64,000 nt of DNA, taken from the NCBI GenBank assembly GCA_029267635.1, contig JAJUIK010000001.1:1-64000 (forward strand). The letters are read 5' to 3'. A program made the translations under genes and the position numbers. Under the pieces are notes generated by a model that was not told the origin of the DNA, ran no database searches, and saw nothing but the letters and a program-made list of their open reading frames with translations. The DNA is from Moraxellaceae bacterium (GTDB taxonomy: Bacteria > Pseudomonadota > Gammaproteobacteria > Pseudomonadales > Moraxellaceae). The first letter of the stretch is position 1. The number at the start of each line of letters is the position of its first letter. Positions 1 to 64,000 of this stretch are shown here, one piece after another.

Positions 1-30
1 ATACCTCTATTTTATTCAGTTGGTTATCAA

Positions 31-1146
31 TTAATTCGATTGTTCTGCTGTGACGTATTCCACCACTTCCAGATTAAAACCGGACAGCGCATTAAAACGC
101 AGCGGTGAACTGAGCAGACGCATTTTTTCCACCCCCAGATCGCGCAGGATTTGCGCACCCACCCCAATGGTCTGGTATTGCTGGGACAGGGCGGCATTGG
201 ATTTGACATTTTTTGGCTGGGTGAGTGCATCCAGAGCTGGCCCCAGATCCTGTAAATGACGCTGACCAATCCAGACCAGTACACCACGTTCACTATTGGC
301 AATCGTACTCAAGGCACGATCCAGATTCCAGGCCGGCTGACCATCAGCCTTGTTGAGCTTTAATAAATCACGGGTCGGGTTAAAACCATGTACCCGTACC
401 GTGGTCACGCCTTCTGCCGGATTGCCTTTAACCAGTGCCACATGAATGTCCGGATTGCCCAGTTCGCGGTAACGGTGTAACTGGAACGTGCCGTATTCAG
501 TGTCGATGCTTTGGCTATCCAGATGCTCAACGGTTTGCTCGTTGGTCATGCGGTAGTGAATCAGGTCGGCAATGGTTCCGATCTTCAGGCCATGTTTTTC
601 TGCAAACACTTCCAGATCCGGACGGCGTGCCATGCTGCCGTCTTCATTGATAATTTCACAGATCACAGAAGCAGGTTCCAGACCGGCCAAACGTGACAAA
701 TCACAGCCAGCTTCGGTATGACCGGCACGGTGTAATACACCACCCGGCTGTGCCATCAGCGGGAAAATATGCCCCGGCTGCACAATGTCGCTGGGTTTGG
801 CATGTGCAGCCACCGCGGTACGGATGGTATGTGCACGTTCAGCAGCTGAAATACCGGTGGTAATGCCATCAGCGGCTTCAATCGACAGGGTGAAATTGGT
901 GCCGTGCTGCGCGCCATTCTGATCGACCATCAGCGGCAGATTCAGCTGCTGGCAACGTTCTTTGCTTAAGGTCAGGCAGACCAGGCCACGGGCATGGGTG
1001 ATCATGAAGTTGATGTCTTCCGGGCGCACGTGGGTGGCGGCAATGACCAGATCCCCTTCGTTTTCACGGTCTTCATCGTCCATCAGGATAACCATTTTGC
1101 CTGCGCGGATATCTGCAACCAGCTCTTCAACGGTATTCAGCGACAT
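31..1146 (-). CDS. ribB: 3,4-dihydroxy-2-butanone 4-phosphate synthase with degenerate RibA-like C-terminal half
   Basis: The N-terminal half (about residues 1-200) is a DHBP synthase, which converts ribulose 5-phosphate to the four-carbon unit of riboflavin. It shows the acidic [10 protein letters not shown] loop near residue 24 and the HRAGHTEAG segment. The C-terminal half aligns with GTP cyclohydrolase II, but the zinc-binding cysteine cluster (family pattern C-x2-GD...C-x-C) is absent: the matching stretch after VRVHGFNP has no cysteines. This domain is therefore probably not catalytic, and a separate ribA is expected elsewhere. I start at the ATG at 1146, preceded by AAGGTG, rather than the in-frame TTG just upstream. 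No FMN riboswitch is visible upstream. Confidence 0.93.
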
Positions 1147-1462
1147 CAAGCTTCACCTTCTTTGTGTCTTAAGTGACATTTTACCTGTGTTCATTGTGGC
1201 ATAGTCTAACGCGTTTTACCGGTATTTGCCTATGCTTTCACATTCCTTGAGAGTTCAATGTTATACACAGCGAGTAAGTGGTTTGAAAAGGGGCCATGCG
1301 AGAAAACCGCGAAATCTTGCTGCATGTTTGGGCAGTTGCTATCTAGAAATTCAGCTAAGTTTATGCACTTTTATGGTTGATGCGTTGAACTGAAACGTTA
1401 TCACAACAACAGCCCACTTCAACGTTTTGTGTGAAATGGGCTGGAAATGTGGGATCAGGCAC
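1147..1462. other. Intergenic region between ribB and the Smp-like gene
   Basis: This 316-base gap separates two minus-strand genes. It should hold the ribB promoter and the end of the Smp-like transcript. I see no RFN (FMN riboswitch) consensus, no ORF with a good ribosome binding site and no repeat apart from the hairpin at 1410-1443. Confidence 0.5.
1410..1443 (-). terminator. Possible terminator of the Smp-like gene
   Basis: CAGCCCA (1410-1416) pairs with TGGGCTG (1437-1443), with further TTCA/TGAA pairing inside. On the minus strand it is followed by TTGTTGTG, a poor T-tract, so termination is only likely. It lies about 20 bases past the stop codon of the minus-strand gene. Confidence 0.4.
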
Positions 1463-2767
1463 TTAAGTGGCAGAGAGCAAGCTGGCTTCCTGTGTATTGT
1501 GTTTTTTGCCTTTTAAGATTTCGGTTCTGAAATGCTGCAGCTGTTCTGCACGTTCGCTGTCCATGCCATTGAGCATAAAGGCATGACGGGTCAGGACATT
1601 ACTTGGATTTGGCATGGCCACCAGTTGATAATTTTCACTGATGGTTTTCAGTTGCTGATTGTTCAGGTGCAGGGCACTTTCTTTGGCAATCAAATGGCCG
1701 GCCAAACGTTCAGCCGCCTGAACGGCATCCAATTGCATCGCTTCGACGGCAGTCGAGATCGCACTGCGCGTTTGCAGTACAAAGCGTTTTTCTTCGCGAT
1801 AACGTTTATACAGCACTTCTGCCAGTAGCTGGAACAAGGCACCGATCATGACCAGACATTCAGCAGCTTGGGGGCGGCTGGCATCAACCGTGATGCTGGC
1901 ACCTTCGGCACTAAATGCATGGACGACCTGAAAGTCTTTGCTATTCAGGTGATACTGCTGGGCACAGCGTTCAATGCTTTTATTCAGGAAAATCTGGCAT
2001 AAATTAAAATACGGCACCGAAACGGATTGGTTCACGGATTCCAGTAACTGTTTTGGATCATAAAACTGAATATTGAGTGCCAAATTGTCTGCAGTAATTT
2101 CAGGAGTATTCGTTTCTGGCTGTGGCTTGCTGCTTGGTGCGTTTTTTACGGCTGGCTGGGCTTGCGTCATCATCAGCATAGCCTGATATTTCTCTTGTTC
2201 CAGTGCTTGCGTCAGCTGTTGAATCTCGTGTTTGAGACGGGCTTCATTATTGATACGTGCCAAATACTCGCTGCGACTTGGTCGGGCAATCGCACGATAA
2301 GCTAGCCATAACAGGCCATGGATCAGCAGTGACACCAAAATGGCCAGCCATTGGGTACGTAAAATTTCACCAATACTCGGTTGAATCAGGGTGATTTCAA
2401 TCCGGCCCACTTTCTTTTCATTTTGCAAGGCTTCGCGGACAAAAGTTTCCCCTTCGCGGGTTTTGGCGAGACCACCCGTAGCCAGAAGTTGACCTTGGGC
2501 ATTCAGAATACGGATGGAGGCGACAGAGGGGTTGGTCGCATAGCGGTTGGCCAGCAATGCCAGAGAGACCGTATTGGCCGGTTCCAGTTCTGACAGACTA
2601 TCCGTCACCAGTTGCGTGGTCATGAGTTGACCCTGGCTGGCACGGTTTTCATTGGATTGATGCGTGGTTGCCATCACCAATAAAAAGGTATGCAATGCAA
2701 AACTTACAATCAGTAGGCTAGCAAATAGCCCTTGTCTAGGCGCATTCAACGTAAACTTCCAAGGCAA
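1463..2767 (-). CDS. Smp/YtjB-like inner-membrane protein with long C-terminal extension
   Basis: The 434-residue protein has a transmembrane segment at about 14-34, a periplasmic stretch to about 138, and a second segment at 139-157. A charged coiled-coil-like region (about 170-200) and a long cytoplasmic part follow. The N-terminal layout and the position divergent from serB match the Smp (YtjB) family of enterobacteria, where smp and serB are also divergent. The E. coli protein is only about 214 residues, so the C-terminal 200 residues are extra. The molecular function is unknown. The start is uncertain: TTG at 2767 has no clear ribosome binding site, while an in-frame TTG at 2749 follows GGAAG. 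Confidence 0.75.
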   Translation of the reverse strand: MPWKFTLNAPRQGLFASLLIVSFALHTFLLVMATTHQSNENRASQGQLMTTQLVTDSLSELEPANTVSLALLANRYATNPSVASIRILNAQGQLLATGGLAKTREGETFVREALQNEKKVGRIEITLIQPSIGEILRTQWLAILVSLLIHGLLWLAYRAIARPSRSEYLARINNEARLKHEIQQLTQALEQEKYQAMLMMTQAQPAVKNAPSSKPQPETNTPEITADNLALNIQFYDPKQLLESVNQSVSVPYFNLCQIFLNKSIERCAQQYHLNSKDFQVVHAFSAEGASITVDASRPQAAECLVMIGALFQLLAEVLYKRYREEKRFVLQTRSAISTAVEAMQLDAVQAAERLAGHLIAKESALHLNNQQLKTISENYQLVAMPNPSNVLTRHAFMLNGMDSERAEQLQHFRTEILKGKKHNTQEASLLSAT

Positions 2768-2826
2768 TTATATTCAATTTCGATTATGATTCTTACAATA
2801 GTTGTAGCTCAGACCCGAGTCAATTC

Positions 2827-4047
2827 ATGCGAGAAATCATTCTTATATCATTTTTAGGACCCGACCAGCCGAATCAGTTTACTCGATTAATGCAGGTGTT
2901 GTCCGTACATTCCTTACAAATACTCGATGTAGGCCAGGCGGTCATCCACAACCAGCTGACCTTGGGCATCGTGGTGGTCTCTGATGACCAGACGGCCACA
3001 GCACTAGCAATGAAAGAGATTCTGATTTTAGCACATGATATTGGCTTAACAGTGCGCTTTAAACCGATCTCGAGTGCAGAATACGACCAATGGGTGAGCG
3101 AAGGTGGACGCACGCGTTATATCGTGACTGCATTGGCTCCAGAACTGACAGCAGCGCACCTGCAGGCCGTGACCAATATTGTGTCTCAGCAAGGTTTCAA
3201 TATCGAGACGGTGACCCGTTTATCTGGGCGTTTGTCGCGGGATCAGGACTCAACTGCGCCTCGTCGTGCCTGTGTGCAGTTCGGTTTAAGCGGGCAGATG
3301 TTCGATGCACAGGCCATGCGTGAGGCCTGCCTGAGCCTGACCAATGAGCTGAATATCGATGTGGCGGTGCAGGAAGACAACGCCTACCGTCGTAACCGCC
3401 GTCTGGTCTGTTTCGATATGGACTCGACTTTGATCGAACAGGAAGTGATTGACGAATTGGCGATTGAAGCCGGTGTAGGCGATAAGGTTGCAGAAATCAC
3501 GGAACGTGCCATGCAAGGTGAGCTGGACTTCCAGCAAAGTTTCCGTGCCCGTGTGGCCTTGTTGAAAGGTCTGGATGCTTCAGTATTACCCAAAATTGCC
3601 GAGCGTTTAACCGTGACAGAAGGGGCTGAACGCCTGATTTCTACCCTGAAAGCCTTGGGTTATAAAACTGCAATTCTTTCCGGCGGTTTTCAGTATTTTG
3701 CGGAGTATTTACAGCAAAAACTCGGCATCGATGAAGTGCACGCCAACATTCTGGATGTGCAGGACGGTTTTGTTACGGGTGAGGTGAAAGGGGCGATTGT
3801 CGATGGCGCTCGCAAAGCACTCTTGCTGCGTGAACTGGCCGACAAAATGGGCATCTCACTTGAACAGGCCATGGCTGTTGGAGATGGTGCCAATGACTTG
3901 CCAATGCTAGCAATTGCAGGTTTAGGTGTTGCTTACCGTGCCAAGCCGTTGGTCCGTCAGAATGCCAACCAGGCGATTTCCAGTGTCGGCCTGGATGGTA
4001 TTTTGTACTTGTTGGGCATGCATGACAAAGACCTGAACCGTGCTTAA
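2827..4047 (+). CDS. serB: Phosphoserine phosphatase
   Basis: SerB hydrolyses phosphoserine, the last step of serine synthesis. The 406 residues comprise two ACT-like segments (about 1-170), then a HAD phosphatase domain. HAD motif I is FDMDSTLIEQE, with nucleophile Asp197 and acid/base Asp199; SGGFQYF is motif II, and GDGANDLPML carries the metal-binding aspartates of motif III. The length fits the long ACT-containing SerB class found in Pseudomonas and Acinetobacter. It is divergent from the Smp-like gene across only about 60 bp, so the two promoters must overlap or abut. A terminator follows. Confidence 0.96.
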   Translation: MREIILISFLGPDQPNQFTRLMQVLSVHSLQILDVGQAVIHNQLTLGIVVVSDDQTATALAMKEILILAHDIGLTVRFKPISSAEYDQWVSEGGRTRYIVTALAPELTAAHLQAVTNIVSQQGFNIETVTRLSGRLSRDQDSTAPRRACVQFGLSGQMFDAQAMREACLSLTNELNIDVAVQEDNAYRRNRRLVCFDMDSTLIEQEVIDELAIEAGVGDKVAEITERAMQGELDFQQSFRARVALLKGLDASVLPKIAERLTVTEGAERLISTLKALGYKTAILSGGFQYFAEYLQQKLGIDEVHANILDVQDGFVTGEVKGAIVDGARKALLLRELADKMGISLEQAMAVGDGANDLPMLAIAGLGVAYRAKPLVRQNANQAISSVGLDGILYLLGMHDKDLNRA

Positions 4048-4068
4048 ATAAAGACTTTATCAGATCAG

Positions 4069-4095
4069 AACGCGACTATTCGGTCGCGTTTTTTA
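4069..4095 (+). terminator. Terminator of serB
   Basis: AACGCGAC (4069-4076) pairs with GTCGCGTT (4083-4090) around a six-base loop and runs into T6. It lies 20 bases after the serB stop. Confidence 0.9.
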
Positions 4096-4457
4096 TATAA
4101 ATTCAATGGACTTATCACATTGCAACAGTAGAAATTGATGATAAAAACAACGATCAAATCCATCGAAAAAAATATTTTTCTGTGTCCCAAAACAACGATT
4201 TTTTTTGTAATGACACGGCATGTTTGATGCAGTCTATATTGCACCGCCATCCTGGCTTTTTAAAAATGTAATGACAAAAGAATATGGCGACAGACTATGT
4301 CGTTTTAGAAAAAAACAAGACTTTTTTTCAAAAAAAAACGCTGCATAATGCATTGCAGAAGCGGTTCAACAGATGCAAATAGACGATTTAAACTGATATT
4401 TGAACGATGATGAAGACGCTACAAAGCAGTAGCGTGACATCTGGGACGGAGGTTTTT
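4096..4457. other. AT-rich intergenic region before a small membrane gene
   Basis: This 362-base stretch is very A/T-rich, with several A and T runs (around 4165-4215 and 4310-4340). GTGTC/GACAC arms around 4181-4215 could form a loose hairpin. I see no convincing ORF, and no promoter can be fixed with confidence. Confidence 0.4.
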
Positions 4458-4793
4458 ATGGTAACAGCGAATTTTGCGACCATGATGGGGTTGGGGCTAA
4501 TCCTGGCGGCATTGACGGCTGTTTTCTTCTCGCCGTATCGTCACTGGCTGGGTTTCATGCTGGCGGGCATGTTGTTTTGGGGCAGTCTGGAAATTGTGCG
4601 CTTTGGGGTGCAAAACCTGTTTGAACTGCCGCTGACTTATAGTTATCTCAGCGCTTTTATGCTGGCGATGCTGGCAGGCACATTGGTACTTTTGCGTGAA
4701 GACCGCCGTGCGCAAAGAGCTTTGGCACAGCGCCAGTATATTGAACACACGCCGGTTTATGAGGATGATCAGCCCCATTGTTCTAGTCGTTAA
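4458..4793 (+). CDS. Small inner-membrane protein of unknown function
   Basis: I do not recognise the family. The 111-residue product is mostly three hydrophobic segments (about 6-25, 30-48 and 60-79) followed by a basic, glutamine-rich tail, which suggests three membrane passes with the tail in the cytoplasm. I place the start at 4458 because GGAGG sits five bases upstream (4448-4452); an in-frame ATG at 4407 lacks such a site. The gene stands alone between two terminators, so it is probably a single-gene transcript. Confidence 0.7.
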   Translation: MVTANFATMMGLGLILAALTAVFFSPYRHWLGFMLAGMLFWGSLEIVRFGVQNLFELPLTYSYLSAFMLAMLAGTLVLLREDRRAQRALAQRQYIEHTPVYEDDQPHCSSR

Positions 4794-4819
4794 AGCTTCA
4801 AATTGAAGTCAAATGATAA

Positions 4820-4847
4820 AAAGGCGCCGCAATCAGGCGCCTTTTTT
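4820..4847 (+). terminator. Terminator of the small membrane gene
   Basis: AAAGGCGCC (4820-4828) pairs with GGCGCCTTT (4836-4844) and continues into T6. It is a compact GC-rich stem 25 bases after the stop codon. Confidence 0.92.
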
Positions 4848-4945
4848 GCTCAGTGAATATCATTACAAAGCCATACTGTAAAAATCACAACTTATGTTAG
4901 GATGAGCGCATCCATATTTCTAAAATTAAAATAGGCTTGAATGTC

Positions 4946-5425
4946 ATGAAATTTTCTTCGATTCCTGTCGTGAAATTGCCACTGGTGGATGTCAGCACAG
5001 ATCCACTGGATTTGTTGGTGATGGGTTTGGTGCTCAGAATGAAACAGCTGGCACGTACCAGTGCCAAATTTATGGAATTGACCCATGACCGTCAGTTCCG
5101 CATCCAGATTGGAACCGAGCAAGGCATGGCGCGTCAAATTATCGTGAATCAGGGACAAGTGGATACAGTCAGCGGTGCCATCATCCCCGCTGATTTTACG
5201 GTACAGTTTACCGATAGCGAACAGGGTGTGAAAACACTACTCAAGGGTGATCCAAGTGCCTTCATGACCGGTATGCAAAATGGCAGTATCAAGATGGAAG
5301 GTGATTTTAGCCTGCTGGTCTGGTTTAACAAAGTGGCCAAGTTGATTCCGCCAAAATTGCCGGCACCGGTTAAAGAAAAAGTGACCAAAGTGCGCCGTTT
5401 GATTAAAGCCAAAACTGGGCGTTAA
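4946..5425 (+). CDS. SCP2-like (sterol carrier) domain protein
   Basis: The 159-residue soluble protein has the pattern of SCP2-type lipid-binding domains in its second half: a LLKGDPSAF stretch, then GSIKMEGDFSLL, then a basic LIPPKLPAPVKEKV tail. The family binds hydrophobic ligands in a tunnel; bacterial members include UbiJ-like helper proteins, but nothing here fixes a substrate. The ATG at 4946 is preferred; an in-frame TTG at 4937 is an alternative. The gene is convergent with dtd and shares a bidirectional terminator with it. Confidence 0.6.
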   Translation: MKFSSIPVVKLPLVDVSTDPLDLLVMGLVLRMKQLARTSAKFMELTHDRQFRIQIGTEQGMARQIIVNQGQVDTVSGAIIPADFTVQFTDSEQGVKTLLKGDPSAFMTGMQNGSIKMEGDFSLLVWFNKVAKLIPPKLPAPVKEKVTKVRRLIKAKTGR

Positions 5426-5435
5426 TGAATGTTTT

Positions 5436-5469
5436 GAAAAACTCCAGACTCAGCATCTGGAGTTTTTTT
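5436..5469. terminator. Bidirectional terminator between the SCP2-like gene and dtd
   Basis: AAACTCCAGA pairs with TCTGGAGTTT around a short loop, with T7 on the plus side and T5 on the minus side. It sits between convergent genes. The plus-side T-tract is followed by ATGGCTGAAAT, a tail seen at several terminators in this window. Confidence 0.92.
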
Positions 5470-5500
5470 ATGGCTGAAATAGTTAAAAAACCGAGCGGTA

Positions 5501-5941
5501 TTATTCCACTTCCAGATTAAACGTGACTGGCCCATCATTGACCAGATGCACTTTCATGTCGGCGGCAAAAATGCCGGTTTCGACCTGCGGGAATTGTGAT
5601 CGGGCATACGCTACCAACGCTTCATATAAAGCTTTGGCTTCTGCTGGAGGCATCGCTGGGCCAAAATCCGGGCGTAAACCTTTTTGTGTCTGTGCCATCA
5701 GGGTAAATTGCGACACCAATAATATCGCACCGCCTGCCTGCGTCACATTCCAACCCATTTTGCCCTGTTCATCGTCAAAGCAGCGGTATTTCAGGATTTT
5801 GTCTAGCAGTTTTTGCCCTTTTTCAAGGGTATCTTCTTTACCGATGCCTAAAAAAACCAGCAAGCCCTGAGCAATCTCTCCTGTGGTTTCACCCTCAACC
5901 ACGACTTTGGCTTCTAATACCCGTTGCAACAATGCGCGCAT
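5501..5941 (-). CDS. dtd: D-aminoacyl-tRNA deacylase
   Basis: Dtd hydrolyses D-amino acids (and glycine) mischarged on tRNA, which keeps them out of proteins. The 146-residue length is normal for the family. The two signature motifs are present: SQFTL near residue 77 and the cross-dimer NDGPVTF near residue 134. It is transcribed alone, convergent with the SCP2-like gene and divergent from pncB. Confidence 0.96.
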   Translation of the reverse strand: MRALLQRVLEAKVVVEGETTGEIAQGLLVFLGIGKEDTLEKGQKLLDKILKYRCFDDEQGKMGWNVTQAGGAILLVSQFTLMAQTQKGLRPDFGPAMPPAEAKALYEALVAYARSQFPQVETGIFAADMKVHLVNDGPVTFNLEVE

Positions 5942-6131
5942 GATGGACTGTCGTTCTTAACTATTTTTGATGTGCCGAATTGTAGCAAACTTCAAAGAAT
6001 ATATTGATCAATGTGGACCAGAGACCGTGGCTGTTTACAGGGCCGTGCGAGACACTCTAATTGGACAAAGCGCTCTTTAAGTACAAAATTTATGCTTTAA
6101 TGCAGACAGCTCAGCAAATTTGGTCGTGCAT

Positions 6132-7337
6132 ATGGCTGCCATCATCCAATCCTTACTCGATACCGATCTGTATAAATTCACCATGTTACAGGTGGTGCTG
6201 CACAAGTTTCCGCAAACGCACAGTGTGTACCATTTCCGTTGTCGTAATCTGCAGGATACGGTTTATCCGTTGTCCGACATTTTGGATGATCTCAACCATC
6301 AGCTGGATGTGCTCTGTCAATTACAATTCAAAGAAGACGAGCTGCAATATCTACGCAACTTGCGTTTTATCAAAAGTGACTTTGTCGATTATCTGGAGTT
6401 GTTCCAGCTCAAGCGCCGTTTTATTCAGGCCAGTATTGATGATCAAGGACGGCTGGATATTCGGGTCGAAGGCCCAATGCTGCAGGCCATGATGTTTGAA
6501 ATTTATGTGCTGGCTATTGTCAATGAACTGTATTTTCGCCGTATTCGGACGCCGGAAGTGCTTGCAGAAGGGGAAGGTCGTTTACAGGCCAAATTGCAGC
6601 TGATGCAACAGTGCGAACAGCAGCAACAGCCGGATGAACCGCCATTTTTGGTGTCGGATTTTGGTACGCGCCGTCGTTACAGTTTTGACTGGCAAAAGCA
6701 TGTGGTGCAATCGTTTCATGAAACTTGCCCGAATGTGTTTCGTGGCACCAGTAATGTATTGTTGGCTAAAGAATTGGGCATCACACCGATCGGCACCATG
6801 GCGCATGAATTTTTACAGGCATTCCAGGCGCTGGATGTCCGTTTGCGCAATTTCCAAAAAGCGGCGCTGGAAACCTGGGTGCAGGAATATCGCGGTGATC
6901 TGGGCATTGCCCTGACCGATGTGGTGGGCATGGATGCATTCCTACGCGATTTTGACCTGTATTTTGCCAAACTGTTTGATGGTTTACGCCATGACAGTGG
7001 TGATCCGCATGTCTGGGGGGACAAGGCCTATGCCCATTACCGCAAACTCAAAATCGACAGTAAAACCAAAATGCTGACTTTCAGTGATGGATTGGATCTG
7101 CCCCGTGCATGGGAGTTGTATCAATACTTTAAAGACCGTTTTCAGGTCAGTTTCGGCGTGGGCACCAACCTGACCAATGACATGGGACAAGCAGCCCTAA
7201 ATATTGTGCTGAAACTGGTGGAGTGTAATGGACAATCGGTGGCGAAAATTTCCGATAGTCCAGGGAAAACCATGAGTACCAATAATACCTTCCTGGCCTA
7301 TTTGCGTCAGGTGTTTCAAATAGATGAAGCACATTGA
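6132..7337 (+). CDS. pncB: Nicotinate phosphoribosyltransferase
   Basis: PncB makes nicotinate mononucleotide from nicotinate and PRPP in NAD salvage (Preiss-Handler pathway). The 401 residues match the usual length of about 400. Visible markers are the N-terminal [13 protein letters not shown] motif, DFGTRRR, the GLRHDSGDP active-site segment and GVGTNLTND near the C-terminus. Three in-frame starts lie within 12 bases (TTG 6120, GTG 6126, ATG 6132); I chose the ATG because the conserved region begins directly after it. The ribosome binding site is weak. Confidence 0.96.
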
Positions 7338-7452
7338 TTTAAACCCGCTATAGCTGATTTTCTGCGAAGACCTGACAAAAAATCAGAATGGCGGACAAAG
7401 TGCTTATGCTAAGATCAGTGCTGAAGTCTGCTGAAAAACTCGAATAAATGAT

Positions 7453-8301
7453 ATGACCCGATCTGTTCCCCATTTTCCGTTGCTGATTGAAGCAGAAGAT
7501 TTGCTGCCTCACCTGGACCATCCTTTGCTGCGTATTGTCGATTTAAGCCGTCAATCGGTTTATGAACAGTTGCATATTCCGCATGCCATACATCTGAAGC
7601 CGGGAATCTTGCTGCAGCAGGAAGACAATGCCACCGGAATGTTGCCAGATCAGGCGGGTTTACAGGCACTGATTGAGGTACTGCAAATTTCTCCTGAACA
7701 TCATGTGGTGGTGTATGATGATGAAGGCGGTGCCTGGGCTGGTCGTCTGATCTGGAATCTGCATTGTCTGGGTTTCTACCGGACCAGTTTATTAAATGGC
7801 GGTATTCATGCCTGGCTGGGTGCAGGTTTCCCCACCTCGGCCGATAACGAGCCGGTTGAACCGGTCACGGATTTGGTACCGGTGAATCTGGAGCAGTTGC
7901 ATCAATACCGGGTGACTTATACCGAGTTGCAACAAAAAGTGCAGCAGGGCAGCGTGCAACTGTGGGATTGCCGTACGGAAGAAGAATATACTGGTGAGCG
8001 TTTGGCTGCACGACGCGGTGGACATATTCCGGGTGCGCGTCATTTTGAATGGAGTACTGCCCTTAACCGGCAAAATCATTTAAAATTGCAGCCCTTGGAA
8101 CGCACACGACAGCGCTTAGAACAATTAGGCTTTCAGTTGGATCAACCGGTAGTGGTGTATTGTCAGTCTCATCACCGTTCAGGCCTGGCCTATATTTTGG
8201 GCCGCTTACTCGGTTGGGAGATTCAAGCTTATGATGGTGCGTGGAGTGAATGGGGCAATCGCCTCGATAGTCCTATTATTACCGGAGAGTCGCCATTTTG
8301 A
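7453..8301 (+). CDS. Two-domain rhodanese-type sulfurtransferase
   Basis: The 282-residue protein has two rhodanese domains. The second carries the active-site loop CQSHHRS with the catalytic Cys237, which would take up sulfane sulfur. The first has no cysteine at the matching place ([11 protein letters not shown]), as usual in tandem rhodaneses. The family includes thiosulfate and 3-mercaptopyruvate sulfurtransferases (GlpE/SseA type). The loop CQSHHRS is unlike the CGSGVTA of mercaptopyruvate enzymes, so the donor is uncertain. Its stop codon overlaps the TTG start of psd, so the two are translationally coupled. Confidence 0.88.
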
Positions 8302-9146
8302 GCCTTACCTCACTTAAAAAACGCCTGTTTATTCACGCCCAGCGCGTGGTGCCACAACATCAGCTGAGCCGTGTGATTGGTAAGGTCGCGGCCAGTGAAA
8401 ATCCCTTGGTAAAAACCGCGGTGATTCAGGCATTTAAAAATAAATATGGTATTGATTTATCTATTGCCGAAGAAAGCAATGCGCTGAAATATAAATCATT
8501 TAATGAATTTTTTACCCGTGCCTTAAAGGATGGTATCCGTGTGGTTGATACTGATCCGACCAGCATCGTGTCTCCGGCAGACGGGGCAATTTCCCAGCTG
8601 GGCAGCATTAGCGAGGGTGATATTTTTCAGGCCAAAGGACAAAGTTTTTCCGTGGAAAAACTGATCGGTGACCCGCAACTGGCGCAACCTTTTAAAAATG
8701 GCCAGTTTGCGACAGTTTATCTATCACCGCGTGACTATCACCGTGTGCATATGCCTTTTACTGGAACCCTGACCGAGACCCTGTATATTCCGGGTGAACT
8801 GTTCTCGGTGAATCAGACCACGGCAGAAACCGTGCCGGGACTCTTCGCCCGCAATGAACGTATGGTTTGTCTGTTTGATACCGAACTGGGCCGTATGGCG
8901 GTGGTTTTGGTCGGTGCCATGATTGTCGCCGGCATTGAAACCGTGGTGACCGGTAAGGTCAAGCCAACGGGGCGTCTGGAGCTGAACCAGCATCAGGTAC
9001 GATTGGAAAAAGGTGCAGAACTCGGCCGTTTCTATCTGGGATCTACGGCCATTGTGCTGTTTGAGCAAGACAAAATGACCTGGGATGAAAAATTCAAGGC
9101 CAATTCTGTGGTGACGATGGGCGAGGCTCTGGGTCATACTCGCTAA
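8298..9146 (+). CDS. psd: Phosphatidylserine decarboxylase proenzyme
   Basis: Psd converts phosphatidylserine to phosphatidylethanolamine at the inner membrane. The proenzyme cleaves itself at the LGST motif (residues 247-250), turning Ser249 into the pyruvoyl group. The conserved SPADG and DYHRVH segments supply the rest of the active site. The start is TTG at 8298, overlapping the TGA of the rhodanese gene by four bases (TTGA). No ATG lies nearby, and the protein from this TTG begins like typical Acinetobacter Psd (282 residues). Confidence 0.95.
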
Positions 9147-9159
9147 GCCGAGGTCAGAT

Positions 9160-9190
9160 AAAAAATGCGCCATCAGGCGCATTTTTTTAT
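9160..9190. terminator. Bidirectional terminator between psd and phoR
   Basis: AAATGCGCC and GGCGCATTT flank a three-base loop, with T-tracts on both sides, between the convergent psd and phoR genes. Confidence 0.93.
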
Positions 9191-9198
9191 TTTGGATT

Positions 9199-10563
9199 TT
9201 ATTCAGGTGTGCAGTACAGACGTTTTTTTGGAAAGATGACTTTGAAGGTCGCACCTTCATTTTCTTGTGATTCTACTTCCAGATGAGCGCCGTGTTGCAT
9301 TAACACGTGTTTGACAATCGCCAGTCCCAGACCGGTGCCGCCAGTTTCGCGACTGCGTGCACTGTCGACCCGGTAGAAACGTTCAGTCAGACGTGGCAAA
9401 TGTTTCGGATCAATACCAATACCGTTGTCCTGTACGCTGAAACAGCCATGATCATGTTCATCACGCCAGCTGATGGTAATGATGCCGCCTTTCGGCGTGT
9501 ATTTAATGGCATTGGTAATCAGGTTGCTAAACGCACTGGCCAGTTCCACATCGGAACCGATCAGGTCACAATGGCTGTCAATATCCAGATTCAGCGTGTG
9601 GCCATAATCGACATTGTAGGCCTGGGCATCATCAAACACCTGGTTCATCAATACCCGCATATCGATAATCTGGTTTCTGCTGGTGGTGGTCTTGTTATTT
9701 TCCAGTCGTGACAACATCAACAGGTCATTGACCAAGGCATTCATACGTTTGGTTTGCGCCTGCATCTGTTCAAACGCACGTTTCCAGCGCGGGTTCAGGT
9801 CTTCCTGATCGGTAAAGGTTTCGATATAACCGCTGAGCACGGTCAGCGGCGTGCGCAGTTCATGCGACACGTTATCGACAAAGTCTTTGCGTACCTGCTC
9901 CAGCTTATGCATGCGAGTAACATCATAGGCGACCAGCAGACGGCTTTCACCACCAAAACGGGTCAGCTTGATTTGGACATAGCGGTCCTCAAACATCGAA
10001 GATTGTACTTTGATGCCATCCGGCGCCTGATCAATATCATTAAAATAGTCAATAAAGATTGGCTTGCGCAAAATAGTCAGGATATTGCGTCCGCGATCTC
10101 CCGGTTGAAATCCGAGCAGTTTCTCGGCAGCCGGGTTCCACCATTCCAGTTGATGCTGGTCATCAATCAGCACCACCGCTTCGGCCAAGGCCACCAGTGA
10201 TGATTGGGCACGGTCAATCAATCCGACCATTTCCGCCTGTACAATCCGTTCCTGGCGTTGTGCGCGATAGACATTAAACAGCAAGGCACCCCAGATCCCG
10301 CTTAAATTGGGCGGAGCATCATAGGGACGATAGGAAATCCAGTCATTGACCAGGTACAACGAACGCATCTGCAGGCCAATAAAAGCCGCAAAGCCGAGCA
10401 GGATACACACCCAAAGGTACCCGATCCCGTAACCAATAAAACCTGCAATGACCAGAAAAAAAGTCAGTAAACGTAAGTCCTGTTTGGCATAGGTCCACAA
10501 ACTGCTATGACGGGTTGACTGATGGTCGCGAGCCAGTTCAGGGACGGGATAGGGTTCATACAT
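9199..10563 (-). CDS. phoR: Phosphate regulon sensor histidine kinase PhoR
   Basis: The 454-residue kinase has two hydrophobic segments (about 31-50 and 51-68), a PAS domain (about 118-215), and a dimerisation/phosphoacceptor helix with His234 in VSHELRTPL. The ATP-binding domain shows NLITNAIKYT (N box), DNGIGI (G1) and GGTGLGLAI (G2). The short periplasmic loop and cytoplasmic PAS are typical of PhoR, which senses phosphate through the Pst transporter rather than directly. It lies nine bases downstream of phoB in the same transcript. Confidence 0.95.
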   Translation of the reverse strand: MYEPYPVPELARDHQSTRHSSLWTYAKQDLRLLTFFLVIAGFIGYGIGYLWVCILLGFAAFIGLQMRSLYLVNDWISYRPYDAPPNLSGIWGALLFNVYRAQRQERIVQAEMVGLIDRAQSSLVALAEAVVLIDDQHQLEWWNPAAEKLLGFQPGDRGRNILTILRKPIFIDYFNDIDQAPDGIKVQSSMFEDRYVQIKLTRFGGESRLLVAYDVTRMHKLEQVRKDFVDNVSHELRTPLTVLSGYIETFTDQEDLNPRWKRAFEQMQAQTKRMNALVNDLLMLSRLENNKTTTSRNQIIDMRVLMNQVFDDAQAYNVDYGHTLNLDIDSHCDLIGSDVELASAFSNLITNAIKYTPKGGIITISWRDEHDHGCFSVQDNGIGIDPKHLPRLTERFYRVDSARSRETGGTGLGLAIVKHVLMQHGAHLEVESQENEGATFKVIFPKKRLYCTPE

Positions 10564-10572
10564 AAAGCGATT

Positions 10573-11283
10573 TTAACCTGCTGCTAAATCTGCACGGGTT
10601 GAGAAACGGTAGCCGGTACCGCGTACAGTCTGTACAAAGCGATCGACACCAAACGGTTCCAACACTTTGCGTAAACGGCGAATATGCACGTCAATGGTAC
10701 GATCTTCAATATATACGTTACCACCCCAAACCTGGTCAAGCAGCTGGGCACGGGTATAGGCACGTTCAGGATGGGTCATAAAGAACGCCAACAAGCGATA
10801 TTCGGTCGGCCCCATATCCAGAATGCTCTCGCCAAAACTGACGCGCTGGCTCACTGGATCCAGAATAAGGCCATTCGCATCAATGGTTTTTTCTCCGCTC
10901 AGCGCATTGGCACGACGTAACACTGCTTTGATGCGCGAAACCAGTTCACGTGTCGAGAACGGTTTGGTCATGTAGTCATCAGCACCGGCATCCAGACCCT
11001 GAACCTTGTGATCTTCTTCACCGCGTGCCGTGAGCATGATCACCGGAATTTCCGCCAGGTTGTCATCACGTTTTAAGCGACGGCACAGATCCACACCGCT
11101 CACACCGCCTGGCAACATCCAGTCAAGCAGGATAAGCGCAGGACGTTGGTCGACAATCATTTGATGCGCTTGTTTGGCATCCTCGGCTTGTAAGCATTGG
11201 AAACCGGCCATATCCAAAGAGGTATGGATCATTTCGCGAATGGGAAGCTCATCATCGACGATTAAAATATAGTCATCTTTCAC
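10573..11283 (-). CDS. phoB: Phosphate regulon response regulator PhoB
   Basis: This 236-residue OmpR-class regulator has a receiver domain with the acidic pair Asp10/Asp11, phosphoacceptor Asp54 (LLDWMLP) and Lys107. A winged-helix DNA-binding domain follows, with [14 protein letters not shown] and the C-terminal VRGTGYRF. Phosphorylated by PhoR, it activates phosphate-starvation genes through Pho boxes. The start is GTG at 11283. Two CTGTCAT elements upstream suggest autoregulation. Confidence 0.95.
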
Positions 11284-11328
11284 AGCGCACTATCCTATAG
11301 ATGATAACGGTGGACCCGTTTTTTATTT

Positions 11329-11362
11329 ATGACAGGCTTATTACAAAGATTAATTATGACAG
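11329..11362 (-). promoter_or_regulatory. Candidate Pho box elements upstream of phoB
   Basis: On the minus strand, CTGTCAT occurs twice (complement 11356-11362 and 11329-11335), each followed by AAT or AAA as in the PhoB consensus. The copies are 27 bases apart, whereas canonical Pho box half-sites repeat every 11 bases, so each may be half of a degenerate box. The position, 45-80 bases before phoB, fits autoregulation. Confidence 0.4.
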
Positions 11363-11669
11363 TATCATTGCAATCAATCCGGGTACAGAAATTTTCCGTC
11401 ATATTTATGCTAAAAATAAACAGGAAACGTGCCAGTGAATAGAGCTGGTTTTAAGCATTAATGTTTATTAATTCATCAGCTTAAACTATATAAATCCTGC
11501 AGGATTGGGCGAGTGATGTTCAACCTGATATTTATTTTCCCCACAGAATTGAAGAGCCAATAAAAAATAGCAGCGGACATAAAATTTTTGCGATTCGATG
11601 GGAAAACCAAGCAATAACGCAAAGAACACAAGAGGCAACCACACAATCTAGTCTCTGTATGGCCTTTGA

Positions 11670-11698
11670 TTGACAGTGCAAAGGGGCAAAACTATAGT
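11670..11698 (+). promoter_or_regulatory. Sigma-70 promoter of the SDR gene
   Basis: A perfect -35 TTGACA (11670-11675), a 17-base spacer and -10 TATAGT (11693-11698) sit about 57 bases before the start codon. The transcript would begin around 11705, inside or next to the GGCGC/GCGCC inverted repeat at 11699-11715. Confidence 0.75.
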
Positions 11699-11754
11699 GG
11701 CGCGAATGTTGCGCCGTTGCTGACCTCCGGTGCGGATCGAACTAAGGATCACGA

Positions 11755-12597
11755 GTGAAAACGTTTCATCAAAAAGTCGCTGCCATTACCGGAGCGGGTT
11801 CTGGCATTGGCCAGCAACTGGCGTTGTTACTGGCCCAGCAGGGTTGTCATTTGGCCTTGAGTGATGTCAATGAACAGGGGCTGTGCCAGACACTAGAACT
11901 GCTGAAAGGCACGACGGTCCGGGTGACGCGACACACGCTGGACGTGGCGGATCGGGCAGCGGTGTATGCCTGGGCGGAACAGGTGGTTCGTGAACATGGG
12001 GCCGTGCACATGATTTTTAATAATGCTGGTGTCGCGTTGGCCTCCAGTGTGGAAGCGGCAAGCACTGAAGAACTGGAATGGATTTTTGGTATCAATTTCT
12101 GGGGTGTAGTGCATGGCAGCCAGGCTTTTTTGCCTTATCTGAAACAGCAGGGCGAAGGGCATATCATCAATCTGTCCAGCCTGTTTGGCCTGACCGCACA
12201 GCCGAGCCAGTCGGCCTATAATGCCAGCAAGTTTGCGGTGCGCGGTTTTACCGAATCCTTGCGTCAGGAACTGGATCTGGAAAATTGCGGCGTCAGTGCC
12301 TTGTGTGTGCATCCTGGCGGAATCCGCACCAATATTGCCAATGCTGCACGTGTCAATGCCGAATGGGCAGCCCAGCAAAATGGGGCGGATGATTCAGTTC
12401 AGGATTTCAACCGATTTCTACGCATGCCTGCCCAGCAGGCCGCGCAACAAATCCTCAATGCCGTACTAAAAAACCGGCGCCGTGTGTTAATTGGCAAAGA
12501 TGCAAAATTACTGGACATCATCCAGCGCCTGTTTCCAGCAGGCTATCAGCAGCTGTTTGTTTGGCTGATCAGGTTGAGCCGGCGTGGGGAAAAATAA
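11755..12597 (+). CDS. SDR-family oxidoreductase
   Basis: This 280-residue classical short-chain dehydrogenase/reductase shows the Rossmann motif TGAGSGIG (residues 12-19), NNAG (89-92), the catalytic serine at 141-142, and Tyr155/Lys159 in YNASK. The cofactor and substrate cannot be read from the sequence, though an Asp after the second strand (LSDVNE) favours NAD over NADP. A C-terminal basic, hydrophobic tail (FVWLIRLSRRG) may touch the membrane. The start is GTG at 11755, six bases after AAGGA. It has its own strong promoter and is convergent with the MATE gene. Confidence 0.9.
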   Translation: MKTFHQKVAAITGAGSGIGQQLALLLAQQGCHLALSDVNEQGLCQTLELLKGTTVRVTRHTLDVADRAAVYAWAEQVVREHGAVHMIFNNAGVALASSVEAASTEELEWIFGINFWGVVHGSQAFLPYLKQQGEGHIINLSSLFGLTAQPSQSAYNASKFAVRGFTESLRQELDLENCGVSALCVHPGGIRTNIANAARVNAEWAAQQNGADDSVQDFNRFLRMPAQQAAQQILNAVLKNRRRVLIGKDAKLLDIIQRLFPAGYQQLFVWLIRLSRRGEK

Positions 12598-12658
12598 GGT
12601 TGATACAAAGATAGAATCCATCCGAGTGGGAATTTTCAATTTTTAATTAAGACGTTGC

Positions 12659-14023
12659 CTAGATCAGGGCATGAACCGTTTTCTTTTTCCAGATCAAATG
12701 GTAATACAGGCCTTGCAGCAGACACAGGCAGACAAATGCAGTGGCATACGCGATCCAGATGCCTTTTAGGCCCCAGAGCTGGCTAAAACGGTAAGCACAT
12801 GGAATTTCAATCAGGACAATCGCCATGATATTGATCAGCATTGGCACCAGCACTGTGCCACTGGCCCGCATGATGGAGGCGAAAATGGCACTGGCGCCAA
12901 AAAACAGCATGCTCCACAGCACGATAAATAACAATTGCTGGCCCAGCTTGACCACTTCAGGATCCGTAATAAACAGCGCCATCAGATACTTGGAAAACAG
13001 GTAGGCAAACAGGATCAGACCCCCAGTAATCAGCAGATTCATGCTTAAGGCGGTACGCGTTACTTTAGACAGTAACTCGGCTTTTCCAGCGCCGATGGCC
13101 TGTGCAGCAAAAATAGAGGCTGCAATTGCAATGGAAATGGCCGGAAACTGGATATAGTTCAGCACCTGATTCACTGCACCATAAGCCGCGGTGGCATCTG
13201 AACCAAAACGGTTGACTAGTCCGACAATCACCAAACCGGCCACCGACGTGGTGACCATTTGCACGCTGGTCGGCAGGCCGAGTTTGAGAATGATTTTGCT
13301 GAGTTCTGGTTGATGGCGGATATGTCGCAGCAGTGCCCGGTCTGGACGCAAGGGATGGTCGTTACGGTTCAGATAAATCGCCAGAAAGATCAACACCGCG
13401 AGATAGCCAATGATGGTTGCAATCGCGGGTGCAATAATGCCCAAGGCAGGAAAACCAAAATAACCCGCGATCAAAATGGGCGTGATGGCCAGTCCAATCA
13501 GACTGGTGAGCCCCAAGGCCAGCAGGGGGGTAATGCTGTCCCCGACACCACGTAAAATCGAGGTGTAAATCATATAGACAAACAGCAGTGGACTGCCGGC
13601 GAGCATCCACTGCACATAGGGCAAGGACAGATGCATGACGTTGGCATTCGTGCCCAGCGCCAGCAGAAGATCTTCGGCAAAAACCACGCCGAGAATAGCG
13701 ATGACACTGCCCCCGATCAGGGTCATAAACAGAGTGGAACCCACCACATAACGCACCTTTTCCACATTTTGTGCACCCCAGGCCTGGCCCACCAGCACGG
13801 TGGTTCCGGCAGACAGCCCGATCACGAAGGCCAACAGGAAAAACAGAATTGGGAAAAACACCGCCACTGCTGCAATCGCATTCACGCCCAGCATTTGCCC
13901 GACAAATACCGTATTAATGGTGCCCGACAGGTTCTGTAAAATATTGGTCGCGATCAGGGGTAGCAGGAAAAACAGAAAGTTTTTCCACAGCTGTTGTGGC
14001 TGGGCAAACTGGTGTTCAGACAT
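12659..14023 (-). CDS. MATE-family multidrug/sodium antiporter
   Basis: The 454-residue protein has about twelve membrane-spanning segments in two similar halves, as in MATE exporters (NorM/DinF group), which expel cationic drugs in exchange for Na+ or H+. The start is the ATG at 14023, where the MSEHQ segment leads into the first helix; the open frame extends upstream to 14173, but those residues are polar, unconserved-looking and would overlap the next gene. The substrate cannot be inferred. Confidence 0.88.
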   Translation of the reverse strand: MSEHQFAQPQQLWKNFLFFLLPLIATNILQNLSGTINTVFVGQMLGVNAIAAVAVFFPILFFLLAFVIGLSAGTTVLVGQAWGAQNVEKVRYVVGSTLFMTLIGGSVIAILGVVFAEDLLLALGTNANVMHLSLPYVQWMLAGSPLLFVYMIYTSILRGVGDSITPLLALGLTSLIGLAITPILIAGYFGFPALGIIAPAIATIIGYLAVLIFLAIYLNRNDHPLRPDRALLRHIRHQPELSKIILKLGLPTSVQMVTTSVAGLVIVGLVNRFGSDATAAYGAVNQVLNYIQFPAISIAIAASIFAAQAIGAGKAELLSKVTRTALSMNLLITGGLILFAYLFSKYLMALFITDPEVVKLGQQLLFIVLWSMLFFGASAIFASIMRASGTVLVPMLINIMAIVLIEIPCAYRFSQLWGLKGIWIAYATAFVCLCLLQGLYYHLIWKKKTVHALI

Positions 14024-14117
14024 GGTGATTGAAGCTCCATTCCATGGAGAGATGTTCCTGCAACATAGCATAGCCGTGCTGAAAAAACAGTCGGCCTGCT
14101 GTGTTGCTATGATGCTT

Positions 14118-15272
14118 TTAGCACTGTGAGAGAATCTCTCCAGCGCGTTGCAAGGTCTCGTCCTTCTTGGCAAAGCAGAAACGGATCATGCGCAAATCGG
14201 ACGGTGGTTGCTGGTAAAAAGCCGAAACCGGAATGGCGACAATGCCATGCTGTTCCGCCAGCAACTGGCACATCTCGACAGCATTCAGATCCGGGCGAAT
14301 GGCCGTGTAATCCAGATTCTGGAAATAGGTGCCTGGAGAAGCTGTCCAGCGGAAGCGCGAGTGCTGAATGCCGGCAAGAAAGCGGTCGCGTTTGGCCTGA
14401 TAAAAAGCGCTCAATTCAGTAATATGTTCCGGATGCTGTTGCATATACTGCGCCAAAGCCACCTGACAGGGCGTGGTGCCGCAGAAATTGACAAACTGAT
14501 AGACCTGACGAAATAGCTGCATCAACTCGGGTGCCGCCGCACAATAGCCGGTTTTCCAGCCGGTGACATGGTACGTCTTACCAAAAGAACCGACCACAAA
14601 ACTGCGTTCGCGCAGCTCCGGGAAGGACAGAGCCGACAGATGCTGCTGACCGTCAAAGACTAGATGTTCATAGACTTCATCGGATAACACCACAATATTT
14701 TTATCGCGGATCAGTTCGATCAGGTTCAGCCAGTCCTGTCGTGACCACAGCGCTCCCGTGGGATTGTGCGGCGTGTTGACAATGATCATGCGGGTTTTGT
14801 CGCTGATGGCATCCTTCACCTGCGACCAGTCCACATGAAAATCAGGAGCTTGTAAATTCAGGTGCAGCGCTTTGCCACCGACCATTTGTACGCTCGGCGC
14901 ATAACTGTCATAACTTGGGTCAAAGATGATCACTTCATCACCGACCTGAATCAGTGCCTGAATTAGACAGTAAATGCCGATGGTGGCACCCGGAGTAATG
15001 GTGATTTCATTGACCGGATCAATCTTAATCTGGTCACGCTGCCAAAACTGTGCGGCCACCTGTTCACGCAGTACCAGCAGACCATCGCCTGCTGGGTACT
15101 GGTTATGGCCGTCCAGGGTTGCCTTGCACAGGGCTTCGAGTAAGGCCGGAGGTGCAGGGAAATCCGGAAAACCTTGCGACAGGTTGAGTGCATTCAGGCG
15201 CTGTGCCAGCTCCGTCATGATGCTGAAAATGGTCACGCCCTGAGTAGGTAATTTAGAAGTAAACTGCAACAT
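14118..15272 (-). CDS. YbdL-like PLP-dependent aminotransferase (probable methionine/aromatic transaminase)
   Basis: This 384-residue fold-type I aminotransferase closely resembles E. coli YbdL, with the N-terminal INLSQGFPDF-type motif (here LNLSQGFPDF), DPSYDSYAP, NTPHNPTG and the PLP lysine Lys232 in SFGKTYHVTGWK. YbdL prefers methionine and aromatic amino acids with keto acceptors, so a role in the methionine salvage or keto-methylthiobutyrate step is plausible but inferred. It lies about 95 bases upstream of the MATE gene on the same strand. Confidence 0.88.
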   Translation of the reverse strand: MLQFTSKLPTQGVTIFSIMTELAQRLNALNLSQGFPDFPAPPALLEALCKATLDGHNQYPAGDGLLVLREQVAAQFWQRDQIKIDPVNEITITPGATIGIYCLIQALIQVGDEVIIFDPSYDSYAPSVQMVGGKALHLNLQAPDFHVDWSQVKDAISDKTRMIIVNTPHNPTGALWSRQDWLNLIELIRDKNIVVLSDEVYEHLVFDGQQHLSALSFPELRERSFVVGSFGKTYHVTGWKTGYCAAAPELMQLFRQVYQFVNFCGTTPCQVALAQYMQQHPEHITELSAFYQAKRDRFLAGIQHSRFRWTASPGTYFQNLDYTAIRPDLNAVEMCQLLAEQHGIVAIPVSAFYQQPPSDLRMIRFCFAKKDETLQRAGEILSQC

Positions 15273-15314
15273 GACTGAAACCTGTGATTCAAACCCAGAA
15301 GAGCAATAAGCCGT

Positions 15315-16622
15315 TTATAACACATAATCCATGATCGCGCGGATCACGCCCAGCGCCAGACCAATGAAGGCACCGACCACCACGCCATTGACCCGGATCA
15401 TGTGTAAATCCCCACCGACTTCATTTTCAATCTTGTCGATCATTTCACGCGAATCCCATTCATGGATGCGCTCACTGATATAACGAATGATTTTATCGCT
15501 GTACTGGTCGCTAAAAGTGATGGCCAGTCCGGTCAGACGCTGGTTGAGTAATGTGCGCACATCCTGATTATGCATCAGGTTTTCACCCAATTGCCGCAGG
15601 GCGGCACGTAAATTCAGCGCGATACCAGACTCTTCCTGCATTAAGTCCTGTTTGATGGCATCGCACAGAATTACCACGGCACCGCTGATAAAATTCAGCA
15701 GTGGCGGGCTGTCGAGTAAGGCATCCTTCCCGGCATTTAAACGCAGGCTCGCTATGCTTTCAGGATTGGCTAAATCCAGCATCAGGGTTTGCGCCCGGTC
15801 TTCAATATATTGCCGCCAAGGATGTTGCGGATCGGCCAGCATGGATTCTACTTTGGCAATCAGTGAGTCAATGCTGCGTTGTTGCAAATCAATACCGATC
15901 CAGCTGGCACTTTTCGCCAGTTTCCACACGCCTAGTTCCTTAAACAGGATACGCGTCAGCTCCCGGGTTCGCTCCGGATGATTCACTACCCAGTCATGTG
16001 CCAGATCCAGTCCGCGTTGCAATACGTCCTGATGGAAATCATTGTCGAGCACGGCACGCAGCATTTCACTGGCCAGCCGGTTCATCTGGGTATTACGCAG
16101 CCATTGCACGCTGTTGTTTTGAATAAAATCTGCAATCTGTTCCTGCCCAACAAAGTCGAAAACTTTTGGTGCAGTCTGCTGGATCACCTGTACCACCTGG
16201 GCATTATTCTGCGGATTGGCCAGCCATTGTCCCACGGCCAGACTGAGATCGGCATTTTGCAGGCTTTTCTCGACCACCTGTGGCGAGAGGAAATTTTCCT
16301 GCACAAAACGGCCCATTGACTCGGCAATACGCGCCTTGTTGCGTGGAATGATCTCGGTATGGTCACGCAGAAAACGTGGAATGGGCAGCTTGCCAAACGG
16401 ATTGCGGAACAGCACGGTAATGGCATACCAGTCGGCTAGTCCACCGACCACTCCAGCTTCGGCCGAGAGCATCAGAATATGAATCAGCCAGGCATAGTCC
16501 GGCCACAGCTTGGCGCTGACGATCAATCCAAGCCAGATGACCACTACCACGATCAGGGCAAGGGTGGCAAAGCGTTTGCTGCGCTGTAAACTTGGTGAGA
16601 TGAAAGGCTCGGCTGCTTGCAT
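15315..16622 (-). CDS. DUF445-family membrane protein
   Basis: The 435-residue protein has a transmembrane segment near the N-terminus (about 18-36), a second hydrophobic stretch with GVVGGLADWYAITVLF, and a C-terminal anchor (GVVVGAFIGLALGVI). The WYAITVLFRNPFG motif is the signature of the DUF445 (YjiN-like) family. The central 300 residues are helical and charged. The function is unknown; bacterial relatives are described only as membrane-associated. It ends 42 bases before the aminotransferase on the same strand. Confidence 0.85.
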   Translation of the reverse strand: MQAAEPFISPSLQRSKRFATLALIVVVVIWLGLIVSAKLWPDYAWLIHILMLSAEAGVVGGLADWYAITVLFRNPFGKLPIPRFLRDHTEIIPRNKARIAESMGRFVQENFLSPQVVEKSLQNADLSLAVGQWLANPQNNAQVVQVIQQTAPKVFDFVGQEQIADFIQNNSVQWLRNTQMNRLASEMLRAVLDNDFHQDVLQRGLDLAHDWVVNHPERTRELTRILFKELGVWKLAKSASWIGIDLQQRSIDSLIAKVESMLADPQHPWRQYIEDRAQTLMLDLANPESIASLRLNAGKDALLDSPPLLNFISGAVVILCDAIKQDLMQEESGIALNLRAALRQLGENLMHNQDVRTLLNQRLTGLAITFSDQYSDKIIRYISERIHEWDSREMIDKIENEVGGDLHMIRVNGVVVGAFIGLALGVIRAIMDYVL

Positions 16623-16645
16623 GCAATCTTCCTAGTGATACTGAT

Positions 16646-17203
16646 TTAAGGGGTCTTTTTTTGCAGCGGTAAGGGTTGCAACACCTGGCCGCTTGGACTG
16701 ACGCCGTATTTCGTGCCCAAAGATTGCAAGATCAGATAGGCATCAAAGGCATCCTGTGGTGCGCTTTTAGTATCTTTATAGCATTCAATGGTATAGGACA
16801 CTTCAACCGGATCCAGTGTGACCACTTGTGGTACATCATAAAATGGATCAGGCCAGAATGCCGGATGACGATGATAATAATAGGGATAATAGCTTGGACT
16901 GGAGTAGATCACAGCCTGACGCGGCGGTTTTTGTGTGCGGTTGCTGGGGTCATCCAGTACCTTAAAAAAGCGGAAACCATTCAATACCGTGGTTTGTGCG
17001 GCTTTTACCAGGGTGATTTCTTCGGCAGTACCATAACTGGTATGGGCATCGGCCTGGAAGCTGATACGGTAACTGGAGCGATTCAGCGGATAGCTGGCAA
17101 AGCTGCCGAGCTGGTCAAAACTGCGTGGCTGTTTGGGTGTGGTGGCACAGCCGGATAGACTCATGGCTGCTGCTAGACCGAGCGTGATATACAGCGTGTT
17201 CAT
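16646..17203 (-). CDS. CC0125/CC1285-like lipoprotein
   Basis: The 185-residue protein begins with a lipoprotein signal peptide whose lipobox is LSGC (Cys19), so it is probably anchored in the outer membrane. The mature part contains YRISFQAD and TAEEITLVKAA segments and a Tyr/Pro-rich stretch (SSPSYYPYYYHRHPAF). This pattern resembles the CC0125/CC1285 lipoprotein family, of unknown function. The ribosome binding site GAAGGAGG lies in a context (CGCCGAAGGAG) shared with the tiny lipoprotein gene upstream. Confidence 0.75.
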   Translation of the reverse strand: MNTLYITLGLAAAMSLSGCATTPKQPRSFDQLGSFASYPLNRSSYRISFQADAHTSYGTAEEITLVKAAQTTVLNGFRFFKVLDDPSNRTQKPPRQAVIYSSPSYYPYYYHRHPAFWPDPFYDVPQVVTLDPVEVSYTIECYKDTKSAPQDAFDAYLILQSLGTKYGVSPSGQVLQPLPLQKKTP

Positions 17204-17456
17204 GATGAACCTCCTTCGGCGAACAGAATAAAATTCAGATCTCTGATCAGATAAAATTGAGCCGGATCATGTTGCTATGCAATCACTTGCATGTTTAGGC
17301 CTGTTGCAGCAGAAAGTTCATACCGTCAGGCCAAAACTTCAATAAGTGGACCAAAAAACAAACGCCTGTTTTTGCATGATGCCTATCGATCCCATAGTTA
17401 TCAGCTGTTTAGATGACAGGATACTGGATAAAAGCATCCTGCGGATTAGGATTGGG

Positions 17457-17534
17457 TCACTGTTGCAGCATGCTGGCACAGCCGGCGAGGGTAAGCAGGG
17501 CGGCCAAACCGCCCGATAGGCGGAACTTGTTCAT
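17457..17534 (-). CDS. Tiny lipoprotein (25 aa)
   Basis: A 25-codon ORF encodes a basic N-terminus (MNKFRLSGG), a hydrophobic core and the lipobox LAGC at Cys19, followed by only six residues, as in entericidin-like peptides. GAAGGAG lies six bases before the ATG. The leader CGCCGAAGGAG, the MNK start and the lipobox resemble the larger lipoprotein gene 250 bases downstream, so the two may derive from a local duplication. Because the reading frame, lipobox and ribosome binding site all agree, I consider it real, though it is too short to prove by eye. Confidence 0.6.
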   Translation of the reverse strand: MNKFRLSGGLAALLTLAGCASMLQQ

Positions 17535-17587
17535 GACAGACTCCTTCGGCGGATAGGTCGCACGGATCAAGGAAGACAAGACTGAAA

Positions 17588-18130
17588 TCAGAAACTGCTA
17601 CCGGGCTGTTGTAAAAACTGCAGCTCTTGGGGCGTGGAGACACGACCTAAAATCGCATTGCGATGGGGGTAACGGCCAAAACGGTCGATGATGTTTTTGT
17701 GTCTGATTTCAAAATCCAGGGCTATCGGTTCAGCCAGCTGCTGGAAAAGGTGTAGCGCATGCTGGTGGATCAGGCGCGATTCACTGTGCATAAACGGCAT
17801 ATATAAAAATGCCCGCTGCGCAGGGGGTAACTGTTGGTCCAGTTGCAGGGAAACAGCTTCCTGAGCCAAAGCGAGTGCCAAGACGTCCTGGGTAAAGGCG
17901 TTTGGCTGATCACGGTACATATTGCGCGAGAACTGATCCAGTACAATAATTTCAGCCAGTCGTCCCTGCGCGTGCTGACGCCAAGTCCAGAGTTCGGCCT
18001 GGGCTGCCTGCGCATGTAGCTGCAGGAAATGTTCACGGATCAGCTGGTCAAAATGCGCTTGTTTGGCATACCAGAGCGCTTGATGTTCCTGAGCGAACCA
18101 GAAATCCAGAATTGCCTGATAATTCACCAT
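17588..18130 (-). CDS. DUF924-family protein
   Basis: The 180-residue soluble helical protein matches the DUF924 family: an early ILDFWF segment, W-x-AKQAHFDQLI, the strongly conserved LDQFSRNMYR in the middle, and YMPFMHSE. The fold of this family resembles TPR-like helical bundles; the function is not known. I chose the ATG at 18130 (MVNYQ), which places the conserved segment at residue 5; an in-frame GTG at 18169 would add 13 hydrophobic residues. Confidence 0.85.
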   Translation of the reverse strand: MVNYQAILDFWFAQEHQALWYAKQAHFDQLIREHFLQLHAQAAQAELWTWRQHAQGRLAEIIVLDQFSRNMYRDQPNAFTQDVLALALAQEAVSLQLDQQLPPAQRAFLYMPFMHSESRLIHQHALHLFQQLAEPIALDFEIRHKNIIDRFGRYPHRNAILGRVSTPQELQFLQQPGSSF

Positions 18131-18335
18131 TTTCTCAAAAAAAACAGGGCTGATCTTTAATATAATCACAATTTACCCGTGTCTTATACAGCAAGATTGT
18201 GATAAAAAATTGCCATCATAAAATCCGGTTGGTGTTGCCGTCCTGCTTGGGCATAATGTAGCAACATAAATCACGTTATACTGATTAAGCTGATGATTTT
18301 GTTTAGTCGTTCTTTTCCATAAGCGAGCACGTGTA

Positions 18336-19916
18336 ATGAGTCAATCCCCATCGACCCCCTCTCAAGCCATATTACCGACTTGGGTGGAGCCTTCGTTGCT
18401 GCAGGGAATGTTACGTGGCATTGAACGTGAAAGCCTGCGCATGCAAAGCAATGGTTTTATCTCGCAAGAATTGCATCCGCAAACGCTGGGTTCGGCGTTG
18501 ACCCATCCGCATATTACGACGGACTATTCTGAAGCATTGATGGAGTTTATTACCCCACCGCAGGCGAGCATTCCGGAAACGCTACGTTATTTGACCGATA
18601 TTCATGCCGTGGTTCATCGCCATTTGCAGCATGAGGAAAAACTCTGGCCACTGTCCATGCCGTGTATGCTGGATGAAGACGAAGACAGCATTCAGCTGGC
18701 GCAATATGGCAGCTCCAATATTGGCCGTTTTAAGACCCTGTACCGCCGTGGTCTGGGCGTGCGTTATGGCCGCCGCATGCAGACCATTTCCGGTGTGCAC
18801 TACAACCTGTCTTTTCCGGATCACCTGTTTGAAATGCTGCAGCAGCATGAGACAGATGAGAGCTTAAAAGCACTGAGTTTGCAGGATTACCGCAGCCATC
18901 GTTACTTTGGGCTGATCCGTAATTTTATCCGTTTAACGCCACTGGTGATGTTTTTGCTGGGGGCCAGTCCATCGGTGTGCCAGTGTTTCCTTGCAGGACG
19001 TGAGCATCACCTGTTACCGCTCTTGCGCGGAACTTTATTCCTGCCGTATGCCACCGCGTTGCGCATGGGGCGTTTTGGCTATCAGAATTCAGCTCAGAAA
19101 CAACTCGGCATTCACTATAACAATTTGCAGGGTTATCTGGCGGGACTGCAAAAAGCGGTCAAAACACCTTATCCGGCCTTTAGCCATCTGGGCCTGAATG
19201 ATGCCGCGGGTGAGCCGATCCAGATCAATGATCATGTGCTGCAGATCGAAAATGAATATTACAGCCTGGTGCGTCCAAAACAGGTACCGCAAGCGGGTGA
19301 GACGCCGTCGCAGGCACTGGCCAACCGTGGTGTCGGTTATGTCGAATTGCGTGCGGTCGATGTCAATCCGTATAGTGCGATTGGTATTGATGAACATGCA
19401 GCCGGTTTCCTGGAAACCCTGGCCTTGTATTGTTTACTGGCCGACAGTCCAGACATCCAGCCAGCCGAGCAGGATCAGATCGAGAAAAATCAGGCGGAAG
19501 TGGTCAATCATGGTCGCGCGCCAAATGCCAGTATCCTGGAGCAGGGGCAATCTTGTCCGATTGAAGAGTGGGCGGCGCAGTATGTCACTACAATGCAACC
19601 TTTGGCTGTTTTACTAGACGCCGCTTATGCGACTGATCTGTATAGCACGGCATTAGGGGTAATGCAGCAGCGTATTGATGAAGTGGACCTGACCCTGTCG
19701 GCGCAAATGATTGAAGACACGCTGCAACAGGGCGGAACCTGGGCTTTCGGTAGCTATATGGCCCAAAAGCATGCGCTTGCCTATGAAGCGCATGTGCTGG
19801 ATCCGCAAACTCAGGCCTATTTCGATGCACTGGCAGAACAGTCCTTACAGCAACAACAACAACTCGAGCAGGACAACAGTCTGAGTTTTGCAGACTATCT
19901 TGCCGCTTATCGATAA
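18336..19916 (+). CDS. gshA: Glutamate-cysteine ligase
   Basis: GshA joins glutamate and cysteine, the first and rate-limiting step of glutathione synthesis. The 526-residue length and the motifs GIERESLRM (residues about 28-36), TDYSEALMEF and VGYVELRAVDVNPYS place it in the gammaproteobacterial GshA class. It is followed after 17 bases by dsbB, so the two thiol-related genes are probably co-transcribed. The partner gshB lies far away at 36454 in this window. Confidence 0.97.
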   Translation: MSQSPSTPSQAILPTWVEPSLLQGMLRGIERESLRMQSNGFISQELHPQTLGSALTHPHITTDYSEALMEFITPPQASIPETLRYLTDIHAVVHRHLQHEEKLWPLSMPCMLDEDEDSIQLAQYGSSNIGRFKTLYRRGLGVRYGRRMQTISGVHYNLSFPDHLFEMLQQHETDESLKALSLQDYRSHRYFGLIRNFIRLTPLVMFLLGASPSVCQCFLAGREHHLLPLLRGTLFLPYATALRMGRFGYQNSAQKQLGIHYNNLQGYLAGLQKAVKTPYPAFSHLGLNDAAGEPIQINDHVLQIENEYYSLVRPKQVPQAGETPSQALANRGVGYVELRAVDVNPYSAIGIDEHAAGFLETLALYCLLADSPDIQPAEQDQIEKNQAEVVNHGRAPNASILEQGQSCPIEEWAAQYVTTMQPLAVLLDAAYATDLYSTALGVMQQRIDEVDLTLSAQMIEDTLQQGGTWAFGSYMAQKHALAYEAHVLDPQTQAYFDALAEQSLQQQQQLEQDNSLSFADYLAAYR

Positions 19917-19933
19917 AAACTAGAGGAATATCC

Positions 19934-20452
19934 ATGCAATGGAGTTATCGCTTGGTGAGCGGTCTACTGGTCTGTGCCAGTGTGATCGGTATGGCTTTTG
20001 CACTGTATTTAGAGCATGTGCAGGGCCTGGAACCTTGCCCCTTATGTGTGTTTCAGCGCGTGGGTTTAATCGCAATGGGGCTGATTGCCCTGATTGCCCT
20101 GATTCATAATCCGGTTTCCAATGCTTTTAAACGTTTTTATGCTTTTTTAGCGACTTTGGCGATTCTCTGGTCAGCCGGGGTGGCGGGCCGTCACGTCTGG
20201 CTGCAGTCTCTGCCACCGGATCAGGTGCCTAGCTGTGGCCCGGGGCTGGATTATTTAATTGAGGCGTTGCCGTTAAAAAGTGTGATGCAGCAAGTGCTTT
20301 CCGGTTCCGGTGAATGTGCCGTGGTCGACTGGACCTTTTTGGGCCAATCCTTACCGGTGTGGTCACTGCTATTTTTTATCGTGTTGACCTTATTGTGCGT
20401 ATGGCAGCTGATTCGTAATTATCCTTATGGCAAAGCCGCACGGAAAAAATAA
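19934..20452 (+). CDS. dsbB: Disulfide bond formation protein B
   Basis: DsbB is a four-helix inner-membrane protein that re-oxidises DsbA and passes the electrons to quinone. The 172-residue protein has the first cysteine pair as CPLC (Cys35, Cys38), followed by FQR, and the second pair Cys101 and Cys128 in the second periplasmic loop. AGAGGAA precedes the ATG. It sits 17 bases after gshA and ends in a terminator shared with the convergent hydrolase gene. Confidence 0.95.
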   Translation: MQWSYRLVSGLLVCASVIGMAFALYLEHVQGLEPCPLCVFQRVGLIAMGLIALIALIHNPVSNAFKRFYAFLATLAILWSAGVAGRHVWLQSLPPDQVPSCGPGLDYLIEALPLKSVMQQVLSGSGECAVVDWTFLGQSLPVWSLLFFIVLTLLCVWQLIRNYPYGKAARKK

Positions 20453-20465
20453 CCTGATCATGCTA

Positions 20466-20500
20466 AAAACAGCCAACTTCGTGTTGGCTGTTCTGTTTTT
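20466..20500. terminator. Bidirectional terminator between dsbB and the PGAP1-like hydrolase
   Basis: ACAGCCAAC (20469-20477) pairs with GTTGGCTGT (20483-20491) around TTCGT. On the plus side TCTGTTTTT follows, and on the minus side T5. The flanking genes are convergent. Confidence 0.88.
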
Positions 20501-20506
20501 GGTTAG

Positions 20507-21850
20507 CTAAGTTTCGACAATACCACGCAGATTTTCCCTGTTACGCTGCTCTAGCTGCACCAGATATTCATGCATTGGCTGTTCGTCAACTTCTTCATTT
20601 TCTGGGTAAAACCATCGGGTAATCTGTTCGGCCACGACTGAATGATACTGAATTTCAAAATGGTTCAGGCCATAGAAAATGGCCTTATGCGATTCAGGTA
20701 CTTTTAGCTGAAATCGTGGATTGGGATGTACGCCGAGCGCACTTTTCACACTGACCAGATAATCGCCCAGAATATTCAGCGCCTTGTTCTGGATATTCTG
20801 TGATTCGACCGTTCCGGCAATCAGGAAAGTATTGATATAGCTTGGCAACGGTGCAGGTTTACGCTTGTCATCCAGCAAGCCAATGCGTGCCTGCAGATGT
20901 TCCCAGTCATCATCGCGTACACTGCCATGACGCAAATCCAGAATGCCATTGCTGCGGATATTAAAGGCATAGCTGAGAATTTTGACCACGGGAAGATGGC
21001 GTAATTTTTCCTGCAGGGTATGACTAAAACGCTCCAGAGCCGCACCATGATGTGGTGAGCCAATACAAACTAGATTATTCACGCGATGCATCCAGTCATG
21101 CAGATTCTGTTTACCATAAAACAGCGCACCGCGTGCCACCAGTCCGCCCATGCTGTGCCCGATCAGGTCAATACTCACGATCTTGGGATTGCGCTGAACC
21201 AGCTCCTGCAACAGATTGGCCAAGCTGCGGCCATTGGCTGAAATGCGCCGTCCGCTATTGTAGTTGAGGTAGAGCATGATGTTGTGGTCACGCTGTGCCA
21301 GCAGGCGCTCACCAATGCCACCATATTTACGATCCGACCAGTTCAGGTGATTCATGCCTAAACCATGCACAAAAATCACGATACGTCCGGCCAGTTCTCC
21401 TCTTTGCAGGCTGCCATAATGGTCATACAACACCATGGGCAAGGCCAAGGGATTGTGCTGTTCGATCAAATAATCCCCTAATATGCCATTTAACACCCCG
21501 ACCAGAAAATGCAGGCCCGGTGTGAGCGTTTTTTGGTGCAGTTTGGGGAATTTCTCGACCACACGGCGCAGTCCTGGCGCGACAAAGGCATGTCCCGATT
21601 TTTGCACGATGTTATAGGACAGTTGATACAGCTTTTCAAAATGCGGCGTTTGCTGCAAATGCAGGCTGAGCTGTTCGCTCAATCCCAGAACACTTTGCAA
21701 CAGATCGTGATGCAACGTCGGTAACAGCTCATCCATGCCACGAAAATTGCTGCTCACCAGCTGAGCCAAGCCTTCCAGGACATCGGCCTGGCTCGGTGGT
21801 GTGCGATCCCACTTGCAATAGGTTTCGTGCAGCGGTGTTAAACTGGGCAT
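20507..21850 (-). CDS. Alpha/beta hydrolase (PGAP1-like lipase/esterase)
   Basis: The 447-residue protein has a helical N-terminal region of about 160 residues, then an alpha/beta hydrolase core. The core shows IVIFVHGLGMNHLNW (oxyanion region) and the nucleophile elbow GHSMGG, followed by VCIGSPHHGAAL, a pattern of PGAP1/triacylglycerol-lipase-like enzymes. No signal peptide is visible, so it is probably cytoplasmic. The substrate is unknown. It is divergent from yqiA. Confidence 0.82.
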   Translation of the reverse strand: MPSLTPLHETYCKWDRTPPSQADVLEGLAQLVSSNFRGMDELLPTLHHDLLQSVLGLSEQLSLHLQQTPHFEKLYQLSYNIVQKSGHAFVAPGLRRVVEKFPKLHQKTLTPGLHFLVGVLNGILGDYLIEQHNPLALPMVLYDHYGSLQRGELAGRIVIFVHGLGMNHLNWSDRKYGGIGERLLAQRDHNIMLYLNYNSGRRISANGRSLANLLQELVQRNPKIVSIDLIGHSMGGLVARGALFYGKQNLHDWMHRVNNLVCIGSPHHGAALERFSHTLQEKLRHLPVVKILSYAFNIRSNGILDLRHGSVRDDDWEHLQARIGLLDDKRKPAPLPSYINTFLIAGTVESQNIQNKALNILGDYLVSVKSALGVHPNPRFQLKVPESHKAIFYGLNHFEIQYHSVVAEQITRWFYPENEEVDEQPMHEYLVQLEQRNRENLRGIVET

Positions 21851-22104
21851 GGGATGATCCTAAACGTCTTGCGTTGCCTGGTACGGATTTTCGGGCTGAA
21901 CTGGTCAATGATTTATACGATAGCAAAAAATATGCAGCAGCATGGATTCTCTGTATCCCGAATATTTTTATCCTACGTGTGAATCATGAAACTGTAATGT
22001 TTTTTTGTCGGATAATTCACTTTAAAAATATGAATTTCGGGTCTTTATTCGTTTTTATGGATGGATCTGCTGTCTGGCAGGCAATTTTAAATAGGAAAGT
22101 TGCG

Positions 22105-22689
22105 GTGCATCTGATTTATTTACATGGCTTTAAAAGTGGTCCACAGTCGATTAAAGGCCAACAGCTCAAGCAGTATTGTGAACAGTATGCACCAGAGATA
22201 CGGGTACATTTACCCGATTTAAATGTCCCTCCCGTGCAGGCATTGGCACGGGTATCCGCACTGATTGAACAGCTAGATCGGGTCGCCTTGGTGAGCAGTA
22301 GTTTAGGCGGCTTTTATGCGACACAGTTGGTCGCGAAATATGGCGTACCAGCTGTGCTGATTAATCCGGCTATGCGACCATGGCAGCTGTTTCATGAGCT
22401 GTTTGCCGGACAGTTACCTTATCCGGTCACATCGACATGGAATCTGGATGAGGCGCAATTACAGCAACTGGAACAGTTGAATCAACCTTTGCTTCTGCAT
22501 GCCGAAAAAATCCTGGTCTTGTTGCAACAAGGTGATGAAGTTTTGGATTATCGTGAAGCACAGCGTTATTATAGTATGCCTTTGCCTGCATCCTTGATTT
22601 TTACCGAAATTGGCGGCAATCATGGCATGGATAATTTTGCAGAAAAAATTCCATTACTACTCGAATTTTTATCGTATTCCATAGAATAA
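22105..22689 (+). CDS. yqiA: YqiA-like alpha/beta fold esterase
   Basis: The 194-residue protein matches the YqiA family: IYLHGFKSGPQS at the N-terminus, the nucleophile in SSSLGGFYA, NPAMRPW, and GGNHGMDNF with the catalytic His. E. coli YqiA is 193 residues and also lies just before parE, which supports the call. The start is GTG at 22105, eight bases after AGGA; the frame is open back to 21796, but that part would run into the divergent hydrolase gene. It is an esterase with preference for short acyl chains in E. coli; the cellular role is unknown. Confidence 0.88.
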   Translation: MHLIYLHGFKSGPQSIKGQQLKQYCEQYAPEIRVHLPDLNVPPVQALARVSALIEQLDRVALVSSSLGGFYATQLVAKYGVPAVLINPAMRPWQLFHELFAGQLPYPVTSTWNLDEAQLQQLEQLNQPLLLHAEKILVLLQQGDEVLDYREAQRYYSMPLPASLIFTEIGGNHGMDNFAEKIPLLLEFLSYSIE

Positions 22690-22704
22690 AGGAACCCATA
22701 CAAC

Positions 22705-24585
22705 GTGTCTCAATATACGGCCCAATCGCTTGAAGTTTTATCTGGTCTAGATCCGGTACGCCGTCGTCCCGGCATGTATACCGATACCACACGCCCGAAC
22801 CATCTGGCGCAGGAAGTGATTGATAATGCGGTCGATGAGGCACTGGCCGGCCATGCCAACAAGATTGTGGTGACCGTGTATCAGGATGGCTCCTTATCAG
22901 TTGAAGATAACGGCCGCGGCATGCCGGTGGATATTCACCCAGAATATGGCCAGAGCGGGATTGAGATCATTCTGACCAAGTTACATGCCGGTGGTAAGTT
23001 CAGTACCGACAATTACCAGTTTTCCGGTGGTTTGCATGGGGTCGGGATTTCCGTGGTCAATGCCCTATCGAGTCGGGTTGAAGTGGAAGTGCAACGTCAA
23101 GGTAATCTGTATAAGATGGCCTTTGAACAGGGGGAACCAGTCGCACCGCTGGAAGTCTTAGAAGGGAAAACCCCGAAACGTGCTACAGGTACTACCGTTC
23201 ATTTCTGGCCGGAAGCCAAATATTTTGACAGTCCAAAATTTGCCTTAAAGGCACTGAAACATAATCTGAAAGCCAAAGCGGTGTTGGCTGCCGGTTTACA
23301 GGTCATTTATATTGATCAAATCAATAATGAGAAAATCGAATGGCAGTTTGAAAATGGCCTGGTCGATTACTTGATGGATGAACTGCAAGACCGCGAGATT
23401 GTGCCGCATCCCGCCTTTGTGGCCACAGGCAATGCCGAGCGTGCCAGTGCCGAATTTGCCATCTGCTGGAATGCGGAAGGGGGCGAACAGGTGCAGGAAA
23501 GTTACGTCAACCTGATTCCAACCGCGCAGGGCGGCACCCACGTCAATGGCCTGCGTTCCGGCGTCACCGATGCCTTGCGTGAGTTCTGCGAGTTGCGAAA
23601 CCTGTTGCCACGTAACCTGAAACTTTCGGCTGAAGATGTCTGGGATGGGGTGAATTACATCCTATCTCTGAAATTTCAAGAGCCACAATTTTCCGGGCAG
23701 ACCAAAGAGCGCTTATCCAGTCGTGAAGCGTCCTCTGTGGTGCTGAATATTGCCAAAGATGCCTTTGCCCTGTGGCTGAACCAGAACTCTGACATTGCCA
23801 TGCAACTGGCGGAAATGGCAATTTCCAAAGCCGGACGCCGTTTGAAAGCTGCGAAAAAAGTCGAACGTAAAAAGATTGTCTCTGGTCCGGCTTTGCCGGG
23901 GAAATTGGCCGACTGCGTGGGGCAAACCCGCGAAGAATCTGAGCTGTTTATTGTGGAAGGGGATTCTGCTGGGGGCAGTGCTAAGCAGGCACGTGACAAG
24001 AATTTCCAGGCCATCATGCCGATTCGCGGCAAGATTTTAAACACTTGGGAAGTGTCCTCGGATGAGGTGCTGGCTTCTCAAGAGGTGCATGATATCGCCA
24101 TTGCGATTGGTGTCGATCCAGGCAGTGATGATCTGTCGGAACTGCGTTATGGAAAAATCTGTATTCTGGCTGATGCCGACTCGGATGGTTTGCATATTGC
24201 CACCTTGTTGTGTGCCTTGTTCGTCAAACATTTTCCGGCGTTGGTGGAAGAGGGACATCTGTATGTGGCGATGCCACCGTTGTTCCGGATTGATGCCGGC
24301 AAGGATGTACATTATGCGCTGGATGAGCCGGAGCTCGAACAAATCCTAAGCAAGGTGAAAAGCAAAAATCCGCAAATTACCCGCTTTAAAGGACTAGGTG
24401 AGATGAACGCCAGCCAGTTGCGTGAAACCACCATGGATCCGAATACCCGCCGTCTGGTACAGCTGGATCTGGATGACAGCCATTTTACTGCAGGGTTGCT
24501 AGATAAACTTTTGGCCAAGAAACGCTCGAGTGACCGTAAGCAGTGGCTGGAGCAGAAAGGCAATTTGGCGGATATTCCGGTTTAA
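22705..24585 (+). CDS. parE: DNA topoisomerase IV subunit B
   Basis: ParE is the ATPase subunit of topoisomerase IV, which unlinks daughter chromosomes. The 626-residue protein has the GHKL ATPase domain (RRRPGMYTD, DNAVDEA, ED-NGRGMPV, GGLHGVG), the transducer, and the Toprim domain with EGDSAGGSAKQ and DADSDG. The length and KFLG-type ending (RFKGLGEMN) distinguish it from GyrB. The start is GTG at 22705, after AAAGGAA. It lies 15 bases after yqiA, and a terminator follows. Confidence 0.97.
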   Translation: MSQYTAQSLEVLSGLDPVRRRPGMYTDTTRPNHLAQEVIDNAVDEALAGHANKIVVTVYQDGSLSVEDNGRGMPVDIHPEYGQSGIEIILTKLHAGGKFSTDNYQFSGGLHGVGISVVNALSSRVEVEVQRQGNLYKMAFEQGEPVAPLEVLEGKTPKRATGTTVHFWPEAKYFDSPKFALKALKHNLKAKAVLAAGLQVIYIDQINNEKIEWQFENGLVDYLMDELQDREIVPHPAFVATGNAERASAEFAICWNAEGGEQVQESYVNLIPTAQGGTHVNGLRSGVTDALREFCELRNLLPRNLKLSAEDVWDGVNYILSLKFQEPQFSGQTKERLSSREASSVVLNIAKDAFALWLNQNSDIAMQLAEMAISKAGRRLKAAKKVERKKIVSGPALPGKLADCVGQTREESELFIVEGDSAGGSAKQARDKNFQAIMPIRGKILNTWEVSSDEVLASQEVHDIAIAIGVDPGSDDLSELRYGKICILADADSDGLHIATLLCALFVKHFPALVEEGHLYVAMPPLFRIDAGKDVHYALDEPELEQILSKVKSKNPQITRFKGLGEMNASQLRETTMDPNTRRLVQLDLDDSHFTAGLLDKLLAKKRSSDRKQWLEQKGNLADIPV

Positions 24586-24598
24586 ATAGAAAAATGCA

Positions 24599-24627
24599 GC
24601 AAAAACCCGCGACTGCGGGTTTTTTAA
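24599..24627. terminator. Bidirectional terminator between parE and ompW
   Basis: AAAAACCCGC (24601-24610) pairs with GCGGGTTTTT around GACT, with T-tracts on both sides. The plus tail reads TTTTTAATGGCTAAAT, one of the recurrent tails noted in this window. Confidence 0.93.
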
Positions 24628-24646
24628 TGGCTAAATAAGTTGGAAA

Positions 24647-25246
24647 TTAGAATTTATAGCCGACCGTTAGACTGTAAAGCATCGGGTTGACATCGACATT
24701 GCCGACTTTCACCCCATCAATTTTTACATCGGAATTGACGTCCACATAACGGATATCCGCACCCAGACTAAAATTCTGGTTCAGTTTGTAATCCATCCCG
24801 ATGGTGGCTGCGACGCCGGTCGAGTTGGAAACATCCAGTTTTTGGCCATTCAACAATTTTTCATCAAAATAGTAAGTGTAATTGACCCCTAAGCCGACAT
24901 ACGGATTCCATTGGCCTTGCGGATTGAAATTGTATTGCAGGCTGAGCGTTGGCGGAATGTACTTGGTATTGCCGATCTTCTGCCCATCTCCATAAATATT
25001 ATGTTTTGGTGCGCTACCGACCAATAAATCCACGGCCAGATTTGGCGTCAGGAAATAGACAAAATCAGTGGTTAGGGCGTAGGCATTTGATACGCTGGTG
25101 CGGGTGCCATCGTCCAGATTGCCCGGATTGTTTTTCGGTTCAATTTGGGTGATCCCGAAACGGGTCTGAAAACGGTCCAGTTCAAAACCAGCATGGGTTG
25201 AACCCATACAGCATAATCCCAGACTGAGTAGGGCAAGTTTCTTCAT
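24647..25246 (-). CDS. ompW: OmpW-family outer-membrane protein
   Basis: The 199-residue protein has an N-terminal signal peptide ending at THA, then an eight-stranded barrel ending in YKF, the typical C-terminal phenylalanine. FDEKLLNG and the VNPMLYSLTVGYKF ending are OmpW-like. OmpW forms a small hydrophobic channel for uptake of nonpolar compounds. Tandem ATGs occur; I chose the second (25246), because GGAG lies six bases before it. An inverted repeat (25271-25287) lies just upstream. Confidence 0.9.
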   Translation of the reverse strand: MKKLALLSLGLCCMGSTHAGFELDRFQTRFGITQIEPKNNPGNLDDGTRTSVSNAYALTTDFVYFLTPNLAVDLLVGSAPKHNIYGDGQKIGNTKYIPPTLSLQYNFNPQGQWNPYVGLGVNYTYYFDEKLLNGQKLDVSNSTGVAATIGMDYKLNQNFSLGADIRYVDVNSDVKIDGVKVGNVDVNPMLYSLTVGYKF

Positions 25247-25678
25247 CATAAGCTCCATGTGCATAAGACATCCGTTATCCCAACGGACATTTCCTTGTAA
25301 TTGCCGGAATCAAGTAGTCAAAAACTGTGCCAATTATAAAAATAAATAAATATCAATGGCTTATTATTTTATAAGCGGGTGGGGGTAATCAAAATTTTCA
25401 GTAAATGCTGAATAAGATCCAAATGAATATTGAGGATTTGATGAATTTTCCTTTTCTTTGTACGGTATTTTTTTTTGCATTGAAAATTGCAGATGTGGTG
25501 GAATTGATACCATCAAATTTAGTGCAGTTATGACTGAAAAAATCGGAAAATGGCGCTGATCAGCGAAAGTGTCGGCAGGACTTTTTACAATTCGCAAAGC
25601 TGGTTACACAATTGCAGACGCATCGGATATGGCATTCGCTTAAGCTAGTTCAGTTAAAAAATAATCAGGGCCTGCACT
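25247..25678. other. Intergenic region between divergent ompW and the DUF1877-like gene
   Basis: This 432-base AT-rich region should hold both promoters. The only structure I can point to is TCCGTT/AACGGA (25271-25276 and 25282-25287), 25 bases before the ompW start, which could be an operator or an mRNA hairpin. The 77-residue minus-strand frame inside it has no ribosome binding site or recognisable content. Confidence 0.45.
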
Positions 25679-26182
25679 ATGAATACTCAACTACTGGCCA
25701 TTGCCCCCAATGATTTAGAAATTTTGTTTAATGAAGCGCTCAGCATACAGGAAATAGAAGAGGCGGCTTATATCAAGGCCAAGCTGGACTTGAAACATCA
25801 TGCGCCGGTGCTGGAGATGTTGCTGACTAAAGTCCAATCCGCAGCTGAATGTCTGAACTACGCACTGGTGGCCGAATTTCCTTTTGCGGCATTGCAGGAT
25901 CCGCACGTGACGGCGCATTATAATCCGGTTACCTGTGTGGTAGCGATTTCCCATGCACTGGATGAAATGGGGCTTGAGCAGTTTAAACAGCGCTATCATC
26001 CGGCACATTTGCAACAGGCCAAGCTGCTGCCTGAAGCATGGGGCAACGCTCCCGAGCAGGAACAGGCGGAGTTACTGTTAAGCTTTACCCAGCTGCAAAA
26101 TTTTTATCGCATGGCATGCGAGCATAATTATGCGGTGATTAGTCTGCATAACCAGAATAACAAACCGCCTGTCCAATGCTGA
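25679..26182 (+). CDS. DUF1877-like protein
   Basis: The 167-residue acidic, soluble protein has no signal peptide. Its middle reads ISHALDEMGLEQFKQRYHP followed by LPEAWG, which matches the pattern of the DUF1877 (YfbM) family, where an equivalent stretch ends in a conserved 'P-x-W'. The function of that family is unknown. The ribosome binding site before 25679 is poor. It stands alone, convergent with a Tsx-like gene. Confidence 0.65.
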   Translation: MNTQLLAIAPNDLEILFNEALSIQEIEEAAYIKAKLDLKHHAPVLEMLLTKVQSAAECLNYALVAEFPFAALQDPHVTAHYNPVTCVVAISHALDEMGLEQFKQRYHPAHLQQAKLLPEAWGNAPEQEQAELLLSFTQLQNFYRMACEHNYAVISLHNQNNKPPVQC

Positions 26183-26268
26183 AAAGGCTGAAAAATGGTT
26201 CTCTTTTGTCATTTCGTGCACCCTAAAAGCCAGACCGAAGCTTTACTATCATGGAGATATCAAGTTTT

Positions 26269-27001
26269 TTAGAAATGATATTTCACCAAGGCACTGACAT
26301 AATTTTCTTTGGCATGATGAATGCCATATTTGTTATGCCACAGCGAGTGTTTTACCCCTAAATACAGTTTGGTTTCGGGTGAAATGTGTTGGCCGATGTT
26401 CCATTTGTACTGGGTGGTCCAGTTCAACTCGCTGGAATGATCCTGTTCAGCGCTGAACCAGTCGAGGGATCCATCCACCAGAAATTCTTCCGTTGTCACT
26501 TTGAATGGTATGGCATAACTGATGGTTAGCTGGTAGTCATCCTGCGTGAGATCATTATAGGCATGATAAAAGTTCAGGCTGGCATATTGGAAATAGGGAA
26601 GCGCTAAATCGAAGGCAATGCCGTACAAAATGCCGTACAAATAGTTGTCAAAATGTTCGCCACTTTCCCAGGTGCTGGTGATGAGTACATCCTGAACCGG
26701 ACTAATCGCCAGCTTCTGGCCAGATACTTTCCCCAGGCTTAAACGTGGCGAAACTTCAAAATAGTTTTCGGTGCCACTGACCTCATTGTGGGTATGATCG
26801 AGAAATACAGACGGGTCGCCATAGTTAAGTTGGGCTGCATATTCCAGGGTGAGAGTGGTCTGTTGGTCTTTACGTGCAATCAGCTTATAATTTTCACCAT
26901 ACAAGCCGGTGATACTGAAATCCTGCCAAAACTGGTTTGGCCAGAGCAAAAGTGGCTGTACTGAGCAATGCACCGGCCATTAGCCATTGTGTAAATTTCA
27001 T
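26269..27001 (-). pseudogene. Tsx-like outer-membrane channel, frameshifted after the signal peptide
   Basis: The ATG at 27001 follows GGAGGAG and begins a good signal peptide (MKFTQWLMAGALLSTATFALA), but that frame stops after about 35 codons. The mature barrel (NQFWQDFSITGLYGENYKL onward, ending in VKYHF) is in the next frame and runs to 26269. Removing one base from the CCAAACC run near 26936-26942 joins the two frames to give an ALA-NQFWQ cleavage site. The barrel resembles nucleoside-specific channel Tsx and relatives. It could be a true pseudogene or a sequencing error; the rest of the reading frame is intact. Confidence 0.75.
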
Positions 27002-27207
27002 TAAGAGTATTCTCCTCCGAAAAAAGCGTTTCAAGGATACGGGTAGTCGGGTAAAAATAAAGAAAAATTTGACCAATGGGTAAAATAATTGGGTGCAACA
27101 GGCGGAAGAGCAAACGCCATGATTTTTCACCCAAAGGCTGGAGTGATTGAAAAACAAGCGGATGGCGTTATTAGGCGCATGTCACGCTACTGTATTTTTG
27201 CCGTGTT

Positions 27208-27236
27208 AGGGTTTTAATATTTTTTTTCAAAACCCT
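27208..27236. repeat. Inverted repeat with a T-rich loop
   Basis: AGGGTTTT (27208-27215) and AAAACCCT (27229-27236) form a perfect 8-base inverted repeat around an AATATTTTTTTTC loop. It sits about 200 bases before the HPF/RaiA-like gene. It has no T-tract after either arm, so it is not a standard terminator. Confidence 0.45.
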
Positions 27237-27436
27237 CTTGCATATTTTCACGGATGGCCTGATATTGAAGACATAGGGACAATTTCACTCAATCATGAAA
27301 TGTTCCAAATTGAGTAAGGAGACAAGATCCCAATTCAATTTGCTTTATCCCGCAAGGGAAGAAATAGCCTGCTGAAAAGCAAGTTTAAATAACAAAAGTT
27401 TTGCACAAAAAAGATCCAGAAAATGAGGATGAGATT

Positions 27437-27793
27437 ATGAACATTGAAATCCGTACCGACAAAAATATTCAAAATAATGAACGTTTGATTAGTTATGTGC
27501 GTGCAGAACTTAGTGAAGAATTCCAACGTCATGCAGAACGTATTACCCATTTTTCCGTGCATTTCAGTGATGAAAATGGCGACAAAGGTGGCGATGATGA
27601 TATCCGTTGCATGATTGAAGCGCGTCCTAAGGGTTTGAAGCCGGTTGCAGTCAACCACAAAGCAAAAAATGTCGACATCGCTTTTCATGGTGCCATGGAT
27701 AAATTGGGTCGTAGCCTTGAACATTTGTTCGAGAAAATTGACGATCCGCGTGGTGCCGCACCTGAGCTGGCCGATAACGATGAAGAAGCTTAA
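27437..27793 (+). CDS. HPF/RaiA-family ribosome-associated protein
   Basis: The 118-residue protein starts with NIEIRTDKNIQ and shows the beta-alpha-beta layout of HPF/RaiA (sigma-54 modulation) proteins, which sit in the decoding region of idle ribosomes. The central HFSVHFSDENGDKGG segment and the tail HGAMDKLGRSLEHLF fit. The C-terminus is acidic. The ATG at 27437 follows GAGGATGAGATT. A strong terminator follows, so it is probably transcribed alone. Confidence 0.75.
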   Translation: MNIEIRTDKNIQNNERLISYVRAELSEEFQRHAERITHFSVHFSDENGDKGGDDDIRCMIEARPKGLKPVAVNHKAKNVDIAFHGAMDKLGRSLEHLFEKIDDPRGAAPELADNDEEA

Positions 27794-27801
27794 GCTTCTG
27801 T

Positions 27802-27829
27802 AAAAAAAGCCCTGCGGGGCTTTTTTTAT
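27802..27829 (+). terminator. Terminator of the HPF/RaiA-like gene
   Basis: AAAAAAGCCC pairs with GGGCTTTTTTT around TGCG, a strong intrinsic terminator. It is followed by ATGGCTGAATAT. Confidence 0.93.
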
Positions 27830-27915
27830 GGCTGAATATCGGAACAGATATATTTCCTGCAAACAAATCTGGCATTATTCGGCATAATAGCGAAAACAAA
27901 TCAATGAGAGATCGC

Positions 27916-28458
27916 ATGTTAACTGCACAACAACAGCTTTTGCTACAAGCGATAGAAGAACTGAACCTGGATCAGGTTCAGCGTCTGCTGGCCGATGGTC
28001 TGGATCCAAACTTTATCGATGCTGAAAAAGGTCCACCGGTGTCGATTGCCTGTGATGGTTTATTTCAGTGGTGGGAAAAAGTCTGCGATGCCTATCAGTC
28101 TGAACATCCCATGTCGGAGCAGGAAAAGCAGGATGACTTAAAAGTTCATCTGGATATTCTGGAAGCCTTGATCCAGGCCAAAGCCAACCTGCATTTGTGG
28201 GATGCAGAAGAGTTATATGGCCCACTTTGGGATGCGGCCAGTGCTGCCTGTGCACCTGTGGTACAGCGCCTGCTAGATGAAAATGTCGATCCCAATAGCA
28301 AGGATGACGAAGGTTTAACTATTTTATCCTCGATCAGTGATTTGTTTTTTGACTGCGAATTTGATGAAATCGACTGGTCACAAGCGCTCGCTGAAGAAAA
28401 AGAGACTTTGCAGTTATTACGTAGCCGTGGCGCCAAAATGTCGAAAGAATTAACGTAA
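27916..28458 (+). CDS. Ankyrin-repeat protein
   Basis: The 180-residue acidic protein has two ankyrin-type repeats: AIEELNLDQVQRLLADGLDPN near the N-terminus and AACAPVVQRLLDENVDPNSKDDEG in the second half, with a helical insert between. Ankyrin repeats bind proteins; the partner is unknown and there is no signal peptide. I chose the ATG at 27916 because GAGAG lies five bases before it, rather than the ATG at 27904. It lies just before an outer-membrane barrel gene, with which it may share a transcript. Confidence 0.75.
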   Translation: MLTAQQQLLLQAIEELNLDQVQRLLADGLDPNFIDAEKGPPVSIACDGLFQWWEKVCDAYQSEHPMSEQEKQDDLKVHLDILEALIQAKANLHLWDAEELYGPLWDAASAACAPVVQRLLDENVDPNSKDDEGLTILSSISDLFFDCEFDEIDWSQALAEEKETLQLLRSRGAKMSKELT

Positions 28459-28473
28459 AAATTGAGTAATCAC

Positions 28474-29241
28474 ATGAAAGCTGTGCAAATAACTACTATA
28501 TGCATGCTGGCGTCACTCAGTATGAGTGCCATGGCAGCCGAATTCTCTTTTGACCGTCCGGGTACGGGATTCAGCACCGGTATTACACCGGTAGGTCAGC
28601 TGGCGTGGGAGCAGGGGCTACCTTCTGCGACGTATAATGAAGCATATGTCGATGGCATCAAGGAAAGAACCCTCACCTTAAATGGCAATATGTTGTTGCG
28701 TAGCGGTCTGGCAGAAGGTCTGGAATTGCAGTTGGGCTGGCAGGGACCTGTTTGGACAAAAACCAAACGTGCGGGACAGACCCAGGAAGATGACGGTTTG
28801 GGCGATGTCAGCATTGGGATAAAAAAAGCCATTGACCTGAAAGATGACAAACTATCCTTGGCTGTTTTGGCTCAAGCCCAGCTGGCAACCGGAAATGAAG
28901 GTTTTTCTGCTGAAGATGATATTTATAGCCTGGGCTCGGCACTGGCTTATCAATATGATGACCTGATCACGACCTCCATGACGATGCGTTATGAGCTGCA
29001 GGATGGTGGTTGGGCAGTAACAGCGGTTCCGACCATTCAATATAAGATTGCAGGAAACTGGTCCGGATTTTCCGAGTTTGTTTATCGCAAAGCGGAAAGC
29101 CAGCCGGATGAAACCTCGATTGCTTCAGGCGTGATTTATGCACTGAATGAGCGTGCCCAGCTGGATGCCAGTGTAGGGGCAGGGCTGAGTGGAAATCGTC
29201 CGGACTATCAGGGTGGTTTGGGTGTTTCTTTCCTGTTTTGA
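28474..29241 (+). CDS. Outer-membrane beta-barrel (MetA-pathway-of-phenol-degradation-like transporter)
   Basis: The 255-residue protein has a signal peptide cut at AMA-AEF, then a mature start FSFDRPGTGFSTGITP that is typical of the MetA_deg (PF13557-like) barrels, and ends GGLGVSFLF. Such proteins are putative outer-membrane channels for hydrophobic compounds; the cargo is unknown. It begins 16 bases after the ankyrin gene and is followed closely by dsbD, so the three probably form one transcript. A TTG at 28462 is an alternative start. Confidence 0.75.
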   Translation: MKAVQITTICMLASLSMSAMAAEFSFDRPGTGFSTGITPVGQLAWEQGLPSATYNEAYVDGIKERTLTLNGNMLLRSGLAEGLELQLGWQGPVWTKTKRAGQTQEDDGLGDVSIGIKKAIDLKDDKLSLAVLAQAQLATGNEGFSAEDDIYSLGSALAYQYDDLITTSMTMRYELQDGGWAVTAVPTIQYKIAGNWSGFSEFVYRKAESQPDETSIASGVIYALNERAQLDASVGAGLSGNRPDYQGGLGVSFLF

Positions 29242-29257
29242 TGACTTGTGATTGGTC

Positions 29258-31084
29258 ATGTCCCTCAATACGCTTCAGCCTAAAGCAAGTTTTGCATCTC
29301 TGTTGTCTATTGTCCTGAGCATCAGCCTGTGGCTGGTCTCGGGTTTTGGGCATGCAGAAAATTCTTTGCTGCATCCGGAACAGGCATTCCGTTTTTCGGT
29401 TGAATCCAGCAGTGAACGTCAGGCGCAGCTCAGCTGGCAGATTGAACCGGATTATTACCTTTATCAGCATAAGCTCGAGGTCAAGCAGGGGACACAACCA
29501 CTGCAGCTCAAGTTGCCTGCAGCCGTCGCACAATATGATGACAACTATGGCCACAGTCAGGTCTATTACCAACAGCTACAGATTCAGGTTCCCGTACAGG
29601 CTTCAAAGACCTATCAGGTGACCTGGCAGGGTTGTGCCAAGGACCGCATTTGTTATCCGCCACAAACCATTCAGTTCCAGACGGATGTGGATGGTTTGGT
29701 CAGTATGCAAAATCAGATGTTAAGTGGACAGAAACGCTTACTGGATCTTACTTCTTCTAATGTTTCTGATTCTGTCCAGCCACAAGCAGGCAATTTAAAT
29801 CCATCTCCTGCGCTTGCAGAAAATCCATCCATTGAAGAGACCAGCAGTGCACAGGATCAGGTCTGGTTGCAGCAACTGGCGCAGCATTCTTTTACTTACG
29901 GACTATTATTGTTTTTCGGCTTGGGTATTTTGCTGGCATTTACCCCGTGTTCTTTGCCAATGCTGCCGATCCTAACCTCATTGCTTGTGCGCGAGCACAA
30001 GGGCTTAAAAGCCTGGATGATTGCCTTGGTGTTTGTGCTGAGTATGGCGGCAGTTTATGCAGTTTTGGGTTTGATTGCTTCATCGGCAGGGTTGAATTTT
30101 CAACGCTGGTTGCAGCAACCGGCCACACTGATCGCCTTTAGTTTGCTATTTGTACTGTTTGCAGCCAATTTGTTTGGCCTATTCGAAATCAAATTGCCGC
30201 AAGCTTGGGTGCATCGTCTGGATCAGGCACAATCGTTACAGCAAGGCGGTACTTTGCTCGGCGCCAGTGTCATGGGCGTGATTTCAGCCTTGCTGGTCGG
30301 GCCATGTATGACGGCACCCTTGGCAGGTGCGCTGCTGTTTATTGTGCAAACCCAAAATCAGTGGCAGGGCGCATTATTGCTTTTTGTACTGGGTTTCGGC
30401 ATGGGCATGCCTTTATTGCTGGCCAGTGTGCTCGGTTCCAGAGTTTTACCCAAAGCAGGTTTGTGGATGAACCAGATCAAGGTGATTTTTGCCTTTATCA
30501 TGCTTGGGTTGGCTTTGTATTTTATCCGTCCTCTATTGCCGGCCGCGCTGTTGCAAGTGTGCAGTCTGTTACTGGGTCTGGGCTTTACCCTCTATCTAGT
30601 ACAGCGTTTTAGACAGCATACGGGAGGCTTAAGAGCGATTTATTTGTTGGTTTTAATGCTATTGATGCCTTATTTGGCTTATAGCCAATATCAACAGAGC
30701 CAGCGTTATTTGCTTGTCCATCAGCAACAGAATGTTTGGCATGTCGCACAAACAGCTGCCGAGTTTGAGCAGTTATTGGCTGCAGCGCCCTCCGGTCAGC
30801 ACGTGATCATTGATGTCTATGCCGACTGGTGTGTGGCCTGCCAGCCGATTGAGCAACGGATTTTAAAAGAGCCTGCTGTACAGCAAGCCTTGCAGCCTTT
30901 TTATCTGATTAAACTGGATTTAAGCCATTATGATGCATCGCATCAGGCACTGCTTAACCAATGGCAAATTTTAGGTCCGCCGACCTATTTATTTTTAAAT
31001 GCCGAGCATCAGGAACAGCGTGCATTGCGCTTAACAGGTGCTTTTAGCAGAGAGCAACTGTTACAACAACTCGGCAAATTATAG
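29258..31084 (+). CDS. dsbD: Thiol:disulfide interchange protein DsbD
   Basis: DsbD carries electrons from cytoplasmic thioredoxin to periplasmic reductases such as DsbC. The 608-residue protein has the three expected parts: an N-terminal periplasmic domain with a CAKDRIC cysteine pair, a membrane core of eight or so helices with redox cysteines in FTPCSLPML and GPCMTAPLAG, and a C-terminal thioredoxin-like domain with CVAC (WCVACQ). All six catalytic cysteines are visible. It begins 17 bases after the barrel gene. The start could be TTG 29252 or ATG 29258. Confidence 0.95.
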   Translation: MSLNTLQPKASFASLLSIVLSISLWLVSGFGHAENSLLHPEQAFRFSVESSSERQAQLSWQIEPDYYLYQHKLEVKQGTQPLQLKLPAAVAQYDDNYGHSQVYYQQLQIQVPVQASKTYQVTWQGCAKDRICYPPQTIQFQTDVDGLVSMQNQMLSGQKRLLDLTSSNVSDSVQPQAGNLNPSPALAENPSIEETSSAQDQVWLQQLAQHSFTYGLLLFFGLGILLAFTPCSLPMLPILTSLLVREHKGLKAWMIALVFVLSMAAVYAVLGLIASSAGLNFQRWLQQPATLIAFSLLFVLFAANLFGLFEIKLPQAWVHRLDQAQSLQQGGTLLGASVMGVISALLVGPCMTAPLAGALLFIVQTQNQWQGALLLFVLGFGMGMPLLLASVLGSRVLPKAGLWMNQIKVIFAFIMLGLALYFIRPLLPAALLQVCSLLLGLGFTLYLVQRFRQHTGGLRAIYLLVLMLLMPYLAYSQYQQSQRYLLVHQQQNVWHVAQTAAEFEQLLAAAPSGQHVIIDVYADWCVACQPIEQRILKEPAVQQALQPFYLIKLDLSHYDASHQALLNQWQILGPPTYLFLNAEHQEQRALRLTGAFSREQLLQQLGKL

Positions 31085-31226
31085 TTTTCCACCGAAGTGT
31101 TTTGCCATTTCATGACAAAATCGTTCTGTTTTTGCAACATAGTGTGTTAGCAATTCGGGTTATTTTCACATGTTTAATCTTCTAAATTATGTCAGGTAGA
31201 TCAATAAACACCTTTAGAGATTAGAC

Positions 31227-31790
31227 ATGAAATTATTACATATCGACTCAAGTATTCTTGGTGATGCTTCTGTTTCTCGTCAACTGACCCAAGCGATCGT
31301 GGCACAGCTCAAAAGCAAACATGCCAACCTTGAAGTTGAATATTTAGATGTTGATCAACAACAAATTCCTCACCTGTCTGGTCCAATTTTGATGGGTCAA
31401 GATCCAGAGCAAAGCCAATTGGGCGAGAAACTGGTTCAACAATACCTTGATGCAGATATCATCGTGGTGGGCGCAGCAATGTATAACTTCAGCCTTCCAT
31501 CGACTTTAAAAGCCTGGATTGACCGTATTTGTGTCGCAGGTAAAACCTTCCGTTATACAGAAAATGGTCCTGAAGGTTTGGCTGGCGGTAAAAAAATCTA
31601 TATCGCAAGCAGCCGTGGTGGTGTGTATGGCGAGAACAGCCCAGCAGATTTCCAAGAAGCGTATTTGAAAACTGTCTTCGGTTTCACTGGCGTGACTGAC
31701 GTTGAAGTGATCCGTTCAGAAGGCGTTGCAATGGCTGAACATAAAGATCAAGCGATTGCTGATGCGATGGCAAAAATCCAAGCACTTTAA
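31227..31790 (+). CDS. azoR: FMN-dependent NADH-azoreductase
   Basis: The 187-residue flavodoxin-like enzyme shows SSILGDASVSRQL near the N-terminus, the FMN-binding MYNFSLPSTLKAWIDRI and the SSRGGVYGE loop of AzoR. AzoR reduces quinones and azo compounds with NADH and takes part in thiol- and quinone-stress protection. Its ATG follows TTAGAGATTAGAC. It is a single gene with a terminator shared with the convergent esterase. Its codon use is plainer than that of its neighbours, which may reflect high expression. Confidence 0.93.
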   Translation: MKLLHIDSSILGDASVSRQLTQAIVAQLKSKHANLEVEYLDVDQQQIPHLSGPILMGQDPEQSQLGEKLVQQYLDADIIVVGAAMYNFSLPSTLKAWIDRICVAGKTFRYTENGPEGLAGGKKIYIASSRGGVYGENSPADFQEAYLKTVFGFTGVTDVEVIRSEGVAMAEHKDQAIADAMAKIQAL

Positions 31791-31808
31791 TTTTTTAAAA
31801 GTGTTTTT

Positions 31809-31838
31809 TAAAAGGTCAGCTGCGGCTGACCTTTTTTA
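31809..31838. terminator. Bidirectional terminator between azoR and the HSL esterase
   Basis: AGGTCAGC (31813-31820) pairs with GCTGACCT (31825-31832) around TGCG, flanked by A4 and T6, so it would terminate both convergent transcripts. Confidence 0.92.
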
Positions 31839-31846
31839 TTTCTAAG

Positions 31847-32758
31847 CTAATCCTGATCAAACCGATGGGTAAATTCAGCCAGATCAGCCAGTGCCTGTCT
31901 AGCTTCTTCAAACCAGGCATTAAACATCATGAAATTATGCCACATGCCGGTATAGAGCTTGAAGGTCACTTCGACCTGCACGGCTTCAGCGAGTGCTTTA
32001 AAGCGTTGTGCATCATCCAGTAAAATTTCTTTGGAGCCAACCTGCACCAGCGTTGGCGGTAAGCCGCTCAGATCGGCAAACAGTGGTGATACGCTCGGGT
32101 CTGCAGCATCCATCTGCTTGGGAAGATAATAATCAATTCCCGCTTCCAGCAATTCGATGGAAAGCAGAGCGTCATGTTCGGCATTGTAGCGCAAGGATTC
32201 ACTGCTCAAGGTCAAATCCAGCAAAGGCGATTGCAGCATCAAGGCGGCGGGTAAGGGTTGCTGCTGATCACGCAAGCGTAAACTCAGCGCCAGGGCCAGA
32301 CTGGCACCGCTGGAATCCCCCGACAGAATAATGTCTTTGGTCTGAATGCCTTGTTCGAGCAAGGTGAGATAAACCAGATAAAGATCATCCAGTGCTTGTG
32401 GAAAACGTACTTCGGGTGCTAGGGGATAATCGACATGCAACACCTGCATTTGAGTACGCAATGCCATATCGCTCATCAGGGCGCGATGGGTCCGCAATGA
32501 ACCTAAAAAAAATGCCCCGCCATGAATATGGAAAATCAGCTGGGTAGAATGTGCTTGCGGCCTGATTTCTTCTGCAGCCAGACCAGCCAGATGCAGTTCA
32601 CGGATGCGCACGTCCTGACTTTGCGGAAAGAGGCGGCTTATTTGCTCCACGGCCTGACGTAAACTTTCCGGTGGTAGATTCAGCCGGCTAGGTGCACGTA
32701 CAGCCGCTTTGAGTAAACCTTCGGTGAAATATTGTTTCCACATGGGATTGATCTGCAT
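31847..32758 (-). CDS. HSL-family alpha/beta hydrolase (esterase/lipase)
   Basis: The 303-residue protein has HGGAFFLGS, the oxyanion motif of the hormone-sensitive-lipase family, and GDSSGASLAL around the nucleophilic Ser. The acid and His lie in SKEILLDDAQ and GMWHNFM. Enzymes of this type hydrolyse short-chain acyl esters. No signal peptide is present, so it is cytoplasmic. The natural substrate is unknown. GGAA lies about seven bases before the ATG. Confidence 0.9.
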   Translation of the reverse strand: MQINPMWKQYFTEGLLKAAVRAPSRLNLPPESLRQAVEQISRLFPQSQDVRIRELHLAGLAAEEIRPQAHSTQLIFHIHGGAFFLGSLRTHRALMSDMALRTQMQVLHVDYPLAPEVRFPQALDDLYLVYLTLLEQGIQTKDIILSGDSSGASLALALSLRLRDQQQPLPAALMLQSPLLDLTLSSESLRYNAEHDALLSIELLEAGIDYYLPKQMDAADPSVSPLFADLSGLPPTLVQVGSKEILLDDAQRFKALAEAVQVEVTFKLYTGMWHNFMMFNAWFEEARQALADLAEFTHRFDQD

Positions 32759-32914
32759 GTTTATTCCAGTTTTTATTAATCATGCGAAGCGTGTGAAGAT
32801 GGTACACGACTTATCATCTTACACTAACTAAAGAGTCACATTGCAAAATTGCATTATTGTTGTAATTTTTCAATACTGAGCGGGTCGAGTAAATGACCAG
32901 GGAAATGAGGAAAC

Positions 32915-33352
32915 ATGAAAAAACTCGCATGTGCATTGGGATTATGGGCTGCAGCCGTATTGAGCCATGCGGCTGATCCGCTCAATGGTACAGTCTGGAA
33001 GACCATTGATGATAAAACCAAGCAAGCCAAAGCCATCGTCAAATTTACCGAATTAAAAAATGGCACCTTAAATGCCAATATTCATAGCGTCCTCACCCCG
33101 GGTGAAGAAAATGCCTGCAAAAAATGTCAAGGACCTTATCACAACAAGTCACTAAAAGGTTTGACTATTGTGCATCGGTTAAAAAATGTCGGTGGGCAAT
33201 CCTATGAAGGTGGCACCATTCTCGATCCGCAATCCGGTAAAACCTACAAACTGAAAGCTGAAATCGTGGATGGCGGGAAAAAACTCAACCTGCGGGGTTA
33301 TCTCGGCATATCCGTGCTAGGGCGTAACCAAACCTGGATTCGGGTAAATTAA
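32915..33352 (+). CDS. DUF2147-family secreted protein
   Basis: The 145-residue protein has a signal peptide ending at SHA, then GTVWKTIDDKTKQAKAIVKF, the typical start of DUF2147 proteins, a C-x2-C pair (ENACKKCQGPY) and the family's GGTILDPQSGKTY and YLGISVLGRNQTW motifs. These are exported lipocalin-like barrels; the ligand is unknown. GAGGAAAC precedes the ATG. It is convergent with the ArsC-like gene and shares a terminator. Confidence 0.88.
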   Translation: MKKLACALGLWAAAVLSHAADPLNGTVWKTIDDKTKQAKAIVKFTELKNGTLNANIHSVLTPGEENACKKCQGPYHNKSLKGLTIVHRLKNVGGQSYEGGTILDPQSGKTYKLKAEIVDGGKKLNLRGYLGISVLGRNQTWIRVN

Positions 33353-33367
33353 TTCACTTTAAGAGAT

Positions 33368-33403
33368 AAAAAGCCTGATGTTATTGCGATCAGGCTTTTT
33401 TAT
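33368..33403. terminator. Bidirectional terminator between DUF2147 and the ArsC-like gene
   Basis: AAAAAGCCTGAT (33368-33379) pairs with ATCAGGCTTTTTT around a nine-base loop, with T-tracts on both strands. The plus tail ends in ATGGCTGGC. Confidence 0.92.
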
Positions 33404-33415
33404 GGCTGGCGTATT

Positions 33416-33763
33416 TTAAGCTAGGGCACGATAGGCATTTTCATCAAAACCCAGCAGATAACCTTTTGGAGTTTGCAATACCGGGCGTTTGATCAGACTG
33501 GTGTGCGTACTTAAGGCTTCAATCAGTGCGGTTTCACTAGAGAGTGCGTGTTGCTGTTCCGCTTCTGAAAGTTTGCGCCAGGTGGTGCCTTTTTTATTTA
33601 AAATCTTATCTGCGCCGATCTCAGCGAGCCAGGTTTTCAGCGTTTCGATATCAATGCCTTGTTTTTTATAGTCATGAAATTCATAAGCCAGGCCTAACTC
33701 ATTCAGCAGATCAAAGGCTTTTTTCATGGAGTTACAATTTTTAATACCATAAATTTTCAGCAT
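33416..33763 (-). CDS. ArsC/Spx-family protein (YffB-like)
   Basis: The 115-residue thioredoxin-fold protein has the YffB pattern: YGIKNCNSMKKA at the N-terminus with a single redox cysteine (CNSM, not CxxC), KKGTTWRKL, and IKRPVL near the C-terminus. ArsC arsenate reductases, Spx and YffB share this fold. YffB acts on glutathione-related thiols in E. coli by inference; no arsenic genes are nearby, so arsenate reduction is doubtful. It lies upstream of a GGA-rich RNA gene on the same strand. Confidence 0.88.
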   Translation of the reverse strand: MLKIYGIKNCNSMKKAFDLLNELGLAYEFHDYKKQGIDIETLKTWLAEIGADKILNKKGTTWRKLSEAEQQHALSSETALIEALSTHTSLIKRPVLQTPKGYLLGFDENAYRALA

Positions 33764-33968
33764 ATTTTATCCAGACAATACAGGTTGATTCAGCACTAGG
33801 TTAGCGAAAAAAAGCGCTGGATTCTATCTGCATGAGACTGAGAAAGTGAGTAAAAGAGCAAGGAGAGAAAAAGATTTTTAAAGTATGGATGTCATGAAAT
33901 TGTCACCGATGACTGTCAAGATGCGTGCCTATAAAGGATGGTGTGATCCAGAATAAAAATAAGTCATC

Positions 33969-34011
33969 TAAAATAGAGAAACCCGCATTTAATCATCCTG
34001 ATTATGCGGGT
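33969..34011 (-). terminator. Terminator of the GGA-rich RNA
   Basis: ACCCGCA and TGCGGGT arms, with inner TAATCA/TGATTA, form a long stem. On the minus strand it is followed by TTCTCTATTTTA, U-rich but interrupted, so termination should be good but not perfect. The hairpin loop itself carries a GGA motif. Confidence 0.6.
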
Positions 34012-34135
34012 CTCGTTACAACGTCCATTGTCACATCCTTACGAAATAAACTAAATCATTCAGTTTATTTCTTGCGTCCTACGGCGTCCTGTCCCTTTGC
34101 TGTCATCCTGACAATATCCCTGTGCCGTGGGTGCT
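33969..34135 (-). ncRNA. Candidate CsrB/RsmZ-type small RNA (CsrA-titrating)
   Basis: On the minus strand, about 160 nt contain eight GGA motifs. Several lie in loops of perfect hairpins: TGTCA-GGA-TGACA (34101-34113), ACAA-TGGACG-TTGT (34018-34031) and TAATCA-GGA-TGATTA (33990-34004). GAAATAAACT/AGTTTATTTC (34043-34052, 34062-34071) forms another stem. The 3' hairpin 33981-34011 ends in a U-rich tract. This is the design of CsrB/RsmX/Y/Z RNAs, which sequester the translational regulator CsrA. The 5' end is inferred at about 34131. Confidence 0.72.
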
Positions 34136-34172
34136 ATATTGCCAACAAAGACACTGAATAAAAATACACAAA

Positions 34173-34188
34173 TACGACAAAAATCGTA
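34173..34188 (-). promoter_or_regulatory. Palindrome in GacA-type upstream-activator position
   Basis: TACGA (34173-34177) and TCGTA (34184-34188) form a 5-base inverted repeat around six bases, centred about 50 bases before the inferred start of the GGA-rich RNA. GacA sites of pseudomonads have the same arms-N6-arms layout, though with a different sequence (TGTAAG...CTTACA). An activator site is an inference. Confidence 0.35.
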
Positions 34189-34229
34189 GGTAAAAAACCT
34201 CTATTAAGTGAACAAGTGTAAACTTATTT

Positions 34230-35048
34230 TTATAGCTGATAGTCAATAATCACCGGTGCATGGTCGCTAAACCATTGTTCTTTATATACCCAGGCATTGA
34301 CCGTGCGTGTTTTCCAATCTGGTGAGCAAGCCTGATAGTCAATCCGCCAGCCTACGTTCTTGGCACGGGCTTGACCGCGATTCGACCACCAGGAATACAG
34401 TTCTGCTTCCTTGCGGACTTCACGAAAAGTATCGACATAACCGAGTTCATCATAGATATGGTCTAGCCAGGCGCGTTCATGCGGCAGGCAACCGGAGGCT
34501 TTCTGGTTGCCCGACCAGTTTTTAATGTCGATGCGTTTATGTACGATGTTGTAGTCACCACAGACAATGATCGATTTATTCTCTTCACGCCACTGCTTCA
34601 AAATGACCTTGTATTGTTCCAGAAAATGATCTTTGCGGGCTTGTGCTTCTTCACCACTCGATCCGGATGGCAGATATAGCGAACAGATATAAACAGGTTG
34701 TTCGAGTCCTAAATCAAATTCGGCACTGATAAAACGTCCCTGACTGTCGGCCAGTTCAAAACCCAGACCATCTTGTACAGAAACAAAAGGCAGGCGACTA
34801 TAAATCGCGGTTCCAGCATAACCGGCACGTTCAGCCGGGAATAAATGCGTATACCAGCCTTCCGGTTTGAATTTATCGGTCCACTGCGCATGGGTAATGC
34901 GGCTTTCTTGCATGCAGACCACATCTGCATCCGATTGATCCAGCCATTCCAGCAAACCTTTGGTCACGGACGAACGTAAACCATTCACGTTAATTGAAAC
35001 TACTCGTAGAATTTTTACATCACTTGGATAGTGATCCTTTGCTATCAT
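34230..35048 (-). CDS. xthA: Exodeoxyribonuclease III
   Basis: The 272-residue Mg-dependent AP endonuclease/3' exonuclease has the EEP-fold signatures [22 protein letters not shown] and WRIDY, plus the catalytic SDHAP near the C-terminus. Exo III repairs abasic sites and blocked 3' ends. The ATG at 35048 follows GAGG at some distance. The gene is divergent from pyrE across 38 bases, so the pyrE promoter must overlap xthA coding DNA or the gap. Confidence 0.93.
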
Positions 35049-35086
35049 GCGCAGTCATAACCTCAATTTGCAATTCGGAGCACCTC

Positions 35087-35737
35087 ATGACAACGCCAGT
35101 GCAATTTAACCCGCAAGCTTTTATCGAACTCGCCTTATCACGTGGTGTGCTTAAATTTGGTGAGTTTACTTTAAAATCAGGCCGTGTGAGCCCTTATTTT
35201 TTTAATGCGGGTTTACTCAATGATGGTGAAGCCTTATCGCTTTTGGCACAAGGTTACGCTGATCAATTAATGCAATGCAACGATGTCGAAGTGATTTTCG
35301 GGCCGGCTTATAAAGGTATTCCTTTTGTAGCAGCGACAGCGGTCGCTTTGTCGCAAAATCATGGCGTGAGTGTGCCTTGGGGTTTTAACCGTAAAGAAGC
35401 CAAAGACCACGGTGAAGGTGGGGTATTGGTCGGTGCGGCTGTTGAAGGCAAAAAAGTCTGGATTATTGATGACGTAATTACTGCGGGCACTGCGATCCGT
35501 GAAGTGGTAACCATTTTGCAAAATGCCGGTGCGACCATTGCCGGTGTTCTGGTAGCGCTTGATCGCCAGGAACGTGGTCAGGGTGAATTGTCGGCGATTC
35601 AGGAAGTGCAAAATGAGCTGGACATTCCAGTCTATGCATTGATTACCATGAAAGATTTAATGGATTACTTGGCTGCAAAGGGTGAAACAGAAGCCTTGGC
35701 GAGAATGGAAGCTTACCGTGTGAAATATGGAATTTAA
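35087..35737 (+). CDS. pyrE: Orotate phosphoribosyltransferase
   Basis: PyrE makes orotidine 5'-phosphate from orotate and PRPP in pyrimidine synthesis. The 216-residue protein shows [14 protein letters not shown], the [10 protein letters not shown] loop and the PRPP-binding [17 protein letters not shown] chose the ATG at 35087 because GGAG lies seven bases before it and conserved sequence starts soon after; the frame is open further upstream but would overlap xthA. A hairpin follows the gene at 35764. Confidence 0.96.
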
Positions 35738-35763
35738 GCCTGATTGAATTAACTTGCTGATAT

Positions 35764-35799
35764 AAGGCTATGCTTTTTAAAGACATAGCCTTATGGTTT
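35764..35799. terminator. Hairpin, probable terminator of pyrE
   Basis: AAGGCTATG (35764-35772) pairs with CATAGCCTT (35784-35792) around an 11-base loop. On the plus side ATGGTTTTAG follows, a weak T-tract. It lies about 27 bases after pyrE and just past the minus-strand peptide gene, so it may serve both. Confidence 0.55.
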
Positions 35800-35924
35800 T
35801 AGTGGCAATGATAGGTACCATTACTATAATCATTATGACAGTTCGCTGAATTGGTACCACCAGAGTGTGCAGAGGCTGCCGAAGCTACAGTTAGCAGTGA
35901 TAAAATTACAATCAGTTTTTTCAT
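35799..35924 (-). CDS. Small secreted peptide with HSGGT...YHCH motif (41 aa)
   Basis: A 41-codon ORF encodes a signal peptide (MKKLIVILSLLTVASAASA) and a 22-residue mature part with HSGGTNSANCHND and NGTYHCH. This Cys/His pattern recurs in small 'YHYH/YHCH' secreted domains that are often attached to nucleases or SH3 proteins; here it stands alone. Metal binding by the two cysteines and histidines is an inference. The start lies after AATTA with no strong ribosome binding site, which lowers confidence. Confidence 0.6.
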   Translation of the reverse strand: MKKLIVILSLLTVASAASAHSGGTNSANCHNDYSNGTYHCH

Positions 35925-36104
35925 TAATTTGTCATTTTTTATGTGATTAATACTTTAATAAAATATCCTGATTTTAAAATTAATTAAATATATTCATTAA
36001 GTTAAGTTTTTCTTGTAAGGCTGAGATGCAATGAGGTGTGTTATCTTATGAGACATCCGTTTACGAATATTTCAATGAAACTTCTTGTTAGGTTGGGTTC
36101 GTCT

Positions 36105-36308
36105 TTATTTTGCAGTAACAGGCGGTTCTTCACATTTTAAACAATTTAACAACACCCCAATTTTTTCAGCTCGACCTTCTTCCGTGATTACCCAAGGCCG
36201 ATTTTGCCAGGGCGGATTATGCCGCACATGCTGTCCGTGTCCGCAGGCGAGGTCTGCGACCCAGTGATTTTCTTCATCTAAATGAAAACCAATAATGGCT
36301 TGCTGCAT
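36105..36308 (-). CDS. DUF3565-family protein
   Basis: The 67-residue protein has the DUF3565 pattern: IIGFHLDEENHWVADLACGHGQHVRHNPPW near its start, then NRPWVITEEGR and LNCLKCEEP. Two CxxC/CGHGQH metal-binding elements suggest a zinc-ribbon-like fold. Function unknown. I chose the ATG at 36308 (MQQAIIGF), which aligns with family N-termini; an in-frame ATG three codons upstream is possible. It is divergent from gshB. Confidence 0.82.
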   Translation of the reverse strand: MQQAIIGFHLDEENHWVADLACGHGQHVRHNPPWQNRPWVITEEGRAEKIGVLLNCLKCEEPPVTAK

Positions 36309-36453
36309 GGATTCCATCCGAGTAGATGCCGTATTAAATGTATAAAGCAAAGCGCGAAAAAATAATAGCTCAGGATAGGCTGAAATTTAAAAAACGCTGA
36401 GGTGAAACTTCGCTATACTTTTGCCAATTTAAAGATGAAATGAGCTTAAAAAT

Positions 36454-37404
36454 ATGCGCGTTCTTGTGGTGATGGACCCGATTGAAACCGTTAATTTAAA
36501 GAAAGATTCCACCATGGCCATGCTTTGGGCCGCCAGCCGCCGTGGTCATGAGCTGGGTTATGCTTTACAACAAGATTTGTATATTGAACACGGTAAAGCC
36601 TTTGGTTTGATTGCACCATTAAAAGTCTTTGAAGACTACAATCATTATTATGAATTGGGTGAAAAACAAAAAGAATCCATCGCAGCCTATGATGTGGTGC
36701 TGATGCGTAAAGACCCGCCGTTTGACATGAACTTTGTCTATACCACTTATATTCTGGAACAGGCAGAACGCGAAGGGGCGTGGATCATTAACAAGCCGCA
36801 ATCGCTACGTGACTGTAATGAAAAACTGTTTGCCACCCAGTTCCCGGAATTGCAGGTACCGACACTGGTGACGTCACAACAAAGCCTGATTCGTGAATTT
36901 ATCATTGAACATGGCGATGTCATTGTTAAACCGCTGGATGGCATGGGGGGTATGGGCATTTTCCGTTTGTTCCAGGATGGTGTGAATATTGGTTCTACGC
37001 TGGAAATGCTGACTGAAATGGGCACGCGTCCGATTATGGCACAGCGTTATATTCCGGAAATTGTTGAAGGGGACAAACGTATCCTGATGGTCAATGGTGA
37101 ACCTGTACCATATTGTTTGGCGCGTATTCCGCAAAATGGTGAAGTGCGCGGCAATCTGGCTGCAGGTGGTCTGGGACAGGCCCGTCCATTATCTGAAAAT
37201 GACAAGATGATTGCTGCAAAAGTGGGGCCTTTTTTGCGCGAAAAAGGGTTGATCTTTGTTGGGCTGGATGTAATTGGCAATTATGTCACGGAAATTAATG
37301 TGACCAGCCCAACCTGTATCCGCGAGATTGATGCACAGTTCGGTACCACCATTGCAGATGATTTATTTGCTGTGCTGGAAGCAGGCTTAAATAAAACCAA
37401 CTAA
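36454..37404 (+). CDS. gshB: Glutathione synthetase
   Basis: GshB adds glycine to gamma-glutamylcysteine with ATP to give glutathione. The 316-residue ATP-grasp protein shows the N-terminal VVMDPIETVNLKKDST, MRKDPPFDMNFVY, KPLDGMGGMGIFR and EINVTSPTC. This completes the pathway begun by gshA (18336). It is a single gene with its own terminator, directly upstream of the murG cluster. Confidence 0.97.
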   Translation: MRVLVVMDPIETVNLKKDSTMAMLWAASRRGHELGYALQQDLYIEHGKAFGLIAPLKVFEDYNHYYELGEKQKESIAAYDVVLMRKDPPFDMNFVYTTYILEQAEREGAWIINKPQSLRDCNEKLFATQFPELQVPTLVTSQQSLIREFIIEHGDVIVKPLDGMGGMGIFRLFQDGVNIGSTLEMLTEMGTRPIMAQRYIPEIVEGDKRILMVNGEPVPYCLARIPQNGEVRGNLAAGGLGQARPLSENDKMIAAKVGPFLREKGLIFVGLDVIGNYVTEINVTSPTCIREIDAQFGTTIADDLFAVLEAGLNKTN

Positions 37405-37752
37405 GCTGATGTTAAAAATGGAAAAAAGACAGGTCTGCTAATGCAGGCCTGTTTTTTACTGGCTCGAAAGAAAGTCGTTTTAATCGATCAAGCGAGTGGA
37501 TAGATGGGTCATAAAATTCTACTGGAATCATGAAAATAATCAGATGCTTAAAGTAAATATGTCAGAGATGTGAAGGTTTTTCGCATATTTAATTCTAAAT
37601 CTAGTTTAAGATTGGATTTCTGTAGCAAAAAAACAATGAACAGCGCAATGAAAACCAACAAATCAGCTTTTCCGCACGGGCCCTTTGTGATTACAATTGG
37701 CTGTTTAAAATAATCTTAATTCCTCCAGTTTATTTAGAGTTGAAGAATTCAC
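37405..37752. other. Intergenic region between gshB and murG
   Basis: After the gshB terminator (37429-37457) there are about 300 bases without an ORF of interest. They should hold the promoter that drives the murG-ftsZ cluster. I could not fix -35/-10 elements with confidence. Confidence 0.4.
37429..37458 (+). terminator. Terminator of gshB
   Basis: ACAGGTCTGC (37429-37438) pairs with GCAGGCCTGT (37443-37452), one G-T wobble, then T6. Confidence 0.9.
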
Positions 37753-38850
37753 GTGATTGAGTCCAAACAGCACCCACCCAAACGTGTCATGATGATGGCA
37801 GCGGGTACAGGTGGGCACGTTTTTCCAGCTTTGGCAGTTGCTAAACAATTACAACAGCAAGGCTGCCAGGTTTCCTGGCTGGCAACGCCAAGTGGTATGG
37901 AAAATCGATTGCTCAAACAACATGACATTCCCATCTACCAGATTGACATTCAGGGTGTACGCGGCAATGGTCTGCTGCGTAAACTGGTCGCACCTTTTAA
38001 AATTTTAACCGCCACGCTCAGCGCTATGCGCTATATGAAACAGCTCAAGATTGAAGCGGTGGCCGGTTTTGGTGGTTATGTGGCCGGGCCGGGTGGTCTG
38101 GCTGCCCGTGCATTAGGTATTCCTGTGCTGATCCATGAACAGAATGCGGTGGCCGGCTTTACCAATATGCAGTTATCCCGCATTGCTAAAACCGTGTGTC
38201 AGGCATTTCCAGCGACCTTTCCGGAAAGCACAAAAGTGGTGACCACAGGCAATCCGGTACGTCAGGAAATTATTGATATTTTGAGTCCGTCCTGGCGTTA
38301 CCAGCAGCGTGAACAGGCGGATGAACCATTGCATGTGTTGATTGTCGGCGGTTCTCTCGGGGCACAAGCCTTGAACGAGCGTGTGCCGGATGCCTTGAAG
38401 CAGCTGAATGTGCCATTAAAAGTCTTTCATCAGTGTGGTCAGAAACAGCTTGAAGCGACACAAGCGCGTTATGCTGATGTTCCTGCTTCGTTGCAGGTTG
38501 AAGTAATGCCGTTTATTGAAGATATGGCGCAGGCCTATGCCAATGCCGATCTGATCATTTGCCGTGCCGGGGCTTTAACCGTGACCGAAGTGGCGACCGC
38601 AGGTGTGGCTGCGATTTTTGTGCCATTACCAAGTGCCGTGGATGATCATCAGACTGCCAATGCCAAGTTTCTTGCCAATACCAGCGCAGCAAAAATCTGT
38701 CAGCAAGCCAGTATGACGTCCGATAGCTTGGCAAGCTTATTAGCGCCATTGATGAATCGTCAGGTCCTGTCCGAAATGGCAGTCAAGGCACGTCAAAAAG
38801 CGCAACCCGATGCAACCCAACACGTGGTTGATCTTATTCAAGCAATGTAA
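37753..38850 (+). CDS. murG: UDP-GlcNAc:undecaprenyl-PP-MurNAc-pentapeptide N-acetylglucosaminyltransferase
   Basis: MurG turns lipid I into lipid II on the inner face of the inner membrane. The 365-residue GT28 protein shows the glycine-rich [13 protein letters not shown] near residue 20, [20 protein letters not shown] and the C-terminal [16 protein letters not shown]. The start is GTG at 37753. It opens a block of wall and division genes transcribed in one direction with short gaps. Confidence 0.95.
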
Positions 38851-38863
38851 TTTAGAGTTCCCT

Positions 38864-40312
38864 ATGTCTCCATCAAGTCCTGCTGATCAAGCCAAAAAAT
38901 TAATTAAAATTCCGGAAATGCGCCGTATCAAGCATATTCACTTTGTGGGTATTGGCGGAGCGGGGATGTGTGGCATCGCGGAAGTCCTGAAAAACCAGGG
39001 CTATAAAGTGTCGGGTTCGGATATCAAAGCCTCTAAAACCACCGCTCAACTCGAAGAAAACGGCATTAAGGTCTATATTGGACATGCTGCTGAAAATATT
39101 AAAGGTGCAAACGTGCTCGTGGTGTCGACCGCCATTGACCCGGAAAACCCGGAAATCAAAACGGCGATTGAAACCCGTATTCCTGTAGTTCGTCGTGCTG
39201 AAATGCTCGGTGAATTGATGCGTTACCGTCATGGTATTGCTGTAGCAGGTACACACGGCAAGACCACCACTACCAGTTTGCTAACCTGTATGCTGGCAGA
39301 AGAAGGACTCGATCCGACGTATGTGATTGGCGGTTTGCTGAACCGTACCGGCGTGAACGCTGCGTTGGGTGCGAGCCGTTATATTGTGGCGGAAGCGGAT
39401 GAATCGGATGCGTCTTTTCTGTTTCTGGAGCCGATGGCTGCGATTGTCACCAATATCGATGCCGATCATATGGATACCTATGGCGGCAGCTTTGATACCT
39501 TGAAAGATACCTTTATCCAGTTCCTACATAAGTTGCCATTCTATGGTCTGGCTGTGGTTTGTGGCGATGATGCCAATATCCGTGAAATTTTGCCGCGTAT
39601 TGGTCGTCCCGTGGTGACCTATGGGTTTAATGAGGACAACGACATTCGTGCGGTCGATGTCGAGCAGGATGGTATGCGCTCGCACTTTACCGTGTTGCGT
39701 AAAGGCCGTGAACCACTGCGTTTGACCATTAACCAGCCAGGTTTGCATAATGTCTTGAATGCCTTGGCAGCAATTGGTGTGGCAACCGATGAGGGCGTTT
39801 CCGACGCTGCAATTAGCCGTGCGTTGGAAGGGTTTAGTGGCGTTGGCCGTCGCTTCCAGGTACAGGGCGAATTTGCACTCGGTGATGGCAACGTCAAACT
39901 GGTGGATGATTACGGCCACCATCCGAAAGAAGTCGAAGCGACCATTAAGGCGGCACGTCAAAGCCATCCAGACCGTCGTTTGGTCATGTTATTCCAGCCG
40001 CACCGTTTCAGCCGTACCCGTGACTGCTTTGATGATTTTGTTGAGGTGTTGTCGCAAGTGGATCAGCTGCTGCTGCTGGAAGTTTATCCGGCCGGTGAAA
40101 AACCGATTGTGGGCGCAGATAGTCGTACTTTGGCACGCAGCTTGCGTTTGCGCGGAGAAGTGGAACCCATTTTGATTGATCCAGTTGATGAAAACCTGCG
40201 CAATGTCCTTCAAAAAGTGTTACAACCAAATGACTTGTTATTGACCCAGGGTGCAGGTAACGTGGGGGCGATTTCGCTCGAATTGGCGCAACAGCATTTA
40301 TATATAAAATAA
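38864..40312 (+). CDS. murC: UDP-N-acetylmuramate-L-alanine ligase
   Basis: MurC adds L-alanine to UDP-MurNAc, the first amino acid of the peptidoglycan stem. The 482-residue Mur ligase shows [16 protein letters not shown] near the N-terminus (substrate domain), the ATP-binding [10 protein letters not shown], and [12 protein letters not shown]. The start is the ATG at 38864, 13 bases after murG; the frame is open back into murG, but conserved sequence starts after this ATG. Confidence 0.96.
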
Positions 40313-40369
40313 TCGCGTGATATGACGTGATTTTGATTGACCAGTTATAAAGTTTTTAAGGATATCGAC

Positions 40370-41299
40370 GTGTCAAATGCTTCAAAATTCGGCAAAGTTG
40401 CCGTGTTGCTCGGTGGTAAATCAGCAGAGCGTGAGGTTTCTTTAGATAGTGGTAACGCAGTGCTTGAAGCATTGCTGCGTTCTGGCGTTAATGCCGAAGC
40501 CTTTGATCCACAAGAGCGTAGCGTGACCGAACTGGTCAATTATGATCGCGCCTTTATTGTGTTGCATGGTCGTGGTGGTGAAGATGGTCAGATTCAGGGC
40601 ACTTTGGAATGGCTGAACATTCCTTATACCGGAACCGGTGTACAAGGTTCTGCGATTGGTATGGACAAGGTCAAGACCAAACAGATCTGGCAGGGTAGTG
40701 ATCTGCCTACTGCACCCTATCGCATTGTGAATAAAGATTCTGATGTGCAAGAGATTGTGAACAGTCTGGGTTTACCGGTCATTATCAAGCCGGTACATGA
40801 AGGTTCTAGTATCGGGATGAGTAAAGTCGAAAAAATCGAAGACTTTGCTGAAGCAATTAGCAAAGCGACGGCACATGATGCCATCGTGATGGCAGAAAAA
40901 TGGATTACCGGCCGTGAATTTACCATTGTGATGTTGAATGGTCAGGCTTTGCCCGTGATTCGTTTGGAACCACCACAAGATGTAGCCTTTTATGACTATG
41001 AAGCCAAATATAACCGTAATGATGTGCAATACGGCATTCCGAGTGGTTTGACAGAAGCGGAAGAAAAACAGTTACAGGAATTGGCTTTGCGTGCCTTCCA
41101 GGCAGTGGGTGCAAAAGGCTGGGGCCGTATTGATGCCATGCAGGATGCCGAGGGTAACTTCTGGTTGCTGGAAGTCAATACTGTGCCGGGTATGACCAGC
41201 CATTCCTTGGTGCCTAAAGCCGCGAAAGCAGTGGGTTATAGCTTTGAAGCGCTGTGTGTGGCGATTCTGGAGCAAACTTTAGACACTGTGGCTCACTAA
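40370..41299 (+). CDS. ddl: D-alanine-D-alanine ligase
   Basis: Ddl joins two D-alanines for the peptidoglycan pentapeptide. The 309-residue ATP-grasp enzyme shows VAVLLGGKSAEREVSLDSG, HGRGGEDGQIQG, PVIIKPVHEGSSIGMS and LEVNTVPGMTSHS. The start is GTG at 40370, seven bases after AAGGA; the frame is open back to 40337, without support for a longer protein. The gap after murC is 57 bases, and ftsQ follows after three. Confidence 0.95.
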   Translation: MSNASKFGKVAVLLGGKSAEREVSLDSGNAVLEALLRSGVNAEAFDPQERSVTELVNYDRAFIVLHGRGGEDGQIQGTLEWLNIPYTGTGVQGSAIGMDKVKTKQIWQGSDLPTAPYRIVNKDSDVQEIVNSLGLPVIIKPVHEGSSIGMSKVEKIEDFAEAISKATAHDAIVMAEKWITGREFTIVMLNGQALPVIRLEPPQDVAFYDYEAKYNRNDVQYGIPSGLTEAEEKQLQELALRAFQAVGAKGWGRIDAMQDAEGNFWLLEVNTVPGMTSHSLVPKAAKAVGYSFEALCVAILEQTLDTVAH

Positions 41300-41302
41300 A
41301 TT

Positions 41303-42157
41303 ATGGCTCAACTTCCGGCTTCCATGCGCCGAAAACGCGCAGCCATCACCTCGATTCATGATAAACCGCCAACGCGCAAGGAAAAGCTTGCCAATTTGGG
41401 CGGCTGGGTGCTGTTGCTGGTGGCTATTCTGGTGCTGGCAGTCGGGATGTATGGCCTGTACCAGGTGATGACGGATGCACGTGTGGCTGAGCTGGAAGTC
41501 GTCGGAACAAGTTCGCCGATTGAACAGCAACAGTTGCAAACGCATTTGCAGCCGATTGTGAAAGACAATTATTTCACTTCTGATCTGGAACAAATTCGTG
41601 ACCGTGCCTTGGCCATCTCATGGGTGGATCGTGTGGTCGTGTCACGCGCCTGGCCCAATGCCATCCGGGTACGTGTAATGCCGCGTCACCCGATTGCCCG
41701 CTGGGGAACCGGGCGTTTGTTAAGTGACAGTGGTGATGTCTTTAGCGAGGCGGTGCCAAAAAATAATGCACAATTACCGCTGCTGCATGGACCCATCAGT
41801 CAGTCTAAAGTCATGATGCGGCGTTATAATGAAATTAACCAGTTATTTCATCCGGTTCAGTTGCGTTTAAAAGAGTTATATTTAACGGAACGGATGACCT
41901 GGTTCATGCAGTTTGATTCGGGATTGCGCGTGATCGTGGATCAGGATCAAACCATGAGTAAGTTGCAGCGTTTGAGTCATCTGGCACAAACTGATCTTAA
42001 ACCGGTGTGGCCAAGAGTTTCCGCCATTGACCTGCGCTACCGTAATGGCTTGGCGATTCAGTGGAAAAATGCAAGCCCTCCAAACATTATAAATGGTCAG
42101 TTTGTTGTAACGATTGATGACACAGGCATTGCGGCTGGAATCCCGGCACAGCCATAA
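41303..42157 (+). CDS. ftsQ: Cell division protein FtsQ
   Basis: FtsQ is a bitopic inner-membrane protein that links early and late division proteins. The 284-residue protein has a short basic N-terminus, a membrane segment at about 35-57, and a periplasmic POTRA-like region (VAELEVVGTSSPIEQQQL) followed by the FtsQ beta domain with ISWVDRVVVSRAWPN. Length and position before ftsA support the call. It starts three bases after ddl. Confidence 0.93.
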   Translation: MAQLPASMRRKRAAITSIHDKPPTRKEKLANLGGWVLLLVAILVLAVGMYGLYQVMTDARVAELEVVGTSSPIEQQQLQTHLQPIVKDNYFTSDLEQIRDRALAISWVDRVVVSRAWPNAIRVRVMPRHPIARWGTGRLLSDSGDVFSEAVPKNNAQLPLLHGPISQSKVMMRRYNEINQLFHPVQLRLKELYLTERMTWFMQFDSGLRVIVDQDQTMSKLQRLSHLAQTDLKPVWPRVSAIDLRYRNGLAIQWKNASPPNIINGQFVVTIDDTGIAAGIPAQP

Positions 42158-42221
42158 TACTTTGCTTTAAAAGCAAGGCATTTCAGCTAAATATAAACCA
42201 ACATGCAAGTGGTAGTAAGTA

Positions 42222-43484
42222 ATGAGTGAAGCTGTTCCCTCAGTTGTTGCGATTGACATTGGGACACACAAAGTTTCAGTTTTGATTGGTAAAGTACATG
42301 CACCCGATAACATTCAAGTGATCGGTATGGCAACGGCGCGTAACCGAGGTATGAACAAGGGCAAAATCGTCAGCCTCGATAAAGTCATTGCCGCAATAAA
42401 AAATGCCGTTGCGGAAGCAGAAAATATGGCTGAATGTCGGGTACATTCAGCCTGGGTCTCTATTCCAAGTACAGAATTAAAAAGTTTTTATGCTTCGGGA
42501 CGTACCCCGATTGTCAATGCCGAACATATCATCACCACCAATGAAGTGGTGCGTGCGCTGGATCTGGCCAAAGCCAGCCATGTGACACCGGATCATTATC
42601 TGGCCAGTGCGGTGCCTTTGGGTTTTGAGCTGGATGGTACCTCGGAATGGGTACAAAATCCGATCAATATGTCTGCACAAAGCATGACCGGGCATTATCA
42701 ATTGATGATGTTACCCATTAGTACCATGCAAAACCTGGACCGGGCCATGAAAGGCGCCAATATTAGCGTGGAAAAAATGGTGGTGTCTTGTTTAGCCACT
42801 GCCGAAGCCAGTTTGCTGAAAGATGAAAAAGAATATGGTGTGTGTCTGGTGGATATTGGCGCAGGTACAACCAATCTGGCGGTTTATGTCGATGGTCGTC
42901 TGGCGCTGACGCGTACTTTCCAGCGTGGTGGTGAGCATGTGACCCGTGATATTGCGGCAGTGTTGCAAACTACCACCGATGAAGCCGAACGTTTAAAAAT
43001 TTTACATGGTTGTGTCGATTTAAAAGTGGTGAAACCGGATCACATGATTCAATTCCAGGGTATTGATGGTCCACAAACCATCAGCCGTATTGAACTGACC
43101 GACATTATTGTGGCGCGCTATGAGGAAATTTTTGGTCTGGTTCGTGAAGAATTAGAACAGAGTGGTGCGATTCATGGTCTTTATCATGGCGTGGTTCTGA
43201 CTGGAGATGCCTGCCAGATTGAAGGCATGGTGACTCTGGTCCGCCGTATGTTGGGTGTTTCCGCGCATCTGGGCAATCCACCTTTACAGGTCTATGCGGA
43301 TGAACCTAATCTGGCTGCATTACGCCGTTCCATGTATGCGACCGCTGCTGGATTGTTGTTATTTAGCCAGAGCGACATGCAGGATGCCGTAGAGGAACCT
43401 GACGATGAAGAAAAACGCTCTCTCTGGTCGCGTATGAGTAATGGCTGGAATACACTACATAACAAATTAAAATCAGTTTTCTAA
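42222..43484 (+). CDS. ftsA: Cell division protein FtsA
   Basis: FtsA is the actin-like protein that tethers FtsZ to the membrane. The 420-residue protein shows VAIDIGTHKVSVLIG (phosphate 1), VDIGAGTTNLAVY (phosphate 2) and VVLTGDACQIEG (adenosine site), and ends in a short amphipathic helix (SNGWNTLHNKLKSVF) that binds the membrane. It sits between ftsQ and ftsZ in the usual order. Confidence 0.96.
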   Translation: MSEAVPSVVAIDIGTHKVSVLIGKVHAPDNIQVIGMATARNRGMNKGKIVSLDKVIAAIKNAVAEAENMAECRVHSAWVSIPSTELKSFYASGRTPIVNAEHIITTNEVVRALDLAKASHVTPDHYLASAVPLGFELDGTSEWVQNPINMSAQSMTGHYQLMMLPISTMQNLDRAMKGANISVEKMVVSCLATAEASLLKDEKEYGVCLVDIGAGTTNLAVYVDGRLALTRTFQRGGEHVTRDIAAVLQTTTDEAERLKILHGCVDLKVVKPDHMIQFQGIDGPQTISRIELTDIIVARYEEIFGLVREELEQSGAIHGLYHGVVLTGDACQIEGMVTLVRRMLGVSAHLGNPPLQVYADEPNLAALRRSMYATAAGLLLFSQSDMQDAVEEPDDEEKRSLWSRMSNGWNTLHNKLKSVF

Positions 43485-43537
43485 GATGTATTTCATTGGG
43501 ATTATTGTGAGGAAGTTGTAAGAGAAAATCACTGTAC

Positions 43538-43566
43538 TTGACAAGGTGAGTCTCGCACAGCATTCT
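43538..43566 (+). promoter_or_regulatory. Candidate promoter of ftsZ
   Basis: TTGACA (43538-43543), a 17-base spacer and CATTCT (43561-43566) lie 80 bases before the ftsZ start. The -35 is perfect and the -10 imperfect. Such a local promoter would raise FtsZ above FtsQ and FtsA. Confidence 0.5.
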
Positions 43567-43647
43567 AAAAAACAATTTTGTTTATGCAGATCAAGGCAGT
43601 ATATGGGCTGAAGTGACTGCCAATATTATTTAGGAACTCTATAGGTC

Positions 43648-44838
43648 ATGGCTTCATTTGAATTTTTAGAAGATGAACAAACCGATAATAACGGTCAAGC
43701 CCGTTTCACAGTGTTTGGTGTCGGTGGTGGCGGTGGTAATGCTGTACAGCATATGGTGCAATCCGATATTAAAGGTGTGAAATTTGTCTGTGCCAATACA
43801 GATAAGCAGGCTCTTGATCGCATGAATGCGCCATTTAAAATCCAGTTAGGTGAGCAAAGTACACGTGGTTTGGGTGCGGGTGCCAATCCGGATGTGGGAC
43901 AGTTGGCTGCTGAAGAAAGCCGTGAAATTATCCGTCAGCATCTTGAAGGTGCGGATATGGTCTTTGTTACTGCCGGTATGGGCGGCGGTACGGGAACTGG
44001 TGCAGCGCCGGTCGTGGCTGAAATTGCCAAAGAAATGGGTATCTTGACTGTGGGTGTGGTGACGACTCCTTTCAATTTTGAAGGTCGCCGTCGTCAGCGT
44101 TCTGCAGAAAAAGGCATTGAAGCTTTAGAAGCGTATGTGGACTCGCTCATCATCATTCCCAACCAGCGTTTGCTGAGCGTGTATGGCGATATTTCCATGC
44201 AGGATGCTTACCGCAAGGCGGATGATGTGCTGCTTAACGCGGTGCGCAGTATTTTTGATTTGGTGGTGCGTCCTGGTCATATCAACCTTGACTTTGCTGA
44301 CTTGAAAACTGCCATGAGTACCCGCGGTTATGCCATGATGGGTGAAGGCAAGAGCAGTGGTCCAGACCGTGCAGAAGATGCTGCACGCTTGGCGATTCGT
44401 AGTCCATTGCTGGATAACGTCAATATCATCAATGCGAAAGGTGTATTGATTAATATCACCGGTGGTGCAGATATCACTTTGCGTGAAACCGAAATCATTA
44501 CAGATGTCGTGAACCAGATTGTGGACCTGGATGAAGGTGAAGTGTTCTTCGGTACAGTATTTGATCCGGATGCCCGTGATGAAATCCGCGTTACCGTGAT
44601 TGCGACCGGTTTAACCCGTAATGCTGCAGATGCAGCAGAGCCAAAACGCACACAAACTTCTGCTCGCGCTGCAACGCAACCGAGTCAGGCCGCAGTACAA
44701 GCCCCTGTGGATGAGGATGATGTTCCAGCCATTAGCAAGCGTCAAAATGCTGAAAGTGCAGTGGCTACACCCAATGCAACGCCGCGTTCATCACCGATGA
44801 GCATTCAGGATTATTTGAAGAATCAGCAACGTAAATAA
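43648..44838 (+). CDS. ftsZ: Cell division protein FtsZ
   Basis: FtsZ is the tubulin-like GTPase that forms the division ring. The 396-residue protein shows [10 protein letters not shown], the tubulin signature [10 protein letters not shown] and NLDFADLKT. The C-terminal linker (about 325-380) is Ala/Thr/Pro/Gln-rich, and the terminal [12 protein letters not shown] is the conserved peptide that binds FtsA and ZipA. A terminator separates it from lpxC. Confidence 0.98.
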
Positions 44839-44872
44839 TGCTGATTCGCAAGTAAAGCATCGGTTTTCTGAA

Positions 44873-44900
44873 AAGGTAGTGATTATCACTGCCTTTTTTT
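44873..44900 (+). terminator. Terminator of ftsZ
   Basis: AAGGTAGTGA pairs with TCACTGCCTT (one T-G pair) around a three-base loop, followed by T7. It lies 35 bases after the ftsZ stop and 64 before lpxC. Confidence 0.85.
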
Positions 44901-44963
44901 GTTTTTTATCAATGACCAAATATGCTAACGTATAGCGGTTTGTAAGTAGAAGACAGAAGTAGC

Positions 44964-45866
44964 ATGTTGAAACAGCGTACCCTCAAGCGTGTCGTCAAGG
45001 CTAGCGGTATCGGACTGCATAGTGGGCAAAAAGTCATGATTAACTTTATCCCGCATGTGGCTGACGGGGGGATTGTGTTTCGCCGTATTGACTTGAATCC
45101 ACCGGTAGATATTCCGGCCAATGCGATGCTGATTCAGGAAGCCTTCATGTGTTCAAACCTGGTACAGGACAATGCCAAGGTAGGGACGATTGAGCATGTG
45201 ATGAGTGCAATCGCCGGGTTGGGTATTGATAATCTAATTGTGGAAGTTTCTGCCTCAGAAGTGCCAATTATGGATGGCAGTGCCGGTCCTTTTATCTACT
45301 TATTGATGCAAGGTGGTCTGGTTGAGCAGGATGCACCGAAAAAGTTTATCCGAATTTTAAAACCGGTCTCCGCACTGATTGATGACAAACGCGCCATCTT
45401 TACACCGCATCACGGTTTCCAGTTGAATTTTACCATTGATTTTGATCATCCTGCTTTTGCCAAGGAGTATCAGTCAGCGACCATTGATTTTTCAACGGAA
45501 ACTTTCGTGTATGAAGTGAGTGATGCAAGGACTTTTGGCTTTATGAAGGATCTGGATTATCTCAAAGCCAATAATCTGGCTTTAGGAGCGAGCCTGGAAA
45601 ATGCCATTGGAGTGGATGATACTGGCGTGGTCAATGAGGAAGGCTTACGTTTTGCGGATGAATTTGTCCGTCATAAAATTTTAGATGCGGTGGGTGATCT
45701 GTATTTGCTCGGGCATCAGATTATTGCCAAATTCGATGGATATAAATCTGGTCATGCTCTCAATAACCAGTTACTGCGCAATGTACAAAATGATCCAAGT
45801 AGTTACGAAATTGTAACATTTGATGACGCGTCTGCCTGTCCAATTCCTTATGTAAGTGTGACTTAA
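44964..45866 (+). CDS. lpxC: UDP-3-O-acyl-N-acetylglucosamine deacetylase
   Basis: LpxC performs the committed step of lipid A synthesis, removing acetyl from UDP-3-O-acyl-GlcNAc. The 300-residue protein has the zinc ligands in TIEHVMSA (first His) and [18 protein letters not shown] (later His and Asp), and [12 protein letters not shown] near the N-terminus. In Acinetobacter, loss of this gene leads to colistin-resistant strains without LOS. The sequence here is intact. Confidence 0.97.
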
Positions 45867-45910
45867 GTCCTTGTCTTTGTTTAAAAGCGTTATAATATAA
45901 CATTATAAAG

Positions 45911-45926
45911 TGTGAAATTTATCACA
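45911..45926. promoter_or_regulatory. CRP/Vfr-like palindrome
   Basis: TGTGA-AATTTA-TCACA is a perfect match to the CRP consensus half-sites with a six-base centre. It lies between the 3' ends of lpxC and the convergent DciA-like gene, where no promoter is expected, so it may be accidental or may act as a non-coding element. Confidence 0.25.
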
Positions 45927-45961
45927 AAAAACAATCCTAAAATACTCAAGATTTGACAAGG

Positions 45962-46405
45962 TTATGCTTTTTTATTACTTGCCAAACGTAGCAGGGCTTG
46001 GCTAAGCTTAGGGTCGCTCACAAAGTCGGCAGCATGACGTAACATCTCTTGCGTGTCTGTGGTGAGTGATCGCGAAAGCATTGCAGGTTCTGCCGTTGGT
46101 TGGGGTTTTGCTCTTAATCGTACTTGAATTTTATGTAAATCTTTTAGCGGTTCTAATTGGGATAATTGAGAAATATAGGCTTTTTGCAAATAACCGAGCT
46201 GACTGATCATGGCTTGATTTTCACCGGTAATTGTCAAAATGCCTGATTGATAACAGACGACCTGCCATTGTTCCAGTTGGGGTAAGAGCGGTTGAATTAA
46301 TTTCGTAAGTTTTTGCCACTGTGCGACTTGCGTGGAAAGAAACGTTAAGTTTCCTGTTTTTATGTGTTTGCTTGTTGCTTGAAACACGTTAATAGGTTCA
46401 GACAT
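45962..46405 (-). CDS. dciA: DUF721/DciA-like protein
   Basis: The 147-residue basic protein has a central region LPQLEQWQVVCYQSGILTIT...QLGYLQKAYISQL that follows the DUF721 (DciA) pattern. DciA loads or operates the replicative helicase DnaB in bacteria that lack DnaC. The position between lpxC and a M23 peptidase gene matches Pseudomonas, where the DciA gene lies near lpxC and secA. The C-terminus is unlike the best-studied relatives, so the call is good but not certain. Confidence 0.72.
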   Translation of the reverse strand: MSEPINVFQATSKHIKTGNLTFLSTQVAQWQKLTKLIQPLLPQLEQWQVVCYQSGILTITGENQAMISQLGYLQKAYISQLSQLEPLKDLHKIQVRLRAKPQPTAEPAMLSRSLTTDTQEMLRHAADFVSDPKLSQALLRLASNKKA

Positions 46406-46515
46406 ACATCATTCCTTAATATTTATGTCTTAATCTTATGCGCTTGTTTCCGTGAAGATCAAGGACGAAATCACACAAGAAACTTTGAGTAAGAGCAGTT
46501 TAAAGAGGTTTTTTT

Positions 46516-47205
46516 ATGTATACGCGACGTATTTTATTGGCTTTTTCTTTGGCAGCTTCTACTGCATCTCCTATGGCATTTGCCGATCTCGTTGAAATAG
46601 ACCCAGTCAATACACCGGACCGTATTGAAGAGTTAACGCGTACCATTTCTCAAGGTTCTTACTCGTCTGAAGATATTGATGCGCCGGCATCTACAAAAGT
46701 ATCGGTCACTCTGCGTGGCAAAAAAGAAAAAACCGTTGAGCTGAATAACCAGTCTCTTTCTAAAAAATATAATTTAGACAGTACGCCACGTTATGCGGCA
46801 GGCAATATTCCTTCTTGGCTGATTGCACACCCATTACCCACTGCCCGTGTGAGCTCGACCTATGGGGGGCGTGTCATGGGGGGCAAAGCGGAAAATCATT
46901 CTGGCCTAGATTTGGCTGCGCCAAATGGAACTCCGATTTATGCCACTGGCCCTGGCGTTGTGACCAAATCAGGTTGGGGCACGGGTTATGGTCAATATGT
47001 TGAAATTAATCATGGCAATGGCTATTTAACCCGTTATGCCCATGCCTCACGCTTGTTAGTCAACGTGGGTGAACGTGTTTCAGCAGGTGATCACATTGCC
47101 AATGTGGGTTGTACGGGTCGTTGTACGGGTCCTCACTTGCATTATGAAGTTGTAAAAGACGGTCAGCGTAAAAATCCTTCTACTTACTTGGCAATGCTGC
47201 CTTAA
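46516..47205 (+). CDS. M23-family metallopeptidase (LytM-like)
   Basis: The 229-residue protein has a signal peptide ending at AFA and a C-terminal LytM/M23 domain with HSGLDLAAPNGTP (H-x3-D zinc site), RYAHAS and GPHLHYEV (H-x-H). M23 enzymes cut peptidoglycan cross-bridges or stem peptides; all zinc ligands are present, so it should be active. It is divergent from the DciA-like gene, and the position beside wall genes supports a role in wall remodelling. Confidence 0.9.
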   Translation: MYTRRILLAFSLAASTASPMAFADLVEIDPVNTPDRIEELTRTISQGSYSSEDIDAPASTKVSVTLRGKKEKTVELNNQSLSKKYNLDSTPRYAAGNIPSWLIAHPLPTARVSSTYGGRVMGGKAENHSGLDLAAPNGTPIYATGPGVVTKSGWGTGYGQYVEINHGNGYLTRYAHASRLLVNVGERVSAGDHIANVGCTGRCTGPHLHYEVVKDGQRKNPSTYLAMLP

Positions 47206-47274
47206 GTTGACTACAGCAAAGCATCTATAAGTTTTAACTATGATGTTATCACTGTAGCTTATCTGAATTGTATG

Positions 47275-47303
47275 AAAAATCGCCTTAATTGGCGATTTTT
47301 TGT
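47275..47303 (+). terminator. Terminator of the M23 peptidase gene
   Basis: AAAAATCGCC (47275-47284) pairs with GGCGATTTTT (47291-47300) around TTAATT, followed by more T. Confidence 0.92.
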
Positions 47304-47444
47304 TATTATGTGTAAAGAATAATCATTCAACATTTATCTGCTAAATATAGGCAGGATTGTGTATTCCATTGGGGCAATAACTTGATTGTCCTAAAACATG
47401 ATAAATATAACCCTCAAAGATTTAGATCAAGGAACAGGTGAGTT

Positions 47445-50156
47445 ATGGCGTTTTATGGTGATTCCGACGCGCAAGAAACCCAAGAATGGCAAGAGGCATT
47501 TGATTCAGTTTTACAACACATGGGCACTGAGCGTGCGGCGTTCCTGCTAGAAAAATTATATCAACGCGCGATTGCGAAGCATGTGCCTATTCAACGCCTA
47601 AATACCCCTTACTTAAATACCATTCCGGTAGAAGAACAGCCGGCAATGCCGGGTGACCAGGATATGGAGCGCCGTATTCGTGCGCTGATCCGTTGGAATG
47701 CTTTGGCCATGGTATTGCGTGCCAACAAAACGGGTGATGATCTTGGTGGTCACTTGGCCAGTTTTGCTTCTTCAGCCACACTTTATGATGTCGGTTTTAA
47801 CCATTTCTTCCGTGCGTCGAATGACAGCTTCGGTGGCGACCTGATCTATTATCAAGGTCACTGTGCGCCGGGGATTTATGCACGTTCTTATCTTGAAGGT
47901 CGTTTAACAGAAGACCAGCTGAGCAACTTCCGTCGTGAAGTGGGCGGACAAGGTCTTTCCAGTTATCCGCATCCGTATTTGATGCCAGATTATTGGCAGT
48001 TCCCAACGGTTTCGATGGGTCTGGGGCCGATCATGTCGATCTATCAGGCACACATCCAGAAATATCTGATGAACCGCGGTCTGATTAAAGAAGAAGACCG
48101 TAAAGTCTGGGCGTATCTGGGCGATGGTGAAATGGATGAGCCGGAAAGCCTGGGTGCCATTTCACTTGCCGGTCGTGAAAAATTAGATAACCTGATTTGG
48201 GTGGTCAACTGTAACTTGCAGCGTCTGGATGGTCCGGTACGTGGTAATGGCAAGATTATTCAGGAACTTGAATCTCTATTCCGTGGTGCCGGCTGGCGTG
48301 TCATTAAAGTCGTGTGGGGCCGTCACTGGGATCCTTTACTGGCGAAAGACCATAGCGGTGCATTAAAAGCGGTGATGGACGAGACGGTTGATGGTGAATA
48401 TCAGCGTTATCAAGTGAAGGGTGGCGCTTATATGCGTGCGAAATTCTTCGGTAAATATCCAGAAGCTGAAGAGCTGGTGAAAAACTTAAGCGATGACGAT
48501 ATTGATGCTTTAAATCGTGGTGGTCATGATCCATACAAAGTTTTCGCGGCTTATGCGGAAGCGACCAAAGCCAAAGGTCAGCCTACGGTGATTCTGGCCA
48601 AGACCGTCAAAGGTTATGGCTTGTCTGAAGAAATTGAAGCGGTAAACAAGACGCATCAGATCAAGAAAATGCAGCTTGAATCGTTGAAATATGTACGTAA
48701 CCGTTTCAACCTGCCATTTACTGACGAACAATTGGAAGAGGTTCCATTCTACCGTCCAGCAGAAAACTCGCCTGAATTGAAATACATGAAGGCACGTCGT
48801 GAAGCTTTGGGTGGCTATTTGCCTGCACGTCGTAAAGACAGTGAAGCCTTACAGATTCCGGAGTTGTCAGTATTTGACACAGTATTGGCAGGTTCAGCGG
48901 GTAAAGAGCAATCCACAACCATGGTCATGGTGCGCCTGATTGCCGCCTTGCTCAAAGAGAAAGCGATTAAAGATCGTGTAGTGCCAATTGTTCCGGATGA
49001 AGCACGTACTTTTGGTTTAGAAGGGATGTTCCGTCAATTGGGGATTTATGCCGCGCATGGCCAAAAATATACCCCGGAAGACCAAGAACAATTAATGCAT
49101 TACCGTGAAGCCAAAGACGGTCACATGCTACAAGAAGGGATTAACGAAGCCGGTGCCATGAGCGCCTGGGCGGCGTTGGGTACCAGTTATTCAACCAATA
49201 ACCTGCCAATGATTCCGATGTACATGTATTACTCGATGTTCGGTTTCCAGCGTATCGGTGATATTGCCTGGGCAGCAGGGGATGCGCAGGCACAGGGCTT
49301 CTTGCTGGGTGCAACGGCTGGCCGTACCACACTCAATGGTGAAGGTTTACAGCATCAGGATGGTCATTCACACATTTTAGCCAATACCATTCCAAACTGT
49401 GTGTCTTATGACCCATGCTTTGGTTATGAGTTGGCAGTCATCGTACATGATGGTCTGAAACGCATGTATGTGGATCAGGAACGTGTGTTCTATTACTTGA
49501 CGGTCATGAACGAAAACTATGAGCATCCGGCTATGCCACAAGGGGTGGAAGAAGGCATCAAGCGTGGTATGTATCTGTTGGAAGAAGATGAAAAAGCCAC
49601 AGTGCAGTTGCTAGGTTCCGGTGTAATTCTGCGTGAAGTGATTAAAGCGGCAAAAATCTTGCGTGACGAATATCAGATTCACTCCAACGTCTATAGTGTG
49701 ACCAGCTTCAATGAGTTGGCACGTGACGGCATGGCATGTGAAGAATATAACCGCTTGCATCCGTTAGCTGAACAGACCAAAGAATCTTGGGTTTCCCAAC
49801 AATTGCGTGATACTGATGGCATCGTGGTTTCAGCGACTGACCACATGCGTGCTTACAGCGAACAGATCCGCGCCTATTTACCAGACAACCGTCCATACGT
49901 AACCTTGGGCACCGATGGTTATGGTCGTTCAGATACCCGCGGTAACTTGCGTAGCTATTTCGGTGTAGATGCCGCGCACATTGTCGTTGCTACGTTGAAG
50001 AAACTTGCCGATGAAGGTGAAGTTGAAAACCGTTTGGTGAAAGATGCAATTTCAAGCTTTGAGCTGGAAACAGATCGTCCAATGGCATGGCAACCCCAAG
50101 CAACGCCTGAGGTCAAACCGGTTGCAGACTATGTTGAAGCAGAGGAGTCGAAATAA
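47445..50156 (+). CDS. aceE: Pyruvate dehydrogenase E1 component
   Basis: AceE decarboxylates pyruvate with thiamine diphosphate and acetylates the lipoyl groups of AceF. The 903-residue homodimeric E1 shows GDGEMDEPES and NCNLQRLDGPV (ThDP and Mg2+ site), and SHFFRASNDSFGG-type motifs. It overlaps aceF by one base (TAATG). No pdhR-type regulator lies beside it. The ATG follows AAGGAACAGGTGAGTT. Confidence 0.97.
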   Translation: MAFYGDSDAQETQEWQEAFDSVLQHMGTERAAFLLEKLYQRAIAKHVPIQRLNTPYLNTIPVEEQPAMPGDQDMERRIRALIRWNALAMVLRANKTGDDLGGHLASFASSATLYDVGFNHFFRASNDSFGGDLIYYQGHCAPGIYARSYLEGRLTEDQLSNFRREVGGQGLSSYPHPYLMPDYWQFPTVSMGLGPIMSIYQAHIQKYLMNRGLIKEEDRKVWAYLGDGEMDEPESLGAISLAGREKLDNLIWVVNCNLQRLDGPVRGNGKIIQELESLFRGAGWRVIKVVWGRHWDPLLAKDHSGALKAVMDETVDGEYQRYQVKGGAYMRAKFFGKYPEAEELVKNLSDDDIDALNRGGHDPYKVFAAYAEATKAKGQPTVILAKTVKGYGLSEEIEAVNKTHQIKKMQLESLKYVRNRFNLPFTDEQLEEVPFYRPAENSPELKYMKARREALGGYLPARRKDSEALQIPELSVFDTVLAGSAGKEQSTTMVMVRLIAALLKEKAIKDRVVPIVPDEARTFGLEGMFRQLGIYAAHGQKYTPEDQEQLMHYREAKDGHMLQEGINEAGAMSAWAALGTSYSTNNLPMIPMYMYYSMFGFQRIGDIAWAAGDAQAQGFLLGATAGRTTLNGEGLQHQDGHSHILANTIPNCVSYDPCFGYELAVIVHDGLKRMYVDQERVFYYLTVMNENYEHPAMPQGVEEGIKRGMYLLEEDEKATVQLLGSGVILREVIKAAKILRDEYQIHSNVYSVTSFNELARDGMACEEYNRLHPLAEQTKESWVSQQLRDTDGIVVSATDHMRAYSEQIRAYLPDNRPYVTLGTDGYGRSDTRGNLRSYFGVDAAHIVVATLKKLADEGEVENRLVKDAISSFELETDRPMAWQPQATPEVKPVADYVEAEESK

Positions 50157-52117
50157 TGCAAATTACAGCTCCTGATATCGGTGTAGATAAGGCCTTGGTG
50201 GCGGAACTTCTGGTCAAGGTTGGCGATCGCATTGAAGTGGACCAAAGTATTGTGGTGCTTGAATCGGATAAAGCCACGGTTGAAGTCCCAAGTACGGCTG
50301 CGGGTGTGGTGAAAGCGATTCTGGTGGAAAATGGTGTAGAAGTTGCTGAAGGAACTGCCCTGATCGAGCTTGAACCCGTAGCGGCAGAACAGGCCATAGC
50401 CGCACCAGTAGAGCAGCCAAAAGCGGAAACTGTAGTACAAACGCCAGCTGTGACAGTCACCGAGCAGCCAGTAGTGGCACAGGCAACGGCCAGCCAAGTG
50501 GTGGAAGTCAAAGTTCCAGACATCGGTGTAGAAAAAGCCTCGATTGCGGAAGTTTTAGTTAAAGTCGGTGACCAGATCGAAGTCGATCAAAGCATTGTGG
50601 TGGCAGAGTCTGATAAAGCGACAGTAGAAGTACCGAGCCCAGTTGCGGGTACTGTTGCAAGCATCGTAGTCAAAGATGGCGATGTGGTGAAAGAAGGTGT
50701 GCTGTTACTCACCGTAGAAACTGTCGCGACTTCTGTTGCAGCAGCACCTGCACAAGTAGCAGCGTCAGCACCTGTAGCGAGCGCAGCAGCACCTGCTCCA
50801 GAAGCTGTGGCGGCTCCATCTGTCAGTGCAGAAAGTGTCATTGCTGTGCCAGATTTGGGTGTGGATAAAGCGACAGTCGCCGAAATCCTGGTCAAAGTGG
50901 GTGACCGTGTCGAGGCTGAACAAAGCATTGTAGTGGTGGAGTCGGATAAAGCCACGGTTGAAGTGCCAAGTACGGCTGCGGGTGTAGTAAAAGCCATTCA
51001 TGTGACTGAAGGTCAACAGGTCAGTCAGGGTGTTCAGCTCATCACGATCGAAGGCCAAGCGGCAACAGCAGCAAGCGTTCCGGCAGCTGCTGAAAAGCCT
51101 ATACAACAGCCACAGGCAGCAGCTCAGACTACGACTCCTGCTGCTCAGGCTACTGTTCCTGTAACCCATGCCGCAGAGAAACTGACTGCGGCAGAGCAAG
51201 CTGAAAATGCCAAAGTGTATGCGGGTCCTGCAGTACGCCAGTTGGCACGTGAACTTGGGGTGATTTTGGCGCAAGTCAAAGCCACAGGTCCGCATGGTCG
51301 TGTACTGAAAGAAGACGTCTTTGCTTATGTGAAACAGCGTCTGACCGCACCGCAGATTGCCCCAGTACAGCAAGCGGCGGCTGCACCTGCTGGTTTGCCG
51401 CCGTTGCCAGATTTCTCTGCCTTTGGTGGTGGTGAAGTCAAAGGCATGACACGTTTGCAGCAAGTGTCTGTACCACAGTTGTCACTCAACAATTACATTC
51501 CACAGGTAACGCAGTTCGATCTGGCAGACATTACCGAGCTAGAAGCATGGCGTAATGAGCTGAAAGGCAACTTCAAGAAAGAAGGCATTGGCCTGACCAT
51601 TTTGGCCTTTATTGCCAAAGCAGTGGCGCATTTGCTGAAAGATGAGCCTTATTTTGCTGCACATCTGGCAGATGATCAGAAATCGGTGTTGTTGCGTAAC
51701 GAAATCCACATGGGCATTGCAGTGGCGACACCGGATGGTTTAACGGTTCCGGTACTGCGTAATCCAGATCAAAAGTCGATTAAACAGATCGCGATTGAGT
51801 TGGGCGAATTGAGCCAAAAAGCGCGTGACAAGAAATTGACACCAAAAGATCTGCAGGGTGCCAACTTTACCATTACCAGCTTAGGCAGTATTGGCGGTAC
51901 CGCATTTACCCCGTTGGTGAACTGGCCACAAGTCGCAATTCTGGGAATTTCGCCAGCGACCATGCAGCCGGTGTGGAATGGCAAAGATTTTGATCCACGC
52001 TTGATGTTGCCATTGTCATTGTCGTATGACCATCGCGTGATCAATGGGGCAGATGCAGCACGCTTTACCCATAAGCTGACTAAACTGTTACAGGATATCC
52101 GCAGCTTATTGCTCTAA
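50156..52117 (+). CDS. aceF: Pyruvate dehydrogenase E2 (dihydrolipoyl acetyltransferase), three lipoyl domains
   Basis: AceF is the core of the pyruvate dehydrogenase complex. The 653-residue protein has three lipoyl domains, each with lysine in ESDKATVEVPS, joined by Ala/Pro-rich linkers; then the peripheral subunit-binding domain (GPAVRQLARELGV) and the acyltransferase core ending in SYDHRVINGADAARF with the catalytic His. Lipoyl domains 1 and 3 are nearly identical over about 40 bases. The E3 gene (lpd) is not adjacent. The start overlaps the aceE stop. Confidence 0.96.
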   Translation: MQITAPDIGVDKALVAELLVKVGDRIEVDQSIVVLESDKATVEVPSTAAGVVKAILVENGVEVAEGTALIELEPVAAEQAIAAPVEQPKAETVVQTPAVTVTEQPVVAQATASQVVEVKVPDIGVEKASIAEVLVKVGDQIEVDQSIVVAESDKATVEVPSPVAGTVASIVVKDGDVVKEGVLLLTVETVATSVAAAPAQVAASAPVASAAAPAPEAVAAPSVSAESVIAVPDLGVDKATVAEILVKVGDRVEAEQSIVVVESDKATVEVPSTAAGVVKAIHVTEGQQVSQGVQLITIEGQAATAASVPAAAEKPIQQPQAAAQTTTPAAQATVPVTHAAEKLTAAEQAENAKVYAGPAVRQLARELGVILAQVKATGPHGRVLKEDVFAYVKQRLTAPQIAPVQQAAAAPAGLPPLPDFSAFGGGEVKGMTRLQQVSVPQLSLNNYIPQVTQFDLADITELEAWRNELKGNFKKEGIGLTILAFIAKAVAHLLKDEPYFAAHLADDQKSVLLRNEIHMGIAVATPDGLTVPVLRNPDQKSIKQIAIELGELSQKARDKKLTPKDLQGANFTITSLGSIGGTAFTPLVNWPQVAILGISPATMQPVWNGKDFDPRLMLPLSLSYDHRVINGADAARFTHKLTKLLQDIRSLLL

Positions 52118-52135
52118 TAAAGTCGGATTGACCTT

Positions 52136-52167
52136 AGCAAAACCTCGCTCCGGCGGGGTTTTTTTAT
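52136..52167 (+). terminator. Terminator of aceF
   Basis: AACCTCGC pairs with GCGGGGTT (one T-G pair) around a short loop, followed by T7 and ATGGGCGAG. Confidence 0.9.
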
Positions 52168-52202
52168 GGGCGAGATTCTAAAAGATTTGCCTTTTCAGCC
52201 AA

Positions 52203-52428
52203 GAATTCTTTAAAATAGCGGCTACTTCATTGGGGAGTAGCCGCTATTTACGCAAAGTAAATAGGTGATGGTCAACATAATTGCGCCACAGCGCATGGTC
52301 ATCATAGCCAGAGAATCCCACCTTCCGTGATTCTTTTGTTGGCAAGACCTTTGATTTATCTTTCTGCTTGAAACATTTGGCTAGCGGGGAAGATAGGTCA
52401 TTGGGATTTCGCTAGCCAGAGAACCGAC
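52203..52428 (+). promoter_or_regulatory. yybP-ykoY-type manganese riboswitch in the leader of the exporter gene
   Basis: AATAGCGGCTAC (52214-52225) and GTAGCCGCTATT (52237-52248) form the P2 stem around TTCATTGGGGA, the conserved loop of yybP-ykoY aptamers (GGGGAGUAG, 52232-52240). The second conserved loop, GGCAAGACC, lies at 52341-52349. A second stem, GGCTAGCG (52379-52386)/CGCTAGCC (52410-52417), ends 12 bases before the start and could act as the expression switch. The gene behind encodes a TMEM165-type manganese exporter, as in known cases. Confidence 0.85.
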
Positions 52429-53004
52429 ATGCAAGAATTTTTAATTTCGACTGCGATTGTTGCGCTCGCAGAAATGGGTGATAAAACCCAGTTGCTCGCG
52501 CTATTACTTGCAGCCCGATTTCGTAAACCCGTACCTATTCTCATCGCAATCTTAGCGGCCACCTTGATTAACCATGGTCTGTCTGCGGTATTGGGGCAGT
52601 GGATTACCACGCTTCTGAGCCCAGAAATATTACTGTGGATTTTGTCGATTGGTTTTATTGCCATGGCCATCTGGATGCTGATCCCGGACCAGTTGGATGA
52701 TGAAACGGATAGTATTAATAAATGGCAAAAATACGGCGTATTTGGTGCTACCTTTATTCTATTCTTCCTGGCCGAAATTGGCGATAAAACCCAGATTGCT
52801 ACAGTTGCATTGGCTGCCCGCTTTGATAGTATTTTTTGGGTCATGCTGGGTACCACGCTGGGAATGATGATTGCCAATGCTCCAGCAGTCTTCATTGGTA
52901 ATAAACTGGCGGATAAACTGCCAATTTCACTCATTCACAAGATTGGCGCGGCAATTTTCTTGATCATTGGGATCAGTACACTGGTACAGCATTATTTCTT
53001 CTAG
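52429..53004 (+). CDS. TMEM165/GDT1-family (UPF0016) manganese exporter
   Basis: The 191-residue membrane protein is an internal duplication with two E-x-G-D-K-T motifs (ALAEMGDKTQL near residue 14 and FLAEIGDKTQI near residue 116), the hallmark of the UPF0016 family. These motifs line a Mn2+/Ca2+ transport site. Six or so membrane segments are visible. The manganese riboswitch in its leader supports a role in manganese export. It has its own terminator. Confidence 0.92.
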   Translation: MQEFLISTAIVALAEMGDKTQLLALLLAARFRKPVPILIAILAATLINHGLSAVLGQWITTLLSPEILLWILSIGFIAMAIWMLIPDQLDDETDSINKWQKYGVFGATFILFFLAEIGDKTQIATVALAARFDSIFWVMLGTTLGMMIANAPAVFIGNKLADKLPISLIHKIGAAIFLIIGISTLVQHYFF

Positions 53005-53028
53005 TTGGTTCTTTTAAAAAGATGAATT

Positions 53029-53058
53029 GAAAAGCCCAAATGATTTTTGGGCTTTTTT
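53029..53058 (+). terminator. Terminator of the manganese exporter gene
   Basis: AAAAGCCCAAA (53030-53040) pairs with TTTGGGCTTTT around TGATT, then T6. Confidence 0.92.
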
Positions 53059-53196
53059 ATTGCAGATATTTTCGCCTAATCGTCTAGCTTGGGGCTGAAG
53101 TTGTTTCGTATATTTATTGTAATTTTACCTAAATCCTTTTATGTTATATGGATTATATAATTTGATTTAAAAATAAAGGTTTTTGGGGATTAGGGA

Positions 53197-53994
53197 ATGG
53201 CTTTAGATCGCACCACGTCACAAGTGTTATTTGATAACGGCACACATAAATGTATTAGTTTTACTAGCCTGGTCAAAGGTGAAGGTGTTCAAGCCAATCA
53301 GTTTCTGATTCTGGATAATGATCGCGCTGCGGTATTGGATCCAGGCGGTGACTTGACCTATGTTCCGCTGACCATGGAGCTGAACAAATATACCCGTTTG
53401 CAAAATCTGGATTATGTCATGGCATCCCATCAGGATCCGGACATTATCACCTCCATGCCGCGCTGGTTGGTCTATTCAGATGCCAAAGTGGTCGCTTCAA
53501 AACTCTGGGCGCGCTTCTTGCCGCATTTAAACTCAGCTTTTATGAGTGACCGTATGAAAGGCAACTGGCTGGATCGTCTGATCGAGCTACCGGATCATGG
53601 TCAGGTGATTCCTTTGGGCAATGCCTCGATTGTGGCAGTGCCTGCACACTTCCTGCATTCAGTCGGCAACTTCCAATTTTATGATCCAATTGCCAAGATC
53701 CTGTTCTCTGGTGACATGGGTGCCTCAATGGTGGAAGATGCTGGCAAACCGTTGGAAAATTTTGCAGCGCATATTCCAAAAATGAAAGGTTTCCACCAGC
53801 GTTATATGTGTTCCAATAAAGTCATCCGTTTATGGGTGAACATGATCCGTAGCATGGATGTGGAGATGATCGTGCCACAGCATGGCTGTGCGTTTGTGGG
53901 TAAGGAGATGATTAACCAGTTCCTGGACTGGATTGAAAATCTGGAATGTGGAGTCGATTTGATGGACGAAAGCGTATTTACCTGTCCGGAATAA
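53197..53994 (+). CDS. MBL-fold metallohydrolase (flavodiiron-type ODP domain)
   Basis: The 265-residue protein lies in the branch of metallo-beta-lactamase folds with the oxygen-binding di-iron (ODP) domain. VLDPGGDLTY is an early strand; SHQDPDIIT replaces the usual HxHxDH; VPAHFLHSVGNFQ and FSGDMGAS follow, and VPQHGCAF near the C-terminus. No flavodoxin domain is attached, so it would need a separate partner. The substrate (oxygen or nitric oxide in the family) is inferred. TATAAT at 53156-53161 may be its -10. Confidence 0.8.
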   Translation: MALDRTTSQVLFDNGTHKCISFTSLVKGEGVQANQFLILDNDRAAVLDPGGDLTYVPLTMELNKYTRLQNLDYVMASHQDPDIITSMPRWLVYSDAKVVASKLWARFLPHLNSAFMSDRMKGNWLDRLIELPDHGQVIPLGNASIVAVPAHFLHSVGNFQFYDPIAKILFSGDMGASMVEDAGKPLENFAAHIPKMKGFHQRYMCSNKVIRLWVNMIRSMDVEMIVPQHGCAFVGKEMINQFLDWIENLECGVDLMDESVFTCPE

Positions 53995-54024
53995 AAGCCC
54001 CTTAGAAATTTGTCGGGCTTAACC

Positions 54025-54055
54025 AAAAAGCAAGAACTGGGTTCTTGCTTTTTTA
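54025..54055. terminator. Terminator of the MBL-fold gene
   Basis: AAAAAGCAAGAAC (54025-54037) pairs with GTTCTTGCTTTTT around TGG, then T runs into ATGGCTTTAG. Confidence 0.93.
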
Positions 54056-54367
54056 TGGCTTTAGTTTTATGCAAGATTACGCGACGGAAGATTGGAAGCT
54101 TATTTATTTTTTTAGACTATCTTAATAATGTAAAAAATAAGCGCAAAAGAATCATCTCAATGAGAATTGTGTGAAATAGACCAACCCGTTTTAATGATTG
54201 ATGGAGATGAGAGTACCCATATTAATCTCGTGTTGATTTAATTTATACGCCTCTGACTTTTGATTATTTCAATATCCGCATGGCTCACCAGATCAGCCAG
54301 GTGGAGTGGTAGTGACTTATTTGTATCGCTGTTTAAAATAAACATGAATAAAATGAAAATTTTTGTT

Positions 54368-54373
54368 TATAAT
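54368..54373 (+). promoter_or_regulatory. Candidate -10 element of guaB
   Basis: A perfect TATAAT lies 30 bases before the guaB start. No good -35 is visible at the right spacing (ATGAAT or TGAATA), so an activator or a relaxed -35 may be used. Confidence 0.4.
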
Positions 54374-54375
54374 AG

Positions 54376-55869
<1,494 letters not shown>

Positions 55870-55892
55870 TGTTTAGACCAGAGAAAGTTGAG

Positions 55893-55925
55893 AAAAAGCC
55901 GTCAGCTCCATGACGGCTTTTTTGT
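55893..55925 (+). terminator. Terminator of guaB
   Basis: AAAAAGCCGTCA (55893-55904) pairs with TGACGGCTTTTT around GCTCCA, then T. Confidence 0.93.
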
Positions 55926-55997
55926 TTTGGTGTAAAGTAATTCGCGATTGAAAATGGTTAGGTCGATACACCTAAACGATAATAAGTGAGTATATAA

Positions 55998-57332
55998 ATG
56001 AGTTATTTTGGTACCGATGGTATTCGTGGAAAATTTGGACAACTCCCTATTACCCCAGAATTTGCCTTAAAATTGGGTTTCGCGGCAGGTAAAGTATTAA
56101 AACGAGAATATGCCGATGAAAAGCCAATAGTGGTTTTGGGCAAAGATACCCGTCTTTCCGGTTATATCCTGGAAGCTGCTTTGCAGGCAGGTCTTAATGC
56201 GGCGGGGGTGTATGTGCACTTGCTCGGTCCGATTCCAACGCCGGGAATTGCTCACTTGACCCGTGCCTTGCACGCCCATGCCGGGATTGTGATTTCAGCG
56301 TCGCATAACCCGTATTTTGACAATGGCATTAAGTTCTTCTCGGGTGAAGGTAAAAAATTGCCGGATGAATTGCAGGATGCGATCAGCAAAGAAATTGAAA
56401 ATGAGCTGGTGATTGAAGATACCGCCAATTTGGGTAAAAGTGTTCGCGTTAAAGATGCCAACGGCCGTTATATCGAATTCTGTAAGTCGACTTTTCCCTA
56501 TCATCTGAATCTGCGTGGCATCAAAATCGTAGTGGATTGTGCCAATGGTGCGGCGTATAACGTCGGGCCAGCGGTATTCCGTGAGCTCGGTGCCAAGGTC
56601 ACCACCATTTATAACGAACCGAATGGTTTGAATATCAATGATCATTGTGGTTCTACCCATCCGGAAAACCTGCAAAAAGCAGTGGTAGAACATGCTGCGG
56701 ATTTGGGGATTGCCTTTGATGGCGATGCCGATCGTGTCATGATGGTGGATAAAAACGGCCGTCTGATCGATGGCGATCATATTCTGTATATCTTGGCCAC
56801 ACAGGCCGAGCAGAAGCCGGCGGGGATTGTCGGTACCGTGATGAGCAATATGGCGCTGGAAGTGGCATTAGAAAAAGCCCATGTGCCATTTTTGCGTGCC
56901 AAAGTCGGTGACCGTTATGTTCTGCAAGGGCTGGAAGAAAATGGCTGGAGTATTGGTGGTGAACCATCCGGTCATATTCTGACATTGGATAAGAGCACGA
57001 CCGGAGATGCGATTATTGCAGCTTTGCAGGTCTTGACGGTGATGGTCGAGCAGAAAAAAGCCCTGCATGAATTGGTGGCAGATTTTAACCTGTTCCCGCA
57101 AGTTCTGATGAATGTGCGTTTAGAGCAGATGATCGATCCGTATAGCCTTCCGGCGTTAGTTACAGAATTTGAGAAAGCCGAAGCACAATTGAAAGGTCAT
57201 GGCCGGATTCTGATTCGTAAATCGGGTACTGAACCGGTGATTCGTGTCATGGTGGAAGGCAATAATGTGGAAGAAGTAAACCAGATTGCCCAGCATCTCG
57301 CTGAACAAGTCCGTATTCAGGCGACAGCTTAA
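55998..57332 (+). CDS. glmM: Phosphoglucosamine mutase
   Basis: GlmM converts glucosamine-6-phosphate to glucosamine-1-phosphate for UDP-GlcNAc, hence for peptidoglycan and lipid A. The 444-residue protein shows FGTDGIRG, the phosphoserine loop [12 protein letters not shown] (Ser102), the metal loop DGDADR, GEPSGH and [12 protein letters not shown]. pdxH and recJ follow with tiny gaps, so the three probably form an operon. Confidence 0.97.
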
Positions 57333-57343
57333 GGAGATTCATT

Positions 57344-58000
57344 ATGGCTGATGTCATTAAAGATTTAAGTGAATTGCGTTTAAGTTATCAGAAAGGTGAA
57401 TTGCATGAGACGCATGTGCATGAGCATCCACATGAGCAATTTTTATTGTGGTTTAACCATGCATTAGAGGCAAAATTGCCTGAGCCTTATGCCATGTCTG
57501 TCGCCACTGCCAGTGCAGCAGGTCGTCCGCATGTACGTACACTTTTGTTACGTGGTGCTACCGAAACGGGCTATGATTTTTATACCAATTATGACAGTCA
57601 GAAGGGATTGGACCTGGCAGAAAATCCGTATGCAGAACTGTTGTTTTATTGGCCAGCCTTGGAACAGCAAATTCGTATCCATGGCCGGGTTGAGAGAATT
57701 TCTGAAGAAGAATCGGTGGACTATTATCACAAGCGACCACGCGATAGCCAGATTGCCGCGCATATCAGTACGCCACAAAGTGGTGTCATTGCCAGCCGGG
57801 AAGAGCTCAAACAGCGTTTTGAGCAGTTACAGGATCAGGTAGAAGGTCAGGAGTGCCTGGATAAACCATGTTTCTGGGGCGGCTACCGTTTAGCACCGGA
57901 ATATTATGAATTCTGGCAAGGCCGTCCGAACCGTTTACATGATCGTCTGTGTTATGAAAAAATCGATGGTATGTGGAAATTACAACGATTAATGCCGTAA
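57344..58000 (+). CDS. pdxH: Pyridoxamine 5'-phosphate oxidase
   Basis: PdxH oxidises pyridoxine or pyridoxamine 5'-phosphate to PLP with FMN. The 218-residue protein has ELRLSYQKGEL at the N-terminus, the FMN-binding RTLLLRGATETGYDFYTNYDSQK region, and the C-terminal EFWQGRPNRLHDRL with the substrate-binding RLHDR. A perfect AAGGAG precedes the ATG. It starts 11 bases after glmM. Confidence 0.96.
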   Translation: MADVIKDLSELRLSYQKGELHETHVHEHPHEQFLLWFNHALEAKLPEPYAMSVATASAAGRPHVRTLLLRGATETGYDFYTNYDSQKGLDLAENPYAELLFYWPALEQQIRIHGRVERISEEESVDYYHKRPRDSQIAAHISTPQSGVIASREELKQRFEQLQDQVEGQECLDKPCFWGGYRLAPEYYEFWQGRPNRLHDRLCYEKIDGMWKLQRLMP

Positions 58001-59713
58001 ATGTCGAAGCTACAAATTAAACAGCGCCCATTTTTGACACGCGCTGACCAGTTTCAGGGCGTGCCGCCATTTGTTGCCGAGATTTTGGCCCGTCGCGGGG
58101 TACAGTCCGAGCAGGAACTTGAACTGAAGCTTAAGCATCTTTTGGTGCCGCGGATGAAAGGTCTGGATCAGGCGGTACAATTGATAGATACCGCGATTGA
58201 TCAGCAAAAAAAAATCATCATTGTTGGCGATTATGATGCGGATGGTGCGACCAGTACCACGCTGATGGTCTTGGCGCTGCGGGAGATGGGGGCACAGGTG
58301 AATTATCTGGTGCCAGACCGTTTTAAATATGGTTATGGCCTGACGCCTGCGATTGCTGACCTGGCATTTCAAAGTTATCAGCCTGATTTGCTGATTACCG
58401 TGGATAACGGTATTTCCAGTCATGCTGGCGTTGAACAGGCGCAAGCGCACGGCATGCAGGTAATTATTACCGATCATCACTTGACGACCAAAGCCACCCC
58501 GGCAGCCGAAGCTGTGGTCAATCCTAACCAGTTGGGCTGTGAATTTCCAAGCAAGGCTTTGGCTGGGGTAGGTGTGGCTTTTTATGTGCTGGCCAATCTG
58601 TCCAGTCATCGTGCCAAGCTGGGCAAATCCACGGCTAAAATGACGCAATATCTGGATCTGGTGGCCTTGGGAACCTATGCTGACGTGGCCAGTCTGGACT
58701 ATAACAACCGGATTTTGGTGGATGCCGGTCTGAAACGTATCCAGCGAAACCAGTGCCGTCCGGGGATCAGTGCCTTGCTGGACATTGCAAAACGCGATCC
58801 GCAACAATTGCAGGCCCAGGATCTGGGTTTTGTGCTCGGACCACGCATTAATGCGGCAGGCCGGATGGATACCATGGACATCGGCATTGAATGTCTACTC
58901 GCAGATGATCTGGCTCAAGCCTATCCTTTGGCCCAACAGCTGAATGAGCTTAATCTGGAACGCCGTCAGGTGGAATCGCAGATCAAGCAGGAAGCCCTGG
59001 AAGATTTACAGACTTTAGAACTGGATCAGGACAGCTTGCCGAGTGCCCTAGTGATGTTTCAGGAAAATTGGCATCAGGGCGTGATCGGGATTGTCGCCGG
59101 ACGTTTGAAAGAACAGTTTCATCGACCGAGTATTGTGTTTGCTGCGGATGAAGATGGTGAACATATCAAGGGCTCAGCACGCTCGATCGAGGGTATTCAT
59201 ATCCGTGATGCGATAGAACAGGTGGCTGAGCAGCATCCGCATTTAGTGCGATATTTTGGTGGGCATGCCGCAGCGGCGGGTCTCACCATTCGCAAAGCGC
59301 ACTTCGCTGAATTCCAGCGCGTATTTGTCGAACTGATTGACCGCATGGATGAAAGTTTGTTTCAAGCAACCTTATGGACAGATGGTGTCTTGCCTCATCC
59401 AACCTTACAGCTGGAAACAGTGGATCTGATTGCGCAATTGGGACCTTGGGGGCAGAAATTTCCTTCCCCGGTTTTTGAAGGCCGTTTCCGTGTGCTGGAT
59501 TATCGCTGGCTTAAAGAGCAGCATTTAAAATTACGTTTGGCGCTTGATACCGGGCAGATCGTGGATGCGATTGGCTTTAATTTGCGTGACCAGGTAAATT
59601 TTGACCCGATGCAGGATCAGGTCAATTTGGTTTATACGCTGGAACAGAATCAGTTTAATGGTGCAGTCAGTTTGCAACTCAGAATTCTACATTTGACCCA
59701 AGGTTCTGTATGA
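58001..59713 (+). CDS. recJ: Single-stranded-DNA-specific exonuclease RecJ
   Basis: RecJ degrades single-stranded DNA 5' to 3' in recombination and mismatch repair. The 570-residue DHH-family protein shows GDYDADGATS (Asp77, 79 and 81), TVDNGISS, TDHHLTT and GGHAAAAGLT (DHHA1 part), the ligands for Mn2+/Mg2+. The ATG directly follows the TAA of pdxH (no gap), which suggests translational coupling. A terminator follows. Confidence 0.96.
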   Translation: MSKLQIKQRPFLTRADQFQGVPPFVAEILARRGVQSEQELELKLKHLLVPRMKGLDQAVQLIDTAIDQQKKIIIVGDYDADGATSTTLMVLALREMGAQVNYLVPDRFKYGYGLTPAIADLAFQSYQPDLLITVDNGISSHAGVEQAQAHGMQVIITDHHLTTKATPAAEAVVNPNQLGCEFPSKALAGVGVAFYVLANLSSHRAKLGKSTAKMTQYLDLVALGTYADVASLDYNNRILVDAGLKRIQRNQCRPGISALLDIAKRDPQQLQAQDLGFVLGPRINAAGRMDTMDIGIECLLADDLAQAYPLAQQLNELNLERRQVESQIKQEALEDLQTLELDQDSLPSALVMFQENWHQGVIGIVAGRLKEQFHRPSIVFAADEDGEHIKGSARSIEGIHIRDAIEQVAEQHPHLVRYFGGHAAAAGLTIRKAHFAEFQRVFVELIDRMDESLFQATLWTDGVLPHPTLQLETVDLIAQLGPWGQKFPSPVFEGRFRVLDYRWLKEQHLKLRLALDTGQIVDAIGFNLRDQVNFDPMQDQVNLVYTLEQNQFNGAVSLQLRILHLTQGSV

Positions 59714-59716
59714 CCT

Positions 59717-59747
59717 AAAAAAACCGCTCTCTAGGAGCGGTTTTTTT
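59717..59747. terminator. Bidirectional terminator between recJ and the porin gene
   Basis: AACCGCTC pairs with GAGCGGTT around TCTAG, flanked by A6 and T7, so both convergent genes could use it. The plus tail is AGGGCTGAATATT, like the recurrent ATGGCTGAAT tail. Confidence 0.9.
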
Positions 59748-59758
59748 AGGGCTGAATA

Positions 59759-60535
59759 TTAGAAGCGATATTTCGCTGCAACCCCGAAGGTGTTGTAGTC
59801 TTCGTTACTGCCAGTTTCACCGAAACCAACACGACCTTCTAGGCTGACTTGTGGGGTGAAGAATTTACGCGCATTAATACCGACTTCATCGCGATCGGTC
59901 AAATCATTATTGTAGTAATCTGCACCGATACTGAATGATTTGTCGATAAAGTAATCGGCAGCCAGGTTATATTCGTCTAGATCACCAAAAGACGCACCGG
60001 CTTCTAAGTTGATGTCTTTACCGCCCATTTGCGTTACATATTTGGCACGCAATGTTGGGTCAACACCGTCATCATTGTCGTTGTCATAACCTTTGGCACC
60101 GACGGCAACCAGGAAGCCCGGAGCAGGTAGATAACCGACCTCAGCTGAATAGTAAGTGGTATCATCATCAAAAGGACCGACATCTACGTTTTCACGGCTG
60201 ACATTACCGCTGAGATAAAAATCTGAGTTTGGCATAAAGTATTCAATGCCTGCGCCATAGTCAGTCACTTCAAGATCATTGTCAAAATCTTGATATTGAA
60301 CCTGGGCTTTTACATTGCTGGCACGATCTAAGAAGGCTGCTTCTGCCAAAGGTGCATTACGGGTTTGGACCGGATTGAAGTAATACGTTCCTTCAGCGCC
60401 AAGTGAGTAGCCTGAGCTACCATTGTCCGGATCGATATAGCCGGCTGATGCACCGATTTCTGCTTGATAGGCATGTGCAGTACCGGTGATGGCCAATGCA
60501 GATAAAAGGGCTGAAGCAAGTGCTAATTTTTTCAT
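59759..60535 (-). CDS. Putative outer-membrane porin (Porin_7-like)
   Basis: The 258-residue protein has a signal peptide ending at AHA, then YQAEIGASAGYIDPDNGSSG and many alternating strands, ending in AAKYRF with a terminal Phe. The acidic turns and overall plan match the Acinetobacter putative-porin group (Porin_7). The ATG at 60535 follows GAGGAGATTCATC. A good sigma-70 promoter lies about 53 bases upstream of the ATG. Cargo unknown. Confidence 0.82.
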   Translation of the reverse strand: MKKLALASALLSALAITGTAHAYQAEIGASAGYIDPDNGSSGYSLGAEGTYYFNPVQTRNAPLAEAAFLDRASNVKAQVQYQDFDNDLEVTDYGAGIEYFMPNSDFYLSGNVSRENVDVGPFDDDTTYYSAEVGYLPAPGFLVAVGAKGYDNDNDDGVDPTLRAKYVTQMGGKDINLEAGASFGDLDEYNLAADYFIDKSFSIGADYYNNDLTDRDEVGINARKFFTPQVSLEGRVGFGETGSNEDYNTFGVAAKYRF

Positions 60536-60587
60536 GATGAATCTCCTCTTTGCACCCATTTTTATAAATGTTTTGTTACAAGTTTTA

Positions 60588-60615
60588 GTCTAGAGGAAAA
60601 AGGTGAAGCGTCAAT
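60588..60615 (-). promoter_or_regulatory. Sigma-70 promoter of the porin gene
   Basis: On the minus strand, TTGACG (complement 60610-60615), a 16-base spacer and TAGACT (complement 60588-60593) sit about 53 bases before the start codon. Confidence 0.65.
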
Positions 60616-60805
60616 TACGCTGATGTAATCGGATTGTAACATTAGTAATAACATGTAATTAATTTTTAATATATATATGATTTTAAACAAAAAAATATAA
60701 ATGTTTCGTTTTATTAATATTGTGGAGAGAATGTGTTTTTATCGGTTTTTATCGCTGATTTGTGAGAATTCATGTGCTGCTAGTCTCGAAGGAGGAGTTA
60801 ATAAC

Positions 60806-60868
60806 ATGAAAACTTTGCAGAAGAAAAACAGTGAACAGAGCAGGATTGTTGCTGTCATAAAACCGTGA
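60806..60868 (+). CDS. Possible 20-residue peptide
   Basis: GAAGGAGGAG, a near-perfect ribosome binding site, lies eight bases before an ATG that opens 20 basic codons (starts MKTLQKKNSEQSR). I do not recognise it. The strong site is the only support; it could also be a leader peptide for prfB, which starts 114 bases later. Confidence 0.3.
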   Translation: MKTLQKKNSEQSRIVAVIKP

Positions 60869-60981
60869 TAAACAGGGCAATGAGTGAGGTCAGTAGATGA
60901 CCGGATGATGAAAAGCATGAAGACCCGCAATACAGTATGGTAAAATATCGAGCTAATTTTTTCTGTTGAGAGATCAAATCC

Positions 60982-62077
60982 GTGGAAATCAATCCTTATC
61001 TAAACCAGTTAAAAGATTTGTCTGATCGTAGCCAAACTTTACGGGGGTATCTTTGACTACGATCTGAAAAAAGAACGTTTAGAAGAGGTACTCCGCGAGC
61101 TGGAAGATCCTGCAATCTGGAATGATCAAGGCCGGGCGCAAGCCATGGCGAAAGAGAAAGGCGAACTGGAAAACGTGCTGAATGTGTTGGATAACCTGGC
61201 GACGCAACTGGATGATGCCAAAGCCATGCTGGATCTGGCAGTTGAAGCTGACGATGAAAGTTTGCTGGTTGATGTACAAAGTGAGCTGGATTCGGCAGAA
61301 GAAGCGTTGGCCAAACTTGAATTCCGCCGCATGTTTAGTAATCCAATGGATCCAAATCCATGCTACGTCGAAATTCAGGCCGGTTCTGGCGGTACTGAAG
61401 CACAGGATTGGGCTTCCATGCTGCTGCGTATGTATATGCGCTGGATTGAACGTCATGGTTTTAAAGCCGAATTGATGGAAGAATCAGATGGTGATGTTGC
61501 CGGGATTAAATCGGCCACCATTCGTGTCGAAGGCGAGTATGCTTATGGCTGGTTGCGTACTGAATCCGGTGTACACCGTTTAGTGCGTAAATCGCCTTTT
61601 GACTCGGGCAACCGCCGTCATACCTCTTTCTCTGCGGTATTTGTTTCCCCTGAAATCGATGACAATATCGAAATCGAGATCAATCCATCCGATGTGCGTA
61701 CCGATACCTACCGTGCCTCAGGGGCGGGAGGTCAGCACATTAACAAAACTGACTCTGCCGTGCGTTTAACCCATGCACCAACAGGCATTGTGGTGGCGTG
61801 TCAGAACCAGCGTTCCCAACATGCCAACCGTGATCATGCTTGGAAACAGTTGCGTGCCAAGCTCTATGAATTAGAGATGAAAAAACGTAATGAAGCAGCG
61901 CAGGCACTAGAAGATACCAAGTCCGATATTGGTTGGGGATCGCAAATCCGTTCTTATGTCCTGGATGATTCCCGCATCAAAGACTTGCGTACCGGTGTGG
62001 AAAATTCCAATACCGGCGCGGTACTAGATGGTGATCTGGATAAATTTATTGAAGCCAGCTTGAAACAGGGTCTGTAA
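60982..62077 (+). CDS. prfB: Peptide chain release factor 2, with programmed +1 frameshift
   Basis: The first 24 codons (GTG start at 60982, [19 protein letters not shown]...) end in CTT TGA C (61051-61057). The ribosome shifts +1 at CTT to read GAC, and the remaining 340 codons follow. GGGGG at 61043-61047 acts as the internal Shine-Dalgarno, as in E. coli (RF2 senses its own level). The factor has SPF (tripeptide for UGA) and GGQ in [11 protein letters not shown], with Ala before SGAGGQ. Mature length is 364. Confidence 0.97.
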
Positions 62078-62100
62078 TCGACCTTGCAGTTTTTCAGTGA

Positions 62101-62132
62101 AAACATGCCAGATCATCTGGCCTGTTTTTTTA
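62101..62132 (+). terminator. Terminator of prfB
   Basis: GCCAGA (62107-62112) pairs with TCTGGC (62116-62121), ACA...TGT further out, then T7 and ATGGCAAGG. Confidence 0.85.
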
Positions 62133-62382
62133 TGGCAAGGTTCTGGAGAAACGTGCAGTTAACTGTTAGCGGATTCGGATGAGCAACCTTGCTGTGCGCA
62201 CAGGGCACTGTATAAAATGCCAGAAAATAAGTTCGTGCAGACCCGCGAGAAATTGGGGCAAAGCAGCGGCATTTTTTAAAGTTACCTTATTGATTTAATA
62301 AAGAAATAGATTGAATAAAAATAATCTTTTCCTTAGATTGAAATAAGCAATAAATGCAACACGGAGCGCGTGGATTTTACCT
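62133..62382. other. Gap between prfB terminator and the GGDEF gene
   Basis: Together with the prfB terminator this is a stretch of about 300 bases without a gene. It is AT-rich, with no ORF that has a ribosome binding site. It should hold the promoter of the GGDEF gene. Confidence 0.4.
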
Positions 62383-63542
62383 ATGCTAAGTTCAACTTTT
62401 AGCCAGTTTATTCTGGTTGCTCCATTGTGTTTAATCATTATCGGGCTGTGTTTTAGCCTGTACTGGTTTTTTCAACGCCAGTTTTCTTATCTGTTGTGGT
62501 TTGCTTGCGCTGCGATTCTGGCCGGCTCTAATTTGCTGGTGCTGAGCCTGATTTCTCCTGCGGAAACGTACCGTTGGGCTTTTTTTATCTGGCCACTTAT
62601 ATCTGTTTGCTCCAGGCGATTTGCCTGCGTCTAGCCACCCAAGTATCCTGGCGATTTTGTGCCGTGGTCACTGTGCTGGTACAAGCAGGTATCTTTTACT
62701 ACGCCGTCATTGATAATCAGCTGATATATCGGGTGATGATTGGTGGACTGGGCTTTATTACGCTTTGTCTGCATAAATTGCCGGCGATTTATCGTGCACC
62801 TTCCCAGCATCATGTGGATCAGTGGCTTAAGGGTGTTTTTTATCTGCTGCTGGCGTATTTGCTGGTACGGGAAGCCCTCGTGTTTCAGTTAATCCATGAG
62901 GGTGCGATAAATTTTCAATATAATCAAAGTATTTTCTGGTTTGTGGCGCAAGTGGCTAGCCTGTTTTTTCTCTGGCTATTTTCAGTGTTGTTTCTGGTCA
63001 GCAATATCAAAGACCATATGAATGTCCTGTCGACAGAACGCAATATCGATGCCTTGACCGGAGTGACCAACCGGCGCTGTTTTTTTGAGTGTGCCAAGCA
63101 ATATTGTCCGCCGAAACCGCATATCCAGCACGCCCTATTTATGTGTGATCTCGATCATTTTAAAGAGATCAATGACCAGCATGGCCATCAGATCGGGGAT
63201 GAGGTGCTGAAAGGTTTCGCCAGTACGGTACGTTCAGTATTAAGGGAAAAAGATGTATTGGCCCGAATTGGCGGCGAAGAATTTGTCGGGATTTTGTGTG
63301 AGACCAGCCTGCAGGAAGCCTTGGCCGTTATTGAGCGGATTTCTCAAGCCTTGGCAGTACCTTTACAAATAGAAGAAGACAGAGAGATTCGGGTCACGGC
63401 CAGTTTTGGTCTGGTGATGCTGACAGATTTTGTCACGGTCGAAGCTGCGTTAAAGGCGGCAGATAATTTGATGTATCAAGCCAAAGCTGCTGGACGCAAT
63501 AATGTGCAATATGTTTTGGTATCTTCACCTATTTTTCAGTGA
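62383..63542 (+). pseudogene. GGDEF diguanylate cyclase, frameshifted at a T7 run
   Basis: The first frame encodes membrane segments and stops after 83 codons; a second frame from 62574 carries on. Adding one T to the T7 run at 62580-62586 joins them into a 386-residue protein. The N-terminal half has five or so membrane segments; the C-terminal half is a GGDEF domain with DLDHFKEIND and RIGGEEF, plus an RxxD inhibitory site (REKD) five residues before GGEEF. Everything else is intact, so an active c-di-GMP synthase is likely when the frame is restored. Slippage, phase variation or a sequencing error are all possible. Confidence 0.8.
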
Positions 63543-63673
63543 GTACGTTTGCGCTAGACAAAGGACGTTCTACCCAAGAGCAGATGCACAGAATATAAAA
63601 CACGATGCTACACTATGCGTTTAGACCAAGAGATGCAGACGTATTTCATAAAAAAGTATAAGTATCGAAAAAT

Positions 63674-63706
63674 ATCGATATTAATATCGATAAAAATAGA
63701 TATAAT
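63674..63706 (+). promoter_or_regulatory. Operator-like palindrome and -10 of the ArsR-type gene
   Basis: ATCGATATTAATATCGAT (63674-63691) is a perfect 18-base palindrome. It ends nine bases before TATAAT (63701-63706), so it covers the spacer and -35 region of the promoter of the ArsR-type gene, as expected for an autorepressor. Confidence 0.6.
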
Positions 63707-63747
63707 GCAATGATGAGGATGTGTCTGCTGCTGTGAAAGAGTAAAAC

Positions 63748-64000
63748 TATGGACACTGAAGCGATTTATAAAGCCTTGGCTAATCCTATCCGCCGACAGA
63801 TTTTGCAATGCTTGAAAGATCCTGAGCATTTTTTATCTGCCGATGAATGCGGGAATGACTTTAGCCGTGGCGTATGTGCCGGGCATATCGAGAAAATCGG
63901 CAACCTGTCGCAATCGACCATGTCCAACCATTTGTCTGTTCTACAGCAGGCGGGTTTGATTCAGGCGACCAAGTATGGTCAATGGTCTTATTTTTCACGT
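63748..64000 (+). CDS. ArsR-family transcriptional regulator (partial at the window end)
   Basis: The frame is open from the ATG at 63748 to the window edge (84 codons). It begins MDTEAIYKALANPIRRQIL, the start of the ArsR winged helix, and contains the recognition helix LSQSTMSNHLSVLQQAGLI. Two cysteines (DECGNDFSRGVCAG) lie between them, which could bind a metal or sense thiol state. The C-terminus lies outside the window. The palindrome upstream suggests autoregulation. Confidence 0.88.

Follow-up and report, generated by a model that had tools for sequence, protein, structure and literature searches.

The question raised by this locus is whether a short GGA-bearing interval on the minus strand, lying between an ArsC-like gene and xthA, encodes an RNA that sequesters CsrA and, if it does, which signal its promoter answers to. 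The locus lies in the window, by which we mean the whole 64,000-nucleotide stretch analysed here, taken from a 2.45 Mb genome that appears to group with Acinetobacter. RNAs of the CsrB type bind several CsrA dimers, each of which takes two GGAs, and thereby relieve the repression of target mRNAs. An RNA of this kind had been proposed here in an initial annotation, and its placement between the two genes is confirmed (Table 1). Our reading, to which we assign a probability of roughly 0.85, is that the interval is a conserved gene likely to make a noncoding RNA of about 153 nt that would titrate CsrA through eight GGAs, and that its promoter is predicted to be under a DesT/FabR-type regulator bound beside a degraded GacA site.

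Direct reading of the 153-nt element, which extends from a conserved ACGGC at 34128 to where the terminator-like hairpin ends at about 33976, bears out the eight GGA motifs originally counted, whose first bases on the minus strand are 34119, 34108, 34094, 34089, 34079, 34038, 34026 and 33998. Because at least eight GGAs are reached by 90 of 5000 base shuffles of the element, and because five regions of the 64-kb window (both strands, element included) hold at least eight per 153 nt, the count alone is weak evidence and it is conservation that decides. The element folds with a z-score of −4.71, and none of 200 dinucleotide shuffles folds as well. The proposed structure displays three GGAs in hairpin loops, two within the sequence CAGGAUG. 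The three perfect GGA hairpins of the initial annotation can all be drawn: 34101-34113 reads UGUC-AGGAU-GACA and 34018-34031 reads ACAA-UGGACG-UUGU, but 33990-34004, which contains AUC-AGGAU-GAU, is the tip of the terminator hairpin and not a hairpin in its own right. In the minimum-energy fold of exactly these 153 nt, other pairing replaces the hairpin at 34101-34113 and that at 34018-34031 is drawn differently; the former returns when a slightly longer piece is folded, and the consensus of 49 sequences has it too. The A/U stem described earlier forms 13 pairs in the minimum-energy fold, and the terminal hairpin is likewise upheld as a terminator-like structure in which 99.5% of cells are paired in the alignment of 49 sequences. 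The T-run that follows its stem is short (GGGTTTCT in the source genome, GGGTTTTC in 47 of 48 relatives). The hairpin is absent from the list returned by a simple terminator scan, and a simple scan found no sigma-70 consensus promoter at the element.

Table 1. Predicted features of the locus, in window coordinates
Feature	Position	Strand	Remarks
ArsC/Spx-like reductase gene	33416..33763	−	Downstream neighbour; TIGR01617, 95 bits (cut-off 75)
GGA-rich ncRNA gene	33976..34128	−	Predicted transcript of about 153 nt; predicted start near 34128
Terminator-like hairpin P5	33981..34011	−	Loop AGGAU with GGA no. 8; short T-run
Hairpin P4	34018..34033	−	Presents GGA no. 7 (ACAnUGGACGUU)
A/U-rich spacer hairpin P3	34043..34071	−	
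Helix P1	34081..34128	−	ACGGC (34124-34128) with GCCGU (34081-34085); closes the 5′ domain
Hairpin P2	34101..34113	−	Loop AGGAU with GGA no. 2
Predicted −10 element	34136..34141	−	CAATAT; genus consensus cATtAT
GacA half-site position	34185..34190	−	CTTACA in many relatives, CCTACG in the window
DesT/FabR-like palindrome	34207..34224	−	AGTTTACACTTGTTCACT; two mismatches to AGTGAACAnnTGTTCACT; at −96
xthA, exodeoxyribonuclease III	34230..35048	−	Upstream neighbour; TIGR00633, 225 bits (cut-off 99)

Comparison across relatives was based on an alignment (A1) of 49 distinct sequences out of 55, six identical rows having been dropped; one locus with an unusual spacing, L054, was omitted from a first alignment and is kept both in A1 and in the operator count described below. 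The GGAs are kept in these relatives as had been anticipated: seven are intact in all 49 sequences and the eighth in 48, and mean column identity is 99.9% in GGA columns versus 82% in the others. Helix P1 has 98.4% of its cells paired, with one pair changing from G-C to A-U in two of the 49, and is found both in the RNAalifold consensus and in the single-sequence minimum-energy fold. The outer pair of P2 varies between U-A, G-C and A-U in step, with both sides changed in 12 of 32 cells. The region of P3 diverges in sequence and length, yet it folds as a hairpin in every one of the 49 sequences, with 6-15 pairs. P4 has two invariant inner pairs and an outermost pair that is open in 12 of 49, the ACAA/UUGU pairing being possible in the source genome; it is not returned by the RNAalifold consensus. 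P5 varies mainly at one inner pair.

In a shuffling control that ignores relatedness, none of 500 shuffles reached the observed covariation score, and four of five pairing measures exceeded nearly all shuffles, the remaining one, the number of pair types, being reached by 168 of 500. RNAalifold independently returned P1, P2 and the terminator. Since its covariation term is small (−0.31) and pair types do not rise above the shuffles, most of the structure, as far as the alignment can speak to it, is backed by conservation and not by covariation. Two coding explanations fared poorly against the same alignment. The 78-codon open reading frame on the plus strand had been considered an accident of the stems, and this agrees with the finding that every antisense frame is stopped inside the RNA in 32 of 49 sequences. 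A small frame starting from CAGG-ATG inside the RNA was discarded, as its length shifts anywhere from 3 to 16 codons and its start is missing in 5 of 49.

The expectation that the same element would be found near xthA in related genomes was well founded. BLAST matched it in 54 of 58 other genomes of the genus; 36 genomes of other families gave no match. All 55 loci fetched, window included, have xthA on the upstream side of the element and the ArsC-like gene on its downstream side, on the same strand, with a spacing between these two genes that ranges from 351 to 1269 nt. When 84,980 species genomes were scanned for the terminator hairpin pattern, 114 stretches were recovered, all of them from Acinetobacter; both neighbours accompany 101 of these and one neighbour the other 13, which probably reflect the fixed 8-kb cuts, and the contrary order never occurs. 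The ArsC-like gene was detected in 110 of the 114, in the same order and on the same strand. Many of these loci come from close relatives, so that such counts are not independent events.

A covariance model (R1) built from the 49 distinct sequences scores the window element at 156 bits and, when searched in 299 genomes of the family, matches 131. These comprise 122 of at least 126 genus members, counting the source genome (121 score at least 142 bits and one is weak at 43 bits), together with nine genomes of three sister genera that hold 13 copies. Genus members listed as missed by the model are G109, G294, G336 and G341. Nine genomes were followed up, among them G030, which is 65% complete and has no xthA match; the other eight (G014, G109, G294, G336, G341, G031, G032 and G189) have xthA but give no model match in the roughly 1.5 kb flanking it on each side. 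Because eight genus members thus carry xthA without the adjoining RNA, the RNA is common in the genus but dispensable. One of them, G189, has a diverged copy elsewhere in the genome, behind a canonical GacA box. As a separate observation, G014, rated 100% complete, has xthA and a desT locus with palindromes of the type discussed below, yet lacks this RNA, and no BLAST match to any of three GGA-rich RNA types was found in it.

In the sister genera the RNA keeps different company. The fetched 1.5 kb flanking the homologues L184, L185, L187 and L192-L195 contained no xthA, and that flanking L184-L187 and L192-L195 no arsC-like gene. The sister genera also show multiplication of this RNA: L194 holds two tandem copies (G105:C1:2950188-2950344 and 2950768-2950925), each with a GacA-like box, and G101 carries four copies.

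How does the element compare with known CsrA-titrating RNAs? Like CsrB and CsrC of Enterobacteria (RF00018) and RsmX, RsmY and RsmZ of Pseudomonas (CL00106), it has many GGAs, some in CAGGAUG loops, and a terminator-like hairpin; csrA, gacS and gacA homologues are present in the source genome, and a GacA box precedes its homologues in sister genera. CsrA is encoded (NF002469, 117 bits against a cut-off of 73) and intact, sharing 51 of the first 57 residues with PDB 1y00. For the GacA homologue the score is 264 bits, just short of the 280 bits required for the UvrY/SirA/GacA family; for a hybrid kinase resembling GacS/BarA it is 572 bits, under a cut-off of 890. These are the best-matching families of the two proteins. 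Unlike the known RNAs, the element has no Rfam match at the gathering threshold. CsrB reaches only 10 bits against a gathering score of 71 (E 1.1), and a relaxed search up to E 10 gave three matches, CsrB and two unrelated names. It follows that the element is not covered by Rfam, as had been suspected in suggesting that sequence-based databases might lack it. Two further differences set it apart, namely that a complete GacA box is missing from 54 Acinetobacter loci and from the window, and that a DesT/FabR-like palindrome stands beside the GacA position in Acinetobacter. Overall, the CsrB/RsmZ reading is well supported by the conserved GGAs, the kept hairpins, the CsrA-, GacA- and GacS-like genes and the GacA boxes of sister genera; at the level of sequence and anatomy, membership in the CsrA-titrating class is well supported.

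The promoter region is where the Acinetobacter copies depart from their homologues. In the genus alignment the predicted −10 element is seen as a conserved GCAttAT some 7 nt ahead of the RNA start, and similar sequence is found in the sister genera. The GacA/UvrY consensus, quoted as TGTAAGNNNNNNCTTACA in an excerpt of PMC4682653, was searched as TGTAAGN6CTTACA with the variants TGTACG and CGTACA also allowed. Among the 13 sister-genus copies (L184-L195), the box has no mismatch in ten, one in one and two in two, and it lies at −74, or at −73 in the two copies with two mismatches. In Acinetobacter the full box is absent and a half-site remains at best, with 3-7 mismatches at −74 to −72 in 54 of 54 loci. 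Its right half, TTACA at −60/−61, is kept in 33 of 54 relatives and missing in 21, and this half-site position matches the place of the complete −74 box in sister genera. The GacA box marks how the RNA is regulated rather than the class to which it belongs.

Immediately upstream of this position is an 18-bp palindrome, AGTGAACAnnTGTTCACT, which was counted in 54 relatives with the window reported apart; the window itself has a weaker copy (Table 1). It is present with at most two mismatches in 50 of the 54, and all 51 relatives with at most three mismatches have it starting at −95 or −96. In a control piece taken from more upstream sequence, mostly xthA coding, none of the 54 has the palindrome at two mismatches or fewer, and the sister genera do not have it at −95/−96, where 5-8 mismatches are seen. 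The dyad is kept by paired changes in several loci (GTAAACA/TGTTTAC, GTTTACA/TGTAAAC, GTGTACA/TGTACAC). In the locus L054, xthA is about 1 kb away from the RNA, and it is the RNA that the palindrome accompanies. Two other identities for the palindrome were considered and set aside. It has the length of a GacA/UvrY site, also 18 bp, but the GacA boxes of sister genera lie elsewhere and the palindrome recurs at a desaturase operator; and its identity as the terminator of xthA was rejected in view of L054 and the fixed distance to the RNA.

Where else does the palindrome occur? At one mismatch or fewer there are 0-4 sites per genome in 11 genomes, against none for the reversed control, and the palindrome recurs, often in tandem, beside a TetR-type gene that is a desT homologue. 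Nine desT neighbourhoods were read; in seven, three of these from sister genera, the interval between the desT homologue and a ferredoxin-reductase-like gene contains sites with one or two mismatches. In A. nosocomialis a PF00487 desaturase gene (105 bits) directly follows the ferredoxin-reductase gene. The A. baumannii TetR protein matches DesT (PDB 3lsj, E 3e-28) and scores 141.6 bits with the NCBIfam FabR model, below its cut-off of 151. The source genome encodes a DesT homologue (G000:C26:20684-21307, 226 bits to that of A. baumannii). The desT loci of the source genome and of G049 have neither the palindrome nor a ferredoxin-reductase gene alongside, and in the source genome no palindrome with four or fewer mismatches lies beside desT. 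This speaks against the promoter part of our reading, as do the two mismatches of the window palindrome and the CCTACG at the half-site position.

The source genome has 15 sites with at most two mismatches to the 16-mer core of the palindrome, versus four for the reversed control. Of four inspected by eye (L058-L061), three lie inside reading frames and one, L061, with two mismatches to the core, precedes a PF00487 desaturase gene and is the best lipid-gene site of this genome; in A. baylyi a related site (L243) stands before the 85%-identical counterpart of that desaturase. The E. coli FabR motif given in an excerpt of PMC4273635 agrees with the palindrome at 13 of 16 defined positions. Because the palindrome marks desT and desaturase loci, resembles the FabR motif and stays with the RNA in L054, we read it as a putative operator of the DesT/FabR type that the RNA promoter gained in Acinetobacter. 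It has in common with the operators of DesT (P. aeruginosa) and FabR (E. coli) an 18-bp palindrome, and a candidate protein to bind it in the DesT homologue; unlike them, it precedes the gene for a GGA-rich RNA and not a lipid gene. A third recurring DesT-like palindrome, of the AGTGTACAAACGTTCACT type, was noticed in L253 and L245, around position 1501 and downstream of a histidine kinase/response-regulator frame; in L253 it precedes a 253-aa frame without any Pfam match.

One claim of the initial annotation has to be given up, namely that this would be the CsrA-antagonist RNA of the organism. The source genome has canonical GacA boxes at eight positions (reversed control, one), and besides the window element there are at least three further GGA-rich RNA candidates, so the element is one of several likely CsrA antagonists. 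A second type (G000:C32:265221-265370, plus strand) has eight GGAs and a terminator loop with GCAGGACGC, lies behind a canonical GacA box and has relatives at L226, L197 and L205; a search of 37 genus members matched it in 30, with two of the matches spanning only 35-36 nt. An RsmX-like type (CAGGAACAGGA..., terminator loop ACAGGAUGU) gives six matches in the source genome, some of them partial. Two are near full length (C32:333975-334123 and C32:94966-95119), another is at C22:235074-235177, and relatives are found at L224, L227, L231 and L233. This type is present in 35 of 37 genus members, with as many as 12 matches per genome elsewhere and some copies in tandem and behind GacA boxes; the Rfam RsmY model matches two copies weakly, at 23 and 22 bits against a gathering score of 57. 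At another GacA-box site, L203, seven GGAs lie on one strand and there is no clear terminator.

Other elements came into view along the way. GacA boxes also stand before a conserved element with few GGAs in L211 (minus strand) and L218 (minus strand, box at 1475), both of the source genome; the same element, with a near-identical terminator hairpin (TAAGCCTT..AGTTTTGGGAGAGACTA..), is found at L223, L225 and L228. Elsewhere in the window, a manganese (yybP-ykoY) riboswitch at 52215-52382 on the plus strand (60.4 bits, gathering 45) lies upstream of a 191-aa protein (52429-53004) with EMGDKT and EIGDKT motifs. We take these motifs to be typical of manganese exporters of the UPF0016 type, presumably the family of this protein.

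From these pieces a mechanism can be outlined. The RNA would be transcribed from near 34128, and since each CsrA dimer takes two GGAs, a single RNA with eight of them could hold up to about four dimers and so free target mRNAs. With less certainty, a DesT-type protein may occupy −95 to −78, right next to the GacA position at −74 to −57, from where it would gate the RNA by lipid unsaturation, and other GGA-rich RNAs that have intact GacA boxes may keep the ordinary Gac input. An evolutionary scenario can be added in which a sponge RNA was re-plugged in the ancestor of Acinetobacter, its GacA box decaying and a DesT/FabR operator arising right beside it, such that membrane-lipid unsaturation (the acyl-CoA state) would now set the level of free CsrA and several other sponges would stay with Gac; we consider this scenario an even bet.

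The strongest competitor leaves the nature of the RNA as it is and disputes only its control: an ordinary RsmZ-type RNA under GacA alone, for which the CTTACA half-site, with a TGtCG block behind it, would suffice and next to which the palindrome would be unrelated, for example part of the end of the xthA transcript. A GacA homologue is indeed encoded, and the half-site, where kept, sits where sister genera have their box. Set against this, all 54 loci have lost the left half of the box and 21 of them TTACA as well, the distance of the palindrome is fixed to the RNA and not to xthA, as L054 shows, and the same rare palindromic 18-mer marks a desaturase operator; control by GacA alone is thus a tentative alternative that we think doubtful.

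The remaining alternatives dispute the class itself. That the element directly follows xthA on the same strand could point to a processed 3′ end of the xthA mRNA or to a base-pairing sRNA of the Hfq type, with the GGAs serving as seed or structural parts, and A. baumannii is said in an excerpt of PMC12802169 to make more than 100 sRNAs within an Hfq-centred RNA-RNA network. This is improbable given the conserved promoter-like elements between xthA and the RNA, the homologues of other genera that have no xthA within the fetched 1.5 kb, and a conservation concentrated on the GGAs, which is the pattern of CsrA binding. Slightly more improbable still is a cis-acting leader or attenuator of the ArsC-like gene, for which the constant strand and order of that gene would speak; the variable spacing, the sister-genus copies with no arsC-like gene in their fetched 1.5 kb and the terminator-like hairpin in which the element ends all argue otherwise. 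Finally, a functionless chance cluster or repeat would fit a GGA count that is only mildly unusual, but with GGAs that hardly vary within the genus, and with homologues present in three other genera, it is close to negligible. The CsrA-titrating RNA with a predicted DesT/FabR-type operator is the reading we prefer.

This is not the first proposal of such an RNA in the genus. Work by Kulkarni in 2006 reportedly predicted a CsrA-regulating RNA in Acinetobacter baylyi ADP1, and this prediction may concern the very locus described here; A. baylyi DSM 14961 carries it (L074). The predicted sRNAs of ADP1 share with the window element both genus and proposed function. An excerpt of PMC5568370 notes that RsmA-regulating sRNAs had earlier been predicted in ADP1 and adds two loci in its Table 2, and a CsrB-like RNA is drawn for A. 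baylyi, with the 2006 work cited, in part of PMC12442408. The two ADP1 loci added in 2017 have the gene orientations -><-<- and <--><- in that excerpt of PMC5568370, unlike the window locus, where the RNA and its two neighbours share one orientation; that excerpt offers no promoter analysis for Acinetobacter. In the non-subscription literature searched, A. baumannii RNA-interaction papers included, we found no experimental study of a CsrA-antagonist RNA in Acinetobacter.

The Csr circuit matters to these bacteria: csrA is described in part of PMC12802169 as essential for growth of A. baumannii on rich medium, and its truncation, according to an excerpt of PMC12442408, alters competence and growth in A. 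baylyi. A genus-wide model is now available for one CsrA-antagonist RNA candidate, along with at least three more candidates in the same genome. Lipid state is suggested as a new and testable input into the Csr circuit and, if this is true, the re-plugged sponge would tie membrane fluidity directly to that circuit.
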